In this document: in pieces, positions 1 through 47,714 of the stretch | Layout: each line of letters begins with the position of its first letter | How positions within the stretch are numbered: the stretch's first letter is position 1 | Virus record (IMG/VR): IMGVR_UViG_3300035438_001158 | Coordinates: 1-47,714 of that record | Reading direction: 5' to 3' (one strand) | Length of the DNA stretch: 47,714 bases | Source: a virus | Notes under the pieces: model-generated | Told to the model about the DNA's origin: nothing | Databases searched by the model: none | Seen by the model: the letters and a program-made list of their open reading frames with translations, nothing else | Program-made: the position numbers and the translations under genes

Positions 1-1
1 T

Positions 2-3000
2 CCCAAGCAGCCATATACTACCTATGGGTTCATTCGTAATCTTTGCGGAAATGAATATCATGATCGTAGAGAGGTAATCACCTCGGCATTTGCGAACTTA
101 GTACAAGCCGGGGATTATAGGAATACTGGAGTAGCTCCCACAAATCCTCAGCCTATGTATTGGCAATTTAACAATCCATATACACTAGAGAGTGGACAGG
201 TAGGAGGGTTCTCTGCGTCAGGAAATTATCCATTCTGGGGAGTTTCTGACAGTCAGGGAAGAGTAGTATCGCCATATTTCCGACCAAAGCCAGCTATTGC
301 TTATGGATTGGGATGTGATGGACCCCCTCCTGAGTATCCATACTTAGATTTTGATCTTTGCTCAACCAGAGCCAATGGATGGCCAACAGATAAAGTTCCA
401 TTCTTGGTGGAGATTGATCATACGGATGACTGCGTTGGCTGCGGCAGCATAGAGGCTACTCAAGGCAATCTGATGCTTGAAGCTTCTGGGCTCAATACAA
501 CCTTTTCTCATGCTAGAGGAGAAAAGTATGGCTGGAATCATTGCAGATATAAGGGCGTATCATTTGATCCCACATATACTTGCTCGTCAGGGCTTACTAT
601 TCCATGTGTAGGCTTAGCCAGCGGAATAGATCTTCAAGCCTCCTACAGCCCATACACTGGAAATACTTGTTCCTGTATGGACCAACAATTCCCGCTAATA
701 AATATTCCTCTGAAAAATACAAACATCTCTGCGGGATGGACGACTTGGAATGTGAACAACTCTTATGTAGAAGTTCCGGGGTGTGCTCAGGATTATTTGA
801 ATGATTATTTTACTCCAGTTCCGTATCAGAGATCTCCCGGATTTTCTGTATATGCGTCATTTAAATTCTTAATTCCACCAGACGCAACAGGCATCTTGAA
901 AAATTACTTGATGTTGTCCCAAGTCACTGGAAATCAAAATGTTTTAGATCTGATGTATATGAATGCTGGGTGTGGCCATCACTATCCATCGGCTGCGTCT
1001 GATTTAAGCCTACAGGCTAGTTTTGTAGCAGTTCCTAGTGGCAATGAACAAATTTTTGAACTTATTCCAGACCACTTATTGTATCAATTAACTTTATTAG
1101 GAACCATTAATGCCCCTCTGACAGTTCTATCAGCATTGGCCGATAATCATGTCTTTGGGTGTAACACCTATTACAGCGAATATGGCTGTGCTGGCACCAA
1201 TAGCTATGGTCAAGGAGGATTTTATCCATGTGTTTATTGTGCTGCTTCTGCGACCCAAGTCTGTGACTGTCCCAATATTACATGTAATGAATGTGACTAT
1301 GTCACATCGGCAATCCCAGTAGAATATCAGAATCCATGCTTCTGTGATTGTAACTTACAGTTAATGCGTCGAACCTTGATTGATTTTAATGGTTCACGCA
1401 CTGTTGTGTATAGTAGTGGTATTAGTTGTACTTCTAGTCCTAGTAGTGGTATTGTAGTAGCTGTAAGTTATTCTGGTGAATATAGTTCTGTCGGTCCTAT
1501 TTATTTGAATTCTAATACTCAAATTGCTTTTTCTTCTATTCCTGTCGGTGCTACTGCTGATTCAGCCTGTTCTTGGCATACTGGCCCGAATATGTTGGCT
1601 TCTGGCATAAATTACGAATATCAGGAGCCATATAGGCTTTCTAGTGCAGGTAATGGTAGTACAGTCTGTACCACATTAATGCCGGAAACCTGCATTGGGG
1701 ATTGTGCGAACGACTCGAACGCTCAGCAAGGATCGTGTGGTGATCCAATCCCCTCATCTGGCAGTGTGTCGGTTAACTTAAGATCTTGTTTTCCTGAAAC
1801 AATGATAGTCAACAAAATTGAGTGCGTTGGCGATACATTTAATCTATATGTAGCTCGGGAATATCATAGCAGAGCCAGAAATTGGGAAAAGTTAGTAAGT
1901 CTACCCGGTCCCCCAGTCACCCCGTCTTGTCAGCCTAAGCAAATAGGGGCGTATAGATACGCCGAGGGCACAGGCACGGTCTGTATTGAGGTGCCTTTCT
2001 GTACTCCTTCTGATTCTGTAACTCCTGCGTACTACTCAGAGGCAGTGCTGGAAGGAACCGGTATTGTTTCTTACCGAGGAGTTTGTAACGCCCACTATTC
2101 TGAGGGGATTCATTCTAGTCAGGACTTTATACTAGGATCAGCCCCGGCTTCTGGCCAAGATAGACTGTGGAATTATTTCAATCTGTTCTATGAATCGGGC
2201 GTCCCGAGCAACAAATATTATCCAGCTATTGATTTAGGTAATCCTGCTGCAACACCCAGTCCAATTCCGTCAAACCCATGCCTTAATGGCGAATCCCTTA
2301 GTGACACATCGATATTCGATACTGGAAAATATAATGTCCCTGTAGGTAGGTTGGGTGTTGACTGGACGAACAAATTCCATAGCTGCTTGCAGGATCATAC
2401 CGAATGTGGTAGTGATTTCTATTGTAACAAGATGTTCTTCCCTCGTAGGAAGTACGCTGTAGGCACCAAAGTATCTAGGTTTGGGGCTCTACAGCTTTGT
2501 ACATCTAACTCTTCATTAGTTTTAGGAGATTGGTATACTGGATTTCAAGATTTTGAAAATGATGAATACCCTGACATTATTTTGGAAGCCGAAAACACTA
2601 GATTTATTCACGCTTGTGACGAGACCATTAAAACCACGATTACAGAGAGTGTAGGTCTAGATGATGTAATAGTTAGTGTTGCCGACTATCTTCCACTGAT
2701 TGGAGTTGATAGTTCACTATTCAGGTACACATCCGACATCAAGAGTTGCACAGTGATATCAAGCGGAGATTGCCATATACTCAATAAACATTCAGAGTTG
2801 TCTATTCGTGCTGGTATACATGGCCCTAAAACATTTTTGGTTGATGGCAAAAATAGCATGGGGTACTATCTTGATAAAACTACAGCAGTATCTGGAGACA
2901 ATTGCTTATTCAACCCATTCAAAATTTTAGTGGATGTTGAATGTTGCGAATCTGTTTTGAGAAGAAGAGAAGTTCCATTTGATCCTCCTACTATGTTAGA

Positions 3001-3700
3001 GTATATAGTTGACGGAGTTCCCAGCATTGCTTGCGGAGGGTTCGTAAAACCGCCCCCATGCTCATGTTATCAGTCAACATGTGGCGGAGTATTGGGGTAC
3101 TACGAACTTGCTCCCACGGCAGTCTGTCTGACTCTAGCAATGCCTAGAGGGGTTGCTCCGACAGTCGTCGGTAGCGGTATTCAGACTGTTTGCGATACCG
3201 AGTGTTATACCTGTTGTGCTGGACCCGGCAATGGTGACCAAATGGCCTTTACAGTATCAGAGGGAACTCGTTACTACGGGTATAACACTACTAGTGATGG
3301 CTCAATTAATTACGAGATTGGCGATTCGAGTACTCCTGTAGGATGCAAACTGGTAACACCACCGTGTAATAGGGCGTTGCCACTTGCCGGAGGCTTTCAA
3401 ACCTGCGGAGGAGGTGATGGCTTCATTTCAGGGTCTACCGCGACCGTGTCAGCATATCAGTGTGGGGATTACTTATACTTCAGCGATCTTACCCCAACTG
3501 GATGCTGTGCTACTAAGACCTTATGTGAAGTATTAGCAAGTTCTTGGAGACTTCGAGTAGGAGATTGTACTATCTTTTCACTGGCCGACAAGGCTGACCA
3601 TTCAGTAGAATACTTAAACAATTGTGGATGTTTGGAAGCAGAACAATACAGATCTTGCGATACATCATTATTGCATTGTACAATTACAGAAGCAGTATAA
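2..3700 (+). CDS. Very large cysteine-rich protein, 5' end outside window (possible virion or tail-associated protein)
   Basis: The reading frame is open from base 2, before the first ATG at 155, so the gene enters the window already running; at least 1232 residues are visible. I do not recognise a family. By my count about 66 cysteines lie after residue M at 155, many as CxC, CC or CxxC pairs, with many Ser, Gly, Tyr, Pro and Thr, as in disulfide- or metal-stabilised extracellular or virion proteins. No signal peptide can be judged because the N-terminus is missing. Its size and composition suggest a tail fibre, adhesin or other structural protein, but this is inference. Codons in roughly 1379-1560 are strikingly T-ending compared with the flanks. 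A small cysteine protein follows 16 bases downstream. Confidence 0.6.
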   Translation, partial: PKQPYTTYGFIRNLCGNEYHDRREVITSAFANLVQAGDYRNTGVAPTNPQPMYWQFNNPYTLESGQVGGFSASGNYPFWGVSDSQGRVVSPYFRPKPAIAYGLGCDGPPPEYPYLDFDLCSTRANGWPTDKVPFLVEIDHTDDCVGCGSIEATQGNLMLEASGLNTTFSHARGEKYGWNHCRYKGVSFDPTYTCSSGLTIPCVGLASGIDLQASYSPYTGNTCSCMDQQFPLINIPLKNTNISAGWTTWNVNNSYVEVPGCAQDYLNDYFTPVPYQRSPGFSVYASFKFLIPPDATGILKNYLMLSQVTGNQNVLDLMYMNAGCGHHYPSAASDLSLQASFVAVPSGNEQIFELIPDHLLYQLTLLGTINAPLTVLSALADNHVFGCNTYYSEYGCAGTNSYGQGGFYPCVYCAASATQVCDCPNITCNECDYVTSAIPVEYQNPCFCDCNLQLMRRTLIDFNGSRTVVYSSGISCTSSPSSGIVVAVSYSGEYSSVGPIYLNSNTQIAFSSIPVGATADSACSWHTGPNMLASGINYEYQEPYRLSSAGNGSTVCTTLMPETCIGDCANDSNAQQGSCGDPIPSSGSVSVNLRSCFPETMIVNKIECVGDTFNLYVAREYHSRARNWEKLVSLPGPPVTPSCQPKQIGAYRYAEGTGTVCIEVPFCTPSDSVTPAYYSEAVLEGTGIVSYRGVCNAHYSEGIHSSQDFILGSAPASGQDRLWNYFNLFYESGVPSNKYYPAIDLGNPAATPSPIPSNPCLNGESLSDTSIFDTGKYNVPVGRLGVDWTNKFHSCLQDHTECGSDFYCNKMFFPRRKYAVGTKVSRFGALQLCTSNSSLVLGDWYTGFQDFENDEYPDIILEAENTRFIHACDETIKTTITESVGLDDVIVSVADYLPLIGVDSSLFRYTSDIKSCTVISSGDCHILNKHSELSIRAGIHGPKTFLVDGKNSMGYYLDKTTAVSGDNCLFNPFKILVDVECCESVLRRREVPFDPPTMLEYIVDGVPSIACGGFVKPPPCSCYQSTCGGVLGYYELAPTAVCLTLAMPRGVAPTVVGSGIQTVCDTECYTCCAGPGNGDQMAFTVSEGTRYYGYNTTSDGSINYEIGDSSTPVGCKLVTPPCNRALPLAGGFQTCGGGDGFISGSTATVSAYQCGDYLYFSDLTPTGCCATKTLCEVLASSWRLRVGDCTIFSLADKADHSVEYLNNCGCLEAEQYRSCDTSLLHCTITEAV

Positions 3701-3716
3701 CTAAGGAAACTAGAAA

Positions 3717-4181
3717 ATGAGTGAAGAAAAGAAGACAGGGTGCGAATGTCCATTGGCCGGGATGTGTAATCGACATGGTGTAACCAAGTCGCCCCACCAG
3801 CATAGACTTTGCCAAACTCATCCCGGATATTTTCAGCAGTGGGAGGAATGTCGTGGGCCGGGGCAAAGGTTTATTAATTGCGACTCTAAGGAACCAATCA
3901 AGGTAGTAGCACCGGCTGAGGCCCCAACTGAAGTTCTGACTGAGCCTAAATCACCTCCGGTGATGCCTTCTTTAACGCAGCAAGCTAAGAATTTTGGATC
4001 TGCGATGCTACAACATGCAAAATCTGGCTTTAAGCATGTGACCGAAGAGGTTAAACAGGACCGACTATCTATTTGTGCCGCATGTCCATTTTTGAGCGAA
4101 GGGAGATGTACTAAGTGTGGATGTTTTCTTGATCATAAGGCGTCATTAAGCACTTCGCACTGTCCAATTTCAAAATGGTAA
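3717..4181 (+). CDS. Small protein with two cysteine clusters (Zn-ribbon-like)
   Basis: 154 residues; AAGGAA lies about 8 bases before the ATG. The N-terminus has a CxC-x5-C-x2-H pattern (C9, C11, C17, H20, then C32, C45) ending in WEECRGPGQ. A Pro/Glu-rich linker follows. The C-terminus has a second cluster, CAAC (C120, C123) and CTKCGC (C131, C134, C136) with C149, like the short zinc-binding tail found in many phage proteins of unknown role. The N-terminal motif recurs at the start of the opposing gene at 4182-5111. Function unknown; metal binding is inferred from cysteine spacing. Its stop codon abuts the stop of the convergent minus-strand gene with no bases between. Confidence 0.75.
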   Translation: MSEEKKTGCECPLAGMCNRHGVTKSPHQHRLCQTHPGYFQQWEECRGPGQRFINCDSKEPIKVVAPAEAPTEVLTEPKSPPVMPSLTQQAKNFGSAMLQHAKSGFKHVTEEVKQDRLSICAACPFLSEGRCTKCGCFLDHKASLSTSHCPISKW

Positions 4182-5111
4182 TTAGTGACAATACCAATCG
4201 TCTTTCCGAGTACAATTAGGCAGAATTATGAATTCTTTCTGTGAGGCGAACCATATATTTGTCAAAAACTCAAAGAATAATCCAGCTTTGCGATTATCGA
4301 ATCCTTCACCTGAATAGATTCCATTTGTTTTACCATGTTTGGACTTAACTACCCCAATATCATATGAGTGTATTTCCTCAACTACCAATGGGAATACTCT
4401 ACGATAAAACTCTTGTAATCTAAGATAAACACTTCTATGACAAATAATCTGATTCGCCCATAGGCCAAAATTACATATCTCCCCAGTGATGGAAATAGCA
4501 AACTCTTGAAAGGCTTCTACTTTTTCCCGATCTTGAAAGACATCAAAAATACAATTGTGCTTAAATTGTGATCTTTCTGCGGCCAGAATGAGATTCTTGT
4601 CACCACTGTTGAATAGAATCTTGGTGTTCTCCCAGTTGTGGAAATCATCTATCTTATTGGGCTCAAATTTTCTATTCCATGAGGCTGTAACTACTCCAAT
4701 ATATTCTGCCTCTGGTGCTTCTGATAAGAAGATTCTAGACTCAGAAAAGCAATTTTTTTGATACTGCTTGTACCTTCCTAGATCCAGATCTTGCAGTAAA
4801 AGAAAGTCTAGGTAATCTCTGGCCTCGCCAGAGTACTGATCTTCCTTGTGGCCCAATAGAAGAATCTTACAACTTTTTAAGATGTCTGGGTCGTAGTCAT
4901 GGGCGAATTTACGCAGTGAATTTTCCGCATCTATGTGTCTTTGAACAGATTCTTTTTGATCATCAGTCATAAGGTCTGGAGACACCCCATACTTAGAATC
5001 TAAACTGTGCCTATGCCCGTCGTGCTTTAGACACATTAGCCACTGCTTATGATCTTTGTTTTGGAAATGTCGGCTGCACCACCCCGGACTACTACAATTG
5101 CATGGATTCAT
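4182..5111 (-). CDS. Putative DUF4422-like glycosyltransferase with N-terminal cysteine motif
   Basis: 309 residues from the ATG at 5111, chosen because it makes an ATGA overlap with the upstream methyltransferase; a longer start at 5141 would overlap by 34 bases. The first 30 residues carry CNCSSPGWCSRH and a later Cys, the same motif that begins the protein at 3717-4181. The rest has aromatic-rich stretches (EYIGVVTASW; WANQIICHRSVY; then a C-terminal GLFFEFLTNIWFA) reminiscent of DUF4422-type transferases, but no catalytic motif is certain. Position at the end of a sugar-gene cluster supports a glycan role. A hypothetical protein is the safe alternative. Confidence 0.5.
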   Translation of the reverse strand: MNPCNCSSPGWCSRHFQNKDHKQWLMCLKHDGHRHSLDSKYGVSPDLMTDDQKESVQRHIDAENSLRKFAHDYDPDILKSCKILLLGHKEDQYSGEARDYLDFLLLQDLDLGRYKQYQKNCFSESRIFLSEAPEAEYIGVVTASWNRKFEPNKIDDFHNWENTKILFNSGDKNLILAAERSQFKHNCIFDVFQDREKVEAFQEFAISITGEICNFGLWANQIICHRSVYLRLQEFYRRVFPLVVEEIHSYDIGVVKSKHGKTNGIYSGEGFDNRKAGLFFEFLTNIWFASQKEFIILPNCTRKDDWYCH

Positions 5112-5590
5112 GATATATCCAATATGTTTGTTTTGCGGCACACGCTTAAACCTTTCTCAGTTGGTATGTGCAGACAAGAATATCCATAAGACATAAGATC
5201 GTTTACCATTAATTTCTCTGATATCTGATGATTGCCTGCGGTGTCATGAAAAACCAACAGACTGCTGTCTGTGATCAAGGATGCTTCTTTGAAGCGTCTC
5301 AAGCACTCAGTTTGTCCTCTATAACAGTGGGCATCGAAGAAAACCATATCTAGTTTCTCACCAATCTCATCCGGTTGTAAGTCGGCGACATTTTTGGTTA
5401 TCATAATATGGTTTTGGTCGTTTATCCCAAAAGGATTAATATCTATACTCCACACTCTCGCCCCGGCTCCGCAAAAGCATCTGGCCGAAAACCCGCCAAG
5501 ACCGCCTAATTCTAGCACAGTCTTGACCTTAAAAGCCCTAACCAATGCTGATAAAATCAACACATCGTCAGCCTGAATCTCAGGTCCCAT
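5108..5590 (-). CDS. Class I SAM-dependent methyltransferase (Methyltransf_24-like)
   Basis: 160 residues. A glycine-rich SAM-binding loop follows strand 1 (VLELGGLGGFSAR, about residues 25-37), the acidic end of strand 2 is VWSIDINP, and motif IV-like KLDMVFFDAHCYRG follows. Length is short, close to the minimal Rossmann methyltransferase core. GGAG lies 8 bases before the ATG. It sits between glycan genes, so the methyl acceptor may be a sugar, but the substrate cannot be read from sequence. Confidence 0.8.
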   Translation of the reverse strand: MGPEIQADDVLILSALVRAFKVKTVLELGGLGGFSARCFCGAGARVWSIDINPFGINDQNHIMITKNVADLQPDEIGEKLDMVFFDAHCYRGQTECLRRFKEASLITDSSLLVFHDTAGNHQISEKLMVNDLMSYGYSCLHIPTEKGLSVCRKTNILDIS

Positions 5591-5807
5591 TTAGAAGCTC
5601 CTGATATATGCCAATTCCAGCCATGACGCACTCTAAGTAATCCCTATGAAGAGAAATGAAATGGTGATATTTTCCATCAAATTGGCGGATAATTGGCCTA
5701 TCCCAATTCATTTTTGCAAATGTGTCCTTGTCTATCATCTGCTCGGTAATTTCAGAGAAGGCTACCCCAGTATCATCTTTTTTAAACACTAATCTATAGT
5801 ATGTCAT
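5580..5807 (-). CDS. Small hypothetical protein
   Basis: 75 residues, overlapping the mutase stop upstream and the methyltransferase start downstream by a few bases, as expected for translationally coupled genes. No recognisable domain, signal peptide or membrane segment; mixed charged and aromatic composition (KYHHFISLHRDYLE). Likely belongs to the sugar module by position only. Confidence 0.65.
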   Translation of the reverse strand: MTYYRLVFKKDDTGVAFSEITEQMIDKDTFAKMNWDRPIIRQFDGKYHHFISLHRDYLECVMAGIGIYQELLNGT

Positions 5808-6864
5808 GTGCTTCTTTCATTGCTGCACCAATCGCTTGGTGCATGTCTATGTATTTGTAGTGGCCTAATCGGCCACCGAATATGTCGCTTCCCGAGGAAG
5901 CGAGTATCTTATACTTATTATAGGTAATCATATCATTCTTGGTTCGAATTGGGTAGAATTCATCTCCAAAATCTGATGAAAACTCTCTCGTAATTACGGT
6001 CGTATCTGTCGACACTCCTGTGAAGTGTTTGTGCTCGCATATCCTTGTAAATGGGGTACTATCGGTATAGTTCATTACACTGCATCCCTGATAGTCTGGC
6101 CTTCTCACGAGTTCGGTTTCAAATCGTAGGCTCCTCCAGCCCAGTCTGCCAAACTCATAGCCAAAATATTGATCAATTGGCCCAGTATAAACAACCCTCT
6201 TCGCTAGCCGATCTAATCTGCCCTTATCGGCAAAGTAATCAACCCCAGTCTCGACCTGAATCCCGGAAAGCATCTCGGTAAAAAGGGCTGTGTAGCCATC
6301 GACTGGGATACCCTGATATGTATCTAAGAAATACCTATCATCAAATGTTAGCCTGATCGGGAGACGCTTGATGATCGATTTTGGCAAATTCTTAGGGTCG
6401 GTTCCCCATTGTTTTGTTGTGTAATCTCGCACGAACGTTTCATAGAGTTCAGATCCTATCTGAGACAGAATATAGGATTCTAGATCATCCTTCTGCGAGG
6501 GAATTTGCCTCTGTTGAAGGGCTTGGCGGGCCGACTCAGGAGTTTGGACTCCCCACATCTGATATAGCGTCATCAGGTTGATGGGAAATGAGTAGATCTT
6601 GCCAAAATTTGAAACCTTGAGAGTATGTCTGTAGTTGTTAAATTTGCTGAAGCGATTAACGAAATTCCATACTTCTTCGTTTGATGTGTGGAATATATGA
6701 GCACCATATTCATGGATATCAATCCCGTATCGCTTGGTGGTGAAGCAATTTCCTGCTATATGCTCCCGCTTGTCGATAACCATACAACTCTTGCCATGGT
6801 CAGTCGCAACTCTAGCGAACGTCGCTCCAAAGCATCCTGCTCCAACTATGAGGAAATCTAGCAT
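5794..6864 (-). CDS. glf: UDP-galactopyranose mutase
   Basis: Flavoenzyme converting UDP-galactopyranose to UDP-galactofuranose, the donor for galactofuranose-containing glycans. The N-terminus MLDFLIVGAGCFGATFA has the dinucleotide-binding GxGxxG and matches the family start, so I place the start at the ATG at 6864 (a TTG four codons upstream at 6876 is possible). Family landmarks follow: an IDIHEYGAHIFHT segment, YTTKQWGTDP, RLPIRLTFDDRYF, and C-terminal FGGRLGHYKYIDMHQAIGAA, which lines the FAD site. 356 residues, near the bacterial norm of about 370. It implies that the phage supplies or redirects a furanose sugar precursor, in keeping with the neighbouring transferases. Confidence 0.95.
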   Translation of the reverse strand: MLDFLIVGAGCFGATFARVATDHGKSCMVIDKREHIAGNCFTTKRYGIDIHEYGAHIFHTSNEEVWNFVNRFSKFNNYRHTLKVSNFGKIYSFPINLMTLYQMWGVQTPESARQALQQRQIPSQKDDLESYILSQIGSELYETFVRDYTTKQWGTDPKNLPKSIIKRLPIRLTFDDRYFLDTYQGIPVDGYTALFTEMLSGIQVETGVDYFADKGRLDRLAKRVVYTGPIDQYFGYEFGRLGWRSLRFETELVRRPDYQGCSVMNYTDSTPFTRICEHKHFTGVSTDTTVITREFSSDFGDEFYPIRTKNDMITYNKYKILASSGSDIFGGRLGHYKYIDMHQAIGAAMKEAHDIL

Positions 6865-6883
6865 AGGCTCATCCAACGAGAAG

Positions 6884-6901
6884 GGGTGGCTCTCGCCACC
6901 C
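6884..6901 (-). terminator. GC-rich hairpin between the 6940 gene and glf (weak terminator-like)
   Basis: An inverted repeat GGGTGGC-TCTC-GCCACCC (read on plus) gives on the minus transcript a stem with a GAGA tetraloop, placed in the 75-base gap before glf. The tail after the stem on the minus strand (CCTTCTCG) is only weakly U-rich, so termination would be partial; it could instead be a processing or mRNA-stability hairpin. Confidence 0.4.
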
Positions 6902-6939
6902 TTTCAATGTGATCTGATCGTTAATTAGACCATTCTATT

Positions 6940-7539
6940 TTACTGATTCAGATAAGGCTGCAACTGATCGACGCAGAACTCATCTGCAATCGCATCCACA
7001 CCCTCTGGGAGGGGCGACAACACAAAGTTTGGCGTGTAGTACTTCACAGCCCCCTTCTTCTGTTGCTCGCCGCGTGAGGCCGATACGACACCCTCATAAA
7101 CCTTGAAGATGTTGCCGCTCGCCTCAACGAAAGCTGTCCAATCTCGCAGGCACGCACCTGATAGCTGGATGTCCACTGGGGTCCAAACCTCATCAATCTT
7201 GGCCATCGCCATGATGTTGGTGACGAACTTGCCACCGGCTGCTACAACATCATTCTTGATGTCAGCATACGGACCCTCAGCCAAAACTACCTGTCCTGCT
7301 CTCACAGTAAAAGGAAGCTTGGTGGTCTTGACCATATTGGAGCGGATACGACAGTTGTTTGCATCACTCCATCCGCCGATTGACGATCGAACATCCATAA
7401 CCACAAATTCGAGGTTGTCGAACCTCACATTCTTTTCACCATCCCAATAGGCCCAAATACCTTCAGCACCACCGAATTCGATGTAGTACTTAAGTGGGGA
7501 TTTGATCTTGTTTGATGTAGGCGTATCTGTTCTGCTCAT
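6940..7539 (-). CDS. Phage recombination-associated, possibly ssDNA-binding, protein
   Basis: 199 residues, preceded by GGAG 9-10 bases upstream. The pattern (YIEFGGAEGIWAYWD; a central run of strands around NNCRIRSNMV, LPFTVRAG and VLAEGPYADIK; then VTNIMAMAKIDEVW) resembles, from memory, a phage family found beside single-strand annealing proteins and thought to be OB-fold-like. Its neighbour at 7595-8257 also looks recombination-related, which supports the pairing. No catalytic motif was seen. The assignment is inference; a conserved hypothetical protein is the fallback. Confidence 0.5.
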   Translation of the reverse strand: MSRTDTPTSNKIKSPLKYYIEFGGAEGIWAYWDGEKNVRFDNLEFVVMDVRSSIGGWSDANNCRIRSNMVKTTKLPFTVRAGQVVLAEGPYADIKNDVVAAGGKFVTNIMAMAKIDEVWTPVDIQLSGACLRDWTAFVEASGNIFKVYEGVVSASRGEQQKKGAVKYYTPNFVLSPLPEGVDAIADEFCVDQLQPYLNQ

Positions 7540-7594
7540 AGCTACGTTTCACTCCGCGAAATTTGAATAATTGTCAGTGTATAGGACGAAAGTC

Positions 7595-8257
7595 CTACCT
7601 CCACTCAGTGTAGACTTTGATTGGTTCGCCAATCAGAGTCTTGTCATTTGTAAACTCTGTCAATTTCTTGATCATCTTTGCTGCTGTATCTCTCGTCACG
7701 TCGTAAATGCTGCGATATTGCTTCTCCCCAGAGTTAATGAAAGCGAACACACTGATATCAAGCTTCTTACACTTGCTGTCAATGAAACTAACTTGCTCAT
7801 TTGAAATCTTCTCAACAGTTTCCTCGGCCACAATTTTAGCCACATCTAGCTTACAAATTTCTTCTGCAGAACACTTTCTGAGCTTGAGTGCTTTTCTCAG
7901 AGCACGTCCTTCTGCTCTGGTTGAAGCAGTAGCAACGGCATAAGCTGTGAACATCGCGTCTGTGTTCCCGTGCCACACGTCGGCAACTTCAGAATATTTT
8001 CTGGTTTTTCCTGTTCCGCCCCAATCGAATACTACAGAGTATACCACAGTAGCTCGCGTTGGTCCATTTCCCTCTGAAGGGAAAACTTTAGTTGGGCCAC
8101 TTTCGATGATTGGTCCCAGCAGTAGCTCGGCCACCCTACGTAGCCCAGCAGCATTCGGATGCCCGTCCATGAGTTCAGATGGTCCGAACTGCGACATTAC
8201 GTAGGAGTCCCATTCATGGGACAGGTAGTCTGGCGTTTCTTTGATCTCGTCTGTCAT
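7595..8257 (-). CDS. Putative single-strand annealing/recombination protein (Rad52/Sak-type helix motif)
   Basis: 220 residues, with AAGGAAAAGGAAAAC just before the ATG. The centre contains AYAVATASTRAEGRALRKAL, the kind of Thr/Ala-rich helix seen in the core of phage annealing proteins (Sak/Erf/DUF1071-like), after a beta segment with VVYSVVFDWGG. The C-terminal 90 residues are helical with no clear motif. Together with the 6940-7539 gene it would form a recombination pair separate from the RecA operon at 21-22 kb. Function inferred from pattern only. Confidence 0.45.
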   Translation of the reverse strand: MTDEIKETPDYLSHEWDSYVMSQFGPSELMDGHPNAAGLRRVAELLLGPIIESGPTKVFPSEGNGPTRATVVYSVVFDWGGTGKTRKYSEVADVWHGNTDAMFTAYAVATASTRAEGRALRKALKLRKCSAEEICKLDVAKIVAEETVEKISNEQVSFIDSKCKKLDISVFAFINSGEKQYRSIYDVTRDTAAKMIKKLTEFTNDKTLIGEPIKVYTEWR

Positions 8258-8290
8258 GTTTTCCTTTTCCTTTTGGTTGGTCCTGACCTA

Positions 8291-9097
8291 TTATAGCCGT
8301 CTTGTCACCCCATCTTTGATTTCTATTTCAATCAATCTCTTTCCGACAGGGGGAAAGGCTTCCTCAATTTTCCTGAGTTCCAATAGAATTAATTCATACA
8401 CATCCTTCATTCTTTTAACACTCATCGACTTATCACGTTGTATTACGCGAATGAGAACATACCCATTGTTGATCAACAACCCTTGCTTGACAGTATCAGC
8501 AGATTGTTGCTTTTTTAAGCGATCTTCGCCCCAAACCGCGATAAAATGGGACGGGCCATCAATTTCGATAGCAGTCTTAAGGTCAGGCACGAACATGTCA
8601 ACTTCCAAAGCCCGGCTCTGTATCAGATTCCTAGCGTGGACAATAACACCATAGCCTTCCTCTTCAAGAGCGGCAGAAACATAACGCTCTGTCTTGGACC
8701 CAATTTCGGCAGACTCTCGAATAGCGGCATAAGCAGCCGAGCGAAGCTCATACTTTGCCGATTCGGTCATATTATCCCACTGTTGCTTCTTTGCATCACG
8801 AAATTTCTGCTTTTCTTCTTCGGGCAGATCAATCCAAGCTTGAGACCTCTTTGCCGAAATCGTGTTGATGGTTTCTTTGGAAAGCTTCTTTCCTTTGGTG
8901 GGATGCTTGGCCTGCCCATTCGCAATAGCCACACTCTGTGCCTCTGCATATGATCGAATGGGAACCCCGAGAAACTTCAAGGCTCGTCTTACCTTGGTCT
9001 CATTGGTCCCAAGCTCTTGAGCGATCATTGGCACTGATTTCTTTTCATCCAGATAGGCGATTCGGAGCCTAACAGCATTCACGATAGCGTATTGCAT
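8291..9097 (-). CDS. Free-standing Vsr-like (EDxHD/I-Bth0305I-type) homing endonuclease
   Basis: 268 residues. The N-terminal 40 residues form a helix-turn-helix (SVPMIAQELGTNETKVRRAL). Next comes a basic NUMOD-like linker (KHPTKGKKLSKETINTISAK). The C-terminal half has the PD-(D/E)XK/Vsr-like core: LEVDMFVPDLKTAIEIDGPSH, then KKQQSADTVKQGLL and YVLIRV. This architecture is typical of phage homing endonucleases that cleave a cognate site and spread by recombination. It overlaps the stop of the upstream gene by 19 bases and has no intron or intein around it here, so it appears to be an intronless mobile gene inserted between sugar genes. Confidence 0.8.
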   Translation of the reverse strand: MQYAIVNAVRLRIAYLDEKKSVPMIAQELGTNETKVRRALKFLGVPIRSYAEAQSVAIANGQAKHPTKGKKLSKETINTISAKRSQAWIDLPEEEKQKFRDAKKQQWDNMTESAKYELRSAAYAAIRESAEIGSKTERYVSAALEEEGYGVIVHARNLIQSRALEVDMFVPDLKTAIEIDGPSHFIAVWGEDRLKKQQSADTVKQGLLINNGYVLIRVIQRDKSMSVKRMKDVYELILLELRKIEEAFPPVGKRLIEIEIKDGVTRRL

Positions 9098-9519
9098 ATA
9101 ATCCCTAGGTCAAACGGTAAAACAATAGAGCCCAGATTGAAGATGTTCCTGATGATCTTTTGATGCTCTTCAGATCTGGTGATGAGAACAAGTCCAGACA
9201 GACACTTGTGCATCTCGTTGAAGTCATATGGCTTCATAAGGAAGCCTAGATCCATAATATAATACGCCTTGGTGGCATTTATTGGGACTTTTTTGAGGAT
9301 ATCGGCAGTGCTGGGGCAAGTCGCCATCAAGATCCACCCATAGGCATGGTTGATCTCTGTGATGTTCATAATGGCAAAATCGGCATACTTAACCTGAGCA
9401 CTTAAATTGGCATAAAACAGGCAATATTCGCCCATCTCTTTTACCGATTTGTTCAGTTGGTCAAATGCTAGTACGGATCTCTCTGAGAAATTCGTGTCTG
9501 GAACAATTACACCAAACAT
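9079..9519 (-). CDS. Phage glycosyltransferase-associated conserved protein
   Basis: 146 residues with a good AAAGGAG before the ATG. The start MFGVIVPDTNFSERSVLAFDQLNK and the segments GWILMATCPSTADILKK, KAYYIMDLGFLMKPYDF and LVLITRSEEHQKII match, from memory, a conserved but uncharacterised family found in sugar clusters of T4-like and cyanobacterial phages. It is followed by a CgeB-like partner upstream (9507-10196). Its last codons overlap the homing-endonuclease gene, so the C-terminus may have been altered by that insertion. Glycan role inferred from context. Confidence 0.55.
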   Translation of the reverse strand: MFGVIVPDTNFSERSVLAFDQLNKSVKEMGEYCLFYANLSAQVKYADFAIMNITEINHAYGWILMATCPSTADILKKVPINATKAYYIMDLGFLMKPYDFNEMHKCLSGLVLITRSEEHQKIIRNIFNLGSIVLPFDLGIICNTLS

Positions 9520-10196
9520 GTCTTCTCCTTTTTGACCTTCTTGGCGACAGCAGGAAAGCCCATCTTATCCAAGATCGTAGCGAGCCTGTCAAAATTTGTG
9601 TTAGAACCGAGCACCACCTTTTTGGACATAGAGTATTTAAATCTCTTGCCATTGATACCCTTGATTGCCTCTGAGATGAACTCATCTTTTGTTGTGAACT
9701 TCAATGGATTCCCATCCGAAGCAACGATATCGAGTTCTCTGTAGCCAATATCATCTGCCGGAATCGGGCTCACTTTAGCATTCCTGTAAACTCCCCAGCA
9801 TTCATCCATCGGGATAGACCCAGAATAGCACGGGAGCATAGATGGAGAAGCATAAAAGTTTCTGACATTGTATCCAAGGCGATAAAGGTCCAACATCGCC
9901 CCACCCATGTCCGAAATTGGCCCAACATAAGAGATTTCAGATTCATATTTGGGCTCTATCTTTGGCTCTCTGTATGAAAGCAAATTAATGAATGGTTGAA
10001 TCTTACTCAGTAACTTAAGATCAAACCCATCTGGGAATGCCTCAATCTCATCAGTAAAGACAAGGTCGGCATCAAAACTCTCAAACGCGGCTACATCGTG
10101 CGTCTGCATGTGGCCAACTTCCATGATCTTCTGAAGGGGAGCCATCAATGACTGGATTCTGAAGTCGTTTCGTTTACTAATCACTAAGCTCTTCAT
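9507..10196 (-). CDS. CgeB-like glycosyltransferase
   Basis: 229 residues. The C-terminal half has the CgeB/GT4-type signature: YVGPISDMGGAMLDLYRLGY, GVYRNAKVSPIPADDIGYR, and ELDIVASDGNPLKFTTKDEF, the last corresponding to the donor-binding loop followed by the acidic helix. The N-terminal acceptor domain is short and poorly conserved. GAGGAAC lies close before the ATG; the start overlaps the neighbouring nucleotidyltransferase by 20 bases, indicating coupling. Donor and acceptor are unknown. Confidence 0.65.
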   Translation of the reverse strand: MKSLVISKRNDFRIQSLMAPLQKIMEVGHMQTHDVAAFESFDADLVFTDEIEAFPDGFDLKLLSKIQPFINLLSYREPKIEPKYESEISYVGPISDMGGAMLDLYRLGYNVRNFYASPSMLPCYSGSIPMDECWGVYRNAKVSPIPADDIGYRELDIVASDGNPLKFTTKDEFISEAIKGINGKRFKYSMSKKVVLGSNTNFDRLATILDKMGFPAVAKKVKKEKTCLV

Positions 10197-10824
10197 AGTT
10201 CCTCGATATCTCTATGGTTTTTACATCCTTATCCACGATTGCGAATTTGATCTTCTTCGCGAGCATGTTGAGGAACTCAAAGGTGGTCTTATTGTTTCTG
10301 AATGAGTTAATCTCAGCTTTAACTACGGGGAAATCTCTTTTACTGATGAACGCAACTTGTGCCCATTTGTCTGGCAACCCATAGGATAGATTCATCAGGA
10401 ACCCATTCTGCTGGGTGGCTCCCACACCTTTTTTATCCGACTGCCCCCTATCGAGCATTATGCTTGTTTTTGTTCTGTTGCATGCGATGGCTGGCTTGTT
10501 GAAAATCATGTCGCCATGAATGATGTAGGTAGAATCTATACGACACGCATTGATGGCCAATCTCAGACTCTCGGTTTGGCTAGTCAGCTTATAGCTGTAG
10601 TTCAATACGAGCCTGATATCGTAGCCGCGTTTCTCCACATGTTTAACGATCTTCTCGTGCCCTACGCCAGTGACCACCAAGATATCGGCAGACTTATCAT
10701 AGGATAAGATCGTCTTTATTTGGTGATCTATTACGGCGAATCCATCATAGATCAGAAGGGGTTTTGCTCCCTTTGTCATCATTGATCGACCGCATCCGGC
10801 AGAAAGCAGTATGTATGTACTCAT
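10177..10824 (-). CDS. Sugar nucleotidyltransferase (NTP_transferase, MobA-like fold)
   Basis: 215 residues. The N-terminus YILLSAGCGRSMMTKGAKPLL corresponds to the GxGxRxxxxxKP nucleotide-binding loop of sugar-1-phosphate nucleotidyltransferases, with a slightly divergent loop (GCGRSM). The mid-protein strand YIIHGDMIF supplies the metal-binding Asp position. Its role would be to activate a sugar phosphate as an NDP-sugar for the neighbouring transferases. Start at the ATG that forms an ATGA overlap with the upstream gene. Confidence 0.75.
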   Translation of the reverse strand: MSTYILLSAGCGRSMMTKGAKPLLIYDGFAVIDHQIKTILSYDKSADILVVTGVGHEKIVKHVEKRGYDIRLVLNYSYKLTSQTESLRLAINACRIDSTYIIHGDMIFNKPAIACNRTKTSIMLDRGQSDKKGVGATQQNGFLMNLSYGLPDKWAQVAFISKRDFPVVKAEINSFRNNKTTFEFLNMLAKKIKFAIVDKDVKTIEISRNYEELSD

Positions 10825-11189
10825 GCAATAATCTTGAAGATTGGTTTTGGTATGTATGAGATTACATCAACTTTGGCTATCTCCTCAAGTGGGTTCTTGG
10901 TATCACACTCTTTCAAGAGGGAAACCTTGTAGACAATACCCGGATATGTAGTTCTCACAGATGGGAATTGGCTATGCAGTGAGTAATTTCCATATTGATC
11001 GTAATAGTCGCCATAGTATGCTCCATCACCTTTCAAGTATGGACGAATATCTGTATCTAGACCGCCATATGAAAGATCTATAGCGTAGTCCCCATCAAGT
11101 TCAGAGTAATCTTTTATTACGACCACTTCGTCGACAAACTCTTTTGATTTGGCCGATTTATCAGGAAATGTATAGCCGATAATTTTCAT
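10821..11189 (-). CDS. Hypothetical protein in sugar cluster
   Basis: 122 residues from the ATG at 11189 (a TTG one codon earlier is also open). Short, Tyr- and Asp-rich (GAYYGDYYDQYGNYSLHS) with no known motif, no signal peptide and no membrane segment. It overlaps the downstream end of the GT2-like gene by 29 bases and couples by ATGA to the nucleotidyltransferase, so it is probably co-translated with this module. Confidence 0.65.
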   Translation of the reverse strand: MKIIGYTFPDKSAKSKEFVDEVVVIKDYSELDGDYAIDLSYGGLDTDIRPYLKGDGAYYGDYYDQYGNYSLHSQFPSVRTTYPGIVYKVSLLKECDTKNPLEEIAKVDVISYIPKPIFKIIA

Positions 11190-11868
11190 CAATTTCTTTC
11201 CAATCCAGAGTTGCGTTAGGAATTTCGGCCAATGCTTCCCTTATATTGCCGAGATGCCCATGAAACAACTTGTAGGCTATCGCCATGTATGATTCTAGGC
11301 CAGTTGTTGCCACATGAGTCCTCATATTATAGTTGACTGCGTGGTTCATCGCAGCCAAAGTGTTAGAATCAAGCGATTGTCCAGATGGAACAAAGAAGAT
11401 CCATCCATTTTTGCATCTCTTGAAGGCTTCGTCGTAGATGGACCCATCATATGAGGAATTCACCATGTACACACAAGAGAATCTCTTCGGCTCGACGAAG
11501 CTGATTCCAATCTTGTGTATCTCTGAAGGGTTTTCGGTAGTGTGGCAGATGATGACATTGGGAGGCTTGGGAGTTTTTAGACTCACAATGCTCTTCAGGG
11601 TAGACTCTAGATCATCACCCTCATTGTGGATGACGACTATCGTGCTCCGGATGAAGGTTTCGGCATAAATATCACCAGTCCAGTCCCATTCTGGTCTGCG
11701 ATAAACGCACACCTTGTTGACTTGCTTATAGGTTTTGCCGTCATCGTGGAATCTGGTTATAGTGGCTCCTGAATCTTCGAATCTATCAAGGATTCCCAGC
11801 TCACATCCAGTCTGCACATTGCCATGCATTATTTTGAAGGCACAATCTTTACACGTAGTACTGATCAT
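11161..11868 (-). CDS. Putative GT2-type glycosyltransferase with N-terminal Cys cluster
   Basis: 235 residues from the ATG at 11868, which overlaps the previous stop as ATGA. An N-terminal CKDCAFKI...GCELG cluster plus a later Cys (NKVCVYRRPEW) resembles a small metal-binding lead seen in phage glycosyltransferases. Then STIVVIHNEGDDLESTLKSI matches the start of a GT-A fold, and WIFFVPSGQSLD sits where the DxD-type metal motif usually lies, but the acidic pair is absent. Catalytic competence is therefore doubtful. Confidence 0.6.
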   Translation of the reverse strand: MISTTCKDCAFKIMHGNVQTGCELGILDRFEDSGATITRFHDDGKTYKQVNKVCVYRRPEWDWTGDIYAETFIRSTIVVIHNEGDDLESTLKSIVSLKTPKPPNVIICHTTENPSEIHKIGISFVEPKRFSCVYMVNSSYDGSIYDEAFKRCKNGWIFFVPSGQSLDSNTLAAMNHAVNYNMRTHVATTGLESYMAIAYKLFHGHLGNIREALAEIPNATLDWKEIDENYRLYIS

Positions 11869-13517
11869 AGTAGCCAATCCTCATTTTGGAGTTTATTGAT
11901 GCCAACTCTGGCTTTCTCCCAGAAGTTGAAAATTTCAGCCTTGCCACGAAATATTTTTAGAACATGCTCTTTGCCGAATGGCTGATGATTGACCCGATCA
12001 AAGTATGAATTCTCAGAGAAGAAGAATCCGCACGGGTTCGGCTTGCATGTCTGAAAGTTTAAATCCCTAAGAATACAATTGGCCTCATATGAATTCAGCA
12101 GGCCAGCATAAGGAACATATGTCTTGATGGCCCAATCGAGAAAAGCCTTATTGTTCGAGAACTTTGGGATGGCGTCATCTTGTGGCAGGTTGATTTGCCG
12201 AAGTGGCTTATCCCAAGTTGCCTTTGGGGACTGATCCAGAGAGATCATCCACTTTTTGACAACTTCGTCCCAGTTGAAATTGGCCTCATAGGCGGAACGG
12301 GCTTTTCTGCCAGCCTCTAGTCTGTCTTCGCCAGATAGACCGAAGAACATCTTCCAGTAAGAAACAATCTCGTCAATGTCTGGAATTGCACGATAGCAAC
12401 CGGTCTCCAATTCTAGGACCTTTGTCTTTACTGGAATTGGGTATCCGTTTAGTTTTCTTACTATCGACTCCATAGCGGAATAGTCGGTGGACATGATAGG
12501 AACAGCACAGGCTGCTGCCTCCATTTGGCTGATGCCCATACCCTCGCTATTTGCACATTGGATATACAAATCAAACAAATTAAAGATTTTGGCCAGCTCT
12601 TCTGTAGTTGCACCACTACTAACGCTACATGGTTTAGCCGCATACTTTTTACAACTTCTGCATTGCTTTACCGTATCACTGAATTTGCCTATTGTGAGCG
12701 AGCTGCACTCCTCACATGAATAAGTAAATAGGACTCTTGACGAAATCCCATACTTCATCATCAATTGCGGGAGATCCCATCCGTTGTCCGGATACGATGT
12801 ATGGCAGTATAAGTAAGTATCCTTGTCCCCAGTAAAAGAAAGGTACTTGGAGAAAGCTTCCAATAGGTCAGGGAAAAGCTTCCTTCGCTGATTTCGCATC
12901 ACTGTGCCAATGATCTTCCAGTCTGGGTCAAGGCCCATAGCAAGCCTGTGAGCGGCCTTGTTGGGTACTGGCTGGAATTCATCAGCCGCAGACATGGTGA
13001 CGCTGCCAATGAGGTTTACAGAGTCGCCAGCTTGTTCTCTGATTACTCCCTCTGCCCATTCTGACAGAGTGTAAAAATAGTCAGCATCGGCAAATTGATT
13101 GATCCATTCTGGGCTCTGTGGGGATGAGTCTACAGTACTGGCCCATGCCCATGAGAAGAATGGCCTGTATGGGGAATGCTTCACCCAAGAATCCATCCAA
13201 GGGTCTTTCTGCATGATAACAACGTCTGGCTTAAAATCTAAGCAAATTCGCTCAAATCTCCATGCCCCAAATTGGTTGGACGGGTTAGACCCGTACATCT
13301 TTTTCATGTCATCAGAGTCTGACCTACTGGGAGCAATTGGGTAGTTCTTCCATGGGATCGTCTTGCGACGTTCATCATCCGCTGCCCCATAGCAAGAGAT
13401 TTCGGCCACTTCATACTTGCCAGTGGCGATAAGTCGCTTGATAAGCTCGCGACCATACGAGGCGTATCCAGTATTGAGATATGATGCTTCTGAACCAACC
13501 AAGACTCTCTTAACCAA
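11865..13517 (-). CDS. GT4-type glycosyltransferase with inserted zinc ribbon
   Basis: 550 residues. A GT-B fold: N-terminal VLVGSEASYLNTGYASYGREL (nucleotide-sugar transferase start), then the C-terminal Rossmann domain with IGTVMRNQRRKLFPDLLEAF and the donor-binding SEGMGISQMEAAACAVPIM. Between these, CEEC and CRSCKKYAAKPC form a four-Cys zinc-ribbon-like insertion within the donor domain. About 130 extra C-terminal residues have no recognised motif. A TTG start at 13517 with GGAG 6 bases upstream is favoured. The acceptor is unknown. Confidence 0.85.
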   Translation of the reverse strand: MVKRVLVGSEASYLNTGYASYGRELIKRLIATGKYEVAEISCYGAADDERRKTIPWKNYPIAPSRSDSDDMKKMYGSNPSNQFGAWRFERICLDFKPDVVIMQKDPWMDSWVKHSPYRPFFSWAWASTVDSSPQSPEWINQFADADYFYTLSEWAEGVIREQAGDSVNLIGSVTMSAADEFQPVPNKAAHRLAMGLDPDWKIIGTVMRNQRRKLFPDLLEAFSKYLSFTGDKDTYLYCHTSYPDNGWDLPQLMMKYGISSRVLFTYSCEECSSLTIGKFSDTVKQCRSCKKYAAKPCSVSSGATTEELAKIFNLFDLYIQCANSEGMGISQMEAAACAVPIMSTDYSAMESIVRKLNGYPIPVKTKVLELETGCYRAIPDIDEIVSYWKMFFGLSGEDRLEAGRKARSAYEANFNWDEVVKKWMISLDQSPKATWDKPLRQINLPQDDAIPKFSNNKAFLDWAIKTYVPYAGLLNSYEANCILRDLNFQTCKPNPCGFFFSENSYFDRVNHQPFGKEHVLKIFRGKAEIFNFWEKARVGINKLQNEDWLL

Positions 13518-13938
13518 TTGACTCTCCTATTTTCTCTAGTCTGACTTGTACTTCTTGCATAGTCAACATTAGTCTTCTGGCCACATCTCTTTTACTGAGG
13601 CCATTCACAAGCATCCTGACCATCTCGGTATCCTCTGCCCCCATGTCTGGAAGACTCTCCCAAAGCTGTTCTATTTTCTTACAGCTTGTGTCTTTGGGAA
13701 GCGGCACATTGGAGAATACTTTATTATGCTTTTTTATGAACTTGACCATGTCTCTTCTGATGCACTTGGTGAAGAACGTAATTCTCTGCGATCTACTGGC
13801 ATCAAAGGATTTTTCAAGCCTCACAACCGACTGTAGCCCTATCTGGAAAAGATCTTCAAAATCATATAGGTGAGTCTTTCTATACAGAGTGTGAGCTAGG
13901 TCGGCTACGAGGCATTCAAATTGTTTATGGACTTCCAT
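13510..13938 (-). CDS. Sigma-70-like RNA polymerase sigma factor
   Basis: 142 residues from the ATG at 13938, preferred over 13971 because GGAG lies 6 bases upstream. Region 2 is visible as LYDFEDLFQIGLQSVVRL then RITFFTKCIRRDMVKFIKK, the -10-recognising helix; a short region-4 helix-turn-helix follows (GLSKRDVARRLMLTMQEVQ). It lacks regions 1 and 3, as in phage-encoded group 4-like sigmas. It probably redirects the host polymerase to a class of phage promoters; which promoters is unknown. Confidence 0.75.
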   Translation of the reverse strand: MEVHKQFECLVADLAHTLYRKTHLYDFEDLFQIGLQSVVRLEKSFDASRSQRITFFTKCIRRDMVKFIKKHNKVFSNVPLPKDTSCKKIEQLWESLPDMGAEDTEMVRMLVNGLSKRDVARRLMLTMQEVQVRLEKIGESIG

Positions 13939-13955
13939 GGAGACTCCGTTGGGCA

Positions 13956-14609
13956 CTAAAGGGCGAAGCAATTTTCGAACTTGACAGTGCCTACGGCTTT
14001 ACGGATGAGTCGCATAGACTTGATCAGGACTTCTGCTGTCATGATAACGTCCCCGAGGGCGTCATGGGATTCCCCTTTGTCTTTCCATCCCATATGCTTG
14101 CGAATCAGGGAGTCAGCAGATAGGCGAGCAACATCTTTATTATTTTCGAAAAATAAAAACATTAATTGGAGGACATCTATTGATATCGATGGGTGAAATG
14201 GGCTAGATAGCCCAGTTCTAGCTAAATCTCTTTTTAGAATTGGAGTATCATAGTTGTTGATGTTATAGCCCGCTGGAATAGGGCTTTTCCACTTTGTCTT
14301 ACCATAATTATGTGTATTTACATATGAGACAAAATTGGCCATTCCAGTCTCTAACGAGACACCCTTCTCGGCGAGCAGAGCATGTCCCTTTTTGTGGATG
14401 TTAATAGCCCCATCTGTCAGTTCTTGTAATCCAGCCTTGGCACACTCTTCGCCATATAGAGGCTTAATCAGAACATCGAATTCACTACCTTCAATAATCT
14501 CTAATCTTCTAGAATCAATACATATAGCACCAATTTGTACTATCTGTGCTGTGTCGGTATTTATTCCCGATGTTTCTAAATCGTAACAAATAAAGTTTTC
14601 GTAATTAAT
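13956..14609 (-). CDS. DnaQ-like 3'-5' exonuclease, apparent ATT start codon
   Basis: 217 residues if translation begins at ATT (14609). The DEDD-family first motif, FICYDLETSG, lies at residues 6-15, so the first ATG at 14342, which gives only 128 residues, would delete the catalytic site. GGAG sits 8 bases before the ATT, directly after the stop of the Cas4-like gene, and no ATG, GTG or TTG lies in frame between. The C-terminal motif HDALGDVIMTAEVL supplies the later H and D catalytic residues. Likely roles are proofreading or replication-associated exonuclease; the phage polymerase is outside the window. Confidence 0.8.
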   Translation of the reverse strand: MNYENFICYDLETSGINTDTAQIVQIGAICIDSRRLEIIEGSEFDVLIKPLYGEECAKAGLQELTDGAINIHKKGHALLAEKGVSLETGMANFVSYVNTHNYGKTKWKSPIPAGYNINNYDTPILKRDLARTGLSSPFHPSISIDVLQLMFLFFENNKDVARLSADSLIRKHMGWKDKGESHDALGDVIMTAEVLIKSMRLIRKAVGTVKFENCFAL

Positions 14610-14620
14610 TGTAATGCTCC

Positions 14621-15664
14621 TTAATCTTTAGGATTTAAATCTACATCCTGTCTTCCGCCCCCACTATAGACCTTCATGCGACTCAGGTCAGCATATTTCT
14701 CAGTGACCGCATCCAGCCCAATCCGCTCTATCTCACTACGGATAAATATGCAGGCTGGAGTATCTGGGGAGATCTCTGGAATGATCTTAGAAAACGCACA
14801 CAGATGTTTACACTTGAAGTGATTGCATGTCTTGCTGATCACGCGGGGAGTTTTATCATCTCGGATAGTCTCGAACTCTTTCTTAATCATGCCTTCGGCT
14901 TTAAGGAAGTCCTTGTCATCAAAGGCAAAAGTGAAAACTCCACCGGGAACCATAACCTTATCGATAGTATGATCGTTGATATAGTAGATGGATATATAGA
15001 ACTTTCGCTCTGGGTATTTCAATCGTAGAGCATAGTAATAAAGCAATAATTGCTTATCTTCAGCCAAGCAGTCATAGGTTTTTACTTTATCTGTAGCCCA
15101 ATTATATCTACGTCCAGTTTTATAGTCACAAATATGAAAGAAAACATCATCCTCTTTTAGTATTAGGTCTACTGTACCCTTGAGTCCTAATCTACCCTCA
15201 ATTACTTCATCACCAATCTTATATGAATACTTGGCCCAATCGTGGGGAACTTCTACTTCAAAGAACTCTTCGACAGCATGAACATTCTGATTTAATGGGT
15301 TCATTTCTCCATCATGCTTGGTTACTGCTAAATGCGTCCATTCCAGCGTTAGCTTTTTGGAATTGGCTGGCATGATACCCGGAAAAAGCTTTTCATAGTG
15401 GGCATGAGACACCTCATTGAAGTACTCTATTGAGCATTTAGCAAATGTTATCTTGCCAAATTCTTCATCAATGAAACTTCGCTTTTTATTCTGTTGGGCT
15501 ATTCTTTGCTTACCAAGTAATTCAAGATTCTTATGGCATACATTTCCCATCATAGCTTTGCCATTATCTTTATCCTTCATACCTAAAAGATAAGTGAATA
15601 AATACTTCTGAGGGCACATCGCATAAGTACCAATCGATGAGCTTCTCAAGTAGGTAAGTATCAT
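14621..15664 (-). CDS. PD-(D/E)XK exonuclease (RecB/Cas4-like, Fe-S cysteine pattern)
   Basis: 347 residues. The N-terminal LRSSSIGTYAMCPQKY is the usual entry to this fold. The catalytic core is GTVDLILKEDDVFFHICDYKTGR, holding the D...D-x-K metal-binding residues. A lone Cys at residue 17 and the C-terminal trio CNHFKCKHLC form the four-Cys iron-sulfur pattern seen in Cas4/AddB-type nucleases. Length and context (beside exonuclease, primase and helicase genes) point to a phage replication/recombination 5'-3' exonuclease rather than a CRISPR gene; no CRISPR array is present. Confidence 0.85.
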   Translation of the reverse strand: MILTYLRSSSIGTYAMCPQKYLFTYLLGMKDKDNGKAMMGNVCHKNLELLGKQRIAQQNKKRSFIDEEFGKITFAKCSIEYFNEVSHAHYEKLFPGIMPANSKKLTLEWTHLAVTKHDGEMNPLNQNVHAVEEFFEVEVPHDWAKYSYKIGDEVIEGRLGLKGTVDLILKEDDVFFHICDYKTGRRYNWATDKVKTYDCLAEDKQLLLYYYALRLKYPERKFYISIYYINDHTIDKVMVPGGVFTFAFDDKDFLKAEGMIKKEFETIRDDKTPRVISKTCNHFKCKHLCAFSKIIPEISPDTPACIFIRSEIERIGLDAVTEKYADLSRMKVYSGGGRQDVDLNPKD

Positions 15665-15693
15665 AGCGTTCCTTTATATAAAGAGGCGTAGCC

Positions 15694-16518
15694 TCATTCT
15701 GCCTTCGTAACCAGTTCGCTAATCCCTTTTTGGATCAGGAAGTCCAGCAACTCTTGATTAGCAGCAGGCAAGGTTAGATTCTCATTATCTATGACCTTAT
15801 GGAAAGCTGTGAAATCCTTGAACCCGTCTTCTGACGGGTGTGTATCTCGGACTGGTCGGCGAGTGAGTCTTACGATCGTGCCATCGGCTTCCAGAACAGC
15901 CTGTGCCTCATTATCAAAGCGACAGTCAGCAATGACAGCAACAAGGGGAGAGTCCTCCTTGATCTTATTCATGAGGAGGTTTACCCAGACTGGCTCGTAC
16001 ATACGGCGGAAGATATCAGTGCCGACGAACTGGAGGACTTCACGAGCGGTCATGAAGCCGGGTTTATGTGACTGAATACCTAGCTTCTCTAGGTCCTCAG
16101 TCGACAAGGACAAATCTTCGATTTTGGTGGAACTTACGACACCCGGCATGTTTTCCCACTTCAGCTTGGTCAAGCTATTCTTGTATGCTCCGTAGGCTTG
16201 CTCATGGGAAATGTCAAACATGGTGATACATAGCTCTTTTAGGGCATCTGCAAAATTATACATCTTCACAAATGGCCAGATCATTTGGTCGGCATACTGT
16301 ACGTACAGATCGTCCTTACGGGATAAATCAAGGACTCCCATATCCTCTTTTACTTCCCCATCCTTCATGTAATGAGTGTTGACCTTAAGCTCACCAGCCT
16401 TGGTCATCTCATATTCTCTGATGACCTCATTGAGCTTCAAGATGTGTCCATGGAGAAAATTGGCAGCAGTTGTCTTGCCACTCTCTTTGCTTCCGGCCAA
16501 ACAAATAATTTGTGTCAT
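15694..16518 (-). CDS. Deoxynucleoside monophosphate kinase (T4 gp1-like)
   Basis: 274 residues. P-loop GSKESGKTT at about residues 9-17, and a QADQMIWPFVKMYNFADALK-like segment (YADQMIWPF) after it, match phage dNMP kinases that phosphorylate dNMPs to dNDPs. A GTDIFRRMYEPVWV stretch and the arginine-bearing DCRFDNEAQAV lie in the lid and base-recognition part. Its start forms an ATGA overlap with the primase stop. It fits with RNR and ThyX downstream as the dNTP-supply route. Confidence 0.85.
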   Translation of the reverse strand: MTQIICLAGSKESGKTTAANFLHGHILKLNEVIREYEMTKAGELKVNTHYMKDGEVKEDMGVLDLSRKDDLYVQYADQMIWPFVKMYNFADALKELCITMFDISHEQAYGAYKNSLTKLKWENMPGVVSSTKIEDLSLSTEDLEKLGIQSHKPGFMTAREVLQFVGTDIFRRMYEPVWVNLLMNKIKEDSPLVAVIADCRFDNEAQAVLEADGTIVRLTRRPVRDTHPSEDGFKDFTAFHKVIDNENLTLPAANQELLDFLIQKGISELVTKAE

Positions 16519-17456
16519 AGTTTTAATCCTTGAACTTCTTCTACTGACATTTCCCCAACATCGTCGACAAGAGGCACAACGTGCCTCACATTAAACAGGC
16601 GACTTAGCCTATTACAATCTTTGCGACACTTGTCTCCAGCCTCATCTCGATCGAATACCGTAACCACATCCATCACTCCTGTCTTCTGGAGTAATAACTC
16701 TTGTGTATCAGACAACTTGCTGCCAAAGATTCCGACAACGTTTCTGATACCGGCCTGATGGAATCTGATCACGTCACCTTGGCCCTCTACTAGTATAAGC
16801 TTTCCGCTTTGACATATAGCCTGAAAAGCGAGCCAATATCCATATAGGTGCTCAGATTTCTTGAATCCCTTTTGATTCTTCCATTTGTGGGGGGCGTTGA
16901 TAAGGGTCCTACCCACACACCCAACCAAAAATTTCCCATTTACATCATAAACAGGAAATACGACCCTCTCATACATTTCCTTTGATGGGTCATTACATAC
17001 TCCTACGTCGAACTCGTCAAGGATTTGTTGAGAGAATCCTCTTTGTATATAAAAATCGGCAGGTCTAATAAGCTTCTGTCGTACCTCTTCTCTACTAGGT
17101 CCCATCTTCTTTACTGAGTCTCTCAACAGCAAATCATTGAAAGCATCAGAGATGTAGTCAATTCGCTCGATTCCGCAGAAAGTCGCAGCTAGATTGATCA
17201 CTTCAGTAAAAGAAATGTCAGCCTTGGTAGAGGCCAAACCTCTCAATAACCCGAGGATATCTCCGCCAAATTGTTTGTGGCATCCGGCAGTATTACAGAA
17301 CCACCTGCCACAATATTCAGAGGAAGTGTCATTGTTCACGTTGAAAGCTGTTGTGTTGTCCCCATTGTGGATGGGGCAATTACATACCAACAAATTGCCA
17401 GACCTATAAGGTTTGACCCCAAAGAAGTCGAGGATTTGGGGAATCTTAGCCTTCAT
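16515..17456 (-). CDS. DnaG-type DNA primase
   Basis: 313 residues from the ATG at 17456, which starts just before the helicase stop; a longer start, TTG at 17525, would overlap by 80 bases, and the shorter one places the zinc finger at the family-typical distance from the N-terminus. The zinc finger has C25, C27, H30, C54, C59 and H60 around the primase CHC2 region. The TOPRIM core follows: LILVEGQGDVIRF (catalytic Glu) and VVTVFDRDEAGD (DxD). It would synthesise RNA primers at the fork with the adjacent helicase. Confidence 0.9.
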   Translation of the reverse strand: MKAKIPQILDFFGVKPYRSGNLLVCNCPIHNGDNTTAFNVNNDTSSEYCGRWFCNTAGCHKQFGGDILGLLRGLASTKADISFTEVINLAATFCGIERIDYISDAFNDLLLRDSVKKMGPSREEVRQKLIRPADFYIQRGFSQQILDEFDVGVCNDPSKEMYERVVFPVYDVNGKFLVGCVGRTLINAPHKWKNQKGFKKSEHLYGYWLAFQAICQSGKLILVEGQGDVIRFHQAGIRNVVGIFGSKLSDTQELLLQKTGVMDVVTVFDRDEAGDKCRKDCNRLSRLFNVRHVVPLVDDVGEMSVEEVQGLKL

Positions 17457-19932
17457 CCCCGCTTTCAGGTTCTGGAGGTCTCTCTGGGAATTCTTTGCTT
17501 CTAGAAAGTCGTCTAACAGTGCCAATTTCTCTCATCCTTGCTAGTTCACCCTTCATTTCGAGACAGATATACCCATCGTCAGTCATTCCGGGGCCATGTC
17601 TTGAAAGTACTGGCACTAGTTTACGGTTGCCATTTCTGGGACCATCATCGGCAATTTCATCAATGGATTTTTCTTTTAGAATAGTAAACGATGTACACAA
17701 CCAGCCAATTCTATCAGACTGTGAGATAACATCTGCCGACTCTTTTTCGATTCCATCCCTATTTAACTGAACAAACGACAAACACGGCACGTCATGCTCT
17801 ACGCAGAAGTTGTGTAGCTTAGTTGCCTGAAAACCCATAGCTTGAAATTCTGCTACGTTCTGGGACAGGCCAGAAGAATCCATAAGCTTGAAATAGTCAT
17901 AGATTATCAAGCAGTCTTTGGTTCTGCCAGTTGGCTCGAACCCCACTTCCTTGAGGACCCACCTGCGAGCAATTGAAAGGATTTCGTCAAACCCTTTGCC
18001 AGAGACATTGATATAGAAATATGGAATAGATGCCAATTTATCTCTTGCTTCAACTATTGCGGCCCTCTTCATGGGATCTTTTTTGAAGTCCCCAGTCTTG
18101 ATCTCATTTATTGGAATACCACTAATGTTTGCCCATATTCTATTCCAATGGTCTTGCTCTGACATTTCAGTGTCTAGAACCAGTACAGGTAAGTTGAGCT
18201 TCCCGGAGACGTGTAATGCTACGTTGTCACAGAAGACCGATTTTCCACAATTATGAGTAACTATGTGATGATCCGTTAGGAACAAACCATCATCATTTGA
18301 AACCCTAATACATCTAGCATTATCTACAGCTACCTTCTCCACCCTTACAATTGATCTTTTTAGGTCTCCAATCTTCCTATTATTCGACAGATTGGCTTTT
18401 CTGCTAAGCTTAAACGGAACAATGTTATTAGGTAGTCGAACCTCACATCTAAAAGAGTCAAAAGATCTGCCAAGACAAGTAGTAACCTGAGCTTTGGGGG
18501 TCGCTATTCCTCCAAGTGATGTAACAATTTCACAGAGATCTTCAATCAATTGCTTAGAAGCAGAAGTAAAAGTATTTCTTGAGGTCTTTGACCTAGGATC
18601 TACAGTACAAGATCCATCAGTATCTAAGAGACCTCTTAGGATTTCTAGTCTAACTTCTTCTGAGTTGTACTTGTAGATGTCAGGAATGAATTTCGTGTAA
18701 CAATTATGCTTGAAAATTCCTATCTCTCGAAGTTTATCCTGAAAACCATTAATTCTATAAGATACACATTTCTTGCTAGGATCATTCTGATCTATCTTTA
18801 CTTCGTAACCAAGATCACTAAAGTAACCATTTACATAATCAATAATCTCCTGATCCATGCTGGTGTATGTGCATGTCTTTATCAATGATCCGTCGCCCAA
18901 TAGTACTCCAACGACATATGGATCTACTGGAACGCTTTGATGAGCGTATTTAATCGGGCTTGGTAGTCTCACATCCCACTTGTACTCTATCCCCTTGCTT
19001 GGGTCTCCAATGTAAAGATTTGCTGCTATATCCTTTGTGGATAATACACTACCACTTTTCTCGCTTATGCTTGTATACGGATATCTCTTGTAGACTTCCC
19101 ATAGATGATCTTCGCAGCAGTCTACAAAGCTTCCATCCCGAAAATGAACTCGGTAGATATCCTTGTCTTTAAAGTCGAAGACCTCTTCAACGATAGAATC
19201 TTCCATAAATGGGTGCGAGATCTTATCTCCAACCGACAGATTCTCTATCTTAACTGGCCCATTCTTTGTATAGACGAAAGACCCATATCGAAGGCTCTTA
19301 GTTCTAGCCCCGACCAAGTCAACGCACTTCCTTAGGAACCCGCCACCTATAGCCACATCATAGGATGGAAAACCGCTTGGTACTCCAACCTGTTTTGGCT
19401 CGTCTGACACCAGATACTCGAAGTAGTCCATACCTCCTTCACCGAGAAGTTTCGGCTTATTATCATCCTTCTTCATGTAGGAGATGGAGGCGTTCTGAAT
19501 TGGGGCCTCAGCCATGGCAACGATATCAGATAGAGACTCTTCTCCAGATACCTCATTGAGGCCCTTATAGGCCTCCTTTATGGTATCCTGAAGATGCCGG
19601 GCAAACTGTAGTCTGCGAATCTTCTTAGCATGTCCGGAAATTCCGGACAACTGGATAGGGGTAGACAGAACCCCATGGAAATGCTTCAGTACATCAGGCT
19701 TGTTGACATAGTCCCCAAGTGATAGATCTGTCGCCGCCGAAAGTAGCGATACAAAGTCTATTTTGTCAACTTTATTGATGGTGTGTTTTATACATTTGTA
19801 CATCACCTTATTAAAGTCTACAGTGAAAGTCCCATCTTCTAGGAAAGCCTCAACATCTAGATAGCAATCAATCCCATATGAGCAAATACCAGCAAGAACA
19901 GCTCGTTCACTAGCGACATTACTCAACTCCAT
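17446..19932 (-). CDS. dnaB: Replicative DnaB-type helicase interrupted by an in-frame intein
   Basis: 828 codons: an extein of 479 residues plus an intein of 349. The N-terminus is a DnaB-like domain; the RecA-fold core begins GVPSGFPSYDVAIGGGFLRKCVDLVGARTK. The Walker A motif reads GARTK-[intein]-CGKSVF, aligning with the xRPSxGKT of DnaB. Downstream are DTEMSEQDHWNRIW, LIIYDYFKLMD (Walker B) and QLNRDGIEK. Splicing is needed to rebuild the P-loop, so helicase activity depends on the intein. The C-terminus overlaps the primase gene, consistent with a coupled primase-helicase unit. Confidence 0.92.
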   Translation of the reverse strand: MELSNVASERAVLAGICSYGIDCYLDVEAFLEDGTFTVDFNKVMYKCIKHTINKVDKIDFVSLLSAATDLSLGDYVNKPDVLKHFHGVLSTPIQLSGISGHAKKIRRLQFARHLQDTIKEAYKGLNEVSGEESLSDIVAMAEAPIQNASISYMKKDDNKPKLLGEGGMDYFEYLVSDEPKQVGVPSGFPSYDVAIGGGFLRKCVDLVGARTKSLRYGSFVYTKNGPVKIENLSVGDKISHPFMEDSIVEEVFDFKDKDIYRVHFRDGSFVDCCEDHLWEVYKRYPYTSISEKSGSVLSTKDIAANLYIGDPSKGIEYKWDVRLPSPIKYAHQSVPVDPYVVGVLLGDGSLIKTCTYTSMDQEIIDYVNGYFSDLGYEVKIDQNDPSKKCVSYRINGFQDKLREIGIFKHNCYTKFIPDIYKYNSEEVRLEILRGLLDTDGSCTVDPRSKTSRNTFTSASKQLIEDLCEIVTSLGGIATPKAQVTTCLGRSFDSFRCEVRLPNNIVPFKLSRKANLSNNRKIGDLKRSIVRVEKVAVDNARCIRVSNDDGLFLTDHHIVTHNCGKSVFCDNVALHVSGKLNLPVLVLDTEMSEQDHWNRIWANISGIPINEIKTGDFKKDPMKRAAIVEARDKLASIPYFYINVSGKGFDEILSIARRWVLKEVGFEPTGRTKDCLIIYDYFKLMDSSGLSQNVAEFQAMGFQATKLHNFCVEHDVPCLSFVQLNRDGIEKESADVISQSDRIGWLCTSFTILKEKSIDEIADDGPRNGNRKLVPVLSRHGPGMTDDGYICLEMKGELARMREIGTVRRLSRSKEFPERPPEPESGDEG
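18250..19296 (-). mobile_element. LAGLIDADG-containing intein in the DnaB P-loop
   Basis: Residues 213-561 of the helicase ORF. Block A starts with Ser1 (SLRYGSFVYTKNG), block B is DCCEDHLWEV, the two LAGLIDADG helices are VVGVLLGDGSL (about 341-350) and LRGLLDTDGSC, and block G ends HHIVTHN followed by C+1 of the extein. All splicing residues and both endonuclease motifs (each ending in an Asp) appear intact, so it should both splice and home. The N-terminal nucleophile is Ser, not the more common Cys. Junction codons: ATT (complement AAT) at 18250-18252 encode the terminal Asn. Confidence 0.93.
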
Positions 19933-20401
19933 CTTTTTTGCCCTTAATCAAACATCTGTCACACTTGTAAACTTCTGCGTCTCTTTTGAAGAGAGGATGC
20001 ATATCTTCGGTCTTTTTGCAGACAATACAGGCCATGCTGACGGTCTGGAACGGCTTTCGCGTTCTCGGCGAGGGGGTCACATTATCATTGATCAGATCGG
20101 CCCCAGCTTCCTCTACTCTTTCCCCAGTGTCAACAAACTCGATCTTGGTATTTGCCGCCTTTTTCTTTTTACTGGCTCGCTTCGTTTTTGGCGGCTCTGG
20201 AGCCTTCTGAGCCTTGGTCGGAGTTTGCGATGCCACAGTCCGCCTCATAGAGAAGTCTGACTCAGCGAGTCTCCCAGAGGCCTTGACGGGCATAGTCCCC
20301 TCAACCACTGGGGACTCAAAAGTCCCTGCCAACATTCGGTAGAATTCTACCACCTTCGACCAGTCCTTTTCATCTATAGCTGTCTTTAGATTATTTATCA
20401 T
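19919..20401 (-). CDS. Hypothetical protein with C-terminal Zn-finger-like CxxC pairs
   Basis: 160 residues from the ATG at 20401, which overlaps the previous stop by 11 bases; a TTG six codons upstream is possible. The middle is a Lys/Pro/Thr-rich disordered stretch. The C-terminus has CIVCKKTEDMHPLF and YKCDRCLIKGK, two CxxC pairs that could bind zinc. It ends just inside the helicase start. A helicase-loader or adaptor role is possible from position only. Confidence 0.65.
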   Translation of the reverse strand: MINNLKTAIDEKDWSKVVEFYRMLAGTFESPVVEGTMPVKASGRLAESDFSMRRTVASQTPTKAQKAPEPPKTKRASKKKKAANTKIEFVDTGERVEEAGADLINDNVTPSPRTRKPFQTVSMACIVCKKTEDMHPLFKRDAEVYKCDRCLIKGKKDGVE

Positions 20402-20879
20402 ACGATTTCTTTTTCCCAAAATCTTGAAGGATATCTGCCATCTTTTTTACTGATTCGAGCTTGTTGTCTGATTGAGCAATCGCCCCAGACAAATATATTC
20501 GCATTTTCTCGACTTTTACTGCAAATGTATCTTCCTGAATGATCGCATGTCTCTTTACTTCATACTTCATGTATTCAGAGTGAGCATTCCAGTGTCTGGC
20601 CACAATATTATGGAGTATCTCTTCACACCATAGCTTTTTAGCTATACACTTATCTAGCTCTTTCCTGAGGAAGATACAATAGGAGTGAAGCTTGAATGAG
20701 TATGAGTAGGCATCATCGGAGCTAATAGTGGCCAGATCCTCATATGGCATATCTATGATTATCTGAACGACAGGGTCAAATTTACAATCCGGAGTCATAA
20801 ACTCTAGACAGTATCTATCCACAAATGATGTTAGTTCTTTTAATCCTGTGATATCGCTGAAGCGATCAAGCTCTTCCAT
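20391..20879 (-). CDS. Helical hypothetical protein (possible replication accessory)
   Basis: 162 residues, predominantly helical with charged heptad-like stretches (VKRHAIIQEDTFAVKVEKM) and no catalytic motif. It lies between the Vsr-like nuclease gene and the Zn-finger protein within the replication operon. Not recognised. Confidence 0.6.
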   Translation of the reverse strand: MEELDRFSDITGLKELTSFVDRYCLEFMTPDCKFDPVVQIIIDMPYEDLATISSDDAYSYSFKLHSYCIFLRKELDKCIAKKLWCEEILHNIVARHWNAHSEYMKYEVKRHAIIQEDTFAVKVEKMRIYLSGAIAQSDNKLESVKKMADILQDFGKKKSYDK

Positions 20880-21235
20880 TTTTCCTCCTCGTCGTATGGC
20901 AGTTCAACAAGAGTAATCTCATTAAGTTCACACCATTCCCTTTTGTCTTTATCTCTTTTGCGGGACATCAGGAAGTCGCCCTTTGTCTTGTGAAAGAATG
21001 GGACGAATTCATAGTGCTGCCGACCATGTACTTCTATGGCTATCGAGATAGATGGAAGGAATATGTCTAGGTAGAGCCCACAACCCGGCAGTGTGACTTC
21101 TTCGAAGACAACAACTCCGGGAAGAATCTCCAGTAAAAGAGAAAGGGCTTTTTGGTGAGGGGCTGACTTGGCCCTAGTCTTCCGTTTGGTGGATTGCAGG
21201 ATGAGCTTATGCTGCCTCCCATCCAACCCTATCAC
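20840..21235 (-). CDS. Vsr-like/DUF559-type endonuclease adjacent to RecA
   Basis: 131 residues from a GTG start that makes a GTGA overlap with the RecA stop. The core, YLDIFLPSISIAIEVHGRQHYE, has the PD-(D/E)XK pattern of Vsr/DUF559 proteins, followed by a basic KRDKDKREWCELNEITLVELP. It is small and has no HTH or NUMOD region, unlike the homing enzyme at 8291. The position beside RecA suggests a recombination or repair nuclease. Confidence 0.75.
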   Translation of the reverse strand: MIGLDGRQHKLILQSTKRKTRAKSAPHQKALSLLLEILPGVVVFEEVTLPGCGLYLDIFLPSISIAIEVHGRQHYEFVPFFHKTKGDFLMSRKRDKDKREWCELNEITLVELPYDEEEKWKSLIASAISQD

Positions 21236-22278
21236 GATGCGAGCAATGATGCAAGCTCCTTCTTTAGGAACTCACTAGCCAAGGGGGTAGAAGAGATGAA
21301 GTCATAGACCTTCTGCTGCCCTTGGAACTTCTGCTCAGCTACTGAAGCCAAGTCTGAATGCTCGGCTAGGTATGGAAGGGTGAACCAAGCTCCCGCCTTT
21401 TCAATAAGGCCAAATGATTCGCCCAACTCAATGAACTCTTTAGTACAGTCAATTCCGTGGCCAAATCTTAGGTATGAAGTCACAGTATTTCCACTGGCAC
21501 CCATTGCCGAACAACTAATATCACAAGTAGTCTTTTGGCCTATCTTTTTACCGTTTTCTTCCCATGGCTCTACATGAGTAAAATCAAGTCTATTGTCGGC
21601 CTGATATTGGACCATAACTCCACAGTCGGCCACTTTATGCTTACCATAACCACTCGTATTGGTGATATAGTGAGTGATAAGGACCATCAGAATGTCATTC
21701 CTGACGACAACTTGGGCATTCTGCTTGACCCAATGAGATAGCATCTTAGGTAACTGTGCTCTTAGTTTTGAAGACACTTCTGCGTCCATCTCATCTCTTG
21801 GGAGTAGAGATGAAGTAGAATCAATTACACATACTGACCCCCTATTTTTAGGAAGGCGAATCATAGCATTAACCGTATTGAGCATGTCTTCGGCAGAAAG
21901 ATCTTCTTCTTTACCGCTAATAACCTCAATTTCTTTCTTGTCTAGATTGTGAATCCCGGCTAAGTTATACTGCTTGATACGACTTTCTGCGTCTGCATAA
22001 ATTCCTCTACGGCCCTGTGCTTGAGCATTCGCGATAAGCTGGAGACATAGGCTGGACTTGCCGCATTTTGGGACACCAGAGATTACTGTCCAACTTCCTT
22101 CAAGAATGCCCCCATTAAGACCTAGGTCATATGCTGGGCTGATGCTAACACATCTCTTATTAGATTTTTCATCAAAGATGTCAGTACCACTACGGATAAT
22201 ATCTCCATATTTCTTCTTGATAGCAGCCATACCAACATCGCCAGAATCGACTTCTTCACTCTTTGCTTTTTTCGCCAT
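21232..22278 (-). CDS. RecA/UvsX-like recombinase
   Basis: 348 residues. Walker A GVPKCGKSS at about residues 65-73, Walker B VCVIDSTSSLL, and a following DEMDAEVSSKLRAQLPKML helix match RecA-type strand-exchange proteins. The longer C-terminal part ends in a Leu/Lys-rich helix as in phage UvsX. The ATG overlaps the previous stop as TAATG, and the nuclease gene is coupled downstream. Confidence 0.92.
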   Translation of the reverse strand: MAKKAKSEEVDSGDVGMAAIKKKYGDIIRSGTDIFDEKSNKRCVSISPAYDLGLNGGILEGSWTVISGVPKCGKSSLCLQLIANAQAQGRRGIYADAESRIKQYNLAGIHNLDKKEIEVISGKEEDLSAEDMLNTVNAMIRLPKNRGSVCVIDSTSSLLPRDEMDAEVSSKLRAQLPKMLSHWVKQNAQVVVRNDILMVLITHYITNTSGYGKHKVADCGVMVQYQADNRLDFTHVEPWEENGKKIGQKTTCDISCSAMGASGNTVTSYLRFGHGIDCTKEFIELGESFGLIEKAGAWFTLPYLAEHSDLASVAEQKFQGQQKVYDFISSTPLASEFLKKELASLLAS

Positions 22279-22688
22279 TATAATTCACTCAACCTATTTA
22301 CTTTGCCAAACGGTTTCTGAGGAGCTTGTACTGCTTTTTCCTCAGTTTTTGTCACTATCTTATTGATATCCCCCATCTCTTTCTGATACTGCTCAGCGAG
22401 AGAGACCAAGGCTGGATTAGTGATTGAACAAGCCTTGGTCTTATTGAAGGCCTTTATAATACAAGAAGAGCACATTCGCTCCAATAGCCTATTTATTCCA
22501 ATGATCTCCTTAAGGTAGGTCCCTTTGTATTTAGGGTTATTCCAGAAAGATTGGGGCAGAGCCTCTTTATTGAACTCTGCCCGTCTCTTGAAGATCATCT
22601 CAGCTATGAAGTTATCGACTGTGACACACCCCTCTTTGTACATCGACTGAAAGGGCCTAAGATCACTCTGGTCGTATCTTTTGGACAT
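22278..22688 (-). CDS. Hypothetical protein coupled to RecA
   Basis: 136 residues overlapping the downstream RecA start by one base. No known motif; two Cys in CSSCII may pair or bind metal. Arg/Lys-rich with an LAEQYQKEMGDINKIV helix. Probably a RecA-operon accessory; function unknown. Confidence 0.65.
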   Translation of the reverse strand: MSKRYDQSDLRPFQSMYKEGCVTVDNFIAEMIFKRRAEFNKEALPQSFWNNPKYKGTYLKEIIGINRLLERMCSSCIIKAFNKTKACSITNPALVSLAEQYQKEMGDINKIVTKTEEKAVQAPQKPFGKVNRLSEL

Positions 22689-23037
22689 GTTGTGCCAATC
22701 TAGGAGACATTCTGTTGCGGGTAGCGTCAGACTGCTCAGAAGCGGCCTGCGTCATCACGACCACACCCTTTTTCTTGTTCTTCATCATCAGGTCATCAAC
22801 TTTGATCTGTTGAATGCCTCGATCTGGCGGCTTGTTGGCTTCAGCTTCTTTTGCTGCGGCTTCTTTCTTAGCATCTCTCTTGTCCAGAGACAGAAGAAAT
22901 GCCCTAACCAGCTTGATTGTACATCCTACATCTATTGAGAGAGCCTTAGGGTCTCTAGACCTATGATGGGCAATATAGAACTTTTGAATCTTATTCAGCC
23001 CTTCGGTACTCGCGTGCTGCTTTTTCATAATCGCCAT
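22663..23037 (-). CDS. HTH-like hypothetical protein
   Basis: 124 residues. The N-terminal LNKIQKFYIAHHRSRDPKALSIDVGCTIKLVRAFLLS looks like a helix-turn-helix module, followed by a Lys/Ala-rich linker and KKGVVVMTQAASEQSDATR, a tail seen, from memory, in phage proteins of this size. A DNA-binding role is plausible. The start at M1 has GGAG very close to the ATG, so M4 (23028) is an alternative. Confidence 0.6.
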   Translation of the reverse strand: MAIMKKQHASTEGLNKIQKFYIAHHRSRDPKALSIDVGCTIKLVRAFLLSLDKRDAKKEAAAKEAEANKPPDRGIQQIKVDDLMMKNKKKGVVVMTQAASEQSDATRNRMSPRLAQHVQKIRPE

Positions 23038-23320
23038 AATCTCCAGATTTCAATGCTAGTAGAAACTTGTCAAAACATGCCTTGGTGATTTTTCTGTATT
23101 GCCCATCTTTTGGGAACTTTATAGAAGTTGGGTCGTAGATACTACCAAGATGCATGAGTGCATGATAGATGGCCTTGTCTCCACGGGTAGTCATCGTGAT
23201 GATAGCCTTGCCGGGGTCACACTCTTTTCCTGCCTGACCATAAAAGGTGACGCGGACTTCCTCCTTGGTGATATCCGACATATCATTTACAAACGCTACT
23301 TCTCTTTTGTCTTCTGACAT
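22991..23320 (-). CDS. Hypothetical protein
   Basis: 109 residues, no recognised motif, acidic N-terminus and a C-terminal helix (KSGDYGDYEKAAREYRRAE). Overlaps the HTH-like gene by 47 bases. Its start shares a base with the stop of the FmdB-like gene. Confidence 0.6.
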   Translation of the reverse strand: MSEDKREVAFVNDMSDITKEEVRVTFYGQAGKECDPGKAIITMTTRGDKAIYHALMHLGSIYDPTSIKFPKDGQYRKITKACFDKFLLALKSGDYGDYEKAAREYRRAE

Positions 23321-23643
23321 TACTTTCCCTCAATAAATTTTTTCTTTTGTTTATCGGACATTCTGTTGATCTCGTTGATTTCTCTGGCTTTCGCCTTGCG
23401 GCGAAGCACCTTGTCTGATTCCTCTGTCTGCATCTTAGATCCAGCCATCTTGGTGTTCTTCTCGGCCAACTGACCAAGTGTTCTGACCTCTTTCATCTGC
23501 CCCATAACCGGAAAGATCAACCTCTCCAAAGATGGTTTCTTGCAGGCTGGACACTTCTTTTTTACTGGGTCTTTGATTCCTTGGACAACTTCAAAGCGAT
23601 GCCCACATTCTTCGAATGAGCAACCATATTCATAGATAGGCAT
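23320..23643 (-). CDS. FmdB-family zinc-ribbon protein
   Basis: 107 residues. The start MPIYEYGCSFEECGHRFEVVQ and KKCPACKKPSLERL form the two Cys pairs of the FmdB/CxxC_CXXC_SSSS family, usually an N-terminal zinc ribbon. The following basic helix (KAREINEINRMSDKQKKK) is longer than in minimal members. The function of FmdB in phages is not established; a regulatory role is often suggested. Confidence 0.85.
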   Translation of the reverse strand: MPIYEYGCSFEECGHRFEVVQGIKDPVKKKCPACKKPSLERLIFPVMGQMKEVRTLGQLAEKNTKMAGSKMQTEESDKVLRRKAKAREINEINRMSDKQKKKFIEGK

Positions 23644-23915
23644 TATGTCACCAGATAATAAAGTAAAGTTGCCTGAACGAGAGTTATTGTGTATATGATG
23701 GCTCTAGATGATTTTGTATCTTTTATCGCTAACCATTCCAAGATCTCAATAGCTACGAGTAGACCAAAGATCTTGAATACAACTAGTTTTGATACATCGT
23801 TCGATCTATGTAACACTTGTTTTGACACAGACCCATCTATGTTGGAGGTAAAATAAGCGACCTCGTGGCCGCTTATCAGCATCCGAGCTATGGTGTTCCT
23901 CTCAAAAACGTGCAA
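23643..23915 (-). CDS. Small membrane protein
   Basis: 90 residues with two hydrophobic stretches (VVFKIFGLLVAIEILEWLAI and AIIYTITLVQATLLYYLV), typical of a two-pass inner-membrane protein. No recognised family. The gene ends one base into the start of the FmdB-like gene. A role in membrane association of the replication module, or a holin-like function, cannot be told apart. Confidence 0.6.
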   Translation of the reverse strand: MHVFERNTIARMLISGHEVAYFTSNIDGSVSKQVLHRSNDVSKLVVFKIFGLLVAIEILEWLAIKDTKSSRAIIYTITLVQATLLYYLVT

Positions 23916-23986
23916 TGAGTCTGAGTACTTGATGGTACAATAAATATCATAGATGCAAACAAGAGATATAAAGAATATGAGTCTTT

Positions 23987-24199
23987 TTAAAGTTGATATT
24001 GTACTTTCTCCACCAACTCAAACCCAACAATCTTGCAATCCTCTGCTTTGACTTGTAGATTTTTGTCTAGAATCTTTTTGTTGGCCCAAGATAGATATTG
24101 TTTCAGAGCTATCTTCGCATTCTTAAGAGATACATAGATATTGTCTCTATTGCCCCTAGTAGTTATCTGCTCGGTGCCTCTGAACAAGCGGAATACCAT
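23987..24199 (-). CDS. Small hypothetical protein
   Basis: 70 residues, basic, with no recognised motif. It follows PhoH by 10 bases and belongs to the same transcription unit. It ends 71 bases before the membrane-protein gene, where I see no further feature. Confidence 0.55.
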   Translation of the reverse strand: MVFRLFRGTEQITTRGNRDNIYVSLKNAKIALKQYLSWANKKILDKNLQVKAEDCKIVGFELVEKVQYQL

Positions 24200-24209
24200 G
24201 TCTTTGCTC

Positions 24210-24926
24210 CTAGTATGAGCCCAAACCCCTATAATCTAGCTGCTCTAGAATCTGGCCGATTAGGGGATGTCGTAAGATATCAGACGAATCTAGAGATACC
24301 ATACCGCACAGATCTGGCCTATTTATTAGCTTTCTCTTTAGGTATGACAGTCCATCTTCTTCTCCTCTTAGGTCTTTTTGATCTGTGTCACCCTCAAAAA
24401 CCATCTTACAGTTTTCGCCGATTCTGGTGATCGCCATAACAGCCTGCGGAACAGTCATGTTCTGAGCTTCGGTGATCAGAACGTAGCAGTTCTTGTAGGT
24501 GAACCCTCTCATCAGTTCTATCGCTTGTAAGCAGATAGTCTCTTGCTCAATGAGTTTTTCAAGCTCTGTCTTCGATCCCACAAGCTCTTCAAGATTGGCC
24601 AAGATAGGAGCAAACCAAGGTCTCAGTTTATCAATCAAACTTCCCTTGATCCATGGAAAGTCCTTTGTAGAGGTAGAGATCATTGGCCTAGTAACATAAA
24701 CCCTACTAAAGGATTTATTAGGATCAATCAGGCTAGAGATAGCAGTAGAAAGAGCCACCAATGATTTTCCACTGCCTGACGGACCTGAACAAATAGTTAC
24801 GTCATTTTCCTTAATGGAAGATACATAATCTCTTTGGTTGATAGTCTTAGGCTTGATAAGATTATACCTAGGAGAGTATCCTCCGCTTGGTGGAGTACGC
24901 TCTGTTTTTGCTCTTTGTCTAGTCAT
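24210..24926 (-). CDS. phoH: PhoH-like P-loop ATPase
   Basis: 238 residues. Walker A SGPSGSGKSLVALST at about residues 47-61 and the PhoH-characteristic YVTRPMI follow. The Walker B segment reads YVLITEAQNMT, with Thr where family members usually have Asp before the Glu; the catalytic Glu is kept. FEGDTDQKDLRG follows. PhoH genes are common in phages; an RNA helicase/ATPase role is proposed in bacteria but the phage function is uncertain. Confidence 0.88.
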   Translation of the reverse strand: MTRQRAKTERTPPSGGYSPRYNLIKPKTINQRDYVSSIKENDVTICSGPSGSGKSLVALSTAISSLIDPNKSFSRVYVTRPMISTSTKDFPWIKGSLIDKLRPWFAPILANLEELVGSKTELEKLIEQETICLQAIELMRGFTYKNCYVLITEAQNMTVPQAVMAITRIGENCKMVFEGDTDQKDLRGEEDGLSYLKRKLINRPDLCGMVSLDSSDILRHPLIGQILEQLDYRGLGSY

Positions 24927-25239
24927 GGTTCTCTTCTAGTACTTCTTTGTACTGCTTGGCCATAGCTTCGCCATCTGGCGTCATTCTGTAAGTGATACCC
25001 TCTTCACCATACTCTGGTTCAAGGAAGCCGTCCTTAACCAGATTCTCCTTGATGTGATCAGCAATGAGGATTGTAATCTCCTCATAAACACGGTCAAATG
25101 GCGTGTCTACTCCCAACTTCTCCATGCAGTATAGAGTGATTAGTTCGCCACTTAGTCCATCCATGTGATAGTCTACACTGGCTTGGTTATCAAGCAATAT
25201 AGACAGTAGTTGTTCGTCATTGATATGGTCAGTCAACAT
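24919..25239 (-). CDS. Hypothetical winged-helix-like protein
   Basis: 106 residues. The alternating short helices and a YRMTPDGEAMAKQYKE tail recall winged-helix domains (the TPxG-x-A wing), as in a small regulator, but no DNA-recognition helix is certain. It follows directly after the RNR small-subunit gene and overlaps PhoH by 8 bases. Confidence 0.55.
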   Translation of the reverse strand: MLTDHINDEQLLSILLDNQASVDYHMDGLSGELITLYCMEKLGVDTPFDRVYEEITILIADHIKENLVKDGFLEPEYGEEGITYRMTPDGEAMAKQYKEVLEENHD

Positions 25240-26283
25240 TTACCACTCCAAAGTAGCGTTAGATAGGTCGTTCTTATATGCCCCAATCTTATAGGAGATA
25301 ATCTCCTGTTCTTGTGGGGCAGTCTGTTTTCCTTTACTGTCGGCTTCCAGCCAACTGATTGGGTTCTTCGTTCCAAAGTGCTTCTCAAGACCGGCACCAA
25401 TGAGCCTCTTGTCCACTAGGGATTCAATGTACTGGTGCATAATCTTTTCGTTGAGCCCGATCATGCCGCCGTCTTTGAACAGGTAGGAAGCCCACGCCTT
25501 TTCTTCTTCTGCTGCTTCAAGGAACATGGAAGTGGCTTCGGCCTTGCAGGCCTTCGCCACTTCTTGGAAGCCTTCTTGCTCATGGTCCCGCATAAGTCGT
25601 AAGATGGTCTGAGTAATAGACATATGACAGGCTTCGTCGTTACGAATCAACTTGATAATTTGTGCGTTACCACACATCTTATTGTTCTGCTCGAAAGCTA
25701 ACGCACAAGCGAAGCTTACGTAGAACCTAACGGCTTCGAGAATATTAGTACTCATTAAACCAAGGTAGATTCTTTCCTTAATAGGTCGATCGCTAGCATC
25801 AAAATTAAGTGCATCGAAAGCACTAGACACTGAGTTGGCCCTCTTTACGATCTCCTCGTCCTTTAGGACATCATCCAGAACATCCGAAGGATTCGGATAT
25901 ACATTGTTAATGAGATAGCTGTATGAGTAGCTGTGCAGCGTTTCAAAAGCCGCCCAGATGTTCATGCAGGCTTCCAATTCGGGCAGACTCACATACTGAG
26001 TTAGGTTCGGAATAGCCCGAGCGATCACTGAATCCATCATCGTTTGGAACTTCAGATTCGAAGTGAAGATGAATTTCTCATGCTCACTAAGTAACTTATA
26101 GTCTCCAATGTCCTTCGACAGGGAGATTTCTTCGGGTCGCCAGAAAAATCCCAACTGCTTCTTGAAGAGCGTTAAGAATATCTCATACTTGCATTTGTCA
26201 TAGCGTTGTAGGGAGAGTCCCTCTCCTAGGAACATGGGCTGTTTTGTGGTATCGACCACCATCGTATTAAGAACACTACGCAT
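25240..26283 (-). CDS. nrdB: Ribonucleotide reductase class Ia small subunit
   Basis: 347 residues from the ATG at 26283, which overlaps the upstream stop by 8 bases; longer starts add non-homologous residues. Di-iron ligands are visible by alignment with E. coli NrdB: the Asp of FQTMMDS, the Glu and His of FETLHSYSYSY, and the Glu and His of NDEACHMSI. The radical-bearing Tyr is present in HSYSY. It provides the tyrosyl radical for the large subunit encoded 258 bases upstream. Confidence 0.96.
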   Translation of the reverse strand: MRSVLNTMVVDTTKQPMFLGEGLSLQRYDKCKYEIFLTLFKKQLGFFWRPEEISLSKDIGDYKLLSEHEKFIFTSNLKFQTMMDSVIARAIPNLTQYVSLPELEACMNIWAAFETLHSYSYSYLINNVYPNPSDVLDDVLKDEEIVKRANSVSSAFDALNFDASDRPIKERIYLGLMSTNILEAVRFYVSFACALAFEQNNKMCGNAQIIKLIRNDEACHMSITQTILRLMRDHEQEGFQEVAKACKAEATSMFLEAAEEEKAWASYLFKDGGMIGLNEKIMHQYIESLVDKRLIGAGLEKHFGTKNPISWLEADSKGKQTAPQEQEIISYKIGAYKNDLSNATLEW

Positions 26284-26545
26284 TTTTCTTCTTCTTGTAT
26301 CGTACAGTAATTTCGCTATACTGTGGAAAAAAAGCAATTATATGGAATGAAACGAATCGATGTAATTTCTCATCTAGGTTAGAGAAATCTCTGTTGAATA
26401 GAAATTGCATTTTCCTTATATTAAGACAATCATATTGATCGCGTTTCACATATTCAGCATCGGCCAAGAAGGGCTGCAATCCATTGTCTACGTGGTAGTA
26501 ATACCCATCATGATTTCCTATGCCCTCTATTTCTATTAGCATCAT
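26276..26545 (-). CDS. Small protein between the RNR subunit genes
   Basis: 89 residues from the ATG at 26545, which forms an ATGA overlap with the NrdA stop. No known motif; aromatic-rich with a Lys-rich tail. Such inserts between nrdA and nrdB are often phage-specific small ORFs (for example homing or glutaredoxin genes), but no catalytic motif is visible here. Confidence 0.55.
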   Translation of the reverse strand: MMLIEIEGIGNHDGYYYHVDNGLQPFLADAEYVKRDQYDCLNIRKMQFLFNRDFSNLDEKLHRFVSFHIIAFFPQYSEITVRYKKKKNA

Positions 26546-28758
26546 ATCGAACACGCTCCACCAGTACAGGAAGCATCAGCCTCCTCGTTGTCATTTGGGG
26601 TATTGTTATAGTACATGGTCCGGAGACCGTATTTGTAAGCATTAATGATATCCTGAACTACCACGGAGATTGGAATTTCCCCATTCTCATAGTGTTGATA
26701 GTTAAGATAAGTATTAAAGCTCATAGACATATCAACCCACTTTTGGAACGCACCAGCCATCTTGATGCAATTCAAATTGCTGGTCATATCCCAAGCAATC
26801 GTATATTGTTTCTTGTTCTTGGGATAGTTCGGCGTTAGCACCTTCTTCACACCGTTCTTAGCAATCTTCTCAGTGAGTAAGGCTCTGATCGGCTCAAACC
26901 CATTAGTTGACGAGTGTAAAACGCTCGAACTTTCAGCGGGCATAATTGTTGAGAGAGTGCAGTTGAACAAGCCAGTCCTAGCAATCTCCGCTCTTAGCCA
27001 CTCCCAGTCTTGCTTGAGAGGGAACTGAAGATCATCCGGTAAAGATGAATGATTGTCAACCGGGAGCCAGCCACGTGAGTACTTGGAAGCATAGAAGTCT
27101 AGAGCATGACCATTTTCATCTGCCAGCTTCGAGGAAGCGAGAAGTAGGTTATACTGAATGTACTCCATCAAATCATTAGAGGCTTCAATTGATTCAGGAG
27201 TCTCATGGTTCATACCATTCTCTGCCAACCAAGCGGCAAAGTTAGTGATGCCGATTCCTAGGGATCTCTTTCTTTTACAAAAGAGTTCTGCTGCTGGGAA
27301 TGGGTAGAGTTGGTAATCGATGAGGCTATTGAGCAACCTCACGATAGTTTCGCAGACTTTGGGAATTTCTGCGTGCTTAGTCTCAACTAGATTGATTGAG
27401 GAGAGAATACAAATGCCGATTCTACCATTCTGGTCGTTTACGGAATATAGGGGAGATACTGGTTGTAGGATCTCTACGCAGAGATTAGTCATCTGGATAA
27501 GCTCATCCCACGACGACTGATTGCAACTATCCATGAACATGATGTAGATTCGGCCAGTTTCAAGTCGCTCCTTAGCGATCAAGAACAGTAGGTCTCGTGC
27601 TTTGATAGTCTTTGTTAGTCTTAAAGACTTACCTTCGGCCTCTTCGTATTTCTGCGTAAACTCTTTACTCCCCCAGTATTGATACAGGTCAGATTCATGT
27701 GGGCAAACCAGAGTGACATCTTCATCATTCTTAACCCGATCGAAGAAGGTCTTGTCAAGTTGAATGCAATAGTCTAACTTTTTGACTCGGTTATCATCGG
27801 TTCCCCGATTGTTCTTTAGAACAACCACATCCTCAATCTCGTAATGCCACCAAGGAAATGAGATTGTCGCCCCACCGCCCCTAGTCCCATTTTGGGATGT
27901 ACACTTTACGGAGTTTTCCATCAGTCGCATGAATGGTACGACGCCAGTAGAGATAACTTCACTATCTCGGATTGGGCAATTTTTTGCCCTAACTCTGCCC
28001 ATGTTCATACCAATACCACTTCTGCGGGCTGTATATTTACCAGCCACACCAGACGAGGTAAAGATAGAATCTAGATCGTCTCCACAATCGATCAGAACGC
28101 AAGAACTGTAGTACTTTGTGCGGGACCGCACGCCAGACAGAACGGGTGTAGGCAGATTAATCTTGAACTTCGAGATGTAATTATATGCCTGTTTGATCAA
28201 GTCCATACGATCTTCTCTATTGGCGTAGAGAACCATAGGGATTAGCATAAAGGCGAACTGTGGAGTCTCGAAGATCTTCTTGGTAGACCGATCGCAGATC
28301 AAATACTTCTCAATCATCTGCTGAATACCAGCATGGGTAAAACGAAAATCCCTATCATGATTGATCATTTTGTCAATCTTATGGATTTCGGACTCCGAGT
28401 AGGACTCTAGGAGTACATCATCGTAGACCTTCTTATTCTTCTTGAGATGGTCTAGTAGGCGGGGCGGCAAATTCCCTCCCCATACTTCTTTACGGAGGGC
28501 ATACAACCTAAGGCGGGCTGCAACGAACTGGTAGTTCGGAGTATCTTCGCTGATCAGATTGTAGGCGGACTGAATCAAAACCTCCTGAATATCCTTCGTC
28601 TTGATCTTATTCGAGATACTAAGCTTGGCATTCATCGCGACATCGCTAGGGCTAACGTCGGAAACACCCTCACATGCCCACTCTAGTACCTTATTAACCT
28701 TCTCCGCATCAAACTCCTCCATCTTCCCGTTACGCTTCTTGACCAACAAATCTGTCAT
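26542..28758 (-). CDS. nrdA: Ribonucleotide reductase class Ia large subunit
   Basis: 738 residues. The N-terminal ATP-cone domain (VKKRNGKMEEFDAEKVNKVL) is present. The active site shows C220 (in YYSSC), the N425/C427/E429 triad in TNLCVEI, and C450, all in family-typical positions. The paired Tyr for radical transfer lies in MYYNN. The redox pair C731/C736 sits at the C-terminus (CTGGAC). It reduces ribonucleotides for phage DNA synthesis. Confidence 0.96.
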   Translation of the reverse strand: MTDLLVKKRNGKMEEFDAEKVNKVLEWACEGVSDVSPSDVAMNAKLSISNKIKTKDIQEVLIQSAYNLISEDTPNYQFVAARLRLYALRKEVWGGNLPPRLLDHLKKNKKVYDDVLLESYSESEIHKIDKMINHDRDFRFTHAGIQQMIEKYLICDRSTKKIFETPQFAFMLIPMVLYANREDRMDLIKQAYNYISKFKINLPTPVLSGVRSRTKYYSSCVLIDCGDDLDSIFTSSGVAGKYTARRSGIGMNMGRVRAKNCPIRDSEVISTGVVPFMRLMENSVKCTSQNGTRGGGATISFPWWHYEIEDVVVLKNNRGTDDNRVKKLDYCIQLDKTFFDRVKNDEDVTLVCPHESDLYQYWGSKEFTQKYEEAEGKSLRLTKTIKARDLLFLIAKERLETGRIYIMFMDSCNQSSWDELIQMTNLCVEILQPVSPLYSVNDQNGRIGICILSSINLVETKHAEIPKVCETIVRLLNSLIDYQLYPFPAAELFCKRKRSLGIGITNFAAWLAENGMNHETPESIEASNDLMEYIQYNLLLASSKLADENGHALDFYASKYSRGWLPVDNHSSLPDDLQFPLKQDWEWLRAEIARTGLFNCTLSTIMPAESSSVLHSSTNGFEPIRALLTEKIAKNGVKKVLTPNYPKNKKQYTIAWDMTSNLNCIKMAGAFQKWVDMSMSFNTYLNYQHYENGEIPISVVVQDIINAYKYGLRTMYYNNTPNDNEEADASCTGGACSI

Positions 28759-28799
28759 ATTCTTCCCTAGTAAAAATGAGGTGCATAGATTAATACGCC

Positions 28800-29018
28800 C
28801 TAGCTGGGCGGCGGGATCTTCTTAAATTTGTAAACCATGGGGAATCCGAAATGTCCCAGCAAAATACAGAAAACACCATAGGCAACTGGACTAATGTTCA
28901 CTAGGTCTACTATGAACTGACTGATAGAAGCGTCCGTCTTACCAGCAGAACAAACCCAAGCATCATAGATTCCAAGAATCACAAAAGTAGCCAGAACTAC
29001 GATCCTAGTTGTGTTCAT
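28800..29018 (-). CDS. Small membrane protein
   Basis: 72 residues with two hydrophobic segments (RIVVLATFVILGIYDAWV and VAYGVFCILLGHFGFPMV) and a basic, Pro-rich tail. No known family; could be a holin-like or anchor protein. It overlaps the ATP-grasp stop by 14 bases. Confidence 0.55.
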   Translation of the reverse strand: MNTTRIVVLATFVILGIYDAWVCSAGKTDASISQFIVDLVNISPVAYGVFCILLGHFGFPMVYKFKKIPPPS

Positions 29019-29745
29019 CTACTGCCTCCACTATTTTTGCAATATCGCAGTTGTACCAGCCTGCGGAAAGCAAGCTGTTCACCTCAACAACCTTATACGA
29101 TCCTTCGGATCTGCAAATGTCGAGTGTCCACAGGGGAGCAGGATCATAGTCCTCCGGAATGACGGACTTGGCAAACTCTTTGGCCTCTTCCATTCGCGGG
29201 CCGCTTTCGAGTATATCACCGTAAGGTGACTGAGTCAAGACGGAACCTTTGCTTATCACGAATCTCCACTCAAGCTCCACAGGCTTCACTGGAGCAAGCA
29301 TCAGGAGTTCGTCTCTGTAGAGATCAGTTGGGACTTCCGAGTCCACTACAACCCCTGTGAACGTCTTGTAGCCGCTGTTCTGTTTGATGAACATGGCCGG
29401 ATGACCTAGTGAAGCCCTCAGTAAAGAAAAGGTGCCAGCTTCTACGAACAAGTGGGGATTGTTTAGGGCATAACCGCCAAAGAATGGAAGGTAGTAATTA
29501 CAATCATAGACTTTATCGTAGAGCCAGCATATGGCTTTTGGTCCTTTGGACTTTTGAAGTCGTCTGCCCAGAGTGTGAGTACCGTAGAAGATGTAGTCCG
29601 TAACGGGAGACTTGGAGAACGTCGGCCCATTTATTCCATATGACACCCAACTCAGCCTATCCCCAAGGATTTCGACTAATTGTTGCTCATTCTCTTCGAA
29701 AACATCTTTTTCAACTACCCAGTCCATCTTCAATAGTAGCGTCAT
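29005..29745 (-). CDS. ATP-grasp (R2K clade) domain protein
   Basis: 246 residues from the ATG at 29745, which makes an ATGA overlap with the upstream gene (a GTG three codons earlier is open). The C-terminal half has the R2K ATP-grasp pattern: VELEWRFVISKG, then WTLDICRSEGSYKVVEVN, whose acidic end and following Asn are the metal/nucleotide-binding motif. These ATP-dependent carboxylate-amine ligases act on unknown substrates, often in phage or toxin-like loci. Confidence 0.75.
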   Translation of the reverse strand: MTLLLKMDWVVEKDVFEENEQQLVEILGDRLSWVSYGINGPTFSKSPVTDYIFYGTHTLGRRLQKSKGPKAICWLYDKVYDCNYYLPFFGGYALNNPHLFVEAGTFSLLRASLGHPAMFIKQNSGYKTFTGVVVDSEVPTDLYRDELLMLAPVKPVELEWRFVISKGSVLTQSPYGDILESGPRMEEAKEFAKSVIPEDYDPAPLWTLDICRSEGSYKVVEVNSLLSAGWYNCDIAKIVEAVDEHN

Positions 29746-30002
29746 TTGTCCCACTGGTCCTTGTCAATCAAACGGTCGGGAGGAATCAGCTTTTTAACTT
29801 TGAAGGTCTTGTCGTACTCTATCTCTATGTATGAGGCTAGAACTGATTCGACCCTATCTATTTCTTCTTTTACCGCCGTCCTGAATCTATCAGAAGGAAC
29901 GGCAGATAGGCCTACCCTAAGCAAATCTCTTATATAATCGCCAAGTGGATTGTCAGACTCTAGATAATATGTTTTAGAGATTAGATCATTTATATTGCTC
30001 AT
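29742..30002 (-). CDS. Small hypothetical protein
   Basis: 86 residues, charged and helical, with no recognised motif. Couples by overlap with the ATP-grasp gene on one side and the YqeY-like gene on the other. Confidence 0.6.
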   Translation of the reverse strand: MSNINDLISKTYYLESDNPLGDYIRDLLRVGLSAVPSDRFRTAVKEEIDRVESVLASYIEIEYDKTFKVKKLIPPDRLIDKDQWDK

Positions 30003-30412
30003 GCTGAGTTCCTCAATGGTTTAATAACTTCTTTTGAAACGTCTCCGTTGGCGATCAACCCTAACGACTTTACATACTTGACCAAAACCCCAATTGCGTG
30101 CTTGTCGCTTTTAGCAGCCTTGATCTCTTCAGAAATTCGCCCAGCATAAACTTCGAGTTCAACCTTGCTGACTTCCTTTGGAAGATAACTGCGGAGTAGC
30201 TCATTCTCGCGGGATAGCTTGGCACTCTCGCCAAACTTCATAGTCTCAGTATTACCCTTTACTATTTCTCGACAGTATCGAATGATAAAATCGTCAGTGA
30301 AGTTGTTCCTAGTTTGGCATTCGCCCAAAACAACCTTTAGAATGTCGCTCGCAAGTTGATTGCGGCTTCTTGTAGCCGCAGTGATGTCAGCTTTGATTAC
30401 ATCGATTAACAT
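29999..30412 (-). CDS. YqeY/GatB C-terminal-like protein
   Basis: 137 residues from the ATG at 30412 with AAGGAC 7 bases upstream; the longer frame from 30562 runs into the ThyX gene. Pattern LIDVIKADITAATRSRNQLASDILKVVLGECQ matches the N-terminal helical repeat of YqeY (Asn-tRNA amidotransferase-related) proteins, with KLSRENELLRSYLPKEVSK in the expected position. Cellular YqeY is linked to GatB; its role in a phage is unclear. Confidence 0.75.
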   Translation of the reverse strand: MLIDVIKADITAATRSRNQLASDILKVVLGECQTRNNFTDDFIIRYCREIVKGNTETMKFGESAKLSRENELLRSYLPKEVSKVELEVYAGRISEEIKAAKSDKHAIGVLVKYVKSLGLIANGDVSKEVIKPLRNSA

Positions 30413-30422
30413 GACTTCGTCC

Positions 30423-31154
30423 TTATGGTGCGACTCTTTTGTTGTCGCAGAAAGCTTTGTAGGTAATAGGCCAATGTTCCGCAAATAGCTTTTCACAGCT
30501 TCTAGCCGCCATATCGATTTCGTAGAGTGGGTAACTAACGAATAATGCGTTTTCTGGCTCATATGTTCGGAGAGACAGAAACGACATCATGGATCTAGGA
30601 TTACATGTAACCCAACATCCACTATATATCCCAACGGGCAGACAAGCTCTGGCGACACCCGGATCAATTCCCAAATCCAAATTGTCCAGATACATATCAT
30701 AGGCGAGACGATATGATTTCTCTAGATTCTCACAGACCTTCTTATTTACTGATTCAGGTGTAGGGTTGAATTTAGGCCTTCCAGCCTTCCAATTATCAAT
30801 CTTAGACATGGCCCGATCTGGGCTAGGAACATAGAAGATTGGAGCTAGAGTCGTATAACGCCCGCTTTCCTCATTGTATGAAAAACCAATTCTGTGGCGA
30901 TGCCACTCTCTCCATACGAAAATGGGAGCCTTGACATAGAAAGTCATTGAGCTATGTTCAAATGGGGTTCCGTGCCTATGCTTAATGAGGTAGTTAATTA
31001 CCCCAGCATTCTCGGAGGCAGAATCCGCATCCGTATACTTGAGGCATTCGTCCCCACTAGTGGAAACACGAGCGGAAGCTACAACCATATGGTCCCCGCC
31101 GCAGCTTTGGATAAGACTAACATCTATGTCTTGCTTCAGTACAACATCAACCAT
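30423..31154 (-). CDS. thyX: Flavin-dependent thymidylate synthase ThyX
   Basis: 243 residues. The ThyX signature RHRIGFSYNEESGRYT matches RHRxxSxNExSxRY with small changes. WREWHRHR and YEPENALF-like substrate-binding segments are also present. It uses FADH2 and methylene-tetrahydrofolate to make dTMP, completing dNTP supply with RNR and dNMP kinase. It ends 10 bases before the YqeY-like start. Confidence 0.95.
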   Translation of the reverse strand: MVDVVLKQDIDVSLIQSCGGDHMVVASARVSTSGDECLKYTDADSASENAGVINYLIKHRHGTPFEHSSMTFYVKAPIFVWREWHRHRIGFSYNEESGRYTTLAPIFYVPSPDRAMSKIDNWKAGRPKFNPTPESVNKKVCENLEKSYRLAYDMYLDNLDLGIDPGVARACLPVGIYSGCWVTCNPRSMMSFLSLRTYEPENALFVSYPLYEIDMAARSCEKLFAEHWPITYKAFCDNKRVAP

Positions 31155-31623
31155 TCTCGTATTCCTTCGTCAACTTCTTAAGTGTGGTTCCCAATTTTTC
31201 AATCTTGAGTCCGAAGGACTCCTTCACGTTTTTAAATGTGCAAACACAAGATAGATGATCTCCAGCAATATTACTAGGGCGACGATATGTAATCGTATCA
31301 CCGTCGATTATCACTTCGTGTTCATGATCTCTTGTCTCGTAACTCCATTTTTTGTTGTCGCAGGTGAAATTGCGGACAGATCCATCATCATAGCCTACAG
31401 CCAATTCAACCTTTGGAGGCTCGTTGATATCTTCATACATCTCAAGCTTCCCAAGAGTAAGGATTGGGGAAAGCTCAAAGCTGGTAGTACATTTGAATGA
31501 AATGATTTTTGGGGCCGACCCATACGAATACAAGGGCTCCGCAATGGATGGCATCTTGCCAAGAACTAGCTTGCTTGCGAATGGCAAGGCGGCAAAAGTG
31601 GCCAAAAAGGATCTACGTTTCAT
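31147..31623 (-). CDS. Tat-signal exported protein
   Basis: 158 residues. The start MKRRSFLATFAALPFASKLV is a twin-arginine signal (RRSFL, then a hydrophobic, Ala-rich h-region). The mature region is beta-rich, with a conserved-looking WSYETRDHEHEVII stretch, and has no known domain. The gene overlaps the upstream paralogue by 4 bases and ThyX by 8. Export by the host Tat system would be needed, so this is probably a host-surface or periplasmic phage protein. Confidence 0.75.
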   Translation of the reverse strand: MKRRSFLATFAALPFASKLVLGKMPSIAEPLYSYGSAPKIISFKCTTSFELSPILTLGKLEMYEDINEPPKVELAVGYDDGSVRNFTCDNKKWSYETRDHEHEVIIDGDTITYRRPSNIAGDHLSCVCTFKNVKESFGLKIEKLGTTLKKLTKEYENG

Positions 31624-32093
31624 GCTTCGCCCCTTATGAATGTATCAGCCTCTTTACTGAGGTATTCTTTAGTCTTTCTTGATGTATGTGAAATTACAGC
31701 CCAGAGGTTGTTATGCTCTCCATCCCATATCTCATAGAACTCAGTTGGGAGACCCCTATGCTCTCTGGTTACTGCTCTGACAAAATGATCTTTGTCGTGA
31801 GTTTCATGCTTCAGAGGTACTGTATTGTAGAACCCCGGAGTCCTAATATTGTGGATATCCACATATTTTGTAATGAATCTTTCTGGAATTCTACCATGAC
31901 ATGGCATTACATACGGCTCCCACTTGTAGGAAAAAGTGAGATCTCCGATAGTAACTTCACCATAGTTCATAACTACCTTAGTGAATACCGGCTCTATTGG
32001 CTCAGTTAAATTCACTGGATAGTTCGTGAACTTAGTGGTGATACCAAAGATTGGGAGGGCCACTAGGCCAGCTAGGAAAGATCTACGTTGCAT
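31620..32093 (-). CDS. Tat-signal exported protein, second of a tandem pair
   Basis: 157 residues. MQRRSFLAGLVALPIFG is a twin-arginine leader very like that of the next gene. The DNA around both starts (AAAGATCTACGTT) is nearly identical, suggesting duplication of at least the leader. The mature part contains FSYKWEPYVMPCHGRIPERF and no known domain. Function unknown. Confidence 0.75.
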   Translation of the reverse strand: MQRRSFLAGLVALPIFGITTKFTNYPVNLTEPIEPVFTKVVMNYGEVTIGDLTFSYKWEPYVMPCHGRIPERFITKYVDIHNIRTPGFYNTVPLKHETHDKDHFVRAVTREHRGLPTEFYEIWDGEHNNLWAVISHTSRKTKEYLSKEADTFIRGEA

Positions 32094-32095
32094 GG

Positions 32096-32842
32096 TTATT
32101 CTCCAACCGTCGAATCACATGAATTACACTGAAAATGACTCTCAGAGTAAGGAAGATCGGAAGCAATTCTTTCAAATTGCCCTCCGCAGACGCATACGTC
32201 TACATACTCTAACTCGGCAAGACCAATAAATTTAGTCCCACCAATTTCATCCTGAAAGGACTTGTGGAAATGTCCACTCGTCCAGACCTTTGGTCTGTGG
32301 ATCTTTAGGAGTTCATCCCCAAGCAACTGGGTGGCCTCCTTAAAACCCTTATGGAAGCCAAAATCTGTCAGGATCTTATCATCCGGGGACATGACCGAGG
32401 CGAAACTCGCCGCAGGCACATGTGATACCACAATGGAGGGCTTCACCCTCCGATAGGCTTGTAAGCAAGCCAACATCTGGGAGAAGTTGAGTTCTTCTTG
32501 GGACCACCATGTTCTAGGCCCCCTATTGATCCGCTCAGCCTCTCGGTAGGTGCGGTCGATGGAGATGCCTCCCCGAATAAAGAAGAGGCTCACGCCTCCT
32601 ATGGTGGCTTCTCCGAAGTCTCCTAGATAAAATGGACTACGAATGGCCATGTCATAATCACAATGGTTACCACATAGAATCTTATGATTGTCTGAGCTAA
32701 GGCCTGAATAATTCAGCTTATTCCAAGCTGTACTGAATCCAAAATCGCCTAATTGCAGGCTATATTTAGTGCTTGAAGCGATAGCTTCATATCTATCGAA
32801 TTTACCATGCGTATCACCGATTATCCTAAGCATCCTCATCAT
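32096..32842 (-). CDS. Calcineurin-like metallophosphoesterase
   Basis: 248 residues. Start-side motif LRIIGDTHGKFDRYE (D-x-H) and LQLGDFGFS, then KILCGNHCDYD, give the metal-binding D, H, D and N residues of the metallophosphatase fold; later SHVPAA and TSGHFHKS supply the C-terminal histidines. A four-Cys tail (CVCGG...CNSC) resembles a zinc ribbon. Starts at 32842, 32839 and 32833 are all possible; the last fits the motif distance best. The substrate is unknown. Confidence 0.85.
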   Translation of the reverse strand: MMRMLRIIGDTHGKFDRYEAIASSTKYSLQLGDFGFSTAWNKLNYSGLSSDNHKILCGNHCDYDMAIRSPFYLGDFGEATIGGVSLFFIRGGISIDRTYREAERINRGPRTWWSQEELNFSQMLACLQAYRRVKPSIVVSHVPAASFASVMSPDDKILTDFGFHKGFKEATQLLGDELLKIHRPKVWTSGHFHKSFQDEIGGTKFIGLAELEYVDVCVCGGQFERIASDLPYSESHFQCNSCDSTVGE

Positions 32843-33515
32843 CCAAAATAGTAAAACCCAAGGCTTTTAGCATATTTTCAGCTTCGTTGGTACTGATCTG
32901 ATCATCGGCAGGATGAAAGCAGGATTCCGAACCTTCTTCGAATCCGGGAATTTCGAGATCAATCTGGATATCATCTACATAATGATTCTTGTGCCAGTAC
33001 TCCTTCTGGACTATAAACCAAGCATTGTCGTCGCACTCATGCTGGAAAGCATAGTAGCCTTCGCCCAATGGTCGAACTCGATCCCTAAGGACAGATTTGA
33101 TATCAGCAGGGCTGTACGAAGGACCCTTCTGCCATTTTCCGTCTTCGCGTCTGTGCCCATCAATGAACTTGGACTGGTTGCTTCGATCTACTTCATCTAG
33201 GACTGGCTCTAGATCAGCCCCAAAGATGATGGCTACCCCACCAACACCAGTCCAAAGTAAGTCAGCCGCTCCATCAAGGGATTCGATTGGATCGGCCTCA
33301 CCAGTGATCACATAGTTGAAATCATCTGGCTTCAGGAAATGCCCAAAATTGGCTACACCGATTCCTAGCCCCTTGTTGATCAACTCAAAGGCTTCTTCAA
33401 GAATGAGCTTGGCTCGTAGAATCCTGTCGGATTCAGAGGGAATAGTGAGCTTTTCAGGAGTTGCCTGACCAGCCTTCTGCATGAAGGCCACAATCCCATC
33501 AACATATTCGTTCAT
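32826..33515 (-). CDS. PRA-PH/MazG-like NTP pyrophosphohydrolase
   Basis: 229 residues. ILRAKLILEEAFELINK and LDGAADLLWTGVGGVAI provide the ExxE...ExxD-type acidic residues of the all-alpha NTP pyrophosphatase superfamily; EVDRSNQSKF and DGKWQKGPSYSPADI are seen in phage members of this group. The C-terminal 90 residues are an extra domain of unknown role. It may act on nucleoside triphosphates or (p)ppGpp-like signals. The gene overlaps the SNase-like gene by 4 bases. Confidence 0.75.
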   Translation of the reverse strand: MNEYVDGIVAFMQKAGQATPEKLTIPSESDRILRAKLILEEAFELINKGLGIGVANFGHFLKPDDFNYVITGEADPIESLDGAADLLWTGVGGVAIIFGADLEPVLDEVDRSNQSKFIDGHRREDGKWQKGPSYSPADIKSVLRDRVRPLGEGYYAFQHECDDNAWFIVQKEYWHKNHYVDDIQIDLEIPGFEEGSESCFHPADDQISTNEAENMLKALGFTILDDEDA

Positions 33516-33868
33516 TCCATTTTCCTAGCAAAGCCTTGAGCCACCATCATATCATTAACACATTTGAAAAGATTGGCCTCGGACCAACACAACAGTTCAT
33601 CCAAGTAAACATCCGCCAAATATCTACCGTACTTCTCTTTACCGTTCTTGTGGGTGACAAGGGTCACCTTTTTACCAACTGGAAGTACTGACCTGAGGAA
33701 ATCCCTTGCTTTTAACCCATCTTCTGACGAGGCTCCTCGCACCTCAGGAGAGTTGATTCGGGCAAGTCTTACCGACATCGTCTGTGAGATATGAAACCCT
33801 AGATCAACCGAGGCAGTGATTGTATCACCATCATAGACAGAGATGACAGTGGCTGAATATTCGTACAT
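33512..33868 (-). CDS. SNase-like (thermonuclease) domain protein
   Basis: 118 residues. DGDTITASVDLGF, VRLARINSPEV and KYGRYLADV match the staphylococcal nuclease pattern: the Asp, Arg/Glu pair (R...E) and later Arg that form the active site. Short for a full SNase, so it is a minimal domain, with no signal peptide. Likely a DNA/RNA-degrading or repair enzyme. Confidence 0.8.
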   Translation of the reverse strand: MYEYSATVISVYDGDTITASVDLGFHISQTMSVRLARINSPEVRGASSEDGLKARDFLRSVLPVGKKVTLVTHKNGKEKYGRYLADVYLDELLCWSEANLFKCVNDMMVAQGFARKME

Positions 33869-33877
33869 TATATGAAA

Positions 33878-34513
33878 CTAATCCTTTTTTTCAAAACCAT
33901 ACCAATACAACTCATCGTCGCTATCTGCAACCCACTTTCCACCAGAGGATTCGCAACTAAACTCTTGGCTGAAAATTTTCCAATCTGGCCTACCAGAAAG
34001 AGTTTTACTAGTGAAAGCACCACCATCGTTCCAGCGAATGATACGATTATTTGGCTGAATAAAGATGCGACCATCTGCGTTTATAACGTGACCTGTTTTG
34101 TGTCCAGCAGCAATTTCACTATACCCACCATTGCACCAATCAAGAGTGAACATATAAGTTCCATCTACTGTTGATCGATCTTTTAGGAGAATCTTACAAC
34201 TTCGATTTTTGGCATACTCGAATACTGTTGCAGAGCAATGGTAGCTGAAACTATCCCAAAGTTGCAAAAAATCTAGAGGATAGTTTTTACCTACAATTTC
34301 ATCGGTGTAAATGTAATGAATTGGTATCCTAGCGTGCTGAGTACCCCATTCGCTCATACCAGTGAACAAGCCACATCGGTTAGAGATTGATGTGTAAAGA
34401 AAAAACTCCATCGGAATGCGATCATTGGACGGGTTTGGCTCTTCATCTTGCAAAAATCCTGTATCTAGATAGCCAAAAAAGAATGGAATGTTTACGTTTA
34501 AAAAATTGCTCAT
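33878..34513 (-). CDS. Phage conserved hypothetical protein
   Basis: 211 residues. Rich in Trp, Tyr, Cys and Gly, with a GHKTGHVINADGRIFIQPNNRIIRW segment that resembles, from memory, a small conserved phage family of unknown function. No catalytic motif. It follows the strong terminator at 34531-34571 and so probably begins a transcription unit, but no clear sigma70 promoter was seen upstream. Confidence 0.65.
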   Translation of the reverse strand: MSNFLNVNIPFFFGYLDTGFLQDEEPNPSNDRIPMEFFLYTSISNRCGLFTGMSEWGTQHARIPIHYIYTDEIVGKNYPLDFLQLWDSFSYHCSATVFEYAKNRSCKILLKDRSTVDGTYMFTLDWCNGGYSEIAAGHKTGHVINADGRIFIQPNNRIIRWNDGGAFTSKTLSGRPDWKIFSQEFSCESSGGKWVADSDDELYWYGFEKKD

Positions 34514-34530
34514 CTGTACACCAATCTAGA

Positions 34531-34571
34531 CGTTAAACAAAACAACCTCCGAGGATTATAGCCCTCGGAGG
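34531..34571 (-). terminator. Strong Rho-independent terminator
   Basis: A 9-bp perfect stem, CCTCCGAGG pairing with CCTCGGAGG (34546-34554 and 34563-34571), with an 8-base loop; on the minus strand it is followed by the T-rich tail TTGTTTTGTTTAA. It stands 27 bases after the stop of the 34598 gene and would end that transcript before the next one. Confidence 0.85.
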
Positions 34572-34597
34572 TCGTGGTGTCAAGTGGCTTATCGCTT

Positions 34598-35485
34598 TTA
34601 TTTATCGCCTTTTGCTTCTACTGGAGAATTTGCACGCCATTGCCTGCATGACCAGAATTTTGCCTGCCATTTTGGCCCCGCATTATCGCAGTTATGTCTA
34701 GCTCTAAATGATTTTCTTCTAGCTGGATCATCTCTTTTTATAGATGACATCGGATCGCCGAAATTGACCTTGACCACATTGCCCTTCTCGTTCTTCGTAT
34801 ACACAGAGAACTTCTTTGGACCTTTAGGAGTTCTGAACGGCTTATTGAGAGTCACAGTCCTGCCCTGATATTCAGAGGCATATGACTCATCTTCGCCAGT
34901 ATAAGATTCAACAAAGTCAAAGATGTTTTGAATGTAAATCTCTGCCTTCGACACCATGTCAGTGGTCCACTCTTCAAGCTCTACATCCATTGCTTCCATT
35001 TTAGCAACAATTTGCATGAGTTGATTGTGCATCTTTTTTATCTGGTCCTTGGCCATTTCGCCTTCTCCAGACTGAGCCTTTTTCCAAGACTTTGGATCAG
35101 GACGATCCTTGTCTCCGGTCTTTGCTGGTTTATAATTTTTGCCAAGCTTTTTCTTCTTGTTCCTTATATTCTCCCACAAGCTAGACGTAGACACCTCTTC
35201 TGTTTCTTCGCCAAAGTCCTCATATTCAGAAACTTCTGGAATATAAAAATTGGCCTCGGTAAGCTCTTCTTCGTAGCCAATCTCAACTTCTGTTAGATAT
35301 TTTGAACAACATAGATGAAAATCTATTCTTGATAGTATGTCCTTGCTGCCTTTAGAATCGCCCCTAAAAGAAGCTAGACATATTGATGCTTTTTCTTCAT
35401 TGTCTATGTCTTGATCGCCAAAAGACTTCATGCATCTTCGCATGTAATCTACTTCTTCTTCGCCGTCAATGGGTGGTTCGTTCAT
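34598..35485 (-). CDS. Phage protein with prohead-protease-like N-terminus and DUF6321-like C-terminus
   Basis: 295 residues from the ATG at 35485 (the longer frame to 35533 is less likely). The N-terminus VDYMRRCMKSFGDQDIDNEEKASICLASF has the CM...F.D...R/A-x-C pattern often found at the ends of phage prohead or protease proteins. The C-terminus, KRDDPARRKSFRARHNCDNAGPK followed by CRQW, matches the conserved phage C-terminal module (DUF6321-like, from memory). Head/structure processing is suggested, though no protease catalytic site was seen. Ends upstream of the terminator. Confidence 0.65.
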   Translation of the reverse strand: MNEPPIDGEEEVDYMRRCMKSFGDQDIDNEEKASICLASFRGDSKGSKDILSRIDFHLCCSKYLTEVEIGYEEELTEANFYIPEVSEYEDFGEETEEVSTSSLWENIRNKKKKLGKNYKPAKTGDKDRPDPKSWKKAQSGEGEMAKDQIKKMHNQLMQIVAKMEAMDVELEEWTTDMVSKAEIYIQNIFDFVESYTGEDESYASEYQGRTVTLNKPFRTPKGPKKFSVYTKNEKGNVVKVNFGDPMSSIKRDDPARRKSFRARHNCDNAGPKWQAKFWSCRQWRANSPVEAKGDK

Positions 35486-35517
35486 TTTTAGACCTATATA
35501 CAAAACTTCTATGAAAC

Positions 35518-36054
35518 TTATGGACAGACGCACATTCCCGTGCTAGGAACTATGGTTCCGAGAACGCAAATCTCATATGTGGCACCGGACCCGCTCACGT
35601 CGAACAGGCTGATATTTTTTTGTGAACCAGTTACTGTCAAGCTGTATGGGTCGCTGTAGCTGAAGCTTGAGTATGGTTTGATAAGTAGGTTGCCAGACCC
35701 GCCATTGAACAGGTTCGTGAAAGCACCAGAGCCAGTAGCTCTGATGTTGATATCTTTATTTTGAACCGTAGAAGTATTATACACTGTCACATTCTTAACG
35801 CCAGTGAATGCAACGGTAGAAGTTACTCCAAATGTCGTGTTGGACATATGCTGAAGATCTACTATGGTAGTACCACTTGTTGGAAGTGTTCCTGTGATTT
35901 TTATGGCTCCATTTATCTCAAAGTTCCCACTTCCATACGTATATGCCCTACTAGCAGTTAATGACTCATTACTTGATCGGGTAGTTCCAGATTGAGTCTC
36001 TGTAAAATTGAAAGCTGTTTTTACTAGTGAGCTAGCTGTTACGGTTATTGTCAC
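35518..36054 (-). CDS. Beta-rich probable virion protein
   Basis: 178 residues, Ser/Thr/Gly/Asn-rich, with alternating strands such as TVYNTSTVQNKDINIRATG and no hydrophobic leader. Composition is typical of phage tail fibre or decoration proteins. It ends in a CVCP tail. Its start overlaps the next gene by 4 bases. No homology recognised. Confidence 0.6.
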   Translation of the reverse strand: MTITVTASSLVKTAFNFTETQSGTTRSSNESLTASRAYTYGSGNFEINGAIKITGTLPTSGTTIVDLQHMSNTTFGVTSTVAFTGVKNVTVYNTSTVQNKDINIRATGSGAFTNLFNGGSGNLLIKPYSSFSYSDPYSLTVTGSQKNISLFDVSGSGATYEICVLGTIVPSTGMCVCP

Positions 36055-36329
36055 TTAGGGCTCCCAAAATATGAATCTAGAATTTTCCTGATCACCCAAG
36101 AAATCAGAATTTGAAAAAGCATGAATCCAAATGATCCATACATGCCTACGGCTTTATCTTCAAGATGCGATTCTGCCGAATCGCGGTCGGTAAAAGAAGA
36201 AAGATCCTCTTCAGCCAAAACTGAAATCTTCTCTATTCGTTTGCGAAGCCTATCAGCGTCTCGTTCGCCTCTTCTGCCCGGTTTGGCGGAATAGCCGAAC
36301 TCTTTACAGTATTCATCATACCAGTTCAC
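36051..36329 (-). CDS. Small protein with C-terminal membrane segment
   Basis: 92 residues. The first 55 are charged and helical (RGERDADRLRKRIEKISVL), and the C-terminus holds one hydrophobic helix, FGFMLFQILISWVIRKIL. A tail-anchored membrane protein of unknown function, possibly linked to the following structural genes. Confidence 0.6.
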   Translation of the reverse strand: MNWYDEYCKEFGYSAKPGRRGERDADRLRKRIEKISVLAEEDLSSFTDRDSAESHLEDKAVGMYGSFGFMLFQILISWVIRKILDSYFGSPK

Positions 36330-36609
36330 GCTTCACCTCCATATCTGGAGCATTATCTACACTGACCTTAAAGGACTTGTCTGTTATTGTAATTGATTCG
36401 ATAGTGGGCCGAACAGCATTCAAGAGCCGCAGCGGCCCCATCTTCGAAATAAATACTTGAACAGCAGGAGAACCAAACTTGATTACGACTTCGTCGTTGT
36501 GTGATGAAATCGTCAGATTGATCTCATCACCGCACTTGACGTTTACACCATCTGATACTTCAACCGTCTTATTCTTTACAAGCTGTTCAAAAAGATCTAT
36601 TAGATTCAT
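36316..36609 (-). CDS. Hypothetical protein
   Basis: 97 residues from the ATG at 36609, with GGAG and a 7-base spacer; the frame is open to 36621 but that start has poor context. Beta-rich, with a repeated TISSHN/SITITDKSF pattern and no known motif. The minus-one extension of the thioredoxin-like gene overlaps its first codons. Confidence 0.65.
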   Translation of the reverse strand: MNLIDLFEQLVKNKTVEVSDGVNVKCGDEINLTISSHNDEVVIKFGSPAVQVFISKMGPLRLLNAVRPTIESITITDKSFKVSVDNAPDMEVKRELV

Positions 36610-37416
36610 TGTATACTCCATTATGGTCGTCGTCGTGAATCGCTAATAGTTCTGTGTATGATAAATCGGCTAGGTTTGATATCCCGTGCTGTGATTGTAG
36701 GTGCTGAATTAATTGATTTCTATCAGGAGAGAGTGATCCGTTGAGCTTCCACTTGAGATGGCTGGCACGAGAGTACGAAGTATCTAGTTTTTTTTAGACC
36801 ACTTGATGTAACTATCGTATGACATAGACCCAGTATGAATCTTCTTTACTCCATCACTCTTGATGTAGAAGAAAGTAGGAATAGCTGTGTAGCTTAGGTT
36901 AAGCCTCTTAATTTCGGAAGATGCGGACTCATCATCAAGGTCAAGAACCTGAAAATCATTGAATGCTTCTGGGCCTACATCCCATCCAGCTTTCTTGTGT
37001 ACTTCGTTTCTTAGTCTGGTTACAAGATTCTTATCTACGCTTACACATGGAGAACAAACAGATGGCTGCGTCACCAGTACCGTGCGTGGGAATAGATCTG
37101 GTATTTCTTTCGCTGCCTTCTTGCATCCGCAATTCTTGTCAGAGTTTTTGCATGGACAGTCTGTCAGAGAAGTCCCACCATCATATGATACTTTCCCGTT
37201 GACACACTTGCATTCATCTGTCACCGGGGTTGGTGGGGTTGGGACCGGAACTGGCACATCTGGTGTAGCTTCCTTGCCGGGAAGCATCGCCAGAGCACCA
37301 GCAATTCCATATGCTTCAAAGTCTTCGGCAGATACGTCCGCAGAGACTACTGAAGGACCTGAGGAATTTGGCAGAAGCATGAGTATTATGATTATGACGA
37401 TCAATATATTTTTCAT
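36587..37416 (-). CDS. Secreted thioredoxin-like protein with putative programmed minus-one frameshift extension
   Basis: The zero-frame product (stop 36784-36786) has 210 residues: an N-terminal signal helix, a Pro-rich linker, a Cys-rich segment (C69 to C98), then a thioredoxin-like fold with CSPC at 121-124 and cis-Pro P180. The stop is preceded by A-AAA-AAC in an A8 run; slipping by -1 opens 66 further codons to 36587, ending after LLAIHDDDHNG. The combined product would have about 276 residues. The extension was found by reading the frame, and its codons look coding, but the slippage (or a sequencing indel, or polymerase slippage) is not proven. Redox role in the envelope is inferred from the CxxC and signal. 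Confidence 0.6.
36784..37416 (-). CDS. Secreted thioredoxin-like protein (zero-frame product)
   Basis: 210 residues. The first 25 residues form a signal anchor (ILIVIIIILMLLP). Residues 50-64 are Val/Pro repeats. Residues 69-98 carry CKCVNG, CPC and CGCKK, a small metal- or disulfide-binding segment. The thioredoxin-like fold follows, with PSVCSPCVS as the active CxxC and AIPTFFYIKSDG holding the cis-Pro. It would act outside the cytoplasm or at the membrane, probably in disulfide exchange. The gene is followed by an A8 homopolymer that may extend it (see the frameshift product). Confidence 0.8.
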   Translation of the reverse strand: MKNILIVIIIILMLLPNSSGPSVVSADVSAEDFEAYGIAGALAMLPGKEATPDVPVPVPTPPTPVTDECKCVNGKVSYDGGTSLTDCPCKNSDKNCGCKKAAKEIPDLFPRTVLVTQPSVCSPCVSVDKNLVTRLRNEVHKKAGWDVGPEAFNDFQVLDLDDESASSEIKRLNLSYTAIPTFFYIKSDGVKKIHTGSMSYDSYIKWSKKN

Positions 37417-37424
37417 TTGGTATC

Positions 37425-38318
37425 CTACCAGCTCACATTTGTATTGACTGGCTTCTTGTAGCCGTTAAATCCACCAATTGACCACCCATCGCCATTTTTC
37501 ATCATCTTGTCTATGACTTCGGCGTCAACCCAGAAACACCCATCTGGTTGATTGAGTTTACGTTTGCGAATCTTGAGCCAGCTAAGAGGCCAAGTGTTAG
37601 ATATCATACACCCTTTTCTTTTACTGTCGTCATCTACTGCAATAACAGATAGGGCGTGCTGCCAAGTGGTATTTTGTTTACAGAAACCCTCTTCATCGGT
37701 TTCGCTGGCAAAACCATAAGATGAGCCGATTTCAATAGGATATCCATTTACAATACTGTCTCTTGCTTCTTCATAAGATTTGACTCTAGAAAAGATTGAA
37801 ACAGTGTGATCTTTAGAGATATTTTCTAGAGTTTTAGGGAAGCCAGATCCAGTACCCCATTTGCGGCATCTATCTACAGAGTACTCCGTTAGATCAATAG
37901 CTCCATACTTCTGTTTTAGTAGAGTACCATATTCGTTGATATATTTAATCTGATGGGCTACAAGAGCACCATCTCCTCTTATTCTATTGCCACCTATTAC
38001 GATTCTGGCACCATAGTATAGTGGCTCTATACTAGTCCACCCCTTCAGAACTTCTCTTTCTCCGTTGGCTATCTCTGTAGCCATAAGGGTATTTACTATT
38101 AATGATGCTGATGCACTAACACAGCTACCTATATTACCCTGATTCACGTAGTAGAAACTAGAACCAGCTTTGGTATAGTTATCATGCAGACAAGCTATTT
38201 TACCTTTGCCAGTGCCTGTAAGAAAAGACGCTACTGATCCGAATACACCGAATTCAGATTCAACAGCGTCTACTTCTTCTGGTAGGTCAACCCAACCAGA
38301 AATGTTATAAGTTTCCAT
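37425..38318 (-). CDS. Papain-like (C1A-type) cysteine peptidase
   Basis: 297 residues. The order of catalytic residues matches papain: Q60 and C66 in NQGNIGSCVSASAS, H221 in TWQHALSVIAVDDD, and N241 in CMISNTWPLSW. No signal peptide is visible. The 60-residue N-terminal part is short for a classical propeptide, so it may be an active-as-made enzyme or one used in virion processing or lysis. A cysteine peptidase of this type is unusual in a phage. It ends 9 bases before the thioredoxin-like start, so the two form one unit. Confidence 0.8.
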   Translation of the reverse strand: METYNISGWVDLPEEVDAVESEFGVFGSVASFLTGTGKGKIACLHDNYTKAGSSFYYVNQGNIGSCVSASASLIVNTLMATEIANGEREVLKGWTSIEPLYYGARIVIGGNRIRGDGALVAHQIKYINEYGTLLKQKYGAIDLTEYSVDRCRKWGTGSGFPKTLENISKDHTVSIFSRVKSYEEARDSIVNGYPIEIGSSYGFASETDEEGFCKQNTTWQHALSVIAVDDDSKRKGCMISNTWPLSWLKIRKRKLNQPDGCFWVDAEVIDKMMKNGDGWSIGGFNGYKKPVNTNVSW

Positions 38319-38698
38319 TATTTCATTCCCGCCTTGAGGCCTTCACAGATTTTGTATAGGTCTTCAGCTAGATCAGTTCTTTTGTCTGCTGTAAAGTCAG
38401 CTTCGGCATAAGCGGACAGATCTGTGGCTTTGACGAAATTGGCGTTGCCCTTAGCTGGAAGAGTTTTGTCTCTCACCAAGACGATCTTATCAAAGACATC
38501 GCCAAAGTCTTTTGAGCCTACGGCATCAAGTTCTTTGACATAAATGTACGCACCCTTGTAGACCGTATACCACTTTCGGCAGTCTTGTGCTGAGATATTA
38601 TCGTCTTTGACGGCTTTAGCCACTGCATCTTTATCCACAGCCAATGCAGAACACGACATCACAATCAGAGCAAGGAGTACGAAGAGCTTACTTCTCAT
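38318..38698 (-). CDS. Small secreted protein or lipoprotein
   Basis: 126 residues. The leader MRSKLFVLLALIVMSCSALA could be cleaved by signal peptidase I after ALA, or act as a lipoprotein signal with Cys16 in LIVMSC. The mature part is charged, with a Lys/Asp/Ala pattern, and has no known motif. It overlaps the next gene by 11 bases and the peptidase gene by one. Role unknown. Confidence 0.6.
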   Translation of the reverse strand: MRSKLFVLLALIVMSCSALAVDKDAVAKAVKDDNISAQDCRKWYTVYKGAYIYVKELDAVGSKDFGDVFDKIVLVRDKTLPAKGNANFVKATDLSAYAEADFTADKRTDLAEDLYKICEGLKAGMK

Positions 38699-38981
38699 TT
38701 TTTACTCCTGAGTGAATGTCGTAGAATCTTGTATCAATCTCTTTGATCAGGAGTGTAAGCTCTTTATCTCCAAAAGAAGCGGCTCTATCTCGAATGTGCT
38801 TGATGGCACTTTGATCTACCAATTCTTGGTCTGGCTCAGTCTTTGACAGAGATGGAAGCTTGATCTTGCTTTTGACACTAGCGAAAGCTAGTTTCATTTT
38901 GTCCCACAGCATAACCACAGCAATCAGTCCGCCACCAACAGGCAGCTTGTTGGCCACCAAAAAATCATAAATCGTATCCAT
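38688..38981 (-). CDS. Small membrane-associated protein
   Basis: 97 residues. An N-terminal segment, LPVGGGLIAVVMLWDKM, is moderately hydrophobic and may be membrane-inserted; the rest is charged with a coiled-coil-like helix (DQELVDQSAIKHIRDRAASF). No family recognised. Lies next to a holin-like gene. Confidence 0.5.
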   Translation of the reverse strand: MDTIYDFLVANKLPVGGGLIAVVMLWDKMKLAFASVKSKIKLPSLSKTEPDQELVDQSAIKHIRDRAASFGDKELTLLIKEIDTRFYDIHSGVKNEK

Positions 38982-38982
38982 G

Positions 38983-39240
38983 TTATTTCCCGTTTGATTT
39001 CAAAAACCTCAAAGAAAATTCCCCAACTACTGTAAGCACCAGAGCGGCAATTCCTGCATGATCGCCAAACATTTCTGGTTTGACATTTGCAAGCATATAT
39101 GTGACAGCCGTAGCAAGGCCCATCAGCAGGCCTGTGCGAGCAACCTTGGCAACGTCCACTACATCAACAGCACCAGTCGCTGATTTAGACGGTTCTGATT
39201 CGCCAAACAGAGCATTCTTAAGCTTAGATAGAAAGTTCAT
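38983..39240 (-). CDS. Holin-like small membrane protein
   Basis: 85 residues. After a charged N-terminus (KLKNALFGESEPSK) come two hydrophobic helices, ARTGLLMGLATAVTYMLANV and IAALVLTVVGEFSLRFL, and a short charged tail, as in class II holins. The gene starts 28 bases after a terminator hairpin and one base before the 38688 gene. The lysis role is inferred from topology alone. Confidence 0.5.
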   Translation of the reverse strand: MNFLSKLKNALFGESEPSKSATGAVDVVDVAKVARTGLLMGLATAVTYMLANVKPEMFGDHAGIAALVLTVVGEFSLRFLKSNGK

Positions 39241-39257
39241 GGCTAAAGCCCCTTGAG

Positions 39258-39288
39258 TAAAGAAGACTCGGGGGCTTTCGCCCCCAAG
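39258..39288 (-). terminator. Rho-independent terminator-like hairpin
   Basis: GGGGGC-TTTC-GCCCCC with an extra T·A/G·T/C·G base-pairs (stem about 9 bp; loop GAAA on the minus transcript), followed on the minus strand by GAGTCTTCTTTACTC, a moderately T-rich tail. It stands just after the 39298 gene, before the holin-like gene. Confidence 0.65.
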
Positions 39289-39297
39289 TCGATTTGA

Positions 39298-39927
39298 TTA
39301 ACCAGTTATTGCTGGGTATTCGTCAGTGATTGGATTGCGTGATCCATCCATGTAGGTCAGTTCGCCCGGAACAGATCTAAACGTGACATACTGTGCTTCG
39401 TCGCTAGAAGCATTACCGTTGTTCGTAGTAGACCGGAACGTGTCATTCAATGATGATGGAGCAGTTGACCAGTTGGTTCTCTTGCCAGCAATCTTTGTGA
39501 AGCTGAAATATCCGGCCCGAATGGCTGTAGAATACTTGTAGCCCCAAGATTTCTGGATAAGAGCACGTCGCAGGCGGAACTGATCCCCGTCCGTGAACAG
39601 AAGTGCGTTATTCGCAATACCGTTGATCGTCGTGCTGTAACCCTGAATCAGGAATGCATTAGGATCATAAGCGAAAGTACCAGCCGAAAGTGCCTTTTGA
39701 GCACTATAGGTGTGGAACGTTCCACTCAGAGCAACGGGAACACTTCTTCGAGTTGACATAACTCCTGAGGTGATAGAGCTATGCAGCGACAACGTCTGCG
39801 TGAAAGGGTTTCCAGTGGTAACCGTAGAAGCATCGGTAATACCGAGTGCCACAGCCCCAATCTGCTCCAATGGAGCAACCCCAGTACCTCTGCAACTAAC
39901 AACATAACCAGTTGGCAATAGTGCCAT
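39298..39927 (-). CDS. Beta-rich probable virion protein
   Basis: 209 residues, Ser/Thr/Gly-rich, with many short strands (e.g. SVPVALSGTFHTYSAQKAL; FLIQGYSTTINGIANN) and no leader. Composition is typical of phage tail or capsid-associated proteins. No family recognised. Followed by a terminator-like hairpin. Confidence 0.6.
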   Translation of the reverse strand: MALLPTGYVVSCRGTGVAPLEQIGAVALGITDASTVTTGNPFTQTLSLHSSITSGVMSTRRSVPVALSGTFHTYSAQKALSAGTFAYDPNAFLIQGYSTTINGIANNALLFTDGDQFRLRRALIQKSWGYKYSTAIRAGYFSFTKIAGKRTNWSTAPSSLNDTFRSTTNNGNASSDEAQYVTFRSVPGELTYMDGSRNPITDEYPAITG

Positions 39928-40000
39928 AGTACAATCTCCAGAACAACCGTCCAGTTTTTCCAGTAAAGTAAAAGTCCTGTCTTCCTAATAATAAATACGT

Positions 40001-40555
40001 CTAGAACTCATCTGAGGTTACTATATTGGCCACTCCAGAGTCTTTCAATTTGGCCAATTTATCATCGTATTCCATGTCTTCATCTGACTCAGATGTTATG
40101 ACCACATGGGAGCCGTCCTTGTACATGCCGACTGCCCATTTCTTTTTACTGCTGATTTCTAGAATAATTTTCTCAATTACACTAGTACTTTTTAGATTCA
40201 GGGCGGTCTCGACCAGCGGACGCACATCTGTGAGTGAGAACATTTTGCCAATACCAATGAAAAATCGGTATCTGCTCATTATTTTGAGGACTTCTATGCC
40301 ATCAACAAGATCTAGGGCGGCTTTGTCGGATTCAGTAATGTCAAAATTAGTATGACATATCCAGCAATCGAACATTCGCGACGGAAGCATTGGGTCAAAT
40401 GGGCTATAAACACCTATAGGAGTTCTGATCCCCAGCGGGACCATCTCCATATCTTGCATTAATTCTTCGCCCTCTTCTGACTCTTCATCAAAAACTTCTT
40501 CTTCATCTTCCTCAAAGTCGACCCACTTTTCCCATGCTATCTTTTTATCTGTCAT
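40001..40555 (-). CDS. Acidic hypothetical protein
   Basis: 184 residues with a very acidic N-terminal stretch (EEDEEEVFDEESEEGEE) and a CWICHTNF pair (CxxC) in the middle. The rest has a SKKKWAVGMYKDGSHVVITSES segment. No known family. It overlaps the 40552 gene by 4 bases. About 73 bases upstream of the 39298 gene start lie between, with no further feature seen. Confidence 0.6.
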   Translation of the reverse strand: MTDKKIAWEKWVDFEEDEEEVFDEESEEGEELMQDMEMVPLGIRTPIGVYSPFDPMLPSRMFDCWICHTNFDITESDKAALDLVDGIEVLKIMSRYRFFIGIGKMFSLTDVRPLVETALNLKSTSVIEKIILEISSKKKWAVGMYKDGSHVVITSESDEDMEYDDKLAKLKDSGVANIVTSDEF

Positions 40556-40815
40556 GGCGTATACTCACTAGGTTTAATTGTTTTGTTGACTCGTTTGGCA
40601 AAATAATCAGCTTCTAGACACATACCTCCTTCTCGAAGTTTTGATTCTATAGTCTGAAAACAAGAATTGCGGACCATACCATTTAAGATAAGGTCCGCAA
40701 TATATGTTAGCTTATTGATGTCATCAACACCGAATTCGACTTTTAGTTCGTCGTCTTCTACGTAGAATGAAATATACTCACTTCTTTGCGGAACAGATTT
40801 CTTTTTCCAGAACAT
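40552..40815 (-). CDS. Small hypothetical protein
   Basis: 87 residues from the ATG at 40815 (GGAAAGAAG about 6 bases before); a longer frame to 40854 is open but overlaps the transferase coding region more. The start MFWKKKSVPQRSEYISFYVED is basic then acidic; the rest is mixed with no recognised motif. Coupled to the 40001 gene by overlap. Confidence 0.6.
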   Translation of the reverse strand: MFWKKKSVPQRSEYISFYVEDDELKVEFGVDDINKLTYIADLILNGMVRNSCFQTIESKLREGGMCLEADYFAKRVNKTIKPSEYTP

Positions 40816-41818
40816 CGGCAGCTTCTTTCCAAGTAAATTTACTGGCTTGTGCAACAGCGGCTTCGTTTAGCCGCAGTGACGACCTGTTCTTATGTACAGT
40901 CCTCATGTGCTCAACCAACTGCTCAAAACTACTTTGCGTAAACTTCCGCCATCTGGATGTCCCATTAAAGAATACGCCATCGTAGGCTGGTTCAAACTCT
41001 TCTTTCATCTCTACCATTCGGCAAGATTCATTTATAAATCCAGTATGACCAGTGCAATTTGTGATGATAATCTCTTTGCCACAGCCCATAATTTCCAGTG
41101 CTTCCATATTCCAGCCTTCGGCTCTGGCTGGGAAAACAGCACATGTTATTTGAGACATAATTTTAGCAACATCGTGATGGGTATTTACACGCGGTACTAT
41201 TTGAATCTTATCTCCAAGTTTTGATTCTAAGTACATGCGTTCCCAAGCCCTAGTCTGTTCCCAAGTAAGAAAACCATTGGTTGGCATCATTACTAAGGTG
41301 ACTTCATCATCCTTCTCAAAAGCAGCATTAAACGCTTTAATTAGGACATCGTGACCCTTTCGGATCTCCCATTTGCCGAAATTGCCGAAGATTGTATGGG
41401 TGCCCAGCTCGGGAGCAGTCGGTAAAAAGATAGACTCATCATAGCCAAGCGGGACCACTGAAGCTTTGATGCCATGCCTATCGCAAATATCTGCTGCCCA
41501 TTGGGTCGGAACGAGCACCTTGTCTGGATAGGATAGATTGTGGACCTCTGTGTCCGATAGTTCTTCTAGTTCAAATACCGTGAAGGCTATTTTTGGACTG
41601 CCCGTGAATTGGGCCATATCATTGGGATGCCAAAGCCGCAAAGACGGAGCATCGTGGTGGAATTTTGTGTTAGAAACTGGGAAATTTGGTTCGTGTCGTG
41701 TTTGCCCAATCGGGATATGCCGAACGTCCCAACCCTTTTCTGTTAAACACTTTAGAGTATAACTACCATGAAGTCCAAAACTGGTCGAGTTATAGCCAAA
41801 TGTGAAATTAAGCTTCAT
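40778..41818 (-). CDS. GT4-type glycosyltransferase
   Basis: 346 residues. GT-B fold: N-terminal FTFGYNSTSFGLHGSYTLKCL then FTVFELEELSD, and the C-terminal donor site with FGNFGKWEIRKGHDVLIKAF and FPARAEGWNMEALEIMGCGKEIIITN, giving the E-x7-E-type motif. This is the only transferase in the 40-43 kb group; its target is unknown. The stop overlaps the 40552 gene. Confidence 0.85.
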   Translation of the reverse strand: MKLNFTFGYNSTSFGLHGSYTLKCLTEKGWDVRHIPIGQTRHEPNFPVSNTKFHHDAPSLRLWHPNDMAQFTGSPKIAFTVFELEELSDTEVHNLSYPDKVLVPTQWAADICDRHGIKASVVPLGYDESIFLPTAPELGTHTIFGNFGKWEIRKGHDVLIKAFNAAFEKDDEVTLVMMPTNGFLTWEQTRAWERMYLESKLGDKIQIVPRVNTHHDVAKIMSQITCAVFPARAEGWNMEALEIMGCGKEIIITNCTGHTGFINESCRMVEMKEEFEPAYDGVFFNGTSRWRKFTQSSFEQLVEHMRTVHKNRSSLRLNEAAVAQASKFTWKEAADVLEKEICSAKK

Positions 41819-42039
41819 TCCATGTATACCTTTAATCTATTGGCAGTTTTTTTCAAGGCCAACCCTGCCGCCTCGTGTAAATGGGAATCTTCTTCTTCGC
41901 CGACTGTGATCAAAAAATCGGCAAATTCAACCAGTCCCTCATAGCTATTCGAACACATCGGTCCTGTTTTCAGTCGGACCACGAGAGCCTCCAAGTAAGT
42001 CACCCTCTGTTGAAGTATCAGCACGTCGTGATTCAACAC
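41815..42039 (-). CDS. Small helical protein, GTG start, overlapping gene
   Basis: 74 residues from GTG at 42039 with GGAG 7 bases upstream. The sequence LNHDVLILQQRVTYLEALVVRL is amphipathic, as in a coiled coil, followed by an EEEDSHLHEAAG segment. It overlaps the next upstream gene by 95 bases. No known family. Confidence 0.55.
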   Translation of the reverse strand: MLNHDVLILQQRVTYLEALVVRLKTGPMCSNSYEGLVEFADFLITVGEEEDSHLHEAAGLALKKTANRLKVYME

Positions 42040-42178
42040 CGCCCATCTCCTTCCGCAACTGAGCGATTAGCTTTGCAACCTTTGCCTCTGCACGTAGTTT
42101 TTCTCTCTTTTTGCCCACCTTCTCTTTTACAGCACGTTGACGGGCGTACTTCTTCTTGTCTCTCAGCTTTTTCGACAC
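41945..42178 (-). CDS. Lysine-rich coiled-coil protein, GTG start, overlapping both neighbours
   Basis: 77 residues from GTG at 42178 with GGAG 7 bases upstream. The first 49 residues are extremely Lys/Arg-rich (KKLRDKKKYARQRAVKEKVG) and helical, so it may bind nucleic acid. The C-terminal 28 residues, which overlap the downstream gene, look less ordered. It overlaps 146 bases of the gene at 42033-42365, in a +1-shifted frame. Confidence 0.5.
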   Translation of the reverse strand: MSKKLRDKKKYARQRAVKEKVGKKREKLRAEAKVAKLIAQLRKEMGGVESRRADTSTEGDLLGGSRGPTENRTDVFE

Positions 42179-42365
42179 TTTGAAACTCCATGATTTGAAC
42201 TTCGCCGAAGAGGTTTGTAACTTCTTCTCTTGTTCGGTAAAAAGGAATGAACCCTACGGAGCCACCTTCTTCATCGCCGACCCTCACAGTATCGCTTGAT
42301 AGTGAAGACCATTGCAATAATTGTGATGGGGCGTAGTATTTATACTTGCTCTCTACATGAGACAT
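42033..42365 (-). CDS. Hypothetical protein, overlapping gene
   Basis: 110 residues. The N-terminal 65 residues look real (SQLLQWSSLSSDTVRVGDEEGGSVG, then VTNLFGEVQIMEF), while the C-terminal 45, which overlap the GTG-started gene at 41945-42178, have the Arg/Cys-rich look of an out-of-frame tail. Alternatively this and the two following ORFs are one gene broken by two +1 shifts (see findings). Confidence 0.45.
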   Translation of the reverse strand: MSHVESKYKYYAPSQLLQWSSLSSDTVRVGDEEGGSVGFIPFYRTREEVTNLFGEVQIMEFQSVEKAERQEEVRPSTCCKREGGQKERKTTCRGKGCKANRSVAEGDGRC

Positions 42366-42561
42366 AGAGTATGCTCCTTAAAGGTATTAATGTGTGTTCT
42401 AGCTTATCTAGTTCATTTCTAACAGACAGTTCAAAACAATTATCATCAATATTAGAAGAACAGAGATTGTAGAATTGATCGATAGTTTTATTAGCTGTAT
42501 CGTTATCTAATACAGAAGATATCTGTGCTCCGTTGTTGAGTACCACCAGTATCTTTTTCAA
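42340..42561 (-). CDS. Small hypothetical protein downstream of SSB
   Basis: 73 residues. Start ATG at 42561 overlaps the SSB stop as ATGA. MKKILVVLNNGAQISSVLDNDTAN then Cys-containing segments; no known motif. Overlaps the 42033 gene by 26 bases. Confidence 0.6.
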   Translation of the reverse strand: MKKILVVLNNGAQISSVLDNDTANKTIDQFYNLCSSNIDDNCFELSVRNELDKLEHTLIPLRSILYVSCREQV

Positions 42562-42920
42562 AAGTCTGCCTTAGAAGCTTGGTCTGTTTTGTCTTCTGAG
42601 GTAGCCGACTTAGGCTTCCTCCAGATCTTTTCGAAGTGATCGCAGTAGATTACCATGCTGCTTCGCAGCGACCCGTCCTTCTCGTACTCATCTAGGGCTA
42701 GGGAGCCAGTTACTGCAAGACGATCTCCAACTTGAGGATCAAAGTAATCAATATCGCCCATTCTGTCTCCAAATACCTTGACATCAAAGAACATGGTCTT
42801 TTGACCATCTCTTTTATCATTATAGTTGGATGCTAAGCGAATAATGGCAAATCTCTTGTCTGTGAAGATTTTTGGTTCTTTTACGATGTTGCCGTGAATA
42901 ACAATCTGATTACCGATCAT
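42558..42920 (-). CDS. ssb: Single-stranded DNA-binding protein (OB-fold SSB)
   Basis: 120 residues from the ATG at 42920, which has AAAAGAGG 7 bases upstream; the longer frame to 43088 would run through the divergent promoters and is rejected. MIGNQIVIHGNIVKEPKIF, FAIIRLASNYND, FFDVKVFG and DYFDPQVGDRLAVTGSLAL match the SSB beta-barrel order. The C-terminus ends KTDQASKADF, an acidic tail with a terminal Phe as in SSB partner-binding tips. It is the first gene of the leftward block. Confidence 0.9.
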   Translation of the reverse strand: MIGNQIVIHGNIVKEPKIFTDKRFAIIRLASNYNDKRDGQKTMFFDVKVFGDRMGDIDYFDPQVGDRLAVTGSLALDEYEKDGSLRSSMVIYCDHFEKIWRKPKSATSEDKTDQASKADF

Positions 42921-42957
42921 GTCGTGCCTCTTTTGGAAAAGATGAGAATCCCATCTT

Positions 42958-42986
42958 ATTTTAGCCCGGAAGGCGGAAGAAGTCAA
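42958..42986 (-). promoter_or_regulatory. Sigma70-like promoter for the SSB block
   Basis: On the minus strand: -35 TTGACT, a 17-base spacer, and -10 TAAAAT. It lies 38-66 bases before the SSB start, correctly oriented, and would start transcription near 42950. Confidence 0.75.
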
Positions 42987-42993
42987 TGAAAGT

Positions 42994-43022
42994 TTGACCA
43001 ATCGTCGGCGAAAAGCTATACT
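42994..43022 (+). promoter_or_regulatory. Sigma70-like promoter for the structured RNA and rightward genes
   Basis: On the plus strand: -35 TTGACC, a 17-base spacer, and -10 TATACT, matching the consensus closely. Predicted start is near 43029, exactly where the structured RNA begins. The -35 boxes of this and the minus-strand promoter are back to back. Confidence 0.8.
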
Positions 43023-43027
43023 AGACA

Positions 43028-43440
43028 TGAGCGAAAGCTCCTGAGTGGTGGTCGCCCAACTTCGAAGGCTCAAACAGCAATCGGGCACAGTGGCAAAACA
43101 GTGAATGAGTTGAGGAATGGAGCGTCGTGTAATAAAACGCCTGTCTGTGCAAATCCAGCAGGTGACCGTGTCAAGGCGTCCGGTTGAATGTTAGCCGAAG
43201 CAAGTTCACTGACTGAGTGTTGAAGAGGTGCTGTCCCGTTACCGCAGGGAGGCACATCCAAGGAGTCTGTTCAGGGTGCCCTAAAGGGCACAGAGGTAGC
43301 GTTGAATTCCGCACCTTTCCTTTAATCAGGGCCTGAAACCACCAAGAGATAAACAAACAGACCGGAGGAGACACAAAGCACTAGGAAATTCCTCTCAGGT
43401 GAAGAGGATTATGGGGGCGGTGCGTCTTGACTGGAGGAAT
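43028..43440 (+). ncRNA. Candidate structured non-coding RNA (unidentified family), or long structured 5' leader
   Basis: About 410 bases, no long ORF on the plus strand, preceded by a near-consensus promoter. Many stems can be drawn: GUGCCC-UAAA-GGGCAC (43276-43291); a CCUG-u-CUG hairpin closing with CAGCAGG (43140-43162); a GGUGC/UCCC with GGGA/GCAC stem (about 43227-43255); CCUCU/AGAGG (43391-43407); ACCG/CGGU (around 43164-43184); and a possible long-range GGUGGU/ACCACC pair (about 43047 with 43338). The purine-rich loops resemble large ornate bacterial and phage RNAs. I could not match RNase P, tmRNA, 6S or group I intron landmarks. It could also be a 5' leader for the DUF962 gene. Confidence 0.6.
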
Positions 43441-43442
43441 AA

Positions 43443-43763
43443 ATGAACAAAGTACAGGTGGGTAAAATGACATTTGGTGAGTATTATATACATTATCTTA
43501 CCTTACATCAAAATAAAACATGTCGAAGATTGCATGTTTTGGGCCAACTGATGACGGTGATGTTTTTATCAATGATTGTGGTTAATGGTAGCTGGTTTTG
43601 GTCACTACTGCCATTGACTCCATTCGTAGTTTATCCGTTTGCTTGGTCTGGCCATTTCTTCTTTGAGAAGAATACGCCTGCGGCTTTTAAACGACCCATT
43701 TGGGCTAAGGCGGCAGATTGGTGTATGTTATTTGATATAGTTCGTGGTAAGATTAAATTTTAG
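43443..43763 (+). CDS. Mpo1-like (DUF962) membrane protein
   Basis: 106 residues with a strong GGAGG ribosome-binding site 5 bases before the ATG. The family pattern is clear: YYIHYLTLHQNKTCRRLHVLGQ, then PFAWSGHFFFEKNTPAAFKRPIW, with the conserved His and Asn residues. Eukaryotic Mpo1 is an Fe-dependent dioxygenase acting on 2-hydroxy fatty acids; bacterial members are uncharacterised. Its two central helices (LMTVMFLSMIVVNGSW and LLPLTPFVVYPF) suggest membrane insertion. A phage copy would be a host-lipid-modifying accessory gene by inference. First gene of the rightward block. Confidence 0.85.
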   Translation: MNKVQVGKMTFGEYYIHYLTLHQNKTCRRLHVLGQLMTVMFLSMIVVNGSWFWSLLPLTPFVVYPFAWSGHFFFEKNTPAAFKRPIWAKAADWCMLFDIVRGKIKF

Positions 43764-43771
43764 GTGGCTAA

Positions 43772-44608
43772 ATGAAGATATTGCTAATTTCTGATTTCGG
43801 CCTGCATCATACAGTTGGTGGGGCTCAGAGAAGTAATCAGCTAATAGTTGATGAGGGTATCAAGAGAGGTCATGAGATCTCTGTCTTCCATTATGATGGG
43901 GATATCTCTCTTTTTCAAAAGGAATATGATTGGATCATATCGTCTAATCTTGAGGCGATCTCTCAGATAATTGGCAATGTGGTAGAGTGGCTTGACGGTC
44001 AACCCAACCATATTAGGCTCGAACATGATATGAATAGGTACTTGTCTAATGACAAGAGATTCCTCCTTTGGAGGAACTGCAAAGCGTCTTTCTTCCTAAC
44101 AAGGTTTCATTATGAGTGTTTCAGGAAGCACTATGGGGATTATTTTGTAAATGTGGAGTTTGTTCCTGACCCTATTGATCGGTCATTTTGCAATCGGTTC
44201 GGTAAAAGAGAAGACTGTATTCTTTACTCTGGATTCATGCACCCCCTAAAGGGCACTCATGAGTTCTTCGATGTGGTAGAGCGGAATCCAGATAAGCAGT
44301 TCCTAGTGGCTGGATGGGGGCCGGGTTTTGAAGAAAGGGTGAAGCTGAAAAATGTCAGCTTTCTTGGGCAAGTCGACCATTTCCAAATGGTTGATCTTTA
44401 CAACTCAGTTCGTGGCTGGTATCATATGCCACCAATTTATGAACCTTTTTGCCGATCTGCGGGAGAGGCTATGGTCTGTGGGGTTCCCGAGATGCTGACA
44501 AACGGAATAATAGGGGCTCAGCATATGTACGACGAGGACCCAGAGGGGTTCGCAGAAGCTTGTTATAACGCCGCTTCAACTTTTTGGGGTAGGGTCGAAT
44601 GTCTATAA
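43772..44608 (+). CDS. GT4-type glycosyltransferase
   Basis: 278 residues with AGGTGG 5 bases upstream. LLISDFGLHHTVGGAQRSNQ begins the fold; the C-terminal part has ILYSGFMHPLKGTHEFFDVV and, at the donor site, YEPFCRSAGEAMVCGVPEML, the E-x7-E-like loop. It is short (most are 350-400), with a reduced acceptor domain. Overlaps the next gene by 10 bases. Confidence 0.85.
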   Translation: MKILLISDFGLHHTVGGAQRSNQLIVDEGIKRGHEISVFHYDGDISLFQKEYDWIISSNLEAISQIIGNVVEWLDGQPNHIRLEHDMNRYLSNDKRFLLWRNCKASFFLTRFHYECFRKHYGDYFVNVEFVPDPIDRSFCNRFGKREDCILYSGFMHPLKGTHEFFDVVERNPDKQFLVAGWGPGFEERVKLKNVSFLGQVDHFQMVDLYNSVRGWYHMPPIYEPFCRSAGEAMVCGVPEMLTNGIIGAQHMYDEDPEGFAEACYNAASTFWGRVECL

Positions 44609-45285
44609 GCATACTTTGTCCAACCAGAAAGAGGAGGCTAGGCTTCCTTGGGATGGCCAGTTCCGCCTTGATGACATCAAGTGCTCCTCTTGAGTTCATC
44701 GTAGCAGTTGATCAGGGCGATAGTGAAACATTTGATTATACCGCCGAACTCGGGAGTGGGTTTGGGATCTCGGTTAAAGTAGTAGAAATCCCCACTGGGA
44801 CCATATATGGGGATCTGCATAATCTTTGTGCTGGTTGTGCCAAGCATGATATTCTAATGGGAGCCGCCGATGATATAGTTTTTAGGACTCATGGATGGGA
44901 CAAGGTAGTTTTGGCGGCGTTCGATGGTATCCCAGATAAAATAGCTTACGTATATCCAAATGACGGACATCATGGAGAAGTTTTAGGCACTCATGGGTTC
45001 TTTCATCGGAAATGGTATGATATACTCGGGTATCTATGCCCTCCTATTTTTAGTGTCGACTATTCAGATAATTATATCATGGATGTGGCTCGTGGAGTTG
45101 GCAGGGCGGTTTATCTTGATAATATTCTGGTCGAGCATATGCATTGGACTTTTAGTAAATCTGACTTTGATGATACCGCCAGAGAAGGTCATATAAGAAG
45201 AAGGGCCACCGATAACGCGGCCATTTATCAGACGGCGAAGATTATGATCGAAAACGATATCGTTAAGCTCAAGGGGGCAATATGA
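44599..45285 (+). CDS. GT2-type glycosyltransferase
   Basis: 228 residues. SISILCPTRKRRLGFLGMASSAL and EFIVAVDQGDSETFDYTAEL match the GT2 start, followed by ILMGAADDIVFRTHGWD with the DD metal-binding pair. Acceptor and donor unknown. Coupled by overlap to genes on both sides. Confidence 0.8.
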   Translation: MSISILCPTRKRRLGFLGMASSALMTSSAPLEFIVAVDQGDSETFDYTAELGSGFGISVKVVEIPTGTIYGDLHNLCAGCAKHDILMGAADDIVFRTHGWDKVVLAAFDGIPDKIAYVYPNDGHHGEVLGTHGFFHRKWYDILGYLCPPIFSVDYSDNYIMDVARGVGRAVYLDNILVEHMHWTFSKSDFDDTAREGHIRRRATDNAAIYQTAKIMIENDIVKLKGAI

Positions 45286-46202
45286 GAGAGCCGGTATGGG
45301 TTAAGAACCAGCTATACATCTATCCTTGGGCGAAAAATCCAGTCCATGATGACGATCCGGTTTACAGAGGCTGCGTTCCGTTCTGTAGGTCGAATCTGCA
45401 TTATTCAGATTTGTCCATCACTAATGACCCAGATATGGCTTCATACTTCTATATGGGCCAATTTAATGATACTGACTCATTGCATATCAATCCGGAGTAC
45501 TACAATGGCGACTTTAATCATGTCGCCGATATAGAGGGAGATTGGCTTGGAAGTAATGTGCCACACGATTGGCTCAAGAAGTACATCCTCTGTATTAATG
45601 GAGTCAAGAAAGACTACCGACCATTTCTCAAGAACATTATTGTTCGACCTACCTTTTCAAAGCTTCTGATGTCGCTGGTGAAGAAAAAGGCATCCTATAT
45701 CCCGACTTACAATAGGGCCTTCTCTTTTACCGGCTTTCCAGATCCGCTTGGTATCCGAAAGAGTATGATTGCTACCGTAAAGCACTTAGGGCTTTCGCAC
45801 TATGGTCATTTAACTGATAAGTGGAAGGGGGCCTCTGATTCTTCTGAGGATCACGGTTACATGCTCGGATGCATGGAAGCTGCTACGTTCAGTTTGTGCC
45901 CGAGAGGAACGGGGGTAGACTCGGCTAGATATCTTGAATCGTGTTTTCTCGGTAGGTTTCCTATCATTATCGGAGACAATATCCTATTTGGTAATGAGTA
46001 TCATCTTCCATTCTATATTCAGATTGACCCAAATGATATGGAAGACGGACTGGCCGATGTTTCTAAGATGAGTATTGCAGAAATCGACTACTACGGGAAG
46101 AATTCAGTTAGATTCTTCAATGAGTACGTGAGAGAGTATTTTAGAAGACCAACTCAATATTTTATGGAGCAGTTGAATGAGAATTCAAAATATTTTGGAT
46201 AA
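45282..46202 (+). CDS. Exostosin-like (GT47-type) glycosyltransferase
   Basis: 306 residues. The hallmark is ATFSLCPRGTGVDSARYLES followed by CFLGRFPIIIGDN, close to the exostosin CPRGxxxxSxRxxE...GxIPVIxxD motif. Such inverting transferases build heparan-like or plant xyloglucan polymers in eukaryotes; in phages the product is unknown. Start overlaps the GT2 stop as ATGA. It also carries one TCTTTTACCG motif (45723-45732). Confidence 0.8.
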   Translation: MREPVWVKNQLYIYPWAKNPVHDDDPVYRGCVPFCRSNLHYSDLSITNDPDMASYFYMGQFNDTDSLHINPEYYNGDFNHVADIEGDWLGSNVPHDWLKKYILCINGVKKDYRPFLKNIIVRPTFSKLLMSLVKKKASYIPTYNRAFSFTGFPDPLGIRKSMIATVKHLGLSHYGHLTDKWKGASDSSEDHGYMLGCMEAATFSLCPRGTGVDSARYLESCFLGRFPIIIGDNILFGNEYHLPFYIQIDPNDMEDGLADVSKMSIAEIDYYGKNSVRFFNEYVREYFRRPTQYFMEQLNENSKYFG

Positions 46203-46791
46203 CGCGGTAAAAAAGAAGAACTGGTCTCAGCTTCCAGATGGTGGAAGGTCCTCAGGAATGGATTTGACGGGAAGGTACGTTAGGAACATTCTGAATACTG
46301 TTTGTTCTGATGTCTCTTCATATCTTGAGATTGGCCTTTATAGGGGCGGGACTTTTGAAGCCGCTCTTTACGGGAATTCCGTCTTTGCTCTTGGCGTTGA
46401 TGACTGGTCTCAGAATTGGGGGCCGAATAGTTCGAGAGATGAGTTCTACAACCGCATGAACTCGGTCAGAGGTAATAACACAGTAGAGATTAGAGAAAAG
46501 AGCTGTTGGGATGTCATGGTTTCTGGGCCATTTGATGCTTACTTTTTTGATGGTCCACACGGCTATCAGGATCAGTATGATGCTTTGGTAAAATTCTATT
46601 CAGCTATGGCAGATGATTTCATCTACATCGTAGATGACTATGATGAAGTCAAATCCCCGGAGGTAGTTAGGGCGGTGAAAGACTCACTAGTAGATCTAAA
46701 AGTAGAGATCCTGTCTGAGTATTACTTTCCAGCCAGTGATGGATTTCATGAAGGCGTTTATTTTTCAGCACTTAGAAAGACGAAGTCATGA
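46177..46791 (+). CDS. Class I SAM-dependent methyltransferase (Methyltransf_24-like)
   Basis: 204 residues; GGAG lies 7 bases before the ATG, inside the end of the preceding gene. SYLEIGLYRGGTFEAALYG is the SAM-binding loop, and DAYFFDGPHGYQDQYDAL with YIVDDYDEVKSPEV carries metal-binding acids, as in O-methyltransferases that modify sugars. Likely decorates the glycan made by its neighbours. Confidence 0.8.
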   Translation: MRIQNILDNAVKKKNWSQLPDGGRSSGMDLTGRYVRNILNTVCSDVSSYLEIGLYRGGTFEAALYGNSVFALGVDDWSQNWGPNSSRDEFYNRMNSVRGNNTVEIREKSCWDVMVSGPFDAYFFDGPHGYQDQYDALVKFYSAMADDFIYIVDDYDEVKSPEVVRAVKDSLVDLKVEILSEYYFPASDGFHEGVYFSALRKTKS

Positions 46792-47696
46792 TTTTGACCG
46801 TTTATAATACCTGTGGCATTAACGGCGACAAGACAGACTGGTATAGTGAGTGTATAGATACACTACTTGAGCAGGACTACCCTCAGCAGGTTGTAGTTTC
46901 TTCCTGCCTGAATTCTGACGACTGTATAGCTTCTCTGAAGAGCCGCTATGGAGATGTCGTGAAGATCTGTCAATTCAAAGACAGATATATCGTTAACGTT
47001 ACTTTTAATAAGACTGTCAGAGTCTTTGACAATGGGCATATTGCTCAGTTCTTTGTTGATTCTGGAGTTAAGCTCAAGGATAAAACCTCGCTATCGCAGA
47101 TGGCTGAGCGACTCGGTGAGTCTTCAATGGTGTCTTTACAAACAGATACAGATACTGGATATGAAGTCTTTGGTGGCAAACAGAATAGCCACAACGTACA
47201 AATCCTTGGAGAGGATTTTAAGCTTCCTCTAGGTGTGGCTATTAATCTCCATGCTCAACTTTTCCATAGGTCTATCTTCGATAAATTTGGGCTTGTGATT
47301 CCTGATGTATTCGCAGCATATTGCACCGAGAGCACCTTCCCCTTTCTGAATGCAGCAGTTGGAATGGACTGGGTCATAGTGAAGGATATTCAAGCCCATC
47401 ACAATAAGGCGGTGGATGGACCTTCTTCGTCGCAGCCTCATTGGTCGCCAGTCCACAGGAATCCGTGGAATAATTTGCTCTATGGAAGAGACGCTAGGGT
47501 CTTCATCAATGACCCAAAAGCAATATCGGCTGGCCTAGGATATGAAGAATGTGGGAAGATCATGCCTCATAATGAAGAGGCCTACCTTAACGGAAAGGCT
47601 AAATTCCCAGAAGATCTTGCAGAGATGATCGGTCGTTATTACTTCTCAAACAGAGAGGAACTAGACTATGACCGTATCAGTGTCGAAGTACTCTAA
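46788..47696 (+). CDS. GT2-like glycosyltransferase-related protein
   Basis: 302 residues. MILTVYNTCGINGDKTDWYSECIDTLLEQDYP matches the GT2 start, and the C-terminal acceptor part has PFLNAAVGMDWVIVKDIQAHHN, with the His pair often seen in the active site. A DxD motif is not obvious. Start overlaps the methyltransferase stop as ATGA. Confidence 0.65.
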   Translation: MILTVYNTCGINGDKTDWYSECIDTLLEQDYPQQVVVSSCLNSDDCIASLKSRYGDVVKICQFKDRYIVNVTFNKTVRVFDNGHIAQFFVDSGVKLKDKTSLSQMAERLGESSMVSLQTDTDTGYEVFGGKQNSHNVQILGEDFKLPLGVAINLHAQLFHRSIFDKFGLVIPDVFAAYCTESTFPFLNAAVGMDWVIVKDIQAHHNKAVDGPSSSQPHWSPVHRNPWNNLLYGRDARVFINDPKAISAGLGYEECGKIMPHNEEAYLNGKAKFPEDLAEMIGRYYFSNREELDYDRISVEVL

Positions 47697-47714
47697 ATTT
47701 CATGACGAAAGGGG
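47668..47714 (+). CDS. Start of a further CDS, truncated by the window end
   Basis: ATG at 47668, with GAGGAA 7 bases upstream, opens MTVSVSKYSKFHDERG and remains open at the window end, overlapping the previous stop by 29 bases. Too short to name; by position probably another sugar-cluster gene. Confidence 0.5.
   Translation, partial: MTVSVSKYSKFHDER

Follow-up and report, generated by a model that had tools for sequence, protein, structure and literature searches.

We propose, with a probability of about 0.82, that a minus-strand gene of the viral record IMGVR_UViG_3300035438_001158 is read by programmed −1 recoding, which would give two length forms of a secreted thioredoxin-like protein. 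In the proposed scheme most ribosomes would stop directly after the slippery sequence A_AAA_AAC and release a complete short protein, and a fraction of translation events would shift frame on the run of eight As (A8) and thereby add a C-terminal domain of 66 residues. The slip site and the frame downstream of it are conserved under purifying selection in four contigs, and both planctomycete bacteria and other viruses encode the same two domains in a single frame.

The features of the gene and its surroundings in the window, i.e., the whole stretch of 47,714 nucleotides that was analyzed, are listed in the table. A first-pass annotation of this DNA had described a zero frame ending at a slippery A_AAA_AAC inside an A8 run, and a −1 shift that opens 66 codons without a start codon; the sequence agrees with both statements, the zero-frame stop standing directly after the heptamer and ATG, GTG and TTG all being absent from the −1 frame of the window. 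In the open reading frame (ORF) listing, the −1 ORF begins just two codons upstream of CTA, the first codon of the extension. Since a −1-frame TAA abuts the A8 on its 5′ side and the zero-frame stop lies on its 3′ side, the frame can change solely on this run, and an in-frame heptamer of the X_XXY_YYZ type is present where both frames overlap. Neither strand of the window (47.7 kb) has another run of eight or more As, with 4.56 expected from shuffled sequences, a modest depletion. Three other contigs repeat the heptamer, the run of exactly eight As, the adjoining stop and the extension, so that the site goes beyond chance.

Table. Coordinates of the putatively recoded gene, its proposed slip site and its neighbours in the window.
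Feature	Position	Strand	Remarks
Zero-frame ORF, 210 aa	37416-36784	minus	end reads TGG TCT AAA AAA AAC TAG
A8 run	36795-36788	minus	holds the slippery heptamer
Slippery heptamer A_AAA_AAC	36793-36787	minus	identical in four of four contigs
Zero-frame stop TAG, directly 3′ of the heptamer	36786-36784	minus	TGA in three relatives
−1-frame stop TAA, directly 5′ of the A run	36796-36794	minus	same in relatives
−1-frame extension, 66 sense codons and TGA (36589-36587)	36787-36590	minus	C-terminal domain, no name
Next gene	36316..36621	minus	GGAG and ATG (36621 or 36609) overlap the 3′ end of the extension
Upstream neighbour, 297 aa, probable papain/C39-like cysteine peptidase	37425..38318	minus	BLASTP, weak Pfam resemblance

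Peptide-seeded scans revealed three IMG/VR contigs that encode relatives of both halves of the gene, and these direct scans returned nothing beyond them; a tblastn search against 50,697 phage records gave no significant match. All three relatives keep TGGTCTAAAAAAAAC followed by a zero-frame stop, which is TGA there and TAG in the window. The extension, read in the −1 frame of the relatives, has 76-80% amino acid identity to that of the window, and the main ORF of the relatives is 66-83% identical. For the window and its three relatives, dN/dS in the −1 frame amounts to 0.09-0.16, with dS near 1 or more across the compared contigs; the other frames of the same stretch contain 4-10 stops, and none of 20,000 random-substitution simulations reached the observed amino acid identity of the extension. 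Two of the relatives, L003 and L004, have identical extensions and differing main domains. The independent lineages number about three rather than four, since these two contigs are close to each other. According to the first-pass annotation, the frameshift would have to be given up if the extension occurred in no homologue and in no detected peptide, or if raw reads showed A7 or A9; the relatives do carry the extension, and the four assemblies compared all have A8.

A search with a profile of the extension identified a protein from a planctomycete metagenome-assembled genome (L131), in which ...NHWSVEGDWNPSKEKVIRHLHGENHL...WSYEEVRSLHDDLHE comes after a thioredoxin-like domain without a change of frame. 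Within the order to which that genome belongs, the domain is present in 35 of 170 genomes, one copy per genome and always in an open frame, in proteins of 249-374 residues; a thioredoxin-like region lies upstream of it in the order members whose proteins were read out. When a profile of the fused phage protein was compared with the planctomycete set, both halves aligned in order (97.5% probability, E 6e-12; 26% identity over 148 columns). Motif-based scans added ten further viral contigs with the domain, whereas a scan of viral contigs with a planctomycete-derived alignment had no match. Behind a thioredoxin-like domain, in one frame, it occurs in L195-L200, L234 and L235; in L194 and L201 it sits on other proteins. 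L235 aligns with the fused phage profile over both halves in order (98.1% probability, E 1.3e-13) and matches each of the two window frames by BLASTP (E 3e-5 and 6e-6). At the profile level the main ORF likewise matches single-frame proteins of planctomycetes and viruses, and most of the homologues found carry the domain at the C-terminal end of a longer secreted protein. Based on these single-frame relatives, which make the fused form, the split is limited, among what was found, to the clade of the window. The first-pass annotation had pointed to thioredoxin-like proteins of planctomycetes with C-terminal domains of this kind, and the searches bear this out; single-frame homologues, for which it had suggested a database search, were found in planctomycetes and viruses alike.

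Genome matches at E ~0.005-0.1 were inspected and discarded as chance or unrelated. The phylum-wide search (with the query labelled A8) gave a match in 1/392, fewer than the narrower searches, so pre-filtering limits its sensitivity; in the phylum of G015 nothing was found, an outcome without weight because that search had no positive control. Several planctomycete sequences were recorded separately. L226 and L228 are small secreted proteins with little beyond the C-terminal domain (W.V.GDW.PT...HLRDAHG...LHDNDHN), and in L227, L229 and L230 the domain is found on another protein family, with LHSDDHE replacing LHDDLHE. A short recurrent stretch, SHQKWIINGSSFPARN or similar, occurs in several planctomycete genomes (L138, L140-L142), once with a stop; this is probably a non-coding repeat with a fortuitous resemblance to the extension.

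The N-terminus of the main protein is hydrophobic and looks like a signal peptide; the protein also has a cysteine-rich segment and a putative thioredoxin-like domain with CSPC and IPTFFY. A CxxC motif (CSPC or CPPC) and IP[TS]FFY, corresponding to the CxxC and cis-proline of thioredoxins, are kept in all four contigs. Thioredoxin_2 (Pfam) matches three of the four members weakly (best E 0.005), with the protein of the window itself unmatched, and an AlphaFold model has a pLDDT of 37; the name thioredoxin-like is used here for a predicted fold, based on the CxxC and IP motifs, the weak Pfam matches and profile homology to similar proteins. The cysteine-rich segment CKCVNGKVSYDGGTSLTDCPCKNSDKNCGCKK (window 37110-37230, minus strand) is strongly conserved in the four contigs and is possibly metal binding or disulfide-rich.

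As for the extension, the first-pass annotation had judged that it looks like a real domain, and the conserved −1 frame together with the single-frame homologues supports this. In the family alignment a near-invariant W, an invariant G, and HL, H, L and H-x3-H are kept throughout viral and planctomycete members. Modeled alone, the extension forms three helices (mean pLDDT 74), and its four histidines, conserved family-wide, lie on two predicted helices, which suggests putative metal binding; it is probably a binding or metal-coordinating module. Searches of the extension against Pfam, PHROGs and NCBIfam gave no significant match, and structure searches with its model gave no usable one. De novo TIM-barrel matches to A5 were taken as irrelevant and composition-driven, and metallothionein and ENT matches were non-significant. 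As far as sequence comparison can tell, the extension is a real domain that is unnamed so far.

We envisage that the ancestor was probably a single-frame thioredoxin-like protein with the domain, as in planctomycetes and other viruses, and that in the viral clade of the window the domain junction would have turned into a slip site, which was then kept, so that two length forms are made. On the ribosomal route, tandem slippage in the P and A sites would give ...WSKKN-LDTSYS...; with an extra A in the mRNA the product would be ...WSKKK-LDTSYS..., and the two products differ solely at the junction residue, N versus K. Of these routes we prefer ribosomal slippage on A_AAA_AAC (about 60:40). Downstream structure or an upstream Shine-Dalgarno (SD)-like sequence is a usual, not a strict, criterion for −1 frameshifting. 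Folding downstream of the slip site is not unusual (z-scores +1.4 to -1.8), a consensus structure has changes on both sides at one pair only and no significant covariation, and none of the SD-like motifs listed in PMC4066793 is found upstream of the slip site. One relative has a hairpin, GAGTACTACGTACTC, just 3′ of the site, and two others have it as a GU variant; because the window breaks this hairpin and it starts too near to the site, we do not regard it as a stimulator. A_AAA_AAC is inefficient in E. coli compared with A_AAA_AAG (PMC5009743, PMC4066793). It is nevertheless among the commoner heptamers of insertion sequence (IS) elements, which in the judgement of the same study very likely employ low-efficiency A_AA.A_AA.C sites for programmed frameshifting, and for an IS cluster that has A_AAA_AAC and proven frameshifting the stimulator is not established (PMC4066793). 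The lack of a visible stimulator is not disqualifying, because a proven site of that kind exists.

Transcriptional slippage, likewise raised in the first-pass annotation, would mean that RNA polymerase copies the A8 with one A too many (or two too few) and that ordinary translation of this mRNA yields the fusion. It is an alternative within recoding whose weight overlaps with that of the main reading, and we regard it as a possible but less probable route. It needs no stimulatory RNA structure, and none is seen; the A8 is kept in all four contigs, and functional slippage is documented on A/T runs, including IS elements with nine or eight As (Baranov et al. 2005; PMC1088944). Selection against slippage has, however, been seen at length nine in a large share of genomes, and because the threshold lies near nine, eight As are borderline (PMC1088944). 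Moreover, the C that follows the run and completes A_AAA_AAC is also invariant, although this route has no need of it. The tract could instead toggle within the viral population, the gene being split at A8 and fused at A9. Runs of a single base are hypermutable, and with nine As the ORF would be continuous, but a switching tract should show an A9 consensus in some assemblies and all four have A8; we consider such phase variation unlikely.

The extension might also be translated on its own, by ribosomes that reinitiate past the zero-frame stop at a start codon outside the standard set; the first −1 codon is CTG in the relatives, but the window has CTA there and its frame lacks ATG, GTG and TTG, and in most homologues found the domain is C-terminal on a longer secreted protein, which leaves reinitiation decidedly improbable. 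A homopolymer sequencing or assembly error in a gene that is truly in one frame, an alternative already raised in the first-pass annotation, would be plausible at an A8 in metagenomic contigs; the identical A8 in four separate assemblies, followed by two different zero-frame stops, TAG and TGA, makes it very unlikely. The existence of single-frame relatives would fit a recent pseudogene that lost the domain through a frameshift and is now decaying. Decay is, however, very unlikely as well: over a divergence with dS near 1 or more the −1 frame is under purifying selection, which is not expected of a pseudogene in decay. The identical extensions of L003 and L004 despite their different main domains also speak against it. 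Programmed −1 recoding thus remains our preferred reading.

The neighbourhood of the putatively recoded gene hints at a role at the cell envelope. The next gene is 82-87% conserved in three relatives. The upstream neighbour occupies the same position in the relatives; its product resembles cysteine peptidases weakly, below the Pfam cut-off, and matches the gene upstream of the single-frame homologue of L234 by BLASTP (E 9e-10). The domain protein of L194 has a Peptidase_C1 next to it (E 7.6e-6), and that of L235 a Peptidase_M10 with a peptidoglycan-binding domain. Taken together, these neighbours in the window, L234, L194 and L235 mark peptidase and secreted domain protein as a recurring pair, which suggests a role in envelope attack or lysis. 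The thioredoxin-like protein and the adjacent peptidase would probably act together in the envelope of the host, with disulfides as the putative target of the thioredoxin-like part and localization as the putative task of the C-terminal domain. Judging from the distribution of the domain, the virus probably infects planctomycete bacteria. Our tentative proposal, to which we would give slightly less than an even chance, is that the clade placed a slip site without detectable stimulator exactly at the domain border, and that recoding sets the ratio of free to domain-bearing oxidoreductase in an attack on the planctomycete envelope. Elsewhere in the window, a DnaB-like helicase ORF of 828 aa (17446-19932, minus strand) has an apparent intein-like insertion between CVDLVGARTKS and HNCGKSVFCDN.

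Frameshifting by −1 is already known, and what is new here is the unusual target and the previously unnamed domain. The target is unusual because tail chaperones dominate annotated phage frameshifts and no thioredoxin-like case was found: among the 2476 joined frameshift genes of the SEA-PHAGES set that underlies PRFect, 2397 code for tail chaperones, and 79 are listed as hypothetical (PMC10885494). Thioredoxin is unmentioned in the searched text of four recoding papers (PMC5009743, PMC3711429, PMC4066793, PMC10885494), and a small set of titles and abstracts combining recoding and thioredoxin subjects contained no thioredoxin-like frameshift case. The comparative evidence backs a frameshift in a secreted protein, beyond tail chaperones. 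Gene calling by start and stop codons misses the domain as an ORF, and an undescribed domain common to planctomycetes and viruses, beside viral peptidase genes, offers a lead on how planctomycete envelopes are breached.

The phage tail assembly chaperone of the lambda G/GT type is alike in being a phage gene with a slippery heptamer at which some of the ribosomes change frame and append a C-terminal domain, and the archaeal virus HCTV-2 uses A_AAA_AAC itself for its tail assembly chaperone frameshift (PMC5009743); unlike these, the window encodes a predicted secreted thioredoxin-like protein and not a tail gene. The A_AAA_AAC and A_AAA_AAG sites of IS elements are of the same slip-site class, but frameshifting there yields transposition proteins, and the gene in the window has no link to transposition. 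The planctomycete proteins (L131 and relatives) have the same two domains in the same order; they differ in being encoded in one frame, so that a slip site is unneeded, and in the usual LHDDLHE in place of the IHDDDHNG of the window. The viral single-frame versions (L195-L200, L234 and L235) combine a secreted thioredoxin-like protein with the same domain and, where checked, have a peptidase-like gene directly upstream. They differ in their single frame, and their upstream peptidase varies with the virus between a papain-like enzyme and an M10-type metallopeptidase. The single-frame proteins of bacteria and other viruses serve as natural controls, so that the purpose of the two lengths is directly testable.
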